The notes under the pieces were generated by a model. The model made no database searches, was not told the origin of the DNA, and worked only from the letters and a program-made list of their open reading frames with translations. Below are positions 1 to 64,000 of a DNA stretch of 64,000 nucleotides, in pieces. This DNA is from Phorcus lineatus (taxonomy: Eukaryota; Mollusca; Gastropoda; Trochida; Trochidae). The DNA lies in NCBI GenBank assembly GCA_921293015.1, contig OV121087.1, positions 12,350,501-12,414,500 on the forward strand, written 5' to 3'. Each line of letters opens with the position of its first letter. Positions within the stretch are counted from its first letter, which is position 1. The position numbers and the translations under genes were made by a program.

Positions 1-1397
1 GTTTTAAAGCTGAACTTTATAAACTTTGCTTCACCTTCAAAAATTCTTTGGATTAAACTAAGTCACACATATTTATTGCAGTTAGGTGTTGTGAGGTCGG
101 GCACCAAATCAAACTTATCCAAATAGTCTATGTTGTCGAAATAGTTTTCCCAATGAACTAAGTGTAATATTACAAAGTCATCAATCTACAGAATAAACAT
201 ATCTCCCTTATGTCTTTCGATTTTCTGAATTTTCATTCTCTCACGTATGGTACATCAAAGATATTTTTTATCTAACACGGAATTTGCATCGTTGACTTTG
301 CATATTAAGAAAATCCATTGCATTAGATACTTGCATATTAGTGTCTTGCTCAGCATTACAACATTAATTATTTATTACGTGAGAACTGTATACGTTTTAC
401 ATACAAACATTAGAATAGATGAGTGTAAATGAATGAAAATATTTCATGATTTTTTCAAATCACATCATACTAAAACTGAAATTATGATGATTAAGAAAGT
501 CATGAACTGTATGTGACGATCATACGTCTAAACAAATACAACAACTTTCTAAACGTTTGTCAATCGAAGGAACGCGTTGCAACAGAAAAATACCACAACA
601 ATCTATTTCGGTACGTTGTTGTAATGTTCAAACTTTTCCTTAGAAGAAAATGTATTCTTTACGTACAAGCTTGGTGAAAAGCACATTTTCTCTCCAAAGA
701 CATGGTTGAATCATACATTATACCGTTCTTTCCGTCAGCTTATAAAAAGCAGTAATGATCTGATCGAAAAACTAAATTGACCCAAGTGTTAACTTCATAT
801 GGTGGGCAAAAAGGGGGGCGTTAGTCAGCGAATAGGGGCTCAACGGACCAAAGTGACGCATTCCGAACCCGGACGGCAAATCAAGTTAAGGCTTCCGAGA
901 AATCCTCTGTACTAATTGACGCTCAATGCAAAAGGCAAGAATACTAGAGATCGAACATTTTTAGCATACATATAGAGTTGATAAGTCCACGTCAATAACT
1001 TTGGTGATATAGTCCATCAAAACACCAAATATGGACAAATAACATGAGTCACTGGCGATCTTTTGGAATGACGAATGAATCACCGAGCAAAAACAATTGA
1101 TAGAACTTTACTTCTAGGTAGTTTTTCAAAGAAAACATCAAATATCTTTATTTGAACACGAATGCGTCATATAATGATTATCGTAATTATCATGTAATTG
1201 ATGTCATGCATTTTCAATCCAATTTGGGTGAATCATAAGAATTCAGCTACCGATTCTACTTCTATGTATAAAAGACTTACGTCATGGTATTTTATATTTG
1301 ACGATTACACACTTATTACATATTTCTCAAAGGAAGCTTGACTTAGTATCATAAAATTTGAAAAGCTTACGTGCACTCTGCACAAGAAGAAGTCCCA
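1..1397. other. Intergenic, nothing recognised
   Basis: AT-rich sequence with no exon, RNA gene or repeat second copy that I can support. The 61-codon frame at 247-432 has no protein-like features. Confidence 0.6.
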
Positions 1398-1590
1398 ACG
1401 AAAAAGCAATGCAATAAGGTTACCTACGCAAGTCTTGTCCCCCTCAAAAAGCATTGCAATACGGTTACCTCAGCAATATTGTCTTATACTTACCAAAAGG
1501 CACTGCATTGAGGTGAACTTAGCCATCTTCTCATTTCTCCATCAAAAGACACTGCAATAAGGTTACCTTATCAATCTTCTCTTATCCTAA
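1398..1590 (+). repeat. Tandem repeat, four units of about 48 bp
   Basis: Units begin with AAAAAGCAATGCAATAAGGT or variants at about 1401, 1446, 1494 and 1544 (spacing 45, 48, 50). All share GCA-TGCAAT-AGGTTACCT and a CTTCTC-like end. Confidence 0.75.
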
Positions 1591-1747
1591 TATCAGCCAG
1601 ACCATGATCGACACGAGAACACAAACGTTTTGTTCTCATATAAATTCAAAAGCATAAAACCCATCCGGTAACATTCAGCAAGGAACATTCGAAGGCTTAG
1701 GATTATGGTTCCCGTACCAGAATGCCCCGAGGCTATAACTTCCCACT

Positions 1748-1755
1748 CCCCCCCG

Positions 1756-1793
<38 letters not shown>
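1748..1793 (+). repeat. Poly-C tract, 38 uninterrupted C
   Basis: C7-G-C38. An open frame reads through it as poly-Pro but is not a gene. The length in the assembly may be unreliable. Confidence 0.95.
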
Positions 1794-1796
<3 letters not shown>

Positions 1797-2799
1797 CCCT
1801 AACTATATTAGATTGGAAAAGAGTTGCATTGTTTTGATGGCACCAAAGTCTAGCTTAAATGACGTTTTTTTAACATGTCCCGGAAAAACGATTTGCAAAA
1901 TCTGACATTTTCTGGAAAATAAAAACCTTACTTTCATAAACGATGAAATGATTAAAGTAGATATACCTACACGTCAAATCTGACACATTTATAACCTCTG
2001 GGAACAACCTTGGACATGTGGAAATCGTTGCAAGCATAAAGATATCAAAAGTTCCGTGGCTAGTTTTAATTTTTTGTTTCAATGCAATGCCAACGTTGCT
2101 TGAGGTTGTGTTATATTAGGCCTATATGATCTTTACCAGATGTAAAGTACTCACTGGCTGGCCCTGCGGGACGGAGATTTTCAGCTGGTTAGAATTTTGA
2201 AAATTAAAAATCGACCTTATAAATGAGAAGCCCCGAGGATGAACCCCTCTTTTTATCAAGAGGCCCCCCACCCCTCCCATTCACATTCCCTGGATCCGCC
2301 ACCGAGTACCGTACAATCTCATAGACAAACATCATGTCTGCATAGGTATAAATGTTCTTTCAAATTAAACTGGATGTAAAGGAACTAGAAACACTTTTCC
2401 CCGATACTTGATTTTCTAAAATTTCCCGAGCAAATATTGATCGATGCCTTAATGTCCTCTTGAATTTCATTTCATCATAAAATACCACGATAGGACTGTC
2501 CTTTTAAGGATTCGCGTAGATTAACCGAAACTGCTACGTTCGTTTAACAATCTCTTCTATTTGATATAAAAGGATTGTATAGCAAAATTTGACATCTTTT
2601 TCCCTTTCGTGAGGTTCAATTATTTTCCCTGAGAAAACACATGACAGTGCCTTTTAATCAGTGTTTAAAACATTCAGAACCAATAATCATATAAACATGA
2701 AAATGATAAGTACACATGGAAACCTTTACGTCATGTTTAAAGAGAGAACATAAGCCAGTTAACATGATTTACACCATATGGACTTGAAATGTTCAAAGT
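1794..2799. other. Intergenic, nothing recognised
   Basis: No supported feature. A pyrimidine/C-rich patch lies at 2255-2295. Confidence 0.55.
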
Positions 2800-3148
2800 T
2801 TAAAGGAGCTGTAGCATGTTTTTGCCTTTAATACTTTTTAACATTTGTCGCTTATAAAAAAAGTTTAAGCACTTGACATTTACTTTAGAAGTCAAAACAT
2901 CTCATTATACGACCCGATTATCCGTAGAAACGTTGTCCTTATAAAACGAAAACTAACAGGCGGCCATTTTAATGTGAACACTTTTATCAGAATAAAAAAA
3001 CAATCCTCAGGGATCCACTCAGACATGAACACTCGTTCTCGAAATTGATTTTCTGAAGCCAAAGATTTGTTTTATCGTTGGTGATACTAATCTTAAAAGG
3101 CATTTAAGCGAATTATATGAACGAAAAAACCTGCTACAGTCCCTTTAA
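2800..3148. mobile_element. TTAAAGGG-type MITE, complete
   Basis: Terminal inverted repeats: left TTAAAGGAGCTGTAGCATG, right complement TTAAAGGGACTGTAGCAGG, each followed by a T-run. It is 349 bp with no coding capacity and contains the shared internal phrase GCGGCCATTTTAATGTGAAC. Because the end is the palindrome TTAAA...TTTAA, a TTAA target duplication cannot be separated from the repeat itself. Confidence 0.75.
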
Positions 3149-3841
3149 TTATCTTTCAGGGATCAATTTAGTATGTCTTCTTCGACGACAATAGTCATGC
3201 ATTAGCATCATATCATTATGACGATACTTTCAAGAGAAAATAATATAGGGAAAAGGAAAATAGTTATTCCCCTGAAAACAGTTGACTTCAGCTCAAGTAT
3301 TCATATCATCTATGACAGTTGCCAATGCAAAGGTTGTGCAACTTCGAGAAAAAATGACAAAGGGAAAATGAATTCCTTTTTTATGTTAAATTAAAAAATA
3401 TGAAAACATTTTGAGGAAAGTTGCAAGTCACTCCAGATATAAACGTTTCCTGATTTCAGGTTGATATTTCATTATGATAAGAAAATAAGGAGATAGCAGA
3501 TAGGATATTACCTTATTGGTAAAATACTTTTAACAATGATTAACTCACAAAGAAACCAAAGCTTTATTTAGATATTGCCAATTTTGCTAAAAATGAAATG
3601 TAAGCTAGGACATATTCCATTCAGACGTAAGTTCTATATTAAGAAAGCGTGATTATTGTTTATTGTTAGAGAGACATGGATATCAACAGGGAACACGATG
3701 ACTAAGAAATAAATTAAGATGGCTTGAGCAGTATTTAAAGGCACACTCCGTGTTTTTCATGACAATTTATTCTAGATAATTGTTAAAATACTATATATGA
3801 CGATAACTTCAAAACATTTCATATATCTATTCCAAAGTGAC
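3149..3841. other. Intergenic, MITE-like scrap only
   Basis: TTAAAGGCACACTCCGTGTT at about 3737 resembles one end of the TTAAAGGG families (compare 20928). Otherwise nothing recognised. Confidence 0.4.
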
Positions 3842-4140
3842 AAAATATTATACAATTATAGACTGGTGATGAGGTCAATACCTTTTATTATAGACCCGAG
3901 GAAAGCAATGTTGACCTCGGACTTCGTCCTCTGTCAATATTGCTTTCCTCGGGTCTATAAAATCAGGTATTTACCATTCACCAGTCCATAATTGTTTTAT
4001 TATGTTTCGATATATATACGAAAAGAAAAGAAAAAACTACAGTCATGAACAGCATTTTCGATCAATTGTTCAACATGACGGTCAAATGACGTCACAATAA
4101 CAATGGCATGACGTCATGTGACATCGGTTTGACGTCATTA
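3842..4140. mobile_element. Snap-back element with three TGACGTCA sites
   Basis: Arms of about 70 nt (3842-3920 with 3932-4008): TTATAGACCCGAGGAAAGCA against TGCTTTCCTCGGGTCTATAA, and GACTGGTGA against TCACCAGTC. Three TGACGTCA sites (4087, 4109, 4130) follow within 130 bp. It is the same arrangement as at 8.1 and 61.5 kb. Confidence 0.6.
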
Positions 4141-4380
4141 TGTCCGTTTCAAGTCAATATCACTTTTGGTCGGACTCGGAGTGAAGTCAATATGCTTTTC
4201 TGTCGACTGACACGTGACCGCTTCTCGATCAATCGGATTGCCGGAAAAATAAGCTTACATAATGTTAATCATATTTTCTAATTAAGAATGAAAACAAAAT
4301 GCGTTTGTGCGTAAAATAAAATCACACAACACATTTACTTCAGTACTAGTATGGAACTTTAAACGGTCAACTCTAAGGTG

Positions 4381-4381
4381 C

Positions 4382-4427
<46 letters not shown>

Positions 4428-4443
4428 TGTGTGTGTGTGTGTG
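4381..4443 (+). repeat. (AT)n(GT)n microsatellite
   Basis: A dinucleotide AT run with one break is followed by GT repeats. The short open frame here is an artefact. Confidence 0.95.
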
Positions 4444-4596
4444 CTTTCAGTTTCCATAATATTGCGTAAGACGCGGAGCATTGTCCGATCAAAATCGCAA
4501 TTTCATTCCTATATTGTCATGACACTAAAAAAAATTGGCATTAAAATGCTAGTTTTTAGAAAAAGTCAGTTGGTCTCGATGAACTATTACCACTGA

Positions 4597-4646
4597 AAAT
4601 ACTTGGCATATGTGACTCCAAGAAAAAAATTGGTGTCCCTTTAAGA
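4597..4646 (-). mobile_element. End of a second TTAAAGGG-type family
   Basis: Reverse complement reads TTAAAGGGACACC...CTTGGAGTCACATATG, matching the ends at 5277 and 46857 (TTGGAGACAAATATGTGAAA). The other end is not found. Confidence 0.5.
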
Positions 4647-5276
4647 GAATCACATTTCTGCTGAGTCACATTAATAAAAATAGCATGTGGCGTGAACTCG
4701 ACTCGGCAAACAGAACCTGGAATATCCAAACTTGTTATATAATCTGACGCCACATCACATGTTCATAGATCATATTACATTGATCAATAACTTCATGACA
4801 AATGCGAATCCCGCCCAATCTAAATTCGAATTGTTTATCAAGTACGAAGGCTGTTTATTAGTCTAACATATAGTCCCTGAAAAAAAGGTTTCACCAAAAA
4901 TGTATTTTTCAATATTTGGTATGAAATAATATAACAAAGAGTCCTGTACAATACGATATTTCAGGCTATGGCTGAGGCAACTAAACTTGCCAACATTTTC
5001 GAGACTTAAGAAGGCTCCTTTAATATTTTGCCATTGAGTCTGGATGACAGACTAGCTGTGTATATCTTCTATAGAATATCGGCCCTAATAGACAAAGAGA
5101 AATTTTGAATTAGTTTTACGTTTTGATTTCTTGTTCAGTTAACTTTTGAGTATACAAAATACATTCATGACATCCAACATGATGTAATTATTCATGTCAA
5201 TAAACATTTATGCAACGGAATATGAAAGAGATAAATCATCTTTCTCATGAAATACACGAATCACACATTGTCAATT

Positions 5277-5335
5277 AAAGGGGCACAGAGTATGTTGTTG
5301 GAGACAAATATGTGAAACTTTATAAATGGACTGTT
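5277..5335 (+). mobile_element. End of a second TTAAAGGG-type family
   Basis: TTAAAGGGGCACAGAGTATG followed by TTGTTGGAGACAAATATGTG. Almost identical to the copy beside NEIL3 exon 4. The far end is not identified. Confidence 0.55.
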
Positions 5336-6385
5336 TCTAAAGATCAGTATCTTATCACTTATCAGTTAGGTATTGTAACAAAACACAGGTTTTTAAGTCG
5401 TTATTCGTGATCGAAAATAAAAATAAAAACAGGTTGTTAATGTTTAGTAAGGCATTTACTCTACTTTGCCGTTTTCCGATTATCATAATTAAGGCGATTT
5501 ATAGATAAAGATAAGGAAGTTATTTGAACTAAACTCAGGACATATGGTATATTGGGCTCTTATCTATAACCGCATGAAAATCATAAAACATACTTTTTGT
5601 CATTTTAATAAATGAATACCTTTGAACGAAAAAAAATCCTGTGTGATCATAATAATATCTGAACGTTCAACAATAAAATAACTTTTTATCAATTATAAAC
5701 TATAAATTGTTATGAGCCTTACATATTAAATTCTTAATTTTCAAGTCTCCTAAAAGACCTTCTCACAGACCTACATAGGCTTATAAATTATCTTATTTCA
5801 AGGTCTTGACGAGTCGACGGACTATATAACTATCTGTCTTATCTAATCTTCATACTCACAAGAAACACCTAATTATCTCTGGACGGTTACGGCATGCACT
5901 TCCAGACCAGTTCAGACGCACGCCGTGTTGCTCAAAGTGAACTTTTCCCCGCAGAACTGAAGGATTGTCTATTTTCTGATCTAATTAAAAGCTTTCAGAA
6001 CGTTCAAAAGACTTGTGAAGGAATCACCTGCTACCAGTTAAACAAACAAGTGAGCAGACGGCAATAGCAAGAACCTGATAATCAAGGGAGATAACTCAGT
6101 TGTGGCAATTATCAGAACAAGGGTGGCATACTCTCCAAACACTGGCCCAACACGTGCGGTAATGCATCTGTAACTCAATATGCAGCAGATTTACACTTCT
6201 TGCGTAGTCCCTCATTGAATTAGACGACCTTGATGTAGTCCCCAGTCCTGAAGGTGAGAGGCGTTTCGACTCTGTCACAGGTTCGGGACACATTATTTCC
6301 TCATCACTGTAACCTTGACATTAATTAACGTGTTCATTGCAACCGTCAAGCAATTCAAGATTTCAGTTCATAGGTCAACTGTTTT
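5336..6385. other. Intergenic, nothing recognised
   Basis: AT-rich to 5860, slightly more mixed 5880-6300. No exon with convincing splice sites and protein similarity. Confidence 0.5.
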
Positions 6386-6945
6386 ATATCTTGCCTCTAA
6401 AGAGTTCTTGCCCTTACTCACGTCATACGGTTGCTTAGTGCAAACCGTAACTCAGTTCATACCCATAGTTGATTTATACTCATACTCAGGTTATACCAGT
6501 ACTCAGGTCATACCCTTCTCAGTTCATACCCGTGCTCAATTCATAGCCTTGCTGAGTTTATAAACTTGCCCAGTTCATTTTCTTACTCATTTCTTACGCT
6601 TTTTTTTTATATCGATACAATACCTGTTACTATCTTTGCTGAAATCATATATTTGAACAGTTTATACCCTTACGTCACTAAATCCATACCCGTGCTCAGT
6701 TCAAACTCTAGCTTAAATAAAATCCTTACTCAATTCATACCCTTAATCAATCCATACCCTTATTCAGTTCACATCCTAGCTCAGTTCAAACCCTAGCTCA
6801 GGCATACCCTTGCTCAGTTCACACCCTAGATCAATTCAAACCCTAGCTAAGTTCATACCCTTTCTAAAGCTATACCATTGCTCAGTTCATACCCTTTCCC
6901 CGTGCTTATCCCATACCCAATTCATACCCTTACTCTGCTCTTAAT
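6386..6945 (+). repeat. Degenerate minisatellite, unit about 19 bp
   Basis: CTCAGTTCATACCCTTG-like units recur roughly every 18-20 bp for about 550 bp (very roughly 25-30 copies). They are interrupted near 6590-6670 and sharpest at 6690-6900. Several 76-98 codon open frames here are read-throughs of the repeat. Confidence 0.8.
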
Positions 6946-7944
6946 CATGTTATCATTATTAAAAAAGATGGTATTACTCATGAGACTCAATGACGGTAAG
7001 TATTTCTTACAAGCTCCTCAAATGGGCAGTTGTTTTCAAATTTGTGAACGCTTACCTTACGCCTTCAAACATACTGGTACAATGTGTGGTACATATAGAA
7101 CAACCAACGATATCCTTTGGTATATTGTTTCACACTTATCTTGTAATATTGCATCACGTATGATATTTGTGTAATATAATATTGAGAGAAGGAAATAAAA
7201 AACGAATACAGCTGTCTGTATTTGTTGAAATTATCATATTACTAGGTATACATACACATATAAATCTTACCTTAAGAACGTGAACAATGTCCTGCCCTTA
7301 ATATCGTTTGTTCAATCTTGGAAAGGGAATTATTTTAGTCCGTATCGACAACCGCCCAGGAAATTTTCCACATATGCTTTATATTAAAATCACAAGCATT
7401 CCAGTCCCTAAGTCTATATGGTGTTGCGTTGCATGCTTTTATGTCTATAAGTACCTTAGGTGGTAAAAGACACCGACGACGGTCGACGCCATGTGACATA
7501 TTATTTTACATTCAACTACGTTTATTAAAAGCTGACTCTTTTGTTAAGGCCATTATAAAATGCATTTTGATAATCCCAAGACAATATGCTGATTCAATTG
7601 TGACTTTCATTCCATACGAGCGACTTTTATTAAATATGTACCAAATGCAAAGGTAGACAATGCTTAATATGAATTTGAATTTTGAAAGAATAATTGCAAA
7701 TATATATTTTCACCAATATATTTGATATCTAAATCGTTTCATGTTTGTTTCAGGAGAAGCATTTATATAGGCATTTGCTGCCTGTTTGCTAATCCGTTTT
7801 CCTCTTTGTATATATATATTCTGAATGTTGTGTATTACATGTTTTATGGAAATAAAATACTGGCTAAATCATGTACATTTCACAGTATTTCAACTTTTTT
7901 CCATTGCAATACGCAGATGTCTGGAATAGTCTAAGCTACAACAC
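6946..7944. other. Intergenic, nothing recognised
   Basis: Short open frames only (70-98 codons) with no recognisable motifs. Confidence 0.5.
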
Positions 7945-8050
7945 CAAGTCACTGAAACATTAATAAATTTAAAAATATGTATCTTTTAATTCAATATATG
8001 GCAGGAGCCTCAGAGAGATGGAATTTCATAGACTCATGAACATTGCATTA
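7945..8050 (+). repeat. Dispersed repeat GGAGCCTCAGAG, copy 1
   Basis: TTCAATATATGGCAGGAGCC TCAGAGAG, then ATTTCATAGA; shared with about 9005 and 34075. Confidence 0.5.
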
Positions 8051-8123
8051 CAAGCATGTCTCCGACAGTTAAAATATCGCTTATAAAGGAAATATCAGTA
8101 GTCCTGCTTCATAACTGTGCATA

Positions 8124-8530
8124 TATAGAGGATATTTGACATTTCTCGTCGAATACCATGGATATCTCATCCAGTGAAGTAGAAATCTATATTTTCACGA
8201 GTGGCGTAGCCACGAGTGTAAATATATGATTTTCTACTTAACGAGATGAGATATTCATGGTATTCGACGAGAAATGTCAAATGTTCTTTTTATTATGTTT
8301 CCCAAAACCCCGTAAATGACCCTAACTATATGAATGGAGAAGCTAAAACGCTTCGCTAGCGCGGCCGTCGCATGACGTAATTCAATTGTTTCATGACGTC
8401 ACAGACGACGTCATATGATTGTTGCATCATTTCACTGAGTAGAATACCATAATTATTTCACTCAGTGAAAATACGGGTTTTATTTTCACCGATAAATGGC
8501 ATATTTCACCATTCGAAATATAATAAAAAG
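8124..8530. mobile_element. Snap-back element with TGACGTCA site
   Basis: Arms 8131-8185 and 8230-8284 pair: TTTGACATTTCTCGTCGAAT against ATTCGACGAGAAATGTCAAA, plus ATACCATG and GAGAT segments. The centre is CACGAGTGGCGTAGCCACGA. TGACGTCA is at 8394 with a second GACGTCA beside it. Confidence 0.6.
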
Positions 8531-8939
8531 GAGCATTTGATACAGTTTAGGTCCACATTCAGCAAGTCTGGATTAGGAGCCCAAAGAAAAGAATATTATG
8601 GATGAAGGAACAGTTAATCATTAAAAAATTTCATAGACTAAATTTTAGTCTAAGATATCAGTTAAAAGCCCTCATTGACACGCAAATTAATTGCCCGACG
8701 TGTTAAATTTAGGTCCTTCTTAAAAATGGACCAAGAAGAGAGTCTCTGTATATATAGCTCTCTTATTCATCCTCATAGACTGGTTGGAATCTCCTCGTCA
8801 TGTTGTGGAACCTTTACCACAGTACAGGAAATACTAGCATATGACGTATTGAAGATAGTCTATATAATTTCTTTAGATTTGACTACTTAACAGAGTTTCT
8901 CAAATACTGGCTGATCTACCTGACACTATTAGTTTATTT

Positions 8940-9110
8940 CTTAAACAAATAGCTTATTTTTATATCTTTAAAGAAAAAGAAAATTCTCAAAACATTTTTT
9001 TAATTCAATATGAGAAAGGAGCCTAAGAGGATTGACTTTTTCAGAGTATCTTAACTTCAGGTCTAGACTTGCTTTTCAAGAGGTTGTGATGAGGTATATG
9101 TTTATATACA
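8940..9110 (+). repeat. Dispersed repeat, copy 2
   Basis: TTCAATATGAGAAAGGAGCC, then CTAGACTTGCTTTTCAAGAG and GTTGTGA; the last part matches GAAGACTTGCTTTTCAAGAG at 34113. Confidence 0.65.
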
Positions 9111-10870
9111 TTATATATATATGATTGCTCAATCAAAATATAGACTTGCTTTTCAGAAAGGAATGTACCAGGCAAGGTTAGCGAAAAATGAACAAGAGTC
9201 TGTTGATAAGACTAAGAGATGCAGAGAAAAGGCTAGAAAAGGGCTAAAAAACGTTAAACCAATGAGCTTTAGACAAATAGAACATGTTTGTTGAATCACA
9301 TAATACGCGGGTGAGAAAAGGTTATTGAATAAAACATCATGCGATGGTGACATCCTTTTTGTAAACAAATTATGCTGTCACTACATAAATACCAAGTTGA
9401 TCCAACAAACACAGATGCACAACATCGTTCGAAGACGGAAATAAGTGTCAGCCACGATTCAGAAAAGAAGTAACGTTTTTCGCTTCCATTGACAGTTGCA
9501 GCTTCTACCAACTGTCCAAAAGAACTTGAAGATATGATTAAGGTTCAATCGTAGAATTAACCCGCTTGATGCAAGTTTGAGTTTAGTTGAAAAGTTTATT
9601 CGTACATATCACATCAGCCCCTGACATGAATTGGAATAGTTTATTATCAAATAAGACACTCCTTGTTCAAACAAGAATATTATCTTCTGAGTGCGAAGGG
9701 ATTCAGATTGCAGTAGCAAACATTGAATATAGCTATCAATCGATGGATATGAAAAGCTATTAGCAGACCAGCATCATATTCAGCAAACATAATCTCTCAC
9801 CTTCACTCTTCACTGAATGCAGACAATTTGTGGGTGATATTAATCGATGGATAAGATTGGTTGTGACAGCTCTTCACTTCTCATATTTAACAGTTTTGAA
9901 TAAATCCAATTACCTTTCGGCTTCGAAAGCTTTTGTCACGCTCATGTGAGGATGTTCACACAGAATAAAAGCTAAGATAGTTTCCATTTACCTTTCAAAA
10001 CATTTTACGATCCAATTTCCTTCACTCAGGTGAAACCTTTGGAAAGGTTGGAGAATGGGTTTATGGACAAAATGTTAGCGTTCACAAATTGAGGGATCTC
10101 TCTGATATTTGGACAGAAGATTCATAAAAGTGCAAAGGTAAATAACGTCCTTGTGGCGTATAATTTTTTATATATCAAATAAAGGTAAAAACTTCTGCAT
10201 TTAGAGAGCTCTTAACTGTTAACGTTTCACCTATTCTGCAGTCAGTTTTAATACATTGTAAACAAGTGGATACATTGTATTGACACACTTTCGTTTGCAA
10301 GTCCTCTCAGCACACAGGCTGTCTATTGAAATAGTCAGAATTAAATGTTTTTAATTTTTTTCCTCAAATGTTTTATGCAGACAAACCAAATTTCTTGCTG
10401 AGCAGGCTTAATGTTTTAGTAAACATTAGCATACCTCCAGTATGGTGCACTTGAAACGGCATATTGACGACGCAATGAACATAAATATATGTAAAACAAA
10501 GTGATTTATAACATTCAGCATTTTTATAGTTACAATTTGTTAAGTGGGAAGTCAAACATTAGTTGCCACGTGTAGGTATTCAATTTCCTGTATCGTAAAG
10601 CAATGCAATGTGCCTCTTTTAACTACGAAATGCATCTACCCACCAATTTTAAGAAAAAGAGGAATCACCGAAATGGACGCATTTCCTAATCCAAGAAACG
10701 TTGTCATTGTATTTCCTGCTTAAGATATTAACGTATCAGTAGAGAATTATTTGAGCTTCTAACATAAGGAATTTGCAAATTCAAGGAAAAAGACCCTAAA
10801 AAATGCAACAACCTACCATCAACCTTAAGCTATAAGCTATACTTGTTATTTCAAAATGACCAACCGAAAC
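9111..10870. other. Intergenic, nothing recognised
   Basis: Several 60-71 codon frames on the minus strand look random in composition. No second copies found. Confidence 0.5.
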
Positions 10871-10998
10871 TGTACAAGTTATAACATGTACAATAAAAAT
10901 TATACAAGTTATAACTTGTACTGTGACAGTATGCAAGCCATTACATGTAGAGTTGTGTTATACAAGTTATAACTTGTACAAAATCACAACTTGTACAC
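10871..10998. repeat. Cluster of TACAAGTTATAACTTGTA palindromes
   Basis: The perfect 18-bp palindrome TACAAGTTATAACTTGTA occurs at 10903-10920 and 10961-10978. A near copy with one base change is at 10871-10892, and half-site ACAACTTGTACA is at 10986-10997. There is no transposon-like outer boundary. Confidence 0.85.
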
Positions 10999-12704
10999 GA
11001 TAGAAACAACATAAAGGAAAGGTCACATAAAGAACGTTAAGAACCTACCTGAAAAGAAAAACGAGTCCAGCGACTCTTGCCCACTATACGTTCACTGATG
11101 GTAGATAATTCCCGGAAACTACATGTAGGGTCACTTACAACAGGAAAACGCTTTGTCCATTTCTACAATTGCTACTCGCTCTAATTATACCAAGTTGACA
11201 TAGAGCACATTAGCAGATGCATACTCGTGAGGCCCAAACTCGGAGAACAATACGATCCGCCTTTGTTTATAGCAGTCGTGTTTAAAGAGGATTAAACCGC
11301 TCTCGTGTTACGCAAAATCATCTAAACCTACTATATCCGGACTTGATTTAATGATAAAAGAGGGAGAATGGTATCTCACTTTTCAGGATACAGTGGTATA
11401 AATACTGATGTGAATCTGATGATGGTGTACTTTATATCCGTGTCTGCAGCATGTTGTGGTTGATTGGGTGTTGAATATCTGCCGAGTGGTACACACTTCT
11501 TATTCGTTCATTGATAAGTATATCAAATTTGCTGAATAAGTTTCATATTAATTCCGTATGTTTTTTTATAACAGTCCTTTTCAGTTGAACGCTAAAGATT
11601 GGATATTTAGATATAATTTAACACTTCCTATTCTAAGTTTTACTGTGCATTTTTTTATTGCACAACTGGGAAATAATTCCTTATTCAAATAGTAATAAAT
11701 TCTTTTTTGAAGATATTATGATATTTAAGGATATTTTTATCAAATATATAATATTATAAAATAATATTTTTAAAAACTATACATGATATGCTCGTTCATT
11801 TTCATGCCTAATGTCAAAACAAACATGACATGCAATGAAAGTTATTTACGAGTGTCGCAGTTTTCGCAAACAACATTTGAAGACAAAACAACCATCGTTG
11901 TATTCCAACGTGTATAAAGAGATAGTAGTCTGAACTAATTCACCCCTGGCATTTCCCTATCTCACATACAAAGTATAATCCAACTGAACAACTATGTGCA
12001 GGAAGCAACGTATCACAGACATATACAAGTTTACATATGTTCTCCCTCGACTGTCCTTAATAAACATTTCCATTTTGAAGAAAAATACTTCAAATTCTAC
12101 TTATTCTCAGCACGATATTTTAAACTTTTAACTTCGTACTAAGGGTATAATAAGTATTTAATGAGATTACTAAGTGGCGGGGCAATTCTCTCTTTGACTG
12201 GTTGTCTCCAGGGTCAAGTAGAGATTAATCCCACTATACACGAGTCTATGATGAAGGAACTCGTAATCGGGAGAGGATCTTAATGTGTCTCCGAGGTCTG
12301 ATTAGGGAGCCCTCATCAACTGCCCTCGCAGCCTCTTCTTTCATACCAACTCGTGCGTGATAACACGATTACTATAAAAATAATATAATGAATTGGATTT
12401 CCTATGATTTAATAAAATGGGTGGAATCTGATGCAGTGTTTTCAGGTATCTATAGTAACAGATGAGAGTTGTGCGACCCGGGTTATATGCCCCTTGATCT
12501 GATAACGGATACTTTAAAAGCTACTTTTTATATATTACTGTCATCAAGACTAATGAATATCAGAAATTTACAAAGTCTAGGTATGTGGACCTTGGAGCAT
12601 GGAAAGGTTTATGACGAAAACTTTAGAATGAAAGGGACACTCGTCTTATGTGAATAGCTTTGACAAACTTTAGTGTTGACTGATTAGATGGTTTCATGAT
12701 GCCA
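10999..12704. other. Intergenic, one GC-richer patch
   Basis: 12160-12360 has higher G+C and fewer stops on the minus strand (a 32-codon frame from an ATG), but no splice or protein evidence. Confidence 0.4.
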
Positions 12705-12830
12705 TAGCACAAGAACTCAATATCGTATGTAAACGTAGGTAAAATGCAGATGAAAAAACTCTACTGCCTGTATACAATAGAAGATGTGGGTTTACCTACG
12801 TTTTACTTACGATGTCGAGTTCCTTTGTAA
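12705..12830. repeat. Imperfect inverted repeat
   Basis: GAACTCAATATCGTATGTAA and ACGTAGGTAAA pair with TTTACCTACGTTTTACTTAC and GATGTCGAGTTC across an approximately 50-nt spacer. Confidence 0.65.
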
Positions 12831-12949
12831 CGTAGTACTACGAATATAGTTAGATATTTTACCTCACTTAAAGATATAGAATTCTTGTCAAAGGGTACAT
12901 TGTGAAATACAATTTATTAATAATCCTTAGCTGTTCATTTTCTACCCAA

Positions 12950-13020
12950 AATGGAAGCTCTTAAGAATGGAATCTAACGTAGGATTTTATGACGTGAGCT
13001 ACCTCTTTGGAGAGAGAACG
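12950..13020. mobile_element. Possible end of the 39.1-kb MITE family
   Basis: AGGATTTTATGACGTGAGCT then ACCTCTTTGGAGAGAGAACG resembles the right arm at about 39497-39532. It is short and diverged. Confidence 0.35.
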
Positions 13021-13109
13021 TAAGTGTGATATATAAACATTCTTCTCCTAATCATAAAAGCCCCAACGAAGGGTGTGATCTAAACTCTCACCAAGAACAC
13101 CAGTTCTGT

Positions 13110-13530
13110 AAACAAGATTTAATTAGAAGAACCACGAATGTAAGTGTTCATCCTTAGAACGATAAAGAAGATATCCACGTGTGCTCATAGCGAATCCATG
13201 TAAATTTATGTCGATAGAATGCATCCTTTTATAACCCTTTCACTCCTAAGAAAAAGAAAAAAATACACAGATACATATGAAATTCAGATTTCAGGTCTGT
13301 GATGTTGAAGTTTTGACATAATATCGGTACATGTTAGGGTAGGTGACACTTACATAGGCTAAGAACTTTTATGGGAAAGACGTTTTTTACCTATAGTTGA
13401 AAAATTATGCTGCATCTCTTTTGCAAATACGTTTTTGTTTGCAGTAGTTTAACTTAATTAGAAGAAGCTATCATGTAAGTGTGCATCCTCTCCATGATAA
13501 ATAGAGACCTCTATGGGATTGACTATGCAG
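13110..13530 (+). repeat. Diverged direct repeat, spacing about 340 bp
   Basis: TTTAATTAGAAGAACCACGA then ATGTAAGTGTTCATCC (13118 on) recurs as CTTAATTAGAAGAAGCTATC then ATGTAAGTGTGCATCC (13452 on). Confidence 0.5.
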
Positions 13531-14667
13531 AGAACATGTATCTGTCTTATAGAGATAAGAGTTGAATTCAAATTGAGGTAAGTGGATACTTGTCTCTGTA
13601 ATGAATGTTTTCATTGTCAGAGAGACAGCAAGTTTTCTTGCAAATCCACAATGTAACATATTTGCTAGGATTATTGTTATTTTTAAACATCTCACTGCTA
13701 CGATTTGTTTATGTATCACATGTAACCTGTGTTCCTTTTCCTATATGTTCTGAAATGATACAAAATGAATTCCTTTTGGGGTAATAAAGTATCATTAATA
13801 TTATTATTATTTCTTACCATAGTGTCCTTGTCATGAAGGTTTAGGGAAGAGCTGCAACAGTATCAACCATACAGAAACTCATTCAACCATTTGATTGCAA
13901 TAATCAGTTTAAAGTTAATTGCTTAAGACGTTTGTATTCTTGCAACCAAAAATGCGTATGATGTTGAAATTGTAAGTTTCTGGCGATACGTCATGTTTAA
14001 AAACTGAAGGAAATCTACATGTCAAACGGAAGGGGTGGGCCATATTATTCTGTAGTCTGCACAAAGATAGAGTTAAATATACTGTAACTTAACATATATT
14101 ATTAAGTTAATATATATTATAAGTTAACATATAGTAAAAGTTAACATATACTAGATGCCGAGAGACTACAGTCCGTGTTAATTCTCTTCAGAAATACATG
14201 TACCTCTGTCATGGTAGTACTCAATTGCAGCTAAGAATAGCAAGAGTGTCATAACGATTAGGGGTATATGTTAACTCCTTCATCAGAAATTAGTTTTACA
14301 ATAGAGAAGAAGTTATTATCCATAATATCATTTTCTCTTATGTGTGCCACTTCTTAATGGCCTTCAGACTTCATGAAGTTACGCCACACGTTCTAATATG
14401 TTTTAAAGACCATGTGTTTATCTAAAGACGCTATGCGGGAGTATTTTATCTACCTGTTACATGATGAAAGTAAAAGTAGAAAACCATGCAATGATTGAGA
14501 TAAGCAAGTGGTGCGTGGACGCTGAACGTACAGTTTTAAACCCTCGGGACTTACATAGATGTTTTACATGTCTTGGTATTCAACACGTTATCCAATCGTG
14601 TCTAGAAACTAGGAGAAATGGATATCAATGGCACTAGTGCACGCTTTTACGGTTTGAATTGGCCATT

Positions 14668-15240
14668 TTAAGGTTTACGAGGACTTATGCAACTTCACTT
14701 AAACCTTCTATCGATGCAATGAAAAACTAAACATTCTTTACAATTTACCTGCAATCAACAATGAAAACGTCAAGACAGTCGCTGTCGTACACAAAACTGA
14801 TAAATTATTGACACTTGGAAACGGCTGAACTAGTATTGTGTGCAGCTATTGAATTCACCTAAACTCTGAACTGAGAACAAATCATGAAATATGTTTTATG
14901 AAAGCAATGTTGTAAATTAACCGATTTAAAAACACAGTATAAGCATTGTTATTTGATCGACCATAGTGGCAGCCGTTTCCGCTTTTTTGGTTATGAGCAA
15001 AATTTTAATATTTCCGATATCGTAGTTCATGCGGATTTAATGTAACGTAACATTAAATACTTCCGGCCTTTAAAAATCCACTTTACTACCTGAATACGTA
15101 AATATTTGTTAAATAACTTACGAGGTAGATTACTTGAGTGAGGATAGTTAGTAATAACGAGAGATATGCAGTATCTGTGCATTCGTTGTCTTTAGGAAAT
15201 ATTGGCGTGTACTAGTGCGTTTAAATAAAACATTTTGAAG
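14668..15240 (+). repeat. Dispersed repeat, copy 1 (inverted relative to 62.2 kb)
   Basis: AAGGTTTACGAGGACTTATG ... TTCCGATATCGTAGTTCATG ... GTACTAGTGCGTTTAAAT matches the reverse complement of 62228-62772 along its length, with scattered substitutions. Non-coding. Confidence 0.75.
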
Positions 15241-15646
15241 CTTTTTACAAAATGAAGAGGAGGATTTGGACGAACATCAATTGGATAAGCCTTTCTTCTA
15301 ACTGTATATTCTAAGGTGCCACCACGATTTTAAAAACTAGATGCCCAAATAACAAAAACTTAAGGAATAAAACGAACTCTTCTAAGATGCTTTAATGTTA
15401 GAATCTGCCAAATTTCTATGGACCTTATCATTCCTTCTTGCTAACTTTATATAGTAGTTTTTATATGTCAAACTTTGTTTAAGTCACATATTTTATAAGG
15501 ATTTTAAAATGAACGTTGTAGAGTTTATTCTAAGGGGCTGAACTAAATTAACTAACTTGGATCCAAGTAAGCAGATTTTCAGAGTAAACAAATAGAGAAT
15601 ATGATCCGTATATGATCAAGAGTTTATTCCACATGTTTGTGGTCAT

Positions 15647-15823
15647 TCTCTCACAACAGAGGTAGCGCCGTCATACATTCCTATTTAACCTCTGTCTTAA
15701 TACGAAGGTTTCTCGGACTTCCGGCTATATCGGCTATATACAATTAAGCCTACTTATGTATGCAATGATGCAGTCGCAAAATGGCGCGAATGTGTTCTGT
15801 AAAGACGACTCAAAGTGCAAGAT
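15647..15823 (+). mobile_element. Left half of the 39.1-kb MITE family
   Basis: GAGGTAGCGCCGTCATACAT, CGAAGGTTTCTCGGACTTCC and then GCAATGATGCAGTCGCAAAA with GTTCTGTAAAGACGAC match 39125-39330. No right arm is visible. Confidence 0.6.
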
Positions 15824-17539
15824 TCGATTCGATTAAAGTAAAATAATTTAACAAATTGAGATCCTTGAATACACGATTACAGATAAATGTGATGTTGCCA
15901 GCCAGTGAAAATAAGTAAACCATTGCATCATCTGAAAGCAAAATGGTTAATTGACTCACATCGGGATGATTAATTGGTCTTGTAGAACAATCTCATACTC
16001 TTAAAATCCAAAGGAAAGCGGATGAATTGACATTCCCTGTATAAACAATGAAGAAGCAATTGTATCCTTTTGAAACAATGATTAGGTCCGTCCGTCTAAT
16101 GGCTACAGCGAAATTTATTGTGCATCTAAGAAACACCGCACTACGGGAAACTGTCGTGTAAATAATACTTCCGTGATCGCTAAGAAGTTGAAAATAAGAA
16201 ACAACAAGGAGGGCTTTTTTGGCAATAATGACTGTCTTTAAGCTCTTGTGTAGTCGATACAATGATATGCAATTAAATACAGTCACTGTTAATATCAAAT
16301 TTAGGCTACAGTAAATGCCTTTCAACTTAATGTCAAAAATCATGAAAAAACACGTTGCCTATAGGAAGCCATGTTTTATAATTTTCAAAAAACGACCTAA
16401 TAATTAACGGGGGTTACATCCCATTCGCAAAAGTGTCCTGTTTGTTAAAGATATCAGGCAGATGACATACGACATACGACAGATGACAGGTTTTACGGAT
16501 AACAATGTCAAAAGTCGGTACACATGGTATCAAGTTTCTAGAGAACGTATTTGAAAAAATTTAATTTACAATTACGCGAACAAGGCCATGCCAAAAACCC
16601 ATCGAGTCGAGCTAAAATGCATTTTATAAGTTTAAAAACTCATACTATATATCAAAGGTACTTCAATGGTATTTCATAGTTACTCTCAATGTCTGGTAAT
16701 CACGTGATGGAATGATTGACAGGCCATTAAGGACAGGTGGTATGACAAAACATTACATGTGCTGGTTATCGATTCCACCCGATGCTTTTCTCACACTACA
16801 GGGAAACAGGTATGCGTGATAAATTAGATATACACGTACAGGGGTATTTAATGAACTTTAAATGTGACACAACATTGTGCAGCATTCATAAATGGTATTA
16901 AATATTTAGGAAAACGTTACCCTGAACAGTATAACGACTAAATGGACCTATCGCTCAGTCTGTAATTTTGCTTACACGATAGCAACAAATGTCATATCCA
17001 ATACACTTCATAATCCACATGATATAATAAATTTCATGCATCGTTCATTATTGTTGCAAATAGAAAATTGCTATAAAAAACCCAAGATAGTCGACAAAGA
17101 CCTATCCAATATCTACTATCTCATGTAGAGCAGCTAAATCGTCTCAAGACAACAGAGTTTACAGTGACTGGGGTGAGGTCATGTTTGTTCAGCTAAACAA
17201 CTTGACTATTCAGGCGATTCACATGTGTAAACCTGTGTTCTGGTGACGTAACAACCGGATATTACCCCCTTAACAATAAATAATGTTGAGCATTAACTCT
17301 AGTTCATTTATACAATGCTATAAAATAGCTTGCAGATGGCCAACGTGTAAAAGTATTTCGGTTTCGATTTAAAATCATCACATTTCACTTGCATGGAAGC
17401 ATCATAAGGCACGATGTTCATATTTTACAATTCCAACATCTAGAATGACTTTTCAACCCAATTCAATAGCCCCTTTCATAAATAGTAGCAATTAAATCCC
17501 GTTAATGATATTTGTGTCAGTTTCTCTGTAGACATTATT
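15824..17539. other. Intergenic, one hydrophobic open frame
   Basis: A 116-codon minus frame at 15993-16343 is hydrophobic but matches no family I recognise. The rest is featureless. Confidence 0.4.
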
Positions 17540-17790
17540 ACCCGAGGAAGAGTTTCATAAGATTGTTACCAACCGAGTGCGAACCTTTAAATCAACCGAG
17601 CGAAAGCGAGGGTCATACATATATGAAAATAGTTTCGTGAAGGTCATATAGAAAACTTTGTAGTCTATTACCGATGTAACTCCATTTGAATCGAACAAAA
17701 TAACCTCACAACGAGCTACGTCCATTTATCGTCTGGTTCAGCGATACGTCGAATAATTCTCTATGACGTCACAGACGTCGAAATACGAAA
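17540..17790. mobile_element. Diverged hairpin/TGACGTCA element
   Basis: AACCGAGCGAAAGCGAGGGT is the complement-type centre also seen at 61.65 kb (CTCGCTTTCGCTCGTTAAAT). TGACGTCACAGACGTCG follows at 17764. The arms are badly eroded. Confidence 0.4.
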
Positions 17791-19204
17791 ACTCGCCCAA
17801 GGTTTGCAAGGATAAGGCAAAGGTACACATGTGCACATATGGCGATGTACTTTTTAACTCAAGGGACTTATTCTTTAAATGATTATGAAGATGGGTATGA
17901 TGAAAGTTATGAATATGATAACAAGCAAAAGTAGTTGCAATGCTTGTAATTGTAGCAGTAAATCGTTATACTGCCAACTAGACGATACTCGATATATAAA
18001 AGAAATATATTATAAAAATATATCAGCATTATGTTATAATGCAAATGTAAGTAGAGGTTATATGAGAAAATTCGAGTGAACCTTGCCTCTGTACGTATGT
18101 ATGCCACATCCAAAAACCCTTCAAAGACTTGAGTTTGATAATCGCCAATGACATGTGAAAATTGACCTCAGATTCTGAATGAAACAGGGTAACCATTTTT
18201 TTTCATGACATTACACCGCGACAATGGATGATGAAATATGACACAGTAACAATAACCCTACATCCGTCCGTTATGTAAATCAGATTTAAAAAACAATGTA
18301 GGTCACTTGATCAGGAAGTAAAATCGTTTTCCTGCTTACTCAGGGGCCACCAACCTCTTGACAAACAGTGTCATGTGATCCCTTCTCTACAAGCTATATC
18401 TGAATGAACAACAATTTGAACACATTTTGTCTAAAAAAGTTTAACGAAAATATGAATACAATCATCGAGAGTGTCATATAACTTGCACGTAACGAGGGAA
18501 AACGTTTAGTATTATCCTAGCGATGATTGTTATATACATTATCATAGTGTTATTATTATATGACCGATGTAAGAATCATATAGCTCACTTTAACCCTTAA
18601 TGTCTTTCCTGTCCTTTCACACCCATTGAAAAACTTACATTTAAACTTACATTCTCAACATAAGCTGGACAATACATATTCAGTGACATTTTCAAATTTT
18701 GAAATGATGAATAACGACATATTTTTTTATTGATATAATGATGAAATATCAATCATAAAAATTTAAATACCCCTAATTTACTAAGTCCAGTATAATCAGA
18801 ATCTGACACCTCATTGGTCAATTAATGAACAGGTTTAGGAATTAAATGCTTTTAAAGGCCTTCAACTTAATAATCACGGTATATAATAAGTAGCTAGACC
18901 ATTTTATCAAGTTAAATTGTCTTCTATTCTATCTCATTTCTTTAAATGAAATAGCGGTTTCCCGAATCGCGGATGTTACACTCATGATCGTATCATCATT
19001 CCACTTTTTCGATTACAAAGAAAAGGAAACGATGCAAAAGTATCTACGTTTATAAATAGCTATGATTATTTTATCCCCAACGGTCACATGTTTCCTATCC
19101 ATTTAGTCCCCTCAGATGCTCCTGATCTATCCGGCAAATGTCAGTAATATTACACTTGCAAAAATAGTTATATATATGAATAGAAGTGCCTATACGTTTC
19201 TAAC
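17791..19204. other. Intergenic, nothing recognised
   Basis: No second copies or coding signals found. Confidence 0.5.
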
Positions 19205-19435
19205 AGTTCTACACATTCTACAGTTCTTCAGGTTTGGGTGCAATGCTACACTGAATTTCAGCGCAGTACCACCCATGGTTCGCTAGTTGCAACCAATGTT
19301 CGCAGGTTTCACCGCAATTCATAGCTGCAATGGTATTGCGAGCTTTCTCCCTGTAATAATACTAGCAGCCGCGATATAAGTGAAATAATCTTGAAAGCGG
19401 TGTTTAACACCAACTCAATTCACCTCACGTTTCTA
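19205..19435 (+). mobile_element. tRNA-derived SINE, head-truncated
   Basis: Plus strand copy of the same body: GGTTTGGGTGCAATGCTACA through GGTGTTTAACACCAACTC and CACCTCAC. The tRNA-like head is missing. It is the only copy in the window on this strand. Confidence 0.8.
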
Positions 19436-19716
19436 ACAGTGGTCTTACTAGTGTAGACTGCATAGTTTATGTAATCCCCAATCACAGATAAACATTTGGA
19501 CATTAAAATGTTCTTATTGAATGATTTAGATTTTCATTTTAACTTTTTTTAATGAGCAATAACAGATCTTAACTCTAGAATAAAGTAGTTCTTGCGTACA
19601 AATCTCTAAATGAGGATGTTACTTGCGATGTCATACAGTTCACTGACAAATGCCTTTAAAGTACCGCTTACATTCAATAGGAATTTTGTAAATGCTTACA
19701 AGTTAAGACTACCTAC

Positions 19717-19862
19717 CTGCGCGGGGTTGATCCTACGTCTAACTAAATTCTCTCTATACCTGGCGCAAAGATTACTGATGCCGCTTTGAGCAAAACTGAT
19801 TCCAGCTCGCGCGTGCAGATGGGCGGTCACGTGACTTATATAGAGACAGAGGTCGTCACGTG
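19717..19862 (-). promoter_or_regulatory. Candidate minus-strand promoter and leader exon
   Basis: This is a GC- and CpG-richer island in AT-rich DNA. The minus strand has CACGTG (19857-19862), CACGTG (19828-19833) flanking CTCTATATAAG (TATA type, 19835-19845), then about 90 nt ending CCCGCGCAG before the strong donor GTAGGTAG (exon edge 19717). I find no coding exon downstream. The TATA sequence could also be read for the plus strand (TTATATAGAG). Confidence 0.3.
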
Positions 19863-20522
19863 GCCCCCTTGGTAGGTGGGAATGGTTGAAATCAAAGACA
19901 CAATTGGAACAGTGCCAGCATAGTGGATCTCGTGTACGTTTCCTCTAGAATGTCAGAAACTTTGCTCGGTTGATGCAGTGAGCATAAATGTCATGTTGAT
20001 GTTAAGCAATTGCTTATTTCATTCTTTCGTTCTCTAAAAAATGTTTTGCAATGTTAATTTTCAATTACTTGCAATGCACGTGTCATCAATTAACGCAATG
20101 AAAACATGTTGTTATTAATGCATATTTTTGATTCAGTCGTTTTAATCAAATGAAAGCGATTTCACTTTGCCATGCTTGAACACGTACATTGTAGTTGACT
20201 ATATAAAATGGCAAAAGTCTGGAACGAGGCACTAATGGACTGTATTTCATCATCACTCACATAACTGAAACAATACGATCATTCGATATGCATTACCTTC
20301 AACGACTAAATCCCAAACTGATATCAACGTATTGAAAGTGGTGTTTTCAGCACCTCGACATAGATGCCAACTCTGTCATTATTGTCAATATGCAATCTCG
20401 TTAAAATCAGTTCGATACTTGTCCCTTGTCACTCGCTGTGTTTCTTGCGCCAATGTGTAGAAAATTAAGGCAGAAGAAACAATTCGTCATGGAAACGAAC
20501 AAGGTTAAATTTCAAGCGTTAA
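19863..20522. other. Intergenic, nothing recognised
   Basis: Flanks the candidate promoter on its upstream side (minus strand). No exon recognised. Confidence 0.45.
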
Positions 20523-20860
20523 TTGAAGGGACAGTAGCACAGAAAACGATCTCGCAAAATCGAAAATAAGGTTACCTAAGACAAGAAAATGTTTTCTAAA
20601 TCAAAAGAAGCAGTGCTTTATCAAACCTAACAAGTTCAGTTAAGCAATGGGAATACACATCCCAACCTCAAATGATTAAAAGGTCTTCACACAAAAATAG
20701 TAGTTTTTGCTTGATAATTGATATCTTCTACGACTGCGGATGACCAGTTTGAGTTATAAGATGATTGACCCTCTGAAGAAAACATGTTCCGCATAAACTA
20801 ATGTTTATTTGGAAAAAATTAAAAATAAAATTTTTAAAAAACGTGCAATTGCCCCTTTAA
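20523..20860. mobile_element. TTAAAGGG-type MITE, complete
   Basis: Left TTGAAGGGACAGTAGCACAG, right AACGTGCAATTGCCCCTTTAA. About 338 bp. The internal part shares the AAGAAGCAGT...AAAC motif with the copy in C16orf87 intron 4. Confidence 0.7.
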
Positions 20861-21235
20861 TATCTTAGTATGAATGTTGTGTCTTATCAATCAGATATAA
20901 TGGGTAGGCGATGTATTCTATCATCTGTTAAGGAGACACTCCGTGAGTTGCTGCAGTCTCATATGCAGGAATGATTGTATCCCATTTAATAATCCACTAT
21001 ATGAAATATACTTGACAAATAAAGACGGATATCGTAATTTATTGATTGATTTGTACTGGGGTGGCCAATGTAGAATACATTAGTATTTATAATTCCAAAT
21101 GTTAACTTTTTTCCAGTTTACATATTAAATGTTAAATAAATTTCTAAAAACCGTGCTACTGCCCTATTAATCTCATACTATGAATTTGGTGTCTCATCTA
21201 AGTTGCTGCAGTCTCATATGCTGACTTTGTTAATA
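20800..21235. repeat. Tandem duplication of a MITE right end plus flank
   Basis: The right MITE end and following ~100 bp occur twice. First: CCCCTTTAATATCTTAGTATG, GTTGTGTCTTATC and, at 20951, GTTGCTGCAGTCTCATATGC. Second: GCCCTATTAATCTCATACTATG, TTGGTGTCTCATC and again GTTGCTGCAGTCTCATATGC at about 21201. The second copy has lost about 50 bp between the two shared blocks. Confidence 0.65.
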
Positions 21236-22681
21236 GTTTCATTATATCGAGAAGAATGAACTAAGCATCGTTATAACTCTTATCGGCAGAGTCAGTATAT
21301 AAAGTTGAGATGTTGATCGAAAACCGGACAATGTCACGCATCAGTTTGGCAAAAGTCATTTTAGAAACTCATGTCGAGAAGGTTGAAGATAGAATTTTTG
21401 TTTGTGGTTGTAAGTTTTTCCGAAAACTCAAATCTGAAGGGTTTTTGTTTATTGCAAAGAATCAAAATTGCAATACATTTGAATTAAAATGCATATAAAA
21501 CTGCAGTTCCGTTTTCATGATCACATAATTCAACATCCAAATCTGACACAACTTCAATATATATATGTGTTTAGGAATATCCATTTTAATAATTTTTTTT
21601 ACAATTTTATGACCCTAAAATAACAACTTCATTAGACACGGATATCGAAATGTATTTATAGACATGTTTTGAGGTTGCCTATGAAGATTACTACCTTATT
21701 TCTTTTAATTCCTAATTCTACATATATTTCTAAGTTTATTTTCCCATTATATATACAGATAGAGATAGATATTTCATATTTATTCAGTCTGCATTCGTAA
21801 ATTCACAGATATTCCCGTAGGACATATTACCACTCCTAGAGATTGAAGTAACGACTTTACAATACGACTAAGAGATAGCAGCCCAGCGATGTGTTCATGG
21901 ATATGTACCTACACTACACTGGGTGACCTGTGCACTGGAGTTGTTCTGAAATGTTCATTTCATAGGCAAACTTCTTGTGTCTGTGAGAGAACTAGAACTA
22001 GAAGCTGCAAAAGCACTGCAAACCTGATAAAAAAATCCTCGAGCGATTAAATGAAACCCTGACTTAATAACCACAAATTTCCAATAGATATCTGAAACTG
22101 AATGAACTTTTTAATGAATTCGATTATATTCGTGAATGCCACAGGCTTTCTGATTTCAAGGAAAAAAAGTATATTTCATCCCTAAACCAATAATAATTGT
22201 CTAAATGTAAAAAAAATATATCTTCTTGAAACACGAAACGAAGCATTTTTTAATTGAATCATCTATATATCCATATCTTAAGTAGTGATATCATAGTACC
22301 CTTTTTTATGTGAAAATTTATCATATTTATAAGAATAAATTCATAATCGATTTTTGTACATGAGTTCATGGTATATGATCTTGTTACGCCTACGTGGTTT
22401 GATGATATGATAAATGATCAACTGATTGACCGATAATTGTCGTTTGAAAATTATCACGATCACTTGAAAATTATCATCGACATTGGCAAAGCTTTAATTG
22501 TGATTATCGGTGATCGATGTCCTTTCCTGATCGCTACTCGAAACAACAATAATAATTTGCTTATAACCGCATTAACAAGTATTGTCACGGAACAACCAAC
22601 ACTTTGACAACATATCTGTTGATAAAAAGGTCATTGAACCATGACTATTACTTAGGATAAGTATCGCTCCCCATTTTCGTA
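21236..22681. other. Intergenic, nothing recognised
   Basis: Very AT-rich. GAAAATTATCACGATCAC and similar ATTATC-GATC words cluster at 22430-22520. Confidence 0.45.
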
Positions 22682-22730
22682 TCGCAATATATTGCGACAC
22701 AGAAAAGCGCATTGCAATACGTATTGCAAT
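22682..22730. repeat. Two adjacent perfect palindromes
   Basis: TCGCAATATATTGCGA (16 bp, 22682-22697) and ATTGCAATACGTATTGCAAT (20 bp, 22711-22730) lie 13 bp apart and share the GCAATA motif. ATATTGCAAT-like words continue to 22737 and recur near 23031. Confidence 0.8.
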
Positions 22731-23261
22731 ATATTGGTACTTTTCATATTTTATTTCCACGCTCTCTAAACAGTAGCAATTATATCAGTGATCAATGCTC
22801 AACTGACTGTCCTTTTGTTTATAGATATAATTCAGTGATTGGTTTGAGACTTATAACATGTCTGTGCTATTTCACTTAGCGAGTTCACACTTTGTTTGCA
22901 ACTTCCAGTCAAATGACATATTTTTTTGTTACGTTTCTCTGCAATTTTACATAGAAATTTTAAATCTTAAACGCTACGATATATTGGATATTTTCAGAAG
23001 GGTGTTCGGTATGTGCTGTGTTGTTTCTGTATTGCAATGTACCGATATACCGATAATACCGCGCTCCCTTAACTATTACTGAATCATAACATAAATAGAT
23101 ATCAAACAATTCTTGCTTACATACATATAATGAATATTCAAAGTAACAATGAACTTTTCTTCCTAGCATAATAAGATACGAAATGTAATATTCTACGTTG
23201 AATTGAAGGATCCTCATGATCAGATCGCAATCCAACCAAAATACCGGTTAATGGTGAATTG

Positions 23262-23525
23262 AGGTGACGTGATTCTAGTTTTTACACCGAATCCCAAGCT
23301 GCTAGTAATATTGCAGGGAGAAATCCCGCTACACCGATGTGGCTATACATTGCGGTGAAACCTGGGTGTATCGGCTGCAATTAGCGAACCATGGGTAGTC
23401 TTCGTTGAAATTCAGAGTATCATTGCTACCAAACCTTACTGCATGCACAAAAGTATTCTGCTGCAAAGTTGGCTGGATTGGAACAGCGGTAGTCTCGATC
23501 CGCAGCCGAACGCGCTACCCCTTCA
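23262..23525 (-). mobile_element. tRNA-derived SINE, diverged copy
   Basis: Shares GCTGCTAGTAATATTGCAGG, GGCTATACATTGCGGTGAAA and GCGAACCATGGGTAG with the reference copy about 560 bp downstream. The tRNA-like end is heavily diverged (CCGCAGCCGAACGCGCTACC). It is older than its neighbour. Confidence 0.8.
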
Positions 23526-23825
23526 CTTGATCTTAACATTGATAAAGCACGAACCTAACCATGATAGCAAAGTGACGTCAAGTTAATAACTGGGTCAAAA
23601 AGACTTCTTTCAAATATCCTGTCATTTTCAACAAGTAGATAATTAAAACTTACCGACTTCGTCAACCCACCTGATTACTCTTCCAACCTGAACCGTCGCC
23701 AGACGTAACTGTGTTACGCCATATTTGCTTGGAGTGTAGACCGTAAAAAACATATACCTTAACATTATCGGGAATTACGAGAGATGTAAATCATTCTGTA
23801 AAACACAATGTTGACAGGTCTGTAC

Positions 23826-24109
23826 GAGGTGAGGTGAAGTGAGTTGGTGTTTAAGATTGGCTTTCAAGATTATTTCACTTACATCGCGGCTGCTAGTAAT
23901 ATTGCAGGGAGAAAGCCCGCAGCATCGGCTGGAACTAGCGAACCATGGGTGGTACTGCGCTGAAATTCAGTGTAGCATTGCACTTAAACCTGGCTGCGTG
24001 TAGAACAGTTCACTATTGCAGACAAAGTTGCCGAGCCCCTGGCGGGATTCGAACCACGGATCTCTTGATCCGAAGCCGAAAGCTCTAACCACTGCGCTAT
24101 CCCGCCCCC
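23826..24109 (-). mobile_element. tRNA-derived SINE, near full length (reference copy)
   Basis: The minus strand starts GGGGCGGGATAGCGCAGTGG (A-box type) and continues with TTAGAGC, GGATCAAGAGATCCG and GGTTCGAATCCCGCC (B box), i.e. a tRNA-like head of about 75 nt. A body of about 210 nt follows, ending ACTCACTTCACCTCACCTC. The anticodon stem no longer pairs well (tRNA-Arg-like at best), so this is a SINE head, not a working tRNA gene. Confidence 0.85.
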
Positions 24110-24481
24110 TCAGTACGAGGATACGAGTGGAAGTTAAGCGGTGTCCTTCGGATTGTTGTAAGGAAAAGTTGTCTTCAGTACCTTAATAACAAGGGGTTTT
24201 GCATTTTGCAGAAGGATCGGAAAACTTCGGAGGAATACTGACTGTGTCATGATACTGTCAAAGATATTCCATAGTCATTTGTGACATTGAAATGCAGACA
24301 TGACCTTTCTTCTTGTTGTTTTAAACTATTTCTATGGTACATTATATATTCTTTAGATAGTTTCATTGGAGATTGTCCTCTACAGACTACACGGATGTAT
24401 ACCCCGATTGGCTGGAAATGAGAAATTAGGCGAGACACTTGACCCGATGTGTCTTACTCAAATCCATTCTGATTTTTTTTT

Positions 24482-24503
24482 GGGGGGGGGGGGGGGGGGG
24501 GGG
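24482..24503 (+). repeat. Poly-G tract, 22 G
   Basis: An uninterrupted G run after a T8 run. A 100-codon open frame crosses it and is not supported as a gene. Confidence 0.95.
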
Positions 24504-24832
24504 TTGTATGATGTGCATTCTTTACTCATAAATTCAATTGCAAACCGAGCTTGCGTTAATCTGATTTGCAGCGCAAGTTTTATTAAACCTTATATATCGA
24601 TTGAAATAATTTGTTTGTTTTCTAGCCTCATTGATTCCTCTGAAACTGGGTTTTTAACCTGGTTATAAACAGGTTTTCAAATAATTCCTTTTTTCATATA
24701 TCAGAACTGTGCATGTTTTAGCTAAAGTGTTCTGATACAGATAATGTACAAGACACTTATATGAATGATTGCAATGGACAACGAGGTCTAAGTGGGATGT
24801 AGGACTTTGGTTACCTTTGTGATAACAGAATA

Positions 24833-25019
24833 TATTAAGGGAGAAAGTCCGCAACACCATTGTGGCTATGCATTGCGGTGAAACCTGCGAGTATCGGCTG
24901 GAACTAGCGAACCATGCGTTGTACTGCACTGAAATTCAGTGTAGCATTGCACCCAAACCTGACTGGGTGTAGAACAGTTCACTACTGCAGACAAAGTTGC
25001 CGAGCCCCTGGCGGGATTG
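24833..25019 (-). mobile_element. tRNA-derived SINE, truncated both ends
   Basis: Runs from GGGAGAAAGTCCGCAACACC to GAGCCCCTGGCGGGATT. Similarity stops inside the B box on one side and at the GCAGGGAG stretch on the other. Confidence 0.8.
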
Positions 25020-25196
25020 CAAAACAACATTATATACCCAAATTGTTCATGGATTGTATTTAAATACTGCACTTATCTATCGTCAAAACAAATTCTCTGA
25101 GAGAGCTTGGATTAGTGTAACTGTACCAGTATATAAAAACACTGAATTATTTATCCCACAACGTAATAATTACGACACTACCCTACATCCTTTATC

Positions 25197-25529
25197 TTAA
25201 AGAGACACTATTTGTTGAAAAGATTTTTTTTCTTCAACTTTTACTTAATAATCATTATTTTATGCAAAATTTATAATCTTCAGAGGGTCAAAACATCCTA
25301 ATTACCCATTGTGGTAGAGAAATAATCATGTATCAAGCAAAAACAACTCCCGGCCATTTTAGTGTGAGCACCTTTTTATTATTTCAGGTAAGGAAATAAA
25401 CTTGCATACCTGAATTGATCATGGAACGTTCGTTTTAGAACTGCTTTTTAAAAAAAGCAATTTTCATGCAATTGGAATAATTTATTTTGTTTTCGTGAAA
25501 TCTTAAAAAAAGTCTTCTTATCCCTTTAA
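25197..25529. mobile_element. TTAAAGGG-type MITE, diverged
   Basis: Left TTAAAGAGACACTATTTGTTG, right AGTCTTCTTATCCCTTTAA. The internal phrase CGGCCATTTTAGTGTGAGC identifies the family despite weak ends. Confidence 0.6.
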
Positions 25530-27394
25530 GATATTTGAAAACATATTTCGTCAGTCATATTTTCAAAAGACAAAGATTCTGTTACACTTTTCAATAAATA
25601 TAGGTCACCACACACGTAACATTCCTATCAAAGCTATTGAGATTTTGTGAGTTTTTAAATGGAAAAGATGTTAAAATGTACGCAAAAATGGTTTAAATAT
25701 ATATATTTAAAATGGGAAGCATCTCTTCATATACGCGTGGTAGAGTTGATACATTTCTCTTTCACTATCAATTCAATTAACGTTGACACAAAAAACGTAA
25801 ACAAAACATCATGTATGTATAAACACCACTGTTTTTTAAAGGTTTTTTATGTCAATTTCTAAAAATCCCGCGTTTGCTGGATACCAGAGCGGAAACGAAG
25901 GATTCGCCTTCCCCTTATCCACCTTCTACACAGCAATATTTAAACAGGCATTTTTTTCTAAATAAACCACAAAAGACCATTTAATATTAAAGCACTTACA
26001 GCTACTAGAATTTGGATACCATAACGCGGTGACTTCACACAATAACTGAATACCTTTTATCTCTTTCAACAATTTGATTTCCCGATAGCATTGCACATTT
26101 GCGTTTAGAAAGGCAATTTCTTTACAGAACCGCGTTTAGAGCTTCTCTACAGAAATCTCCTAAATACATTTGAAATACTTTCATCGTCACAGAGCAAACA
26201 CACCAGTTGACCCTATGCGTTTACATTTTTCAAAATATGACAGATGATTGACAGTTGTGAGGAGGTTTAGCAGTTTGAATAATCACAAACACTACATCAT
26301 GTGTTTTACATTTCTTCCTTAAATACATGAATTCAACTTCTTTTTGATTTGCCTAAACCGTGTTAATGTCATCGAACACTCCATAATCATTTATATAGAA
26401 CTATAATGAGCAAGCGAAAGAAAGCCCAAGTCAGACCAGGCCAATATGAGCATACAGTTATGTGAAGCAAGCTCCTCGCTTTTCACGTTACTTGAAGCCG
26501 GTCACATGCAACTTCCTCGAGCCATTACAGCAGCCAACTTGATGCCAGCCAAATAACGTTACAGTTATACATACAGCAAAAGTCCAGACAAATCCCGAAT
26601 GACCTGAAGATAGTCCAAAGGGTTCCATATAGATCTTAGGCCACTCAAACGACAAAGTTTATTTCGAATCATCGAAAAGACCCAAGATTAATATGATGTA
26701 GGCCAAAGACTTTTTCTGAGTTATCCAAATGACTCCATCGTGGGCCAATTCAATATTAAACCCCCAACTCACAAAAACATAACTTCTAGAAAAAGCAAGG
26801 TTACATTTACAAAAATAGCGTTTCTCTGTGGTTCCTTTCTTCTTTAAGCAATCTGTAAACTGCAAGTGTAAACTCCCATAAAGTAGATAGGCCCAATGTT
26901 TTCGACAATCAGACGATGAACTTGAAGATAATTTCGCTAGAGCTATGCTAACGTAAAGTGGATACATGTAGCAAATCACGTACTACGAATTTTTTTAAAC
27001 TGAAGGAAAGCTTCATATCATATATATAAGGAAAGAACAACGGCTGATACTCACCATATTCGTTCAGCTCGATGATGTCACTTAGAAATAATTCAAATGT
27101 TATGTCATTGGCTGTATGCCCTAGAGCAAGGGAACTTGATCTTCTACTTGACAACTTGCTTTCATTTTTCATAAAATAGAATCGTGTAGTTATATTTCAC
27201 GTTTAACTATTCTATCAGCAGTTTGTCACCTGTTTTATACTTATTTATCCTCTGGATTAAACTTTATGAGTTGCATGTCTAAGAAATTTCTAGATATTCT
27301 AGTCTTCTCCTTATTTTTTCCAGTCATGATTACTTATAATAACTTACGGGAATTATTTATGACAGTGATCTATTGACATTGTACATGCAACTAC
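25530..27394. other. Intergenic, nothing recognised
   Basis: The 106-codon (26659-26979) and 74-codon (26948-27172) minus frames show no conserved motif. Confidence 0.45.
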
Positions 27395-27700
27395 TGATGC
27401 TACTACTACTGCCACTACCGCTGCTGCTACAACTACTACTACAACTACTATTACCACTGCCACTACTACTACCACGTCCACTACTACAACAATTACTACT
27501 ATACTACTACTACTACAACTTCTACTATTACCACTACTACAACTACTTCTACCAATACTACTACTACTACTACTACCACTACCACTTTACTACTACCACC
27601 ATTACCACCTTTGCTATTATTACTACTATACCGCTGATACTACTATACTACCACTTCATCAACTACTACTTCTACTACAACTTGTGCTGCTACTGATGCT
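27395..27700 (+). repeat. Degenerate (TAC)n/(CTA)n trinucleotide array
   Basis: About 300 bp of TAC/ACT/CTA triplets with CTG and CCA variants. In one frame it reads poly-Leu then poly-Tyr; this is a frame through a microsatellite, not a protein gene. Confidence 0.9.
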
Positions 27701-28237
27701 AATAATTCCGATACTACAACATAAACAACTACCACCTCTAGCTAGCATGTTATTACAAATTACAAAACAAAAGTTGTTAATGTCCACAGCCTGAACGTAC
27801 AAGTACAAATCTATACCAAAAGTTACGTTAAAGGGGTTAACCGACAGCGTACACACGTGGTTTCATATAACTTGTGATGTGTTAGCTTCAATGAACTGAG
27901 GCAACACGATTCCTTTCATTGCAGATAGTCTGAGTCAATACGAACTCGCCTCTATCACAACACGGCCCCAGATCCCGTCAATGAGAGAGAAGACCCGCCC
28001 TCTTCGCGTCGACCGCACTGTCAGCAAACATTGGGCATCTGACCATCCCAGATTAGTAGTGAGATTGAACTCTTTACCTCACAGATTGTACATAAAACGT
28101 GTTTCGGACGTGTGGCAAGTCTGTACCCTACAAATAGGTACATCCTTCGTGATAAAGACGGATGGCATGGGTTTTTAAATAGGTACATATATAAATGTTA
28201 GCTCTTGTGCAGCCTAAATATCCCTCTTAGAAACGTA

Positions 28238-28275
28238 CAGTATTTCCTCGAATAGACGCCCCCGATTTCTATTTG
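28238..28275 (+). mobile_element. Possible half copy of the 44.5-kb MITE
   Basis: ACAGTATTTCCTCGAATAGA then CGCCCCC resembles the TACCGTATTCGACTTAATAA-CCGCCC end. No partner end seen. Confidence 0.35.
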
Positions 28276-28347
28276 TTCAGACTATCCGCAGCACTGGCTG
28301 ACATTGCAATCATTCATAAAAGTGCCCTGATCATTATCGATATGAGG

Positions 28348-28402
28348 ACCTATTTGCCAAAAGAGTCCTGACATCTGATGCAAGGACTCTTTGGAAAATA
28401 GG
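28348..28402. repeat. Short hairpin, 22-bp stem
   Basis: ACCTATTTGCCAAAAGAGTC (28348 on) pairs with GACTCTTTGGAAAATAGGT (to 28402); loop of about 11 nt. The stem has one or two mismatches. Confidence 0.6.
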
Positions 28403-28889
28403 TTATTAAACAAGCATAAAACCTTCAAGTTCCATTTAGCAATATACATTGACGCTAGAAAACAAACTGAAATATCTCAATGAATATATAAAGTTTACTA
28501 AAACTTGCGCTAAAAATCAGATAAACAAAGCATCGGGTTTCCACTGAGCCAGATCTTCCCCAGGCTTTGAATAGAGTTAAAGAAGAAAGAAAAAAAAGGT
28601 AAGAGAATAATTAAAATTGTGTCTTTACCTTATACAGTTTTTAATAAGTATTTTAGCAAACATGAGATAAGATAAGTACTCAAGTGTTTAATTTCAAGTT
28701 ACCTCAGTATAAAAAATCCAAGAAAAATATCCCTACTTAGAAACCACCCTTGACATTTCAAGTGTGCACCCTTGTTCTTCAAAATATCTTACCAGAAAGG
28801 ACAACTTGTAAAAATGTGTCTCAAAAATGGCAGGTTGTTCACGGACCGCACGAAGTTCTCTAGCTCAGTCCATGTACTTCGTGCAACGC

Positions 28890-29010
28890 GCTTTTCCACG
28901 CACGAAACACGTGCTCGTACACACCTTAATGCAATAGACACTTCATTCATCGCGCTTTGACTGGCAAGAAGCACGTGCTCCTACACACCTAGTACTACAC
29001 ACTTCATTCA
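28890..29010 (+). repeat. Two diverged ~60-bp direct repeats
   Basis: ACACGTGCTCGTACACACCT, then AGACACTTCATTCAT recurs as GCACGTGCTCCTACACACCT, then CACACTTCATTCA. Confidence 0.6.
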
Positions 29011-29127
29011 CACATCAGCGAAGAGTTCCAAAAAAGATTATAGAAATTTAATTTACTTCATTTATAAGGTTTAAAATTTGTAGTTAATTCTACTCGGTCC
29101 AAGTTGGATGTAAGGCAACCACTACAA

Positions 29128-29235
29128 CAGTTTCGGAGTTGTATCGGGAGATATCGCGGACACTTTTTCTTCGAGTCTGAGCTGTCCAAGGTGTCCGCGA
29201 TTTTTCGCAATACCAGGATGGTAGCAACTAATACA
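29128..29235. repeat. Imperfect inverted repeat
   Basis: GTTGTATCGGGAGATATCGC and GGACAC pair imperfectly with GTGTCCGCGATTTTTCGCAA and TACCAGG. Loop of about 30 nt. Confidence 0.45.
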
Positions 29236-29284
29236 ACATTGCATTGAATATACTTAGGGTCTTTTAGAATCAACTTTTTAACCT

Positions 29285-29405
29285 CAATACATGAACGTAC
29301 ATATTTGTGTAATAACTTACGGGGTAGATTAACAATTAATATCGACTAATATGCATCTTATGTGCATTCGTTGTTGATACGAATTATTAGTGTGCGCTCG
29401 TGCTT
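29285..29405 (+). repeat. Dispersed repeat, partial copy 3
   Basis: TAATAACTTACGGGGTAGAT and TATGTGCATTCGTTGTTGAT match the 3' third of the 14.7-kb copy (TAACTTACGAGGTAGATTAC, TGCATTCGTTGTCTTTAGG). Confidence 0.55.
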
Positions 29406-29649
29406 AGAAGGAAGAATATATGATGTATCAGTTAACTCATCATCACGGAAACCCGGCGTTCATACTGGACACAAATGATTAGGGATATTTATGAAATATC
29501 TGAAATTATCAATAATGATATATCTTTACATTGAGCACCCGATTTGATATTTTATTACATTTAGAATATTCCTAAGTTATTTTTAAAGTATATTTATCTC
29601 AAAGGATCGTGCTCCTGGCGTCAATTCTTAAAACCTTTATTCTAGGTAA

Positions 29650-29812
29650 TATGGTATGTGTTTATGACGTGTGGCATCTCTTTTCCCTGCAGACCTTATA
29701 CGTGTTTAGGACGTTTAGATTGTTTACTCTTCACCCTACAGATAGGTACATACATGACATTGTATGTATTCCTGTTTAGGACGTGTGTCACTTCGCGGCT
29801 ACGTTTTCTTAA
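29650..29812 (+). repeat. Diverged tandem repeat, unit about 50-60 bp
   Basis: GTGTTTATGACGTGTGGCA, CGTGTTTAGGACGTTTAG and CCTGTTTAGGACGTGTGTCA occur in succession, each followed by a CCCT-CAG/AGGTACAT-like part. A related single unit is at 28095-28145 (GTGTTTCGGACGTGTGGCAA). Confidence 0.5.
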
Positions 29813-29817
29813 CCCGA

Positions 29818-30038
29818 CCTAAAGAGGCCCTAGAATCAAGCAAATACCATTGTGGGCCATTTTTGCGTGAACACCTTTTAATCATTTGAGGTAGGGAAAT
29901 GGATTTGTATATAGCTTAACCGATCATGGAATAATCATTTAAACTGTATATTTTGATTGAAAAATATCGTCTTGCAACTGGAAAAATTTCTGTGAGATCA
30001 CTTTAATTATCTCAAAAGACGTGCTACTGCCCCTTTAG
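29818..30038. mobile_element. TTAAAGGG-type MITE, internally deleted
   Basis: Left CTAAAGAGGCCCTAGAATC, right GACGTGCTACTGCCCCTTTAG, internal GGGCCATTTTTGCGTGAAC. About 220 bp against about 340 bp for full copies. Confidence 0.6.
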
Positions 30039-30832
30039 AGTTAAAGCAACAAAAAAAAAGTCCTTAAAGTTATAACACATATATCAAATTTTTTAATCAA
30101 ATCATAATTAGTCAACCTTTGATATTTATGATTATAAGAATTAACTAGATTATCTGTGAACTGCAACCTTTGCTTCGATGGCGATGCCAAATCGCATTAG
30201 TATCAAATAGCCCGGCTCTTAACAAGTGTCCCGTTTAATAAATGTTATGAAATAAACGCATGCCAATTAATGCATAGTAAAAGAGTTCCAGTTTTTGAAA
30301 GCTAACAATTTTTCCACACCGTCAAAGACAATCAGCCCGATGTACCCAACCCCCGCATTCTACGTCGCAACATTACAAAAAATAAGAACCACACCCTGCG
30401 TTCTTTCATTTACCCTGCTCTATTCACCACCCATCAGGGTAGGGGCTGAATGCAATTAGGCGACTTTCCACATTCGTCTCAACAAAAACTATGTAATCAA
30501 ACAATCCAAATCCCGCATTGATATTTCGCCTGAGGACGTGAACGGTCCCACGCCTAGGCCTTATCTTGTTGCTTTAACATGTTTCAATATTAAGGATAGG
30601 TCTTGTTACCCTAGGGCCTTATGTGTGTGCGTGTATTATTCTATCAATTACCCTGTGCAACTGAACATGACGAAATCGACATGAACGATGAGTTGAAGAG
30701 AAAGGATTAATATTGACTTATTTGCACTACATCACTATTTTAGTGAAACAGCTCCTGGTTCTTTCATACAGAACATACAATTCACCAATCAGTCATCCGT
30801 CATCTGGATTATTTTCTATTGTACGAATCATT
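30039..30832. other. Intergenic, nothing recognised
   Basis: A slightly GC-richer stretch at 30320-30570 without coding evidence. Confidence 0.45.
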
Positions 30833-31150
30833 CTTATACAGTGAGTAGAAAAATTTGCTTACGCGTGATTGTGATGTTTATTTAGATGTATTTCAACATG
30901 TCCTTAAGTTCTCAACTTCACACGATGTTGGTATTTATGTAAATGATTAATAGAAAAAGAGTTGGAACTACGATTTACCCATTTACCCGTCATTTGTATA
31001 AATTTGTACAAATCAGTCTTTATATACTAGAATAGAATTACAGTTAGGCGTGAAAGTGATGTTTATTCAGATCTATTTCCTAATATCTTTTAGTTATCCG
31101 CCCTAAACGAGGTTAATACTCATGTAAATGATTAATAGGTAAGGTGATGG
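30833..31150 (+). repeat. Diverged tandem duplication, unit about 185 bp
   Basis: GTGATGTTTATTTAGATGTA then GTAAATGATTAATAGAAAAA (first) matches GTGATGTTTATTCAGATCTA then GTAAATGATTAATAGGTAAG (second). Confidence 0.65.
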
Positions 31151-31276
31151 GAAATGATTAATCGCAGTGTCTCTTATATGTATTACGTTAAGTAAGTGGA
31201 AACAAGAACAATATGTGTCAGAGAAAACGTGTATAATAAATATTTTATATAAACATATAAAAGCACTTGATATATA

Positions 31277-31293
31277 AATATATATATATATAA
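31277..31293 (+). repeat. Short (AT)n microsatellite
   Basis: AT dinucleotide run of about 16-18 bp. Confidence 0.8.
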
Positions 31294-31919
31294 AAGTTTT
31301 TAGCAACAGGCAAGTGACAAGCATGTTCAAAATTTCAAATATCATCGAAAGCATCGTGAGGAAAAGAAACCAGTCGAGATCAGCATTTAAACTGACTTTA
31401 TAGATTCACTGGAACGTAGATCGTAGAAAATGACAGGCTAGAAGACAGTTGGATTCGAAGAACCCATCATTATAAAGTAACATTCATATGTCTTCCTGGA
31501 CAGTCATTTTCGACAATACACGACCGTCATAAATTATCTTCTTATAGGACCCCATATCGTAAATTTTGCAATTCCATTTTCTATATTGGTACATCGTATC
31601 TGCAAAAAACGCATACGTACAATTTGCGTAAGTGTAGAATATAGAAAACCTTTATACCCCTCCACTGTTCAGAGAGCTTGTGAAATTAACATATTTTACG
31701 TGCGCTTCAAAAGATAGGTGCCGCTCCAACTGATAGACTACTACTAGAGAAAATTGCGTTAGTAAATCTAAGATTTCATATAAAATTTGAGCCTGAAATT
31801 TATTCTTTTTCAGAGACCAAGTCTTATCGCCATCCTTAGGCTTATATCTTATTTCAGCGTCTGGCCAACAGCCTACCCTACTACGAACATAGATATGAAC
31901 GTACATCACACAATGGTTT

Positions 31920-32012
31920 CCGCATCTTCCTACTCAAAGCTTAACTATTGCCAGTCTCGAACTTGGACAGTTCGAGACTGGCAATAGTTAAGCTTTGCGT
32001 AGGAAGATGTGG
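31920..32012. repeat. Near-perfect 44-bp snap-back hairpin
   Basis: The left arm 31920-31963 and right arm 31969-32012 are complementary over 44 positions with two mismatches and a 5-nt loop (TGGAC). Core: TTGCCAGTCTCGAACT against AGTTCGAGACTGGCAA. No flanking target duplication or TIR family was recognised. Confidence 0.85.
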
Positions 32013-32640
32013 TGTCCGTTGCAATAAAATAAGGCTACACCTGTGAATCAGTAATAAGTGACATGTCACGTACTCAAATACTTGTAGACACAATCAACCC
32101 CTGAGATAATTTATTTTTTCGAGATATCGACTTGACTAGAAAAAAAAAACAGATATAAAACGCTTCTCATCTGAAATGAAAATTTGGAAACAAATCTAAG
32201 ATTTGTGAAAAAACAAAATCAAATGACAAGATACTTGCATATACTTTTATGTACGTTTAGATTCTATGATATATGTTTCTCATATTACCGTTAATAACCA
32301 GTGCAGTAACACCTTCCTAAAATGTCAACTTTCAAAAATTAACTTCGCCTCACATTATCAACAATAAGGGGCAGTATTGTTGGGGGTATTTAATGGAAAC
32401 GAAATTCGAGGGGACATTCGTGTATTTACACATATGGCATTGATTATAAATGGTTATTTCACAATTCTCTTGAAGCACGTAACTGAAAGTAAGAGTTTTT
32501 GTTGCTTAATATTCTATGAAGGCTAATAGTTTGTATTCACTCAAAAAAAAAGCATTGAGAAATGAGGCAATTTATCGGCGCTACGCATGTGGAAAGCCTT
32601 GCTAGGACATGTGAAAACAATGCTGAGTATTTATATATAT

Positions 32641-32830
32641 TTACACACACACACACATTTGTATATATATATATGTATGCATGCATGCATGTATGTATGT
32701 ACGCATGTATGCATGTATGCATGTATGTATGCATGTATGTATGTATGTTTGTATGTATGTATGTATGTATGTATGTATGTATGTATGTATGTATGTATGT
32801 ATGTATGTATGTATGTATGTATGTATGTAT
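32641..32830 (+). repeat. (CA)n, (TA)n and long (ATGT/ATGC)n microsatellite
   Basis: About 14 bp of CA, a TA run, then about 155 bp of ATGT/ATGC tetranucleotides becoming perfect ATGT from about 32746. Four overlapping open frames on both strands (up to 127 codons) are repeats of CMYV/THIH type, not genes. Confidence 0.95.
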
Positions 32831-33322
32831 GGTAATCTTGCAAAGTTATGCAAATGAATATAAGTGTAGCTGGGTTCGTTCGTTTCATACCAAAAACTAA
32901 AGTCACGGACCGAAAACCAACAGTATTCGCCCACTTTCTAACTCCCTTATCCAACATTGTAAGAAAATGACCTGAATGACCGACGTGAAGTATTTCGTGA
33001 AAGAAAGTCCACATCTAAGAAAGGATTCGCCACGCGTGAGCTATTTGCTCAATCAACTACTGATGACGTCAGAGGGGTCAAGGTGTAAACCGCCTACATC
33101 CTTGTACTTAAACGAAACGACGCCAGTTGTATAATTACCTTAAACTAAGTTTGTACTGGTTCAAATAGGGAAACGTAGGCAGAATGTCTTTCCTGTATTT
33201 ATAACGTTTTTGTATACGCAAAACTTTCTTTTCCCCCAAACATAATTTAGACGATATGGCCTCATGCCCTTTTCTTAATTTCCGTTACCTTGTATTAAAA
33301 GTCTTGAATATATCAAATATGT

Positions 33323-33362
33323 ATGGCCTGAAGAGGCTCGTTGAGCTGAAAGCGCTAGCCAT
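33323..33362 (+). ncRNA. Candidate hammerhead ribozyme (type I, minimal), Penelope-like
   Basis: The strand folds as stem I ATGGC (33323-33327) with GCCAT (33358-33362), five perfect pairs. The core CTGAAGA (33328-33334) matches CUGANGA. Stem II is GGCTC/GAGCT (33335-33339 with 33343-33347, one G.U closing pair) with loop GTT. Then come GAAA (33348-33351), a one-pair stem III A-GCGC-T, and A at position 17 before the predicted cut after 33357. Minimal type I hammerheads with tiny stem III are known in Penelope-like elements. The G.U at the base of stem II is atypical and may weaken activity. A chance match or a dead copy is possible. Confidence 0.45.
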
Positions 33363-33452
33363 TAAAATGGATTGTTTTTACTTCTGACTTCGTATTTTTC
33401 AATATATAACGCCTGGGAGCTGAAGATCAATTTCAAATTGGTGAACTTTTTT

Positions 33453-33478
33453 CATATATATATATATATATATATATA
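33453..33478 (+). repeat. (AT)n microsatellite
   Basis: About 13 AT units, about 90 bp downstream of the hammerhead-like motif. Confidence 0.9.
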
Positions 33479-34029
33479 GTTGATATATACATAAGGGTGA
33501 TCTAAGTGATTGACTAAAAAATATATGTATTTCTTTATGAATGAATTGATATACATGTAAGTTAAATATCAAATATATTTTGATTATGTTAGTATAACTT
33601 ACTGAAAGCATTTAAAAGAAAAATAAATTTAACCGTATAGCAACCATTTCAGCATAAAATAAACCATAACGTGAAAGCAGTAGCATCCTGTTAAAAAAGG
33701 TCTATAGGCTATATGAAGGTACGTGATACCTAATATCGCACGTGATTCTTATCATTTTATATGTACATTTGCATAGAAAAGTAAAATTAAAAAACTAAAC
33801 GTTTGAAAATTATGACGTTTTTAAATGATGCTGCATTTGTTTATTTATAAACTGCGTGTTTTGCAAATATACCATTTCTTGGACAGCATTTCATTGCCAT
33901 AGGCCGATATTGAAGTATGGATATCACATTCCTAATATAATTTTATAAATTTTTGGTTACTCTTCTTTATAAGAACCATAAATGGTATTTTAGAATAATT
34001 ACAGCCATTTACTGTACGGGTATATTATA

Positions 34030-34140
34030 GACTAATATTTTTTTTATCAAAAACAATAAATTTATTAAATATGACAAAGAAGCCTCAGAGAAATTTCATT
34101 GATTTCAGATGAAGACTTGCTTTTCAAGAGGTTTGCTAGG
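34030..34140 (+). repeat. Dispersed repeat, copy 3
   Basis: AAATATGACAAAGAAGCCTC, AGAGAAATTTCATTG and GACTTGCTTTTCAAGAGGTT. It ends about 270 bp upstream of the C16orf87 start codon. Confidence 0.65.
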
Positions 34141-34409
34141 GTCAAAATAGCGTTAACTACACTCTGACCGTGTTAGGCTAGTTCTAAAAGCATCAGTTTG
34201 AATCGACACATCATAACTTTCAGCTTGCAAATATTTTATGAATGAATTATCTCCCTTCAATCGTGATATTTACAGGTGGCGCTGTGATGTGAAATACACT
34301 GAAAGTGGGTCAAGCTTACTTGAGTCGATTTGCAAACATTTATATCAGATCTATGGAGTTTTCTTTGTGCTAAGAAAACGCTCATTATGAGTAAATGATC
34401 CTGCATTAG

Positions 34410-37400
34410 ATGGTACGAAGAAAATTCGACAGAACGGTCGTCAAAAAGTGCCCAGTATGCCAACAGCAGGTGACCTATCTTTGAAATGAATTGAATATTT
34501 TGTTCATCTAAATTATATTCATCATTCTCAATTTCAAGTCAAGTTATTTTATCCGGAAACAATAACATTGTTCATTTATTTGTTTAATTTTATGAATTTT
34601 GCTTTGATTTGATAGAAATTTGTCCTGTAAATATTTAAGATATTTAATTTTAATATTCTCATTCCGAAAACTGTAAAATGAAGACAACAGAGAAATGATT
34701 TTTTTTTAATCCTTTGCATTTTTTTCCCCATTTGTATGTTACTTTTGAAATGATAATTCGTTTCATTACATTTTTGTATTAGATAAGAAGAAAGGAAGCT
34801 TAATTTTTTATTTGTATGTGTCTCTGTGATTCTGAGATGTGTAGTGTGATGCATTTGTAGACTGTGTTATCTTTGTTTGTATTTATAAATTTATATATTG
34901 AATAGTTAAACTGGCCTTCTCTCTCTGGGGAGCAGTTTTTACAAGGGTTAATATAGAAAGCGTAGTTAAATAAAGAAAATGCAAGCAATAAAGTATGTAT
35001 TGAATGCAGAGCTCCAGATAAGCAGAATAAATATATCACTTGAAAAAAGATGTTATTTCTTAAATACCAAACCTGTCATAAAAATTACATTGATGGAAGT
35101 CACAAAATCAGGGAGACTGTGAAATTGTTGATAAAGTATCAGAAATAAATATTTATTTTCTGTTAACTTTTCTTCCAAAAACTATAAAATTGTAACTCTG
35201 TCAACTTACCATGTTTTTTTGCTTAAACAAATTAAAAAAAAAAATATATATCTTATCTCTTGTGGCAATACATTGATGTATCATAGAACCTCACAACATA
35301 AATATCCTGATATGTTTTGCAAACATGCTTTGTATCTTTGCACTTGTATCTCGACGAAGCAAACATAAATACTATCGATGAGTTGTTACACAATTATGAT
35401 ATACACTTTTCATAGAGGCAAAAGTTTTCAACATGTCAGCAAAAAATATTATAGCCCAGTTTAAGTCAAAGGCTCACTTTTCAATGAAAATTTGAAGGGA
35501 CATGAGAGCAAAGGTTGTCAAGCATAATTGACCACCATTGACAGGAACGTTACTTCAGACTTAGACAGGTAATGAGGTCACATGACACCAACTTGTTACA
35601 GCAAAAAAAAACGGCACAGTGTTTGTAGGGGATTTTGTGAATAAGCATCTTACATGAAAGCCAAAGCAATTATGAGGAAAGCAATCAAACAAAATGAGAA
35701 ATCAGCAAAGTTAAAAGCTCTTCATAACACTTTTGGCAGTATTGAGTTAGTCAGTAAACCTTTGAGTTCAATGTTACAAACTGATGATCATCTTTGGTCT
35801 TTTTGTAGGAATTCTTTGGAAAACATGCCACACATTTTGAAGAATCAATCTCTTTATTTCTTCAAAAATGCACTCACCTACACCTATACCCATAATGTTC
35901 TCTGTAGCCCTGACAATGTTTTAGATTTGATCACTACTCCTGTAAAACATAGTGGGTATTGGAAATATGAATACTTACTTCAAATTCGAGAATACCCACA
36001 AGATGTCAAAGTATTTGGGTATCATAACCACTTAAACAATTTCTTATCTGGATCCCTATTGAATAAACATTATCCATAACTCCCATTTAAACACATAAGA
36101 TACATGAGATAAGTGATGAAAATAAGCAAAAGTCACCTATTTACCAGTAATAATTATTTGATATTGCTGCAGGTGCCTGTGGCATGCAAGGGTTGTACAT
36201 GTGGACACCAATTCCCCACCAGGGGGCGCACCAACTCTCAGTCTCAGAAGTCTCCTGGCGGCAAAACCAACCAAACAGGTGAGATTCTTGGCTGATTTTG
36301 ACAGATCCTGGACTTTTTAGAGATAGGGTATAACATGTATACAGTAAATCTTATGGGTGGGGGAGGGGTGGAGGGTCCAACTTAAGACAAATCTTATTTT
36401 GGATATTACTTAATCTTTATTATGAGTCATACACTGTGTCACTTAAGTACCGCTATAAAAACTTTGAGGCCACATCTTCGCTGTCTTTGAACAAATGTTC
36501 CTATACTTCTTTGTAGCATAAATATATGCAATAACAATATGACTTATCATTTACCTATCATAAATAAAAACATGTCCTGAACAGAAGGAGATGCGAGCAC
36601 AACGGAGGTGGAGGCAGAGCCGATGAGGAGAAGGACGGTGAGGACTAAACGAGTACGACCAGACTTCTTCAACTCCCTCGAGCTGGACTACAGCACCAAG
36701 AAGGGCAAGAAGGCAGATGTGAGTCCCTTCAGAGGTTTATTCTTTAAACAAAATGATATTCTGTATGCAATTTTCAAAATAATTTTAAATGCCAATATAT
36801 ACATTTTAAATTAAATTTTGTGGTTTTTTTGCCATCATCCATCATGTTTTTTGCATATCTTTTAACGTTTTCATTATGTTGAATTTGCCCCAAAAAAGTG
36901 ATGTTGTCAGAACAATTTTAGTTAGCATATTCCTCCATTTCAACCATCAAAGGCTTTTGTGAAAATGTAAACCTAGAATTTTTTACAAAGAGTTAACACC
37001 AAATGGTGGGACTACAATGTGTCATATCGGTCTCTCAGCAATGTGTTGTGATAATTATTATAACTCTGAGCCCTTGACTAAATTTTGGAGTGCAAATAAT
37101 ATATTTGTGATTGTCATTTAAGTGAAGACAATAAATTTGTACTTTTGTTGGAGTTGTATGCATGTCTTGGTTTCACTCTGTCATCTACCCAGAGAATAAT
37201 CCCAGCAGGCAATATGACGTTGTATAAACGTTGAAACGACGTCGTTTACCAACGTTGAAATAACGTTGAAATTTGATTGGATTTGAAATTTGCGGCGACG
37301 TCGAAATCCGACGTTATTTCGACGTCAAAGCTTGTTGATCAGTCAGGTTGTGTAAGCTTTGTTTTGTTATTATATTTGTAGCAATGCATCATCTGTAAGG

Positions 37401-38753
37401 CTATGCTTTCAACTTCAGCAGTATCACATGCCTCGGTTCAAGACTTCGATGGCTGCTCGTTTGTAATTATCTTTGTAATGGAAATTAAACCTGTTGTGAG
37501 TGTATTAATATTTATATGACACTGCAACGATTTAGACTAAAGTCTCACCAAAAAAATGTTTGTTACAAAGGCGCAATTACCGTTTTGTAAGAGGTACTAA
37601 CTTTATGCAAATCGAAAATTTATGTTTTCAGTTGTGAACATAACTGAAAAAATAAAAACTGTTGAAAAATACCATATACCTTGTTTATTCTAATTAGACA
37701 TAAGGACAGAGTTACTTCCCTTTATTGTGAAATTGAAAGAAATTAACCTTTATTCATCTTAATCCAATATCAATAACACTTTTAAATGTCGAGGATAGCT
37801 GTTCGTTTTTGCATTTTTTATTTCATTCTTTAAAACAATCCATAACTCATTTGATGTTATTAATAGTAATGAAATGTTATAAAAGTAATGACATGTCAGT
37901 TTTAAGTTGTTCTGATGATGTTGAAACAACGTCAAAACACCAACCAAATTTCAACGTCAGTTAAAAGACGTTGTTCCGACGTCGAAAATTGGTTGATCGA
38001 CGTCCTGACCTAAAATCAACCAAATTTCGACGTCGAAATGACCTCAGATGCCTGCTGGGATCATGCAATAGTCCAACTGTTTGCCTATGTCTGTAATGGT
38101 TATCTGTATGGGTGTGTTGTACAGCCTGGGCCTGAAAGCCCGAAGAAGAAGAGGGGAAGACCGAAGGGTTCACTGAACAGAACAAAATCTGAGGACAAAT
38201 CTAAAGGTTAGTGTAGTGTATTGACGTTAATGTACATGCCAGTCACTCTACCGCTGTGTCGAAATGATGCGAATTACTCCCCTTTGTCACTCTTCTGTAT
38301 GAGAGGTAATAAACATTCCAGCACATTTTTAGCAGACGCCATTTGTTCTGTTATTCTATGATAATTTTTTTGCCATATTAAGAACATAACATGAACATGA
38401 ACATATGAAAATAAAAAATTTTAAAGTTTAAAGGGGCAGTAGCATGTTTTTTAGATAAAAAAGTGATCTCACTTAAATGAAAATAAATGTTACCAATTAC
38501 AAGATAATGTTTTTTTAGTCAAAAGAAGCAGTTTTAAAACAAAACTATCATGTATCCATCTGAATTCAAGCAAATTCTAACTAGAAGTGTATATTGAAAT
38601 TACTTCAAGATATGGATATTTGTTACAGAACAAAAAGCCCCGCCAGAAGAGGACATGTTCTCCAACCTTCCTTCAGAGAAAGCACTGCAATATTCTGTCA
38701 TACTGGCGGAGCTGAACCGCAAGATGCTCACACAGAACTTTAAACCACCCTAG
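34410..38753 (+). CDS. C16orf87: C16orf87 / UPF0547 family protein, five coding exons
   Basis: Coding exons: 34410-34469, 36173-36278, 36585-36718, 38125-38206, 38629-38753 (507 nt, 168 aa; the human protein is 154 aa). All introns are GT/AG, phases 0,1,0,1. Exon 1 begins MVRRKFDRTVVKKCPVCQQQ and joins in frame to VPVACKGCTCGHQF, giving the UPF0547 signature of two Cys pairs (C14/C17 and C25/C28, or C30) that probably bind one zinc. Exon 3 is basic (PMRRRTVRTKRVRPDFF). Exon 4 carries an AT-hook, RGRPK at residues 110-114. Exon 5 encodes the conserved acidic linker and C-terminal helix (LPSEKALQYSVILAELNRKM). The family is nuclear; the human protein is reported with HDAC1/2-MIER-type complexes, so a chromatin co-factor role is plausible but not shown here. 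The start is the only ATG that keeps the first CxxC in frame. The exon 3 acceptor could lie 3 nt further on (36588). Intron 1 holds a 141-codon open frame, intron 3 a transposon and intron 4 a MITE fragment. Confidence 0.92.
35654..36079 (+). CDS. Unrecognised 141-codon open frame in C16orf87 intron 1
   Basis: An ATG-initiated frame of 141 codons lies within intron 1 and ends about 95 nt before exon 2. The product is lysine-rich at the start (KAKAIMRKAIKQNEKSAKLK) and has a middle part rich in Leu/Phe/His/Tyr, with no signal peptide, clear membrane segment or known motif. There is an in-frame stop 12 nt upstream of the ATG. I do not recognise the family. It is longer than expected by chance in such AT-rich DNA and may be a fragment of a mobile element, but the frame could also be accidental. 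Confidence 0.25.
   Translation: MKAKAIMRKAIKQNEKSAKLKALHNTFGSIELVSKPLSSMLQTDDHLWSFCRNSLENMPHILKNQSLYFFKNALTYTYTHNVLCSPDNVLDLITTPVKHSGYWKYEYLLQIREYPQDVKVFGYHNHLNNFLSGSLLNKHYP
37200..38060. mobile_element. Non-autonomous DNA transposon in C16orf87 intron 3
   Basis: Perfect 12-bp terminal inverted repeats TCCCAGCAGGCA (37200-37211) and TGCCTGCTGGGA (38049-38060). Both subterminal regions are packed with ACGTC/ACGTTG motifs in both orientations (about 37216-37330 and 37925-38045), and the ~580-bp AT-rich centre is unrelated. No transposase frame. Subterminal motif clusters like this are usually transposase-binding sites. Target duplication unclear (AT at most). Confidence 0.75.
38428..38580 (+). 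mobile_element. TTAAAGGG-type MITE left half in C16orf87 intron 4
   Basis: TTTAAAGGGGCAGTAGCATG begins the copy; the AAAAGAAGCAGTTTTAAAAC motif follows. No right end is visible before exon 5 at 38629, so it is truncated. Confidence 0.6.
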
Positions 38754-38814
38754 CGACCTCAATGTTCTGTCATTTTTCAGTTCATCACATTCTGTCATGT
38801 ATCAACTGACCACA

Positions 38815-38888
38815 TCTTACTTTCTTTAAACACGCCGATAAGGGCTGAAATATTGCCCAAGCGGTGTTAAACAATAGCTCACTCACTC
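38815..38888 (+). repeat. SINE-like tail 3' of the C16orf87 homologue
   Basis: Starting about 60 nt after the stop codon is CACGCCGATAAGGGCTGAAA...GCGGTGTTAAACAATAGCTCACTCACTCGC. The GTTAAACAA-CTCACTCACTC ending resembles the 3' ends of SINEs common in gastropod genomes (from general knowledge, not searched). It probably lies in the 3' UTR. I found no AATAAA in the first ~300 nt after the stop. Confidence 0.45.
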
Positions 38889-39122
38889 GCTTTGTTTAAA
38901 AGTTATTCTGAAAAACACACTGACATATCTTATATTCATTGTCATCACCATACTGGAAGAGACTTATTTAAATTTGATGTAATTTTGCAAGAAGCGTGTA
39001 GCTCAGATTTAAGAAGTTTGGTTAAAGAGTTTCATAGAAGTGTGGTATCTATGCTGAAATATCAAAAGTATGCCTCATTTTCAAAAGATCTGGCTTTATT
39101 CATTTATATTGTCATTGCTCCA

Positions 39123-39527
39123 AATAGAGGTAGCTCCATCATAAATTCCTATACAACCTCTGTCTCAATAAGAAGGTTTCTCGGGCTTCCGGCAGTTTCC
39201 CCTACTGGCACAATATTGCAATTTAAACTACCTGGCAATATATCAGCCAATGAAAACAACAAATGTTGTCACACAGGCCTGTGCAATGATACAGTCGCAA
39301 AATGAGACATTTGTGTTCTGTAAAGTCGACTTAAAGTGAAAGGTGCATATTTGAATAATGTTTATGGAAAGCTTATGGATATAATTTAGGCGATTTGAAT
39401 GATAACTTTGATAATGATAACGGCCTCACTGATTGCATCCAATCAGAATTCTACATTTCTAGACCAAGAAACCTTCGTATTAAGACAGGTTGAAAAGGAA
39501 TTTATGACGGAGCTACCTGTTGGGAGA
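39123..39527. mobile_element. Long-TIR MITE between the two genes
   Basis: The left arm about 39123-39190 (GAGGTAGCTCCATCATAAAT, AGAAGGTTTCTCGGGC) is the inverted complement of about 39460-39527 (AAGAAACCTTCGTATTAAGA, GGAATTTATGACGGAGCTAC). A 137-codon open frame at 38892-39305 overlaps it and is probably incidental. Confidence 0.65.
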
Positions 39528-39680
39528 GAATGTTATATTGTCGGTGATATGGATATCTTACAGTCATTTTCATTTCATAAAATGAATTGGATCAATTGTT
39601 ATACATGTATGTTCCCTTATGTTCTATAGAAATATCTTTTTGTGGAAAATTAAATGTTTTTCTATTGATATGATTGGTCG

Positions 39681-40450
39681 AGTTAATTTTTAGATCACCA
39701 GGCCTGAAAGGCCAGATGGGCTTATGGTATTGCTTGTTTTCTTGCGTCCAGCGGGAAGACTCCATAAACTTTTCACATTTTTTACTTTGTCTCTAGAAAT
39801 GCTGTACTTACAAACTTATAATTTTGTATAAAGTCAATTGGCACGGGAGGCTGAAAATTTATGGTGTTGAACCAAAACAAGTTGGTATACGAAGCTCAAA
39901 TTTTCAGAATAACATCTCTGCTCAGATATCTATTGATATATATGTAAACAATATTGTGTAACCCATCATCCATCCACAACTGTTTTTTGAAACATATTGA
40001 TTACTTTGGCCTTTGACTTATGAATAAGGAACTTGAAATTGTTAAGTGGAGACTACAGTTTGGTCTTGATACCCCTCAAATAGGGGTGTGGCAGGGCATC
40101 TACCCTCACATTGTCTTTTTCAGAAACCTCAAATGTAGAAAATCTTTCAGTAGAATGACGATTTTTTAAAACTCACTGTCCTACTCCAAAAAAAACAAGG
40201 CACGGTAGGTCCACATGGTGTGCCAGGGTAATGTTGCAAATAGAAAAGCCTAACCCTTTTAAAAGCTTCGTAAAAATGTTCATTTTATTGATGTGGTAAT
40301 GAAGATTCAAACCCAAGTTCATATCTGTATTTCAATTAATGAGCAAAATATAAATATAAAATCAACTGGTCAGAAATTTTGTAGTCACAGTATGCCATCT
40401 TTTATATGAAATATTAATATTTATTGAAGGACAGTAACAAGCAGATCAAA
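39681..40450 (+). repeat. Possible repeat element with GCCTGAAAGGCCAGATGGGC motif
   Basis: ATCACCAGGCCTGAAAGGCC then AGATGGGCTTATGG resembles a repeat start I associate with invertebrate genomes. The rest of this ~770 bp intergenic stretch shows no gene or second copy in the window. Confidence 0.3.
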
Positions 40451-40795
40451 ATTTGTGGATGTGGTCCTGACTAAGATGATGTGTCTTCCGTGGTCCTGGG
40501 CAGGCCTACAACACAGATAGCAATCAAATCTTCAAAACTGACTACATATACTCTATAGCAGAACACAAATCACCAAAGCTGGAATTCATACCCTCCAAAC
40601 AGGAAACAAACGCTGTAAAAACTGAGGGTTGGGTAGAGAGATATTGTCATTTGGTTGATGAGCTTGAGCTGGGTGGTCAACGATGATGGGGAGAAGGTGA
40701 GTAAGAATGTGGAGGAAGGATGTTGGTAAGAAATGATTTCTAGCATGGTTTTAGTTGCTTTTACATTCTTTTAGTGCTTATAGAGACTATTTTTT

Positions 40796-41099
40796 GAGGT
40801 GAGGTGAGTTGGTGTTTAACGCTGCTTTCAAAATTATTTCACTTATATAGCAGCTGCTAGTATTATTGCAGGAAGAAAGCCCGCAACACCATTGTGGCTA
40901 TGCATTGCCATGAGACCTGCAAGCATCGACTGGAACTAGCGAACCATGGGTGTTACTGCAGTGAATTTCAGTGTAGAATTGCACCCAAACCTGACTGACC
41001 TGACAAACCTGAGAACAGTTCTCTACTGCAGACAAAGTTGCCGAACCCCTGGCGGGATTCAAACCACGGACCTCTTGACCACAGCGCTATCCCGCCCCC
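40796..41099 (-). mobile_element. tRNA-derived SINE downstream of NEIL3
   Basis: From GTGAGGTGAGTTGGTG to GCGCTATCCCGCCCC. A deletion removes part of the anticodon arm of the tRNA-like head. It lies about 500 bp past the NEIL3 stop, sense to NEIL3. Confidence 0.85.
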
Positions 41100-41289
41100 A
41101 CTATTCTTTGAAGGAAAAAGAGTGAATATATAGTGTGGAACTGTACTTACTCCTGAACTGCATGATTGTTACAGGACTTATTTTCCTTTTTGTATCATGA
41201 TTTAAGGTATGGTCTGGTCTGACTTTCTTCATATTATGAGTAAATAATTTTTTTGTCTAAAAGAAAACAAGTGCATTTTTTCATAAGAA

Positions 41290-41295
41290 TTTATT
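41290..41295 (-). terminator. Candidate NEIL3 polyadenylation signal
   Basis: TTTATT on the plus strand gives AATAAA on the minus strand, about 310 nt beyond the NEIL3 stop. It is the first canonical hexamer I found downstream. The region is very AT-rich, so a chance match is possible. Confidence 0.35.
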
Positions 41296-41601
41296 GTTAA
41301 TTTCAAATATTTTCAAGTTAATATTTTTACAAAATATTTTCTTTTTTTTACATTTGCATTTTCATATCAACAGTTAAGCACCAACTAATTTAATTCAAAA
41401 TGTCCTAAGATGCACATATATATAACAAGAGGATAAATTTTCTATCAGGATACAACTGTTATACCTCAGGATACATCTATTATCACAGACTTAATCATCT
41501 TAAATACCATTTTGAGTACTTTACATGAGTGAGTCAAGCATAATTTCCCCCTCATATAAAATTTTTTAATTCTAAGCACTTAAAACTAATTAGATTTAGA
41601 T

Positions 41602-44600
41602 CTAACTCTCATCATATCCAAGAGCCCACTCAAAGAATCCACACTGTTTCTGTTTGCCCAAGGGACAAGCAAAGAATTTCCTTCCATTATTTGGTCCTTC
41701 TTTCATGACAGTTCTGAAGGCACAGGGCTTGCCATGTCCCTCACAGATCGGGAACCGTTTGTCACACCACTGCAACAGGAACATATTTTCAATAGTCTCA
41801 TTAAAATTGACTTATCAAAATAACAAAATTACAAAAATTACAAAATTACAAACATTACAAAAATAACCAAAATTACAAAAATAACTTAACCATTAGTAAC
41901 TTACATAATCACGTTTTAAGAAGGATCAAGCTTATCGATGAGTTCACTTTCATGAACTCTCTAACTTGACCCTAACTACAAACACCAAATGCTTTTTCTG
42001 GAGATATGATTGGCTACCTGACCATCTGTCGGAACATGAGAATGGTGGGTTTGGGTTTAGATGAACCTTCCCGAATAACCAAGGTTGTATCCCGGTGGAG
42101 TCAATATTTTCACACTTGTTTCCTTTAAACCAGTCGATTTTAATCAAAGTGATATTTTCAAATGAGTGCAGTCAATCCTTTGTAATCCAGGGTAAACATT
42201 CAAACACCCTGGATCAAAGGTGAGCTTTATGCAAAACTTTTATTACCTCCCTTTTGCTGGCCCCACCAGAATAGATTTGACATTAACCATACACACTCAG
42301 CGATGCACTTTGTTCCCATTGGGTATTCTGCTTTAAGCATCTCTATAGCATAGCTCTGCACAAAATGATCATGCCTCTGAAATCTTTTTCAATTTTAGGA
42401 AGAAATTAATAAAGGGCAAAAAGCAAGTGCTACGTCTGGAAACCCAGACACCAAAGATAATTAAGAAATGTGTTTCAGTAGTTTTCCCTGACAGGAGTCC
42501 GCTCTTAAGTTGATGCTAAACTATATCATACGCATTTTTGGATTCTTTTAATGTTTTACCAGTAGATCAGAGGTGTTCCATGGTAGAAGCAATTTCATTT
42601 GTACCATAAACACTGAAGTGAAGAAAGCTGATTGGATGGAAGGCCAGAAAGGGAGGTAATAAAATTGTAAAAAGCTTACTTTGGATCCAGGGCATTAGTG
42701 GAGGATTACCGAAACATCAAACCTGGACAAACGACTTAATGACTTAAGGTCTTAGATCAGTTCTATTTATAAAGGCTATTTAGCAAAACAATAATGACAT
42801 TTGTAACCTTTCAATAACTCCTTCTCATAACCCAATTTCTATACTATGTGACAGTAATATTACAGGAAGGACAAGATTATTGCTATTTAACCAGTTTAAG
42901 TCAAAGTTAAACCTCACCTCAAAGTAGTTGCACTGTTTTGCTCTCGGCATACTACACACAAAGAACCATCTCCCTCTGTTTTCGTTTTCCTTCCAACACT
43001 GTCTCATATAACATCTTCGTTTGTGGCCAGGACAAAGAGGTATTTTACTAGGAGTTGCCTCCCCTTGTTGAGAGGGTGCGGGAGTTGTCTTTCCTTGTTG
43101 AGCACCTTTATTGATAGCAATTGGTTTCTTGAAGCCGTTGGGGCTGTTATTTTGCGGTTTAATTATGTTTGAAGTCTCAGATAGTCTAGCTTTCTTGTGT
43201 GGTAAAGTGTCTTGGCAGTCAGACATGTTTATTTGACTGTTATTATTTGAAAGTGACCGTTTTCTGAATGTGTATCCTGACTTAGTTACCACAGTTTTCA
43301 CATTAACTTCTTGCTGAGTTTCTGTCACTTGCGAAGGAATGGTGTCAGTTGTATTTTTTTCACTCTTTTGCTGATTTGCTTGGTTAGAATTACCTCCCTT
43401 AGGAGTCAAACATGCTGAACAGTTTGTCTGATTCCCAGAGTTCTTCAATGTGCACACTGAGCATGCCCAGTCCTCAGTTTTCTTCATACTTCCTGTACTG
43501 ACCCAACTCAACAAGCTGGTCTTATTGGAGGATTTCCTGGGTAAACAGAGAAAGGAAAATGGAACATTCCCATTGATACTAGTTTACTACAAAATGTTCA
43601 AAAATATTTAGAGCTATAAAGGGAATTAAATTTTTATAGAATACTTCAGGAACTTGAAGCATCTTGAATATCAACAAAAAACATTTACAAATGAAATTGA
43701 AAAGACAATGCCAATAGTGTCTGGAAGACAAGGATATCCTATTGATGTACAACTTCTTTATTTTAACAATGATGACGTTTCAGAATAGATCCTTATACCA
43801 TTATCAAGCAAAAAGGTACAGTTATTGATACATGAAATACATATGGGTAAGTTAATGAGCCGCTTGAGCAATATTTCAGCCATTAGCGGCGAGTAAGGTG
43901 TGGAAATAAAACCATTATTTCTACATGGAATATACTTACTGTGTCTGGAAGCGAGTGAGATCATTGTTTTGACAGCTATCACAGAAGTACGTGACCCTGG
44001 CGTTGTCCTCCCCCATCCTCGTAGTGGTGATCTTCCCCTCACACTGACGGCACTTCCCCACGTGGTACACTTTCTCATAGGGCCGCAAGGGTTTCCCAGT
44101 CTTCCGACACTGCAAAGGAGTTTTTAATCTTTTGACAATGCATGGATGGAAGGAGGTAATCGGGACTTTTGTAAGGCTTCAATTAACTAGCTAACTTTTG
44201 TCGAGGTAAGGTGACTTGGGGAAAACAGCTTTCAAGAGTATTTAATTTATATCACAGCTGCTAGTAATATTGCAGGGAGACAGCCCGCAACACAAATGTG
44301 GCTATGTATTGCGGTGAAACCTGCGAAAATTGACTCGAACTAGAGAACGATGGGTGTTAGTGCGCTGTTGTTCAGTGCAACATTGCACCCAAACCTTACT
44401 GCGTGTAGAACAGTTCTCTACTGCAGACAAAGTTGTCCAGCCCCTAGCGGGATTCGAACCCAAGCAAACTTCAGCTTGCATTACAGCAACTTTTTTGATC
44501 AAGGTTTTACTTAATTAAATTAGTGCACTTAAACAATTACCGTATTTGACGTGATAAGCGCCTGGGGCGCTTAAAAAATTGGTAAAAGGGGGCGCTAATT

Positions 44601-47600
44601 AAAACGATAAAAATTGTCCTCAAGTTTAGTCTTGAAAGTGTTTTCTTACGATACACATGTCTTTGAAATATGGTTTTATAAGTTTTATCATTTTGATGGT
44701 GGCTGGGGGTCTTGAAATACCCTGTATTCTTCACTTTAGTGGAAGTAAAAGACTTATTGCAAGACTGAAAAACCTTCCTCAATGAATCAGCATGCAAGGT
44801 AAGCAATGTTGATAGGTGGGCGCTAAATCAGGATGCATATTGTTCACTCAAAAACGTGGTGGGTGGGCGCTTATAGGGGAGTGGGCGGTTATTAAGTCGA
44901 ATACGGTAAGTCCATTTAGAAATCTCCTTCTGATTGCTACAAATTGCTAGAAACAAAGTGATAGCTACTGGAAGCAGTAATCTCTCATGAGCTGTTTGGT
45001 GAAATGATAATGACAATCCTGCTACATCAGTATACTGTATTTGATGTATCTTAAAATAATTGAAAAGAAAGGGTACTTTTTGAAATTAATTTCCCTTAAG
45101 TTCTAAAGATAATCAAAACAAATACTGCCACTTTGATATGTTCAAAATTGTTTCAAGTTAAAAAACTTTGCCTGCCAATATTTTGAATAAAAAGATCGCT
45201 TACTTACCTACATGCTATACATGTAGTTCTTTAACCATAAGTATAAGGAGCAAGACTCATGTTTTGAATGCAACTGCCTAGCTTTATCACATAGGCAAAG
45301 TTGTGAGAAGGAGGTGCTTATCATTTCATGAATTACAATTTGGGTGAGAGGCTGTTTATAGTGCAAGGGTGCTTTGAATGTCAAATAAAGTAGTTGTATT
45401 TTAAGAACTGATGGTTGGTTATTCATGAATATGTGAAGCATGGTCCTTGAAACAAATGTCTTGACCTCAATTGACTTATCATCTAAGTAGTGCCCAGTTA
45501 TTCAAGGCACTTGTCCTGGTATATATATATCAGGTTATTGTAGATCTCTGTAAATACTAATGAATAAGATAGTCTGATACGACATGATTGACACAGAATG
45601 AATACAAGAATCCTGTTTACCTTATAGAAGATCATGGTAAAATCCCGTGTCATCTTTACAAGGAGGGAGATATGTTCTTCAGTCAGTTGATCTATCTGAA
45701 AATTTGTCAACAATTCATTGTTTGTTAATGTTCCAAAACATTTGGGATCACATATATATACTACATGGTTAGTCAGTTTGCTGTTGGTTACGTCAGCAAT
45801 GGTGGTATTGCCTGTCTCCAAGGGTGTGGGTTCAAATCCTGTTAGGAGCTCCACCCAAAAAAGTACAAGAATTTGCCCTATTGCAATTAGGGTGATCCTG
45901 AACTTTTGTATCATTTGTTCACTATCTAAATGGCATGTATCTTTATAATACCTTTATTATTATACCTCTATTAAATTTGTAAGAATATCATTGGTCAGTT
46001 GACATCACGTGATTGAAAAATATATCCGTACACTGACCCGGCTATCCCGAGGAGGTTTGACCTGACCAAGGCCATAGGTCGAGGTCAGGTCAGACCTCCG
46101 AGGGTGTCAGGTTCGAGAGTGTATATTATTTACTACATTGTGTTTGTATTGTACACTACGTTGCCTTGGGAACAATTTCAAATATTGATAGATTATCATC
46201 TACCATTTACATTTTCAAAACTGCAAATAAAAAAACCTATCTAATGTCTTTTTAAGCTGAGCATCTTTTTATATGATTTTGATGTTAGTAAGATCTAATC
46301 TGAGTAAAAGGAACAAAATATTTTTCTTGAAAAAAAGTGGTGTACACAAACAAACTTACCTTTGTGTTTGGCCTGATGCCACTGTCATACAAAGCCTGTA
46401 ACCGGTAATGAGAAAATTCATTCAGTCTGTGACAAAAAGTAAAATGTAATAGAAGTGGTTTTTGAAAGATGAATTTAGTAAAGTATTACTATTACCTAAC
46501 CATTAACCATTGTATTCAATGCTCATGGAAATAGAATAAAATGTTAAAAAGTTGAAACAAAATTTCTGCAGCCCATTTGGATGTAAATTTGTTAAAAGAC
46601 CTATCAAACACTATCGACTAATATTTGTCTTTGCATCTACAGTAAATACATTTCAAAATTATCTTTCAGTCATTGGTGTGCATGGTAAATTTTTTTTATC
46701 ACAATTCACAACTTATCGCAATTTATTGTCATTATACAACCTGTCAAGCTTGAACATAGTAATATTCAGAAACAACTACTTCTTCTCCATGAAATAAAAC
46801 CACTTATAGAATTTCACATATTTGACTCCAACAACATACTCTGTGCCCCTTTAAGACAACTTGTACCTCATTTTTGATGATGTTGCCCACTCCTGGTAGA
46901 ATGACCTGATCCAAGAGGACATCACACACCATTCGACCGGTCTGTTGCATCACCAAGGCAACCGCCCTCTTGGAGTTGAAAATAGGGGAACAAATATCCA
47001 AGTCCTTCAATTCTTGATACTTTTCTTTACATTCCTTGGAATCCCTGAAAGGGAATGTTGTTCAAAAGAATACATCTAAAAAAAATAAAAGACTTTGAAT
47101 TAAAAGCGGCCAAACTTTCAGTTATATGACCCAGTACAATAAATACTGAAAAACTGATGAGGTCCAGAGCAAATGCAATATCTTTTAATGAATGAATGCA
47201 TTCAGAAAGCACACAAAAATGTTAGCAGGATAAATCTACCAAACTTTGTGAAGAAATTTGTAGAGGCAAATTTTTTATCTGATATTACTTTGAATACATG
47301 CTAATCTAATCATGACATCCCTAATACTTAGGTGAGATGGGACAACCAAATAACTTATAAAAAAATGTATTAATTTTTACAAAATAGCAAGGGTATAATC
47401 AAACATTACTGGGTCAATCACATTATAAGGAAAGGCTATAACAGCATCTGCAGACTAAGGGTTAATGACACCTGATGTCCGCAGCTTACTTATAGAAGGC
47501 AAGATGGTCGCCATCCATGTCTACTTCCAATGATGAAGGCTATAACAGGGTGTGCAGACTAAGGGTTAATGAAACATCTCACCTGATGTCTGCTGCAGAC

Positions 47601-50105
47601 TTGTAGAAGGCAAGATGGTCGCCATCCATGTCAAGTTCCAGTGATGAAGTATCTGCTTTCTTTGTGTTGTCATTATCAAGTTGGACATCATTCACTCGGA
47701 ACGACCCTGCCATCAGGAAATGGATCCTGAACATGAAAATAAACTAGATTAAAATTTTGCAGGGTATGCAATTCACTTTCATCCTAACTAAGGGCAGGAA
47801 CTGTGGTTTATAATATTAACCAGTTGACTAAAACTTTAACCATGTTAACAGGCACTGTGGGTAGATTTTAAGTTTTTAAGAAGTATTTAAAAAACCAGGC
47901 TTGCTGACTATATGTTGCGGACCAATCGTGTCCAGAACACTCTTTATGACTACAATAGCAGCTCGATAGAGAAGAGTAGAATAGAAAACTCTATGAGCTA
48001 TTCTCCAGATTGAAAGAACTACAAATCATTGGCAATTATTTCATCAAAAATTACACAAGCTTGGTTGGCCTACAGCCTCTTTGGTAACTGGCAAAGCCTG
48101 AAACCAGCCAGTTATTGGCTGACAGACAAGCAGCAAAAACAAAAACTTTGCAGGTGAGGTAATTTGGGCTTTTACTCCGCTTTTCAAGAGTACGGTATAT
48201 CATAGCTGATAATATTTTATCCCGCAAAATCATTATGGCTATGTATTGAGGTGAAAGCATCGGCTTGAACTAGCAAACCATGGGTGTTACTGTGCTGAAA
48301 TTCAGTGTCACATTGCTCCCAAACCTTACTGCATGAATAACAGTTCTATAACAGTACTACAATGTTGACAAGCCCCTGTGGGATTCAAACCCTTGACCTC
48401 TTGATCTGAAGCCAAATGCACTAACCGCTGCGCCCACCTGGGCCCCAAACACTTACAAGTGAAACCTGATAATCAACTGATAGGTATTCACGATCAACTT
48501 ACGAGATCAAGACACCAAAACAAGGACACTTTGTCATAACCACCATAACCTTTCACCTTCTTTCTGAATACTACTAAATGAATGAAAAATCTATTCACAT
48601 ATTGGTTACTTGTTCCTATACAGTTGGCTGTTCAAGCCTTTTTCCATTCCAACAAAAAGTGTGGTTTGAGTGAAACATCTACATCAGCGATATGTAGCAG
48701 TTTTCAAGTTCATTTGCAGTTGGCTAAAGAATTGGCACTAAATGTTGACAACATTAATTAAGTGTGAAAGGGAATACAGGGGTTATTATTTCGGTGAGCT
48801 ATGCTATTACTTTCAACAACAAACCTTAAACAGATGTCACCAAAGAACATGAAGAGCTCCTTCCCAAGGGTGATAACTTCTTCCAACTTCCTGCCTATCA
48901 GTTGGTGATAAACTGTTGCTCCATTGTCTCTAGCTTTTTTGGCCTGTAAATATGGTAAACATAAAGATGTAATGAATCAAGAAAAATGGAAATTCTATTG
49001 GTGAGTATGCAAATGAGGTCCCTTTTTTTAAAGCAAGACTAGTCCACATCATTATCAAATTGGGCTTATTAGTTGCCAGGCAAGAGCGCTTGTCTGAAAA
49101 CATTAGCTAGTTAGCCTGGGTAAATAATCAAATTATTTCTATTGTGGATGCAGTCTTGCTTTAACGTTAAAGACAGAGGTTGAGAAAGATTTTTATTTAC
49201 TGACAAATTGCATTTTAAAGAAAATATTAAATAACCTATGTTCAATGCTGTCTTTATTAAACTGGTTGTAGTCTTCGGGATTGATATTGTATTACATGAC
49301 GGTAATCTATCTAGTGCTTGCTTATTTCCTTGAAGTGAAATAGTTGATACAGGATACAGTTGATTGCAGGATGTTATAGTTTTAAAAGATGGAGACACAT
49401 GATGTACTCTTTCTTAAGGGCTGGGTCAGGTATATGTTTATTTGTTAAATCAAAAGGACATTAAATTTGTTTTACAGCAGTCTATTCTATAATAGATCAA
49501 ACTATTGCATTATTCTACTACACAGGCAAATCATAATCAATAACATGTCGGCAGTGTAAAACAACAAGCCGAATTTCTGTCAAAGTTTGGAATGTTCAAC
49601 AAAGTTGCACTTTCTGACTTAATGTTGTCAAATTATCAAACATGTTCAACATTGTAAAACATGGAGACTAACCATTCCAAAGTTGAACAGAGTTGCACAA
49701 GTCAAATAAATAACTGCAACTAATTATACGAACATGTTCAACGTTGTACAACTACCAAATTCATCTCATACATGATACAATCCAGCTTGTGATGTGAGGT
49801 AAATCTGAAAACTAATGTGCGTACTTAATAAAATGCAAATCAGTGAACGTTCACTTACATAGAACGTATATTCTCTTCTAGACTTCTGAAATACACATCC
49901 TTATTCTGGGTATATGTTTTATTTTTAAAGATTCACGGTTTCAATTAGCCTACCAAATGACAGATAATTCGGCTTTGCACGGGTGATGTTCAATTTGACA
50001 TTTTACCCTTTGAACTGCATTGCCTGATACTTTTTTGACTGTTTTGCCGACCATCCGCCCTCTCATCTTTTCTCCCTTCAGCGTGCAACCGGGACCCTCA
50101 ACCAT
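41602..50105 (-). CDS. NEIL3: NEIL3 DNA glycosylase/AP lyase, nine coding exons
   Basis: Coding exons in transcript order (minus strand): 50105-50007, 48943-48825, 47726-47583, 47044-46867, 46395-46360, 45695-45621, 44109-43940, 43536-42918, 41769-41602. They total 1608 nt (535 aa; human 605 aa); every junction is GT/AG and in frame. The protein starts MVEGPGCTL: after Met removal Val2 is the family's nucleophile. The conserved TLGKELFMFFG motif places the second catalytic Lys at K61 (human K81), so the N-terminal lobe is about 20 residues shorter. The H2TH domain is at about 138-217 (PGVGNIIKNE). A zinc finger uses C237, C240, C260, C263. A RanBP2/NZF finger uses C299, C302, C313, C316. Two GRF fingers lie at about 441-480 and 486-528 (C489, H492, C515, C523). 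NEIL3 excises oxidised bases, prefers single-stranded DNA and unhooks interstrand crosslinks at replication forks; GRF fingers bind ssDNA. It acts in the nucleus. The linker between RanBP2 and GRF fingers is poorly conserved and rich in Asn/Gln/Ser. Introns carry SINEs and MITEs. Confidence 0.96.
42190..42700. mobile_element. Long-TIR MITE in NEIL3 intron 8
   Basis: The left arm (about 42201-42260) contains CCCTGGATCAAAGGTGAGC and TTTTATTACCTCCCTTTTGC. The right arm (about 42630-42695) is its complement: GCCAGAAAGGGAGGTAATAA and GCTTACTTTGGATCCAGGG. Arms are about 65-75 bp and the whole is about 500 bp. An extra small hairpin (ATCCAGGGT/ACCCTGGAT) sits at the left edge, 42183-42213. Confidence 0.65.
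44202..44462 (-). mobile_element. tRNA-derived SINE in NEIL3 intron 6
   Basis: From GAGGTAAGGTGACTTGGGG to CGGGATTCGAACCCA. The tRNA-like head is cut just outside the B box. Sense to NEIL3, about 90 bp upstream of exon 7. Confidence 0.8.
44538..44909. mobile_element. MITE in NEIL3 intron 6
   Basis: Left end TTACCGTATTTGACGTGATA then AGCGCC; right end GGCGGTTATTAAGTCGAATA then CGGTAA. Inverted repeats of about 25 bp with a 372-bp span. GGGCGCTTA motifs recur near both ends. Confidence 0.65.
45785..45860 (+). mobile_element. Possible tRNA-like SINE fragment in NEIL3 intron 5
   Basis: TTGGTTACGTCAGCAATGG, then CCTGTCTCCAAGGGTGTGGG and GGTTCAAATCC, which resembles a B box. There is no acceptor stem and the A box is poor, so it is not a tRNA gene. 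It may be a different SINE family antisense to NEIL3. Confidence 0.3.
45990..46145. mobile_element. Snap-back element in NEIL3 intron 5
   Basis: GAGGAGGTTTGACCTGACC pairs with GGTCAGGTCAGACCTCCGAG around CAAGGCCATAGGTCGA. The flanks ATCCGTACACTGACCC... and ...GAGAGTGTATATT extend the inverted repeat. Confidence 0.5.
46797..46857 (-). mobile_element. MITE end inside NEIL3 intron 4, 9 nt past the donor
   Basis: The minus strand reads GTACAAGTTG (donor side of exon 4), then TTAAAGGGGCACAGAGTATG and TTGTTGGAGTCAAATATGTG. Same family as 5277. The inserted end begins 9 nt downstream of the exon 4 boundary, immediately after the donor consensus. Confidence 0.6.
47432..47646. repeat. Tandem duplication spanning an exon-intron junction of NEIL3
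   Basis: Copy A (47432-47535) and copy B (47536-47646) both start AAGGCTATAACAG and share the intron stretch GCAGACTAAGGGTTAATGA, the splice donor and the end of exon 3. They abut directly. Copy B contains the functional exon end. Eight extra bases (AACATCTC-like) before the donor distinguish B. Confidence 0.85.
47472..47535 (-). pseudogene. Decayed duplicate of the 3' part of NEIL3 exon 3
   Basis: Inside intron 3, just downstream of real exon 3, the minus strand repeats the last ~64 nt of that exon. It encodes SSLEVDMDGDHLAFYK, then TAA where the real exon has TCT, then AADI and a retained GT. The real exon reads SSLELDMDGDHLAFYKSAADI. Only the 3' part was copied, there is no acceptor matching the real one, and the stop is in frame, so inclusion would truncate the protein before the H2TH domain. 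It is best read as a dead partial exon duplication. Confidence 0.85.
48151..48446 (-). mobile_element. tRNA-derived SINE in NEIL3 intron 2
   Basis: From CAGGTGAGGTAATTTGGGC to AACCGCTGCGCCCACCTGGG. The body and a degraded tRNA-like head (GGGATTCAAACCC) are recognisable. Sense to NEIL3. Confidence 0.75.
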
Positions 50106-50186
50106 GTTGTCTTGATCTCAGATATCAACTGATCAATCACTCAACTCAGATTTTTGTCTCCAGAAGCAATGTTTATGTAATGAAAC

Positions 50187-50210
50187 TTCCCGCCGAAACG
50201 TCACTTCCGT
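50187..50210 (-). promoter_or_regulatory. NEIL3 proximal promoter: E2F-type site beside CRE-half and ETS motifs
   Basis: About 80-105 nt upstream of the NEIL3 ATG the minus strand reads ACGGAAGTGACG followed by TTTCGGCGGGAAG. GGCGGGAA (50187-50194) is the classical E2F core, TGACGT (50198-50203) a CRE half-site, and ACGGAAGT (50203-50210) an ETS core. No TATA box is visible. Human NEIL3 is a proliferation-linked gene induced on cell-cycle entry, so an E2F site is what one would expect. Binding is inferred. Confidence 0.55.
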
Positions 50211-50789
50211 TGTTAAAAATAGGTCTCTTGGGATTACCCTTTACGAGAATAAACTGCAAGAAAGGAAAATAAGTTGAATTTATTAAAAGAACTGCCTTTT
50301 ATTAAGTGAATCATTTTGATATATTCACACTTTATTTATATCCTAAAAAGATTATATGTTATTTGAGTTAATTTTGGGAAACAGTTCAAATTAGTTTAGA
50401 AATATAAATTCGATCTAAGGGAGAGAACTCGTGTCTCCACAGCGTTTGCAAGCTCTTGTTTCTTGTTACCGTTCCAGCCACCAAGAGTACTTATAAGTTC
50501 TAATATTGAAATCAACAAATAGTTATGCTAACATTAGAAAACAACTACCCTTGCATAACGAAATATTTTCTTTGTCATTATCATATTTTGTCAAACATAA
50601 AAATTCTTGTTTATATCAGAGTTCAATTTCCACATACTTATAAATCTTTATAAAAATAAATACCAAAAACTCAATTTCATAAATTGACAAATTTATCTTT
50701 AAAACTCCAATCCAATCCTCAGTATATTCACCCATTTAGCTTGGAAATTCCTTATAATAGTGTTGCTATCGTCTCTTCTTATCAGGAAT

Positions 50790-51396
50790 GCAGGAAGTGT
50801 TCAAGAAAAAAATGTTAAACGTAGGAGGAAAGTTATACCAGAGGGTGAAGTGGACACCTTGGGAATCGGCGTGTCGCTTTATATGGATATAGATATCCCA
50901 GGACACTACTCATCTCATGTTATCACTCCGTAGTTGTCTTCTCTACGACCTTGGCTAAAGTGAGCGTAAACGAAGTAGTAACATGTTGCCATGGATACTT
51001 TAAAGCAATGAATTGTGCTCTTTAATTTACTCGACGAAAAAAGGAAACTTAAATTCAATCAGGTTAATTCGACCTAGGAAAGTCGGTTCGTTTAGCTTTT
51101 AGAATTGCACTTGACGACCGCCAAGACAAATCAATAATGAAAGAATTAAAACGAAAGCTTTGGAAGTGATGTGGGGTTTTACCTGCTCAAAAGCGACACT
51201 CCGTATTTTGTAATCGTCAGTGAGTTAAATGTGATCAGTGGTGTTATGTAATCGAATAATATTGGCTAATTGACTTAGAATTATCGGTTCAGTTTCAATA
51301 GATGCTCACAAAAAGGTAGACTTTTTAATTGTTTAATAAATAACCCCCGACAATGTACAATGGTTGCGCGCGACAATTACTCAACGGAATCCCAGC

Positions 51397-51456
<60 letters not shown>

Positions 51457-52450
51457 GTTGTGTGTTTTACATATAAAACTATATCGAGTTATTTATTTGA
51501 CAGTTTAGGGGTAAATAATGATACAAACCTAGCGATACGTTTTGAATTAAAAATATCACATAAGGTCTCAAAGCCGAACAAAACTTCGTGAAACGCACAA
51601 AATGTCTCCTAAAGGCACAAGCGGACACATATATCGTAAAACTAAATAATGCACATATGGTGCAAATCAGTATCTCGATATTATTATGCAATGGTTTATG
51701 AATTTAAATAACAGTGCACAATATGCACATTATAAAAACTTATGTCACACTAACTATGATATTTTGAATATGTTATGACGTCGAAGACACGTATGAGAAA
51801 ACGTTGTGTGCTGTTGTTTATATATATATTGAGGGCACAGCTTATCAATTTAGAATATAATACCTTGAAGAAAAAAGTTGTTGATGGAGGATTAGCAGAA
51901 ATGAATATTTACACAAGGGACCGTATCAATCTTGAAAGGCCTTATTAAATCAATTTTCATCCCACGTGTTGAAAAGGATAAAATTGAAGATGGACAAGTT
52001 TGACATTTTCTACAAATTGAGAAATTTGAGAACAATTTGTTTCGCAATCTGGACAATTAGATTTTTATCTTGAGAGCGAATCATCCATCACAAAGGACAT
52101 TTTGATAGAGTACTTGGATTGTTGCTGTCAGCGAGGACTTAAGCGTTTTAATGCCTGACGTTGATTAAGTTCTCTTTAAACTTTGGATCAAACTCATTTG
52201 AACGAGTTTTAAGTGCACAACGCAATGGTAATTAGAATTTCTTAAATAAGAATATCCAAAAATATCCAAAATGAAACAGTGATTTTTTGGTCTTGACAAC
52301 GTCATGAGTACTATGAATTTAAATCCTATTGTCTTCTTTTTAACTTTGAGTTATTGCTTACAATGTTAATGTTATGATTGAAAAGTATAAATACAAATTA
52401 TTTCTTTAATGCCGCGTTATTCCATTATAAGGATTTTGATTAGCAAAAAC
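50790..52450 (+). repeat. Segmental direct duplication, compact copy
   Basis: Colinear blocks shared with 60.89-63.72 kb: GTGAAGTGGACACCTTGGG, ACACTACTCATCTCATG, GTAACATGTTGCCATGGATA; then CAATGTACAATGGTTGCG; then ATAAAATTGAAGATGGACAA, GAGTACTTGGATTGTTGCTG and CAAAAATATCCAAAATGAAA. No coding frame is conserved between the copies. Confidence 0.7.
51399..51454 (+). repeat. (AT)n microsatellite in the compact duplicate
   Basis: About 27 perfect AT units. It is absent from the matching point at about 61.81 kb. Confidence 0.95.
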
Positions 52451-55400
52451 GAAAGCAAAAAAAGATGGGGCAATATCTTTAGTTGTAACATCTGCCGTTA
52501 TTGGGCCCTGTTATTTGATTCCGGGGACTGATGACACGGGTGATAAGTCTAGAAAATAATCACCAACAGCTTGACATCAACTTGGACTGCTGAAGTCAAG
52601 GCATGTTGTGTTTTTATAGAGGTGCCTGTTAGACACATAGTCAGAGGTTATGAGACCAAACCGTCAATAAATCGCTAGGGTTCGTGTAACCGGCGATCTG
52701 AATGATCCTTAGCTAAAGCTGGTTTCACACTTGATTCTTGTCATGTGGACTGTTAATGGAATTTCAAGGTTATGTGCTGGTCAGATAGCCATGCTGGCAG
52801 ACTCTGGAATGCGAGTAGGGATAGTTGATTCAAAATGACTGTAAAATACTGCAGTGCTTCAAATAAGCTGCGTATTTGAATATAAACAATTAAAAACGTA
52901 ATAAGATAAGAATATTGGAGAGCACATACGCAGATATTTTCTTTAAAACTCGAAAGAAGCAAAATATCTTGCGTACAGTATGTTTTAGTTTGTGGACGCT
53001 AGCATATTTGAAAATGACTGTGATGTAGTGATATCCAAGCTCTACATCAGTGTTTGGAATATAAAGCGATGCCGCTGTTTTTTAAGTTGTTTAGAATCTG
53101 TACTAGGAAGGAACTCCACAGCAATGTTTGTTGGGGTTAAGCGAAGCCTCTCCATTAATTTTTGTTACGTCGCATCACAGCTTGTTTCTTAAAGAAAACA
53201 AATCCCGCCTTTTTTTCCTGTTTAATTTTAACTTTATTCATACAGACAACAGTTTCAAGAAACAAAACACCAATGTTTTTCTTAAGATTCAACGAATGAT
53301 AGTCATTCATGAATGCACAAGAGTTATTTCATCAAGCTGTCATAAGTCAAGAGAGAATGCAAAATAAATCGAATGGATTTTATCTAGTTATTCTACATTA
53401 AAGTTCCACAGAAAACACGTTAAACTTTTTCAAAATGAAATTGAAGAAGGTCTTATTTTTGCTAAATGTTCAATACACTCCAACACACACAAATGTTAAT
53501 TATGATTGTACAACCTCATTTATAAGAATGCCGTAGGCAATCAGCCGCATCCCAAAAACTAGTTCACTTTCTGGTGTATGTTAGTGCAAGTATCATGTAA
53601 TTTGGATAACGTTTTGACGTTTAATGCTTACCTCTTTCTATGCTGACAAACATACATATTTTATTCTTGAAACTATATTCATTATCAATCTTTTAAAGTG
53701 AAGGAATAATGATTTTAAAAATTCTTTAATTTTGGAGTATTGTTTTCATCATCGATTTTTGATAAAAACCCAAAACTGATTCATCAAATGAGTATGAAAA
53801 ACAATGCATGACTATTGATTGAAGCTGCTTATCACATCATCTTGTATCATAATTTTACCGATATACCCGGTAGGCGAACAAACTTTTGGGATGCAAACGT
53901 TCATCTCGAAGGAATTTTTTGTAGAAACGAAAAATACAAGATCCACCTGATAGAGGTTACGTTTGGAAAAGGAGTGCCAGTACCCTAAGTGGAGAAAGAA
54001 TTGTTTTTAAAGCTTTTTACTGTCATTTCATGAACGAGAAGATGAATGAATTTACTTTCGTACAATGGTTAAGTGTTACGTTTATCCATTGAAAACAGTT
54101 TTTCGTGATTGGAGCCTTAGACTCGTGAAAAACAATCCCAACCTTTTTTTGCTTTGAACGCTTATGCATGACATAATAATATTACGTTAAGATATATGAG
54201 AATTTGTTTTTTTTAAGTACAGATCGATGTCTAATCCATTTGCTCTCCTTGGTAAATAAGTGCCAGACGAGAAAAAACCCCAATTAATTTTGTTTCGATT
54301 TTGGGTTGATATTGCAAAGTTGACACAAATGATAAAGTGCTGTGAGAATGATAACACTTTGTCACAGATTGTTTTGAATTTTCAATTTTCTTAATACAAG
54401 ACAGTCCATATCTGAGATTTTAAGTGGTGCGTTCGCATTAAAAACGATTTCAAATTCAACTTCTTTGCAAACTCTCCACGTTTAACCCAGACTATTGATT
54501 AGTGATGTATCAACGTAGCTTATAAAGCTTTTTTCATTCGTCTTGCCGAGTAGAGATCTGGGGTAATAAATCATTAAAAAAACAGAGGTGAAATATTTTT
54601 TAAGAAAAATGAAGATAAACAACCGAGACCACCCAGTCCCTTCGAATTGTTGAAGTGCTATTCTGTTGTAAAATTTGGCGAAAACAAAATAAATATATAA
54701 ACTGAATTTTTATAATGTGTTCTCCGGTAACTCAGCCAATTAACGTTTATACAATCGGAGGTGCTACTCATACAGAAAGACAAGAAATTCAAACAAATTG
54801 TTTCAAATAGTAGATTTTATTATAGTCTCACAAAAAAGGAAAGATACATTATATCTCACAAAATGGAGAAGATCATCGAAGAACTAAAAGGTCTCCCCTC
54901 AGAGCTGTTTTTAAACGTTTCTTTGCTTCCCCCTTTGCCTTATCACGAACTGTGAACTGGGTCCAATTCATACAAATTATTATTGAAATATGCTTTTCTT
55001 AAAAAAGAAAACGTTCAGTGATGTGAAATGAATTATGAGGTTTTGGTAAAAGTAATGAATACATATCATATACATGGTAAAACAGATCTAAGATTGTTAT
55101 ATCTGGTGAATGGAACCTTATACTTTTTCGGGTAGTCTAACAATTAGACTCTGAAATGAAAAATGCATCAGTTAATCGAAACATTTACAAAATTTATGAG
55201 TTCACACATAACAATATCTGGTGATAGTGGTGATAGATAAACCTATAAATTAGGACAAGGTCAAGAAAGGTCATCAATCCTCTGACCAACATTGTTTGTG
55301 AAATATTCTAAAGCATTTGGATTTCAAAGTGACAGCAGAGAGGCAGGGTGTCAAACTCGCACGTTAATACGTCTTATTCGTCGCTTTCCTGCAGTCAATC

Positions 55401-55490
55401 AAAATGTGTCTCTGGAGAGTTAAGATAATACCTGACAACGATATTTCCCTGAAAAAAATGATGTTTGTATACGCAGTTTATATATCTTAC
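52451..55490. other. Intergenic, nothing firmly recognised
   Basis: TTAGTGCAAGTATCATGTAA at about 53581 echoes CTAGTGCAAATATCATGCAA at about 58664 and CTTGCAAATATTATGTAA at about 55886, suggesting an old dispersed repeat. No gene seen. Confidence 0.4.
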
Positions 55491-55815
55491 TTAAAGGGAT
55501 AGTAGCACGTTTTTTTGAAAGTTTCACTTTTTCAAATTTTATGCATATGAAAATTACTTCAAAGGGTCAACCAACCAACCTGAATATCCGTAGGCATTGT
55601 GCAAAGTATCTAGCGAGTACTGCTGGCGAACATTAAAGTGTGAACTTCTTTAAAAGGTAGGAAGGAAATGGATTAGACTAGCTAAACCGAACATGTTACG
55701 TTTGTTTCCAATCTGCTTCTTTTCAGCAAAAAGATTGCCTTGCAATTGGTAATTTTCATATTTGTTTTCATTAGATCACTTTGTTAAATTGTAAAATGTG
55801 CTACTGTCCCTTTAA
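55491..55815. mobile_element. TTAAAGGG-type MITE, complete
   Basis: Left TTAAAGGGATAGTAGCACG, right ATGTGCTACTGTCCCTTTAA: the best-preserved inverted ends in the window, 325 bp. Confidence 0.75.
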
Positions 55816-56690
55816 AACGATGCAAGTATAACAGCAATTCAAGTAAGAAATCATTAGCTGTGCCTCAAACTTTGTTCACATCCTTTCAAACTTGCAAATA
55901 TTATGTAATTTGTGTTCTTGTTAAGAAAAAGTAGCATGGCAGAAAAAACTAACCATTTTTTAGTCTTAGCATCAGTAGTGACGGCTTAATGTACATAACG
56001 TGCGACTAAGCGTAAAATATTCGAAAACTACAATTTGTAATTTTCTCTATCCTTCATTTCACAAGGAAAATTCTATTAAATAATCATGGGAATCGGAGTG
56101 TTGAAAATTGACCCAATTCTGGCTATTTCCTCCTTCCAAAGTTAAAAAAACATGTCCTTCTTTTTGAAGGCACACGGTTAGTTTTAAAATAATTTCCTAC
56201 ACGTAGACAACTGATGATCTATTATTGTTGCAGCTTAAGTAATGTAATCAAAATCAAAACAAAATCCCAATAACATGATATTTGCATTGCAACACACAGG
56301 AATTTAGGAACGCAGCAATTAGTAACTGAAGTAAATGAATGATAATCTTTTAAGTCATTTGTCTGATTCATACCTTTAATGGTCAAATCATTAAATTAAA
56401 AATATTTAATTCACATTTGATTTGTAAAGGAAAATATGACTTAAACATATTTAAAAGAACAATGAATAAATAATTGTTATATATGTCAGGTTTCCGGTAA
56501 CAAAAGTTAAAACATATGTGGCTTATGGGGTCAAACAAGCTGAAGTTGAATGGCAGAAATTATAAGAGTCAGATTTTCTACTATTAACTTTTGCTTTAGC
56601 GATTCTCAGTGACCCATATAGTTGGAATTGTCTATGTAAGATATGACGATTAAAGATGTGATGATAAAATAAAAACAAATCACAGTATAA

Positions 56691-56978
56691 GTGAAAAAAG
56701 TATTTCATAAGTGAAAACAGTATTTCATAAGTGAAAATAGTATTTCATAAGTGAAAACAGTATTTAATAAGTGAAAACAATATTTCATAAGTGAAAACAG
56801 TATTTCATAAGTGAAAACAGTATTTCATAAGTGAAAATAGTATTTCATAAGTGAAAACAGTATTTAATAAGTGAAAACAATATTTCATAAGTGAAAACAG
56901 TATTTCATAAGTGAAAACAGTATTTTATAAGTGAAAACAGTATTTCTTACGTGAAAACAGTATTTCATAAGTGAAAAC
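56691..56978 (+). repeat. 20-bp tandem array with 100-bp higher-order period
   Basis: Fourteen complete units of GTGAAAACAGTATTTCATAA plus a partial one, with no indels. Variant order repeats every five units: 56731-56830 and 56831-56930 are identical except one base (C to T in the last unit). AAAA and TTT tracts alternate about every 10 bp. Confidence 0.95.
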
Positions 56979-57817
56979 CTAATGCTTTAAACTATATTGA
57001 GTTGCACTGTTTTTATTTATGTTTTATTTACCGAAAGCTATGGCAACGCAATGACAATATGTCTGTACTTCAAGTGGAATTTATTTTACAAAGTTACAAT
57101 AACAAAATCGCTTTGGAAAGGAACGGCTTTATTGAATAGATTGACCCAGGACCCTGAATGACGAAATGGAATAGTTCTCTTGTCCAAGTTATATCTTTAG
57201 AGGTCAAAGAATGCACAAGAGATGAGGATATAGAAGGTTTTTGCACACACACATATCCAGGTGACCTTATCTTGTTACTTTCGAAAGAAATAAACTTTAA
57301 ATGTTTTTGACCTTTTTGGCCCAACCTACGTATGTAAACATTTTGTCCGAACTCTTTATGTGACATTTACTGTCAGACTTTTGGCTAAAAAGGGAAATGA
57401 AAGTTGTTTTTTTATTGTTGTATTCTTTGTAGAACACCTTCAACCTTTTTAACGTTTTGCCGTTGCCTTCAAATGACCTTCTGTACATTCTGTATACATT
57501 TTAATCCAATGGTGATACTTTGAACTCAACGTTTCAAAGTGAGATCAATTAGATTCCTGCCAAAACAGGCTATTTGTTTCATTCCTTTGTTGAGATCAAA
57601 ATATATCATCAAATGCATTTTTTAATCTAAACATGAAACCAAACTATTTCAAGGAAATGTCAAATAATGGTTTTTATCAGTGTTTGAAATGTTTTACAAA
57701 ATGTTTGATTGAATCTAGTAAATAACTCTATAATAGAAAAAGTTTCTGCAAGAAACAAAGTTCTTGTTTTTATAATAAGAGACGAATATGGCACACAACA
57801 ATGGTCCTTTCTGAGGA

Positions 57818-57905
57818 AACCTTAATCATGGTTGAAGTAGCTTTATATACCTTATTCATGGATGAAGTAGCCATAAAAACCTAATTCATGGTTGAAGAAC
57901 GATAT
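57818..57905 (+). repeat. Three tandem units of about 31 bp
   Basis: CCTTAATCATGGTTGAAGTA, CCTTATTCATGGATGAAGTA and CCTAATTCATGGTTGAAGAA, each followed by a short AT-rich spacer. Confidence 0.8.
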
Positions 57906-58017
57906 CTAAATCGTAGCTTTAATAATTTATCTTTTACGAATACATTTAAACTTGCGACATCATTTATCTATTACATGAATACATGTAATTAGTTAGGACA
58001 ACATCATATACATGTAT

Positions 58018-58400
58018 TATCAAGAGAGCGAATACACTTGCACATGACACAAAACAAATATACAGTTCATCTGTCTGGAAAATCTACGAGAATAATTTTC
58101 TCAGTGTCTGAATAGCCACAACAAGTTAGTGGCATACTTTCTAGGAATCTTTCTTGCATGACAAAAATGTGCCTTGCATTCATATTAACAAGAAAATATT
58201 TACATTTTGTATGAGTAAACAATTTATGATAACATGAACACTTGGTATCAAGAGAGAAAAATAAATTTGCAGATGACTTGAATACAAAGAGACAGGTCTT
58301 CTGTCTGGATTAGCTACATGGTTTCACAGTCTCTGGCAGGCAAATGACAGATGAGTGGTAGAGTTTCTAGGAATCTGACTTAAATGATAAAAAACCTCTT
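58018..58400 (+). repeat. Diverged tandem duplication, period about 225 bp
   Basis: TATCAAGAGAGCGAATACAC, CATCTGTCTGGAAAATCTAC and TTTCTAGGAATCTTTCTTGC recur as TATCAAGAGAGAAAAATAAA, CTTCTGTCTGGATTAGCTAC and TTTCTAGGAATCTGACTTAA. Confidence 0.7.
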
Positions 58401-60887
58401 CGGTTATCTTTTCTTATAAAAAAGGTGAAACCTTTTATGTCAGAAATGATGTATCTATTGTTAAAAGATAGTGTCAAAAAGGTTTCGATTTCTTTTATTC
58501 TATCCCTAACACTAGTATACTTTTATAGAAAATTATTTTGAATATCAATGTGTTATTGTGTGTCTTCATTACGAAAAGATTCATTTTAAAATGTAGATAA
58601 GTACAAATTTGATTCTGTTTCTACAGCTGCGTGCCAAACGTTTGTTCACATACCTGAATATACTAGTGCAAATATCATGCAATTCGAGATGCCTTTGAGG
58701 TATCGTAGCGTTGCGAACAAGAAACGTATAATATTGAATTTTCATTACACATATGCAGATCCATTCTTCTTTAAGGCAAAGGTTTATCGTACCCCACAAT
58801 TACCCGTAACAGTTTTGGCAGGTCACTGAAGTGACCAGGGGTCAAAATTCCGAAAACACTAATTTTTATTTTTCTCCATAAAATCCTTTATAAGTTATCA
58901 ACTTCTTAAAAAATTAGTCACGTTTGTTTCTTAGCACAATATCAATGTGATTATGTTGGTTTTAATCTCAGAGAGTCGATATGGAACATTTTATTCGACA
59001 TTGAAATCGAAATTTCGGAAATTTGTGTACCCTTCTGTCTTGCACTACCATTCAGTGGTAAGTGGACAAACTTTCGGTATGCAGCTGTATGCTACAGTTT
59101 AGGTAAGATTGACTTACAGAACATTAAATTACTTTGCCAGGCTGACATATAACCAAATGTGTTTTCATCATCACCTATTACAACTGCGATACTTCGCGTA
59201 AATGTGATTTACATGTGCCAATATCAAGGGATTTTCAAACCGCACAAAGACGATAACGGTGCAAGTTTATTATGTTCAAACTGCCTAGAGACTCACCACA
59301 ATACACAATGCACATTAAGGTGAGAATTTTTCATGGTTTGCTGCTGTCATATTGGACACAACAAATTCTATTTCAAACTACTGTCTACAGCTTCTAATCA
59401 AATTCAGATGTTCTGTCTCTCACCGGACATGATGGCTGGCAAATGTTTTTGTGTGGAGATACCTGGAGCTGGATTAAGTTAAGATAAATTCCCGATTATA
59501 TTCTAAAAACTAAAAAAAATTCTTTTATTTATTTGGTTATTAAATACAAAATAGCATTTGATGAAAATGATAGAATTTGGATTAAAATCGTGATTATATT
59601 TAACTGTGTAGCAAGTAATTTTTTGAATTTGGAATTTGAGCAGGTTAGTTATGTTCAGGGCAATTATCAACTATTCCAATAACGTTTTAATATTCACACC
59701 CAATAAAATTTTCTTTCAAAATAGACAGGGATCATTTCAAGCTTAACTTGACATTAATAAAACTCAAACTCAATAAAACGAGGGGGTTTGCATTGTGATT
59801 TGAGGTCACTCATCTATGAGGTGAAGCCACGTTTTTAGATTTCCAGTCCCATTATCTGACATCTGGCGCTACATCAGAAAATTTGTTTGGCATTTTACCG
59901 GTAACAATGAAGTTAGTGTGACAGAAATGTAGTTCAAAACATTTTATAGTGTTATTACTACTGCGCTTTTGCCAAACAAGACACATGTTCACCTTATTAC
60001 ATTTCTTATTGTCATGTCAAACAAATATACGTGCCTAAATAACCTAACAAACATATTGTCAGATCTTTCGTAAATATAATCAAATCCATTTGCAAGGCCA
60101 TGTTTCACCACGATTTAGAAGAAATAAAAGTTTTTTGTTATATCCTAATGTATGAAAACACATTTCTAGGATCATCGACGCCTTTCCTCTTTCAAATAGA
60201 TTTCCTTTTAAGCTTATAGAATAGCATAAATTCAAACATGGTTTTTAACAGTTATCAAAGTGCAAATTGTAAAACCTCTTGTGAAGTCATTCCATCGTTC
60301 ATTTTGTTTCAACTTATAACAGGAAACATCCTTGTAATCAGTTTGACAAAATGCTCATGAATTCGAATAAAACAAATCTATGATCCCAAGATAATAAAGA
60401 GGATGCTTATATTGAACTGAACTCCAAACCATGAAGGGTGCACTCTAAAAGTCTCACAGATGTATGATAGAAAATCCTTGTTCTCAGTTTTGGTTCTGAA
60501 TAGACTCTGCAACCTCTACCATTTACGCCACTAAGTATTTTGTAGATCTAATCTTTGAAACACATTTAGGATAAACGGGGCTCATGGTTCTCTCTGAAAT
60601 GATATATATTTTTGCAAATCTGTGGGCATTGGCAATGACAACAACAATTACACATTGGACTCCTGACTCAAACTTCTCAGTGTTAAAGTCATGATAAAAC
60701 TATGCGCATTTATGAAACCCCATTTATCAAACTAAGATTAAGCACTTATCTAAAGCACTTACACATATCAGGATGACATAATTCTTTACCAAGTGTTTTT
60801 GCTTTGCATGATTTATTGCACTCAGTTCAGCCAACTGGGTACCTGAGGAAAAGAATAGCCTACAGTTTTCTTAACGGTGTTAAGTGT
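58401..60887. other. Intergenic, nothing recognised
   Basis: No exon, RNA gene or clear repeat apart from the 58.66-kb echo noted for 53.58 kb. Confidence 0.45.
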
Positions 60888-61409
60888 TCGGCAAGATCAG
60901 TCGTGCGTAGGATTAAAGCTTAACTGGAGGCTGAAGTGGACATCTGGTGTGTTGGATTATTTGAATCAGGATATCCCCATACACTACTCATCTCAGTTAT
61001 CAACCTGTAGTAGTCTTTTCAACAACCTATGCTAAAGTGAATGTAAACAGAGTAGTATTATGTTGCCATAGAGACGTGGATGATTGTGCTCTCTAAATTT
61101 CTTCACGAAAAAGGAAATCTAAAATTTAATCAGGTTAATTTGACATAGAGAAGTTGCGATCGTTAAGCTTTTTAGCAGTGCACTTAACGACCTCCATGAC
61201 AAATCTATAACGAAAGACTAAAAAAGATAGTGTGTGAGGCAGTTAGGCTTTAAACAAACTAATAAAATGACACTCTATGTTTTGTTGGTGTCAAATATGT
61301 TAATGGTGTTATACAATGAAATGAGATTGACTAATTTACTGAAAATTATCGATAGAATGTTAATCGGTTTTATTACTCTCCCGTTGAAGATACCGCCGTT
61401 TAATAAATC

Positions 61410-61760
61410 TACAAAGTTATTACACATTGTGTAATAACATCGCGTGTTGATTGACGTCACATGACGTCACAATCGTTAAACATGACGTCACAATGTTAGC
61501 GAGGCAACGACAATGGCTATCCTGGCGATCTGTATGATTTTTCTTCGATATAATTCAGCGAGTAATAAATAAAATACTAAACTCAGTCCCGTATAATTAC
61601 ATTTTTATGAAACTCGTGAATGGTATCGGTATCTAACTCGCTTTCGCTCGTTAAATACCAAACCATACACTCGTTTCATAAATATGTTATTAAACGGGAC
61701 GTCGTGTAGTATTCTCTATATGTATAATGAATAAAGTAAGACGTCTTAATATTTTAAATG
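61410..61760. mobile_element. Hairpin/TGACGTCA element inserted in the duplicate
   Basis: Three TGACGTCA palindromes (61452, 61462, 61483) are followed by a snap-back at 61605-61690 around CTCGCTTTCGCTCG (ATGAAACTCGTGAATGGTAT against ATACCAAACC...CTCGTTTCAT). This block is absent from the matching position at 51.33 kb. Confidence 0.5.
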
Positions 61761-62227
61761 ATAAAACACTGACAGTGTACAATGATTGCACTCGAAATTA
61801 CTCAAACGAGCCTATGAAAACCTATGTAACGCATGATGTCTGGACATGTATTTCTGATTTTGATTGCCAACGAAATGCTAAGGGACATACTATATATAAA
61901 TTATCATAGGATGCATAACTAGCTCTTTTAACTGAGTAATACGGTCTTAAATTCATACAAGTGCATATCGGATTAAAGGCCAAAATATTTTAAGAAAATC
62001 ACTATTGTTTTTTATTTCATCAAAGGTTACATTTACATTAAAAAGTCTATAGTCGAGCTATCACTATTGTTTGGTTTAACCCATGAAACTTTTACATTCA
62101 TTGAAATATTAGAATATTTCATATAATCATAAATTAAAACATTAAAATATGTGTGATTGAAAATGTTGTGTACAATTGAATACAAGGAGTTTTGTCATCG
62201 ACGTTGCCATTAGACACTATATAGAAG

Positions 62228-62772
62228 AAGATGAAATGTTTAAACGCACTAGTGCACACCAATATTTCGTAAACAAAACGAATGCATAGATAATGCATAT
62301 CTCTCGATATATTTCAACCTACCTATCTACCTCGTACGTTATATAACAAATATTTACGTATTCAGGTATTAAAGTTGATTTTTAAAGACCTTAAGTATTT
62401 AATGCAACGTAACTTTAAATCCGCATGAACTACGATATCGGAAATATTAAGATTTTGCTTATAACCAAAAACGCGGAAACGGCAGCCGCTTTGGTCAATC
62501 TAATAGCAATGATAATGCTGTGTTATTAAATCGGTTTATTTACAATTTACATTTTCAACAGCTGCACATAATACTAGTTCAGCCGCGTTCAACTGTCTAT
62601 AGTTTATCCGTTTTGTGCACAGCTAACTATAGATTTTTTATATGTCCAAGCCGACAGCGGTTGTCTAAATTTTTTCATTGTTGATTGCAGGTGAATTGTA
62701 AAGAATTTTAAGTATTTCATTTCAACGATAGAAAGCTTTAGTAAAGGCATTAGTCCTCTTAAACCATGACAT
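62228..62772 (-). repeat. Dispersed repeat, copy 2
   Basis: GTTTAAACGCACTAGTGCAC ... CATGAACTACGATATCGGAA ... TTAGTCCTCTTAAACC, the inverted copy of 14668-15240. It sits inside the expanded duplicate at 60.9-63.7 kb. Confidence 0.75.
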
Positions 62773-63154
62773 ACCAAAAGATTAGTTTTGTGTTTTGTCA
62801 GTATTCACGAATCATGGATTGAACTAAGGTTATATGACTTGTTAGTTACTAGCGTTCTGTTCTTCAGTGAAAGGAAACGGTATTGTTCAACTCGTGTCTT
62901 CATTGTCATTCCAGTAATCATCGGCTTCATGCAATGTGTCACCAGCATTATTTCTTTAACAAATCAAAACGAGTATTGTTTTTTTTCTTGTCAGATGTCC
63001 TTCCAAAGACATTTCCATTAGTTATTTAGCGACAGCAAGTAATATAAACCAATAGAGACACCAGATTTTTTTATGAGGAGAAGTTATCACCCACAAATAC
63101 AGCAACGATTATTTTGTTTCGCAACTGAATCAAAATAGTTTCTCACTTGGAATT

Positions 63155-63285
63155 CTTAAAGGGGCAATACCACGATCTTTAGATAAATAAAGTGCTACGA
63201 CGAAAATTCTCAAATTGTAAGTAATGAACCCAAATTCCAACTTTAAATGATAAAAAGTGTTCACAAAAAACAAGCCACCACTTGT
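63155..63285 (+). mobile_element. TTAAAGGG-type MITE left half
   Basis: TTAAAGGGGCAATACCACG starts it. The sequence passes into the older duplicated segment at about 63285 (GGATAAAATTGAAG), so only the left part is present. It interrupts colinearity with 51.9 kb. Confidence 0.5.
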
Positions 63286-64000
63286 TAAATAGGATAAAAT
63301 TGAAGTGGACAAGTTTGACATTTGCTACAAATTGAGAAATTGGAGAACGATTTGTTTCCAAATCTGAACAATTATATTTTTATCTCGAGAGCGAACCTTC
63401 CATCACAAAGAACATTTTGATAGAGTACTTGGATTGTTGCTGTCAGCAAAGACCTAAATGTAAAAACTTCTGATTTTGATTAAGTTCTCCTTAAATTGAG
63501 GCTTTACTTTGAAACGAGTTTTAGGTTCTCAACGCAACAGCTATTAAAAAAGGAGAATACGCAAAAATATCCCAAATGAAATTATTAGTTCTTTAACATG
63601 TTATGAGTAAAAAAAAGCAATCTTATTTTATTTATTTTCCCTGATGAGATATTGCCTAAACTATTTATGTATATTAAAAAAATATAGAAGGTTTTTTAAT
63701 TTTCGTTATTCCAATATTCTAAAGTGGTTCTAAGGTTTCGATACAAGTCAATTGAGAACGATACAAGAATCTGTATCAAAACGTCGCCAATCTCAGAATA
63801 AAGATGTTGTCATCCATATATATATTAACTTAGCTGTTTCCAACTTCTAAAATGCAAATCAAAGAAGTTAAAGTGTATTATCAGAGAAAAAGAACGCAAA
63901 ATATGTTGGCAATGAGACAACAGTACCAACTATCCTTCATGTATGCAATAAGAACATATTTCTTACAAGACAGACAGAGATGTAAGACGATCTCTGTTGT

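Follow-up and report, generated by a model that had tools for sequence, protein, structure and literature searches.

Penelope-like elements (PLEs) reportedly carry minimal type I hammerhead ribozymes that are said to act as dimers, as recounted by Cervera and de la Pena in 2014 and by Lunse, Weinberg and Breaker in 2017. The minimal type I PLE hammerhead is a known kind of ribozyme, and the family described here (family 1) shares with the published examples the type I arrangement, the minimal stem III, the placement in the pLTR, a loop III capable of dimer formation and a position near a PLE reading frame. Family 1 also has a G·U pair at 10.1-11.1, an A at N7, a predicted cut after UA and a three-base loop II, features that the published examples may share.

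The Pen1–Pen6 elements of Adineta vaga have both direct and head-to-head inverted pLTRs, with a tail that may be present at one of the inverted ends, according to the part of the published account on which we draw (PMC3846280). Family 1 resembles them in its ORF, which includes an RT and a C-terminal GIY-YIG, in its pLTR arrangements and tail, in the palindromes at its inverted junctions and in the microhomology at its 5′ junction. The tail comprises ∼46 nt in family 1 versus 31 bp in Pen2a of A. vaga, as given in the same excerpt (PMC3846280).

Further likenesses are found with the Poseidon element PAc of Anolis carolinensis, insofar as the relevant sections of PMC11167929 describe it. Both have a hammerhead at the locus, tandem units and an AT-rich target; in PAc, reverse transcription starts inside the RNA and inserts carry the tail, which appears to hold for family 1 as well. 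However, the PAc ORF starts at hammerhead stem II, whereas the first frame of family 1 (copy L136) begins ∼115 nt past the predicted cut. Animal non-LTR retrozymes likewise contain type I hammerheads, and one axolotl class combines a one-pair stem III with a palindromic tetraloop, as family 1 does (PMC7229834, in part). Unlike these retrozymes as that source portrays them, the sequence examined here has neither a short tandem repeat nor strong self-pairing, and it belongs to a PLE.

The window is a stretch of 64,000 nucleotides from Phorcus lineatus. We consider it very probable that the type I hammerhead at 33323–33362 belongs to a young PLE of the canonical kind, and that the window holds the 5′-truncated end of one such element, which inserted into AT-rich DNA.

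Architecture of the hammerhead motif

The motif (Table 1) has a stem I of five Watson-Crick pairs and a stem II of four Watson-Crick pairs plus G10.1·U11.1, with GUU as its loop. The CUGANGA/GAAA core is exact, with A at N7, and stem III consists of a single A15.1-U16.1 pair that closes a palindromic GCGC tetraloop. The pairs adjacent to the core are thus C-G at 1.1-2.1, G·U (wobble only) at 10.1-11.1 and A-U at 15.1-16.1. All type I core positions listed in the consulted portion of PMC3088659 (C3, U4, G5, A6, N7, G8, A9, G12, A13, A14, A15.1, U16.1 and H17) are satisfied. Since H17 is A, cleavage is predicted to follow UA, in agreement with the initial annotation, which had placed the cut after position 33357. 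When the letters were read again, the complete core, stems and positions that it had described proved right to the base. Judged by sequence, 33323–33362 holds a type I hammerhead core that is minimal yet complete, real and not a product of chance.

Table 1. Features of the hammerhead motif and of the surrounding element fragment (window coordinates)
Feature	Position	Strand	Basis
Whole motif: ATGGC CTGAAGA GGCTC GTT GAGCT GAAA GCGC TA GCCAT	33323..33362	+	read from sequence
Stem I 5′ strand, AUGGC	33323..33327	+	sequence
Core CUGAAGA (C3-A9)	33328..33334	+	sequence
Stem II and loop, GGCUC GUU GAGCU; first pair G·U	33335..33347	+	sequence
Core GAAA (G12-A15.1)	33348..33351	+	sequence
Stem III tetraloop GCGC, palindromic; AGCGCU able to pair with a second copy	33352..33355	+	sequence, dimer energies
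U16.1 and A17; predicted cleavage after 33357	33356..33357	+	sequence and hammerhead rule
Stem I 3′ strand, GCCAU	33358..33362	+	sequence
5′-truncated terminal fragment (pLTR end and tail), PLE family 1	~33317..33452	+	sequence identity; start good to ~2 nt
Remainder of terminal repeat, common to both kinds of element end	33363..33407	+	printed copies
Tail	33408..33453	+	one of two inverted ends in many copies seen
(AT)n run adjoining element end	33454..33478	+	AT runs likewise adjoin many other ends seen

The window copy as an element fragment

A DNA query covering window positions 33200–33450 gave at least 50 matches, the window itself included, when 40 of 907 first-look candidates were scored. 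At least 37 other places are 100% identical to 33317/33318–33450, which corresponds to 133–134 nt (query bases 118/119–251). Because these places are identical from query base 118/119 onward, the window copy is taken to start at ∼33317, roughly 6 nt ahead of stem I, and the bases farther upstream depart from the element. Comparison with copy L132 shows that identity continues to 33452.

The window copy is the tail version of the element end. It contains no coding parts, as its homology is confined to 33317–33452, and neither RT nor GIY-YIG was found in the eight ORFs tested between 27.9 and 39.3 kb of the window, in line with an earlier remark that no RT frame is nearby. The fragment sits between genes in AT-rich DNA, and inspection by eye revealed no clear target-site duplication. 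Insertion may have occurred by target-primed reverse transcription that began at the tail, and an early stop of this reaction would leave a short fragment like the one in the window. The suggestion that the motif might belong to a PLE terminal fragment is borne out by the 37 identical places and by fuller copies, in which a PLE protein is encoded between hammerhead-bearing repeats.

A full-length Penelope-like element

Copy L132 contains an intact ORF of 805 aa with a C-terminal GIY-YIG domain (PF01541, E 5.2e-7), and its match to RVT_1 is weak and below the cut-off (E 0.012). The hammerhead of this copy is at 4067, ∼115 nt downstream of the end of the 805-aa frame, and an inverted 302-bp end repeat lies on the other side. 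Copy L136 carries hammerheads at 1030(−), 3923(+) and 7674(+), and its tandem unit measures 3,751 bp. In this tandem copy, the tail is continued by the 5′ portion of the following unit, upstream of the first frame. Fuller copies such as L136 answer in the affirmative whether two copies of the motif flank an element, a check that had been proposed from the window alone. L136 also has another frame, of up to 413 codons, which lies upstream of the main ORF and overlaps it; this second frame, together with the many ends that abut (AT)n, distinguishes family 1 from Pen1–Pen6 as described in the excerpt cited above.

The 805-aa protein has at least 58 genome matches (56 of 3615 candidates scored). 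Residues 1–805 are covered at 94–100% identity by 14 matches, nine of which have no internal stop, and more distant PLE families are 54–57% identical to this protein. The GIY-YIG domain alone has at least 150 genome matches (150 of 1018 candidates scored). A search of the PDB by sequence gave no match to the 805-aa protein, and NCBIfam yielded nothing relevant. The pLTRs of family 1 occur both in tandem and in head-to-head inverted orientation, and one inverted end may bear a tail. Given an RT (weakly matched) joined to GIY-YIG, pLTRs in both arrangements and the optional tail, the element is by these features a canonical endonuclease-containing PLE.

Several other arrangements were observed among PLE loci. 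At 1012–2536 of locus L131, a GIY-YIG frame of family 2 and its hammerhead (1464, minus strand) lie between two family 1 hammerheads of the same strand, and this order marks the segment as a nested or chimeric insertion. Among the GIY-YIG genome matches, several PLE neighbors stand in minus-then-plus order a few kilobases apart, and a head-to-head insertion habit may be general among PLEs of the P. lineatus genome. TTAGGG-type repeats occupy 1623–1691 of locus L165, at the junction of two head-to-head family 1 ends, as if telomere-like sequence had been captured there.

Genome-wide copies of family 1

The assembly from which the window derives (957.8 Mb) was scanned with the pattern CTGANGA-N(6-20)-GAAAGCGCTA. 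This search yielded 544 matches (263 forward, 281 reverse), whereas the reversed pattern used as a control gave none in the same 957.8-Mb assembly, so the genome-wide copies that the initial annotation proposed to look for do exist and retain the core. Among the 100 copies listed from these 544 matches, 86 are identical to the window over 30 bases. The pair at 10.1-11.1, previously called the weak point of the motif, is G·U in 99 of the 100 listed copies and G-C in one. This degree of retention indicates that the wobble pair is not a sign of decay. A literature search on hammerheads and pair 10.1-11.1 found no paper.

Neighboring copies less than 10 kb apart among the 100 listed are arranged as 18 −+, two −−, one ++ and no +−, and nine of the −+ neighbors are separated by less than 300 bp. 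The excess of −+ neighbors corresponds to the arrangement that the cited part of PMC3846280 describes for Penelope, with pLTRs inverted head to head.

Insert ends relative to the predicted cleavage site

Homology upstream of the core extends for 0–7 nt in seven of the 100 listed copies, 8–36 nt in 42, 37–100 nt in 10, 101–194 nt in five and 195 nt or more in 36, a full count that is biased by the 19 members of close inverted pairs, which necessarily have short upstream homology. When these 19 are removed, the corresponding values for the remaining 81 copies are 7, 23, 10, 5 and 36, and for the 61 solo copies they are 6, 23, 6, 3 and 23. Extents were measured against L132, and some of them come out ∼3 nt too short owing to a G/A variant 11 nt upstream; copies with 200 nt of fetched flank were scored as 195 or more.

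The core pattern demands an intact core, and copies that end inside the core were therefore sought separately by their 3′ flank. The 34-base flank just past the predicted cleavage site has 443 genome matches. Of these, 75 were compared (C1, C2, and C5 to 26.7 Mb): 65 have a listed core, and the other 10 comprise four with a changed hammerhead and six that are cut off inside it. One of these six ends within ∼4 nt of the predicted cut site, and none of the 75 flank matches compared ends exactly at it. This distribution of ends speaks against cleaved RNA as the usual template for insertion, in agreement with the in vitro finding for PAc in the cited sections of PMC11167929.

Reverse transcription may often start at the tail and stop 8–36 nt past the ribozyme, and such early stops would leave short solo pieces or head-to-head palindromic pairs. 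Tentatively, and with less than even confidence, we raise the idea that the hammerhead borders a hot spot of cDNA ends and generates mini-elements of a class of its own. Since the ends do not fall exactly at the cleavage site, the ribozyme would not be cutting the integrating template.

Sister families and a possible role other than cleavage

A scan of 33 PLE copies, with 560–860 nt fetched downstream of the protein, required an exact core, a stem I of at least three pairs and a stem II of at least three pairs. The 33 copies were chosen by hand from the lists of protein and GIY-YIG matches, and several come from one family. Downstream of the protein, 20 of the 33 copies have a hammerhead on the sense strand and none has one on the antisense strand, whereas mononucleotide shuffles gave one in 6600. 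Seven PLE families of this genome other than family 1, in a grouping of eight made by eye, carry hammerhead-like motifs with other stems at the matching place.

Thirteen of the 33 copies do not match the full descriptor. Seven of them (L200, L201, L204, L205, L207, L208 and L211) miss it by one core mismatch or by too short a stem II. In L206 and L210 the core is present beside a vestigial stem II, and L203 has a deletion in stem II. No hammerhead motif was found downstream of the protein in L187, L188 or L189.

Stem I is paired in all eight families although its bases vary at positions 2–5, and stem II likewise keeps its pairing with changed bases at positions 2–5 in most families. This covariation, for which the initial annotation had proposed looking, has its exceptions at pair 10.1-11.1, which is unpaired in five of the eight families, and in families 6 and 8. 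MAFFT alignments of the families put stem II out of register. The stem III loops of the eight families are GCGC, GTAC, ACGT, GCGC, TATGCATA, CCGG, CCGG and CATG, the family 8 loop having been read by eye. All eight are palindromic (4 nt long in seven families and 8 nt long in one), as are the loops in 19 of the 20 full matches, the exception being L192 of family 5. In family 7, four copies (L205, L207, L208 and L211) have ATGATGA in place of CTGATGA, a C3-to-A change, and this family may have lost activity. Family 8 has a vestigial stem II. With the mismatches at 10.1-11.1 in five of eight families, these changes suggest that not every family need be active.

These motifs could be genuine PLE hammerhead sequences that are conserved for some other purpose, such as recognition of the template by RT, a promoter or a 5′ UTR function, with cleavage playing no role in the element's cycle. 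The insert ends of family 1 lie off the predicted cleavage site, as this explanation would have it. It is also favored by results for Anolis Poseidon in the consulted sections of PMC11167929, where insertion in vitro was normal for catalytic mutants and the reads in public RNA data neither began nor ended at the cut site. However, the core and the palindromic loop III have for the most part persisted through the changes in the stems, a pattern that is not by itself demanded by RT binding or a promoter role. We regard this explanation as unlikely but worth serious consideration, and favor the reading of the motif as a PLE hammerhead ribozyme.

Predicted folding, the dimer model and the retrozyme alternative

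In fold predictions, the monomer hammerhead with A15.1-U16.1 as the sole stem III pair has a free energy of −3.8 kcal/mol. The double hammerhead dimer of the window sequence evaluates to −27.1 kcal/mol, and the best predicted dimer fold, which is a different structure, lies not far below it at −29.3 kcal/mol. With at least 20 nt of native flank, the hammerhead is not the favored fold (stem I probability no greater than 0.06), and a competing hairpin, GGCCUGAAGAGGCU, is predicted at −6.3 kcal/mol. Neither the 40-nt fold (z −0.04) nor the 206-nt fold is better than those of shuffled sequences. Given the one-pair stem III, and with no second hammerhead in the window, the window copy alone is probably nearly inactive.

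For two hammerheads to share a stem III, the loop must be palindromic (PMC6466107, in the part used here), and the axolotl hammerhead is similar in its palindromic loop and dimer (PMC7229834, likewise in part). The palindromic stem III loops across the families fit this published dimer model. In transcripts of tandem units, two hammerheads could pair via the palindromic AGCGCU, forming stem III in trans along with stem I. The paired hammerheads would cut each other after UA, and this mutual cutting would divide multimeric RNA into units.

We also considered whether the motif belongs to a small non-autonomous non-LTR retrozyme, a ∼170–400-nt repeat monomer spreading via circular RNA made by the hammerhead, as the initial annotation had offered as an alternative. 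The hammerhead is of type I and the GC content is low, as in a retrozyme, and mussel and other invertebrates have such elements according to the excerpt of PMC7229834. However, no tandem or second copy and no monomers of ∼170–400 bp were found within the window, circular folds of 170–400 nt predicted for 20 placements are ordinary (z −0.82 to +1.57), and the flanks match PLE ends. We therefore rejected the retrozyme, which we judge very improbable, and retain the PLE assignment.

Chance expectation and covariance models

The motif at 33323–33362 is the only descriptor match on either strand of the window, even if one core mismatch is allowed. With at least five stem I pairs and four stem II pairs required, a first-order Markov model of the window predicts 1.1e-4 chance matches per 64-kb window on both strands (278 hits among 60.4 million simulated cores), a value that falls to 3.7e-6 (nine hits among the 60.4 million) if a palindromic tetraloop is also required. 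Direct simulation gave three hits in 3.64 Gb. The descriptor behind these values was composed after the motif was already known. As a control, the core pattern was sought in 120 stretches of viral contigs; among the 122 matches listed, none has both stems and five have one stem only.

At its gathering threshold, Rfam reported no match of the window motif, and even lax E-values brought up no hammerhead family. The initial annotation held that the lack of a covariance-model hit would refute the motif, and that lack is indeed what was found. However, Rfam also reported no hammerhead in any of eight PLE control loci, of which five have an exact, stem-complete motif by our own descriptor scan and three a weaker one, so the negative hardly counts against a minimal hammerhead. 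This suggests that Rfam misses such minimal hammerheads.

A merely accidental likeness to a hammerhead, which the blank Rfam search and the poor fold in native context might favor, is refuted by the chance expectations above, the 544 genome copies, the sense-strand motifs in PLE copies and the compensated stems of the sister families, and we give it a negligible probability.

Other features in the window

On the minus strand at 42825–47061, opposite to the hammerhead and ∼9 kb away, zinc fingers of the GRF and RanBP types occur together with an H2TH segment; the scores for RanBP and H2TH are just or well below their cut-offs. In our reading, these are pieces of a putative NEIL3-like DNA glycosylase gene. 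Positions 31911–32021 form a near-perfect hairpin with 53-nt arms that are 89% complementary and 5 nt apart, possibly a foldback or MITE-like element, and similar self-complementary stretches occur at 3817–4023 and 8123–8293. A dispersed SINE- or MITE-like repeat of ∼110–285 bp, 70–90% alike between copies, is present in both orientations at 19228, 23297, 23830, 24838, 40790, 44197 and 48220. Positions 56687–56978 hold a tandem array of 14.6 copies of a 20-bp unit (93% matches).

Implications for Penelope-like elements

To the known kind of ribozyme, this analysis adds family 1 with its sisters, the consistency of the palindromes and an excess of inserts that end shortly upstream of the ribozyme. 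If the proposed hot spot of ends corresponds to the 5′ end of the RNA, then cleavage would strip a capped leader from the transcript. Removal of the leader in this way would act as a brake on the element RNA or as its unit divider. The family is young, with near-identical copies, some of which have an intact main frame, and its sisters differ in their stems and keep the palindromic loop III. Together, these properties make both the dimer model and the role of cleavage in transposition directly testable.
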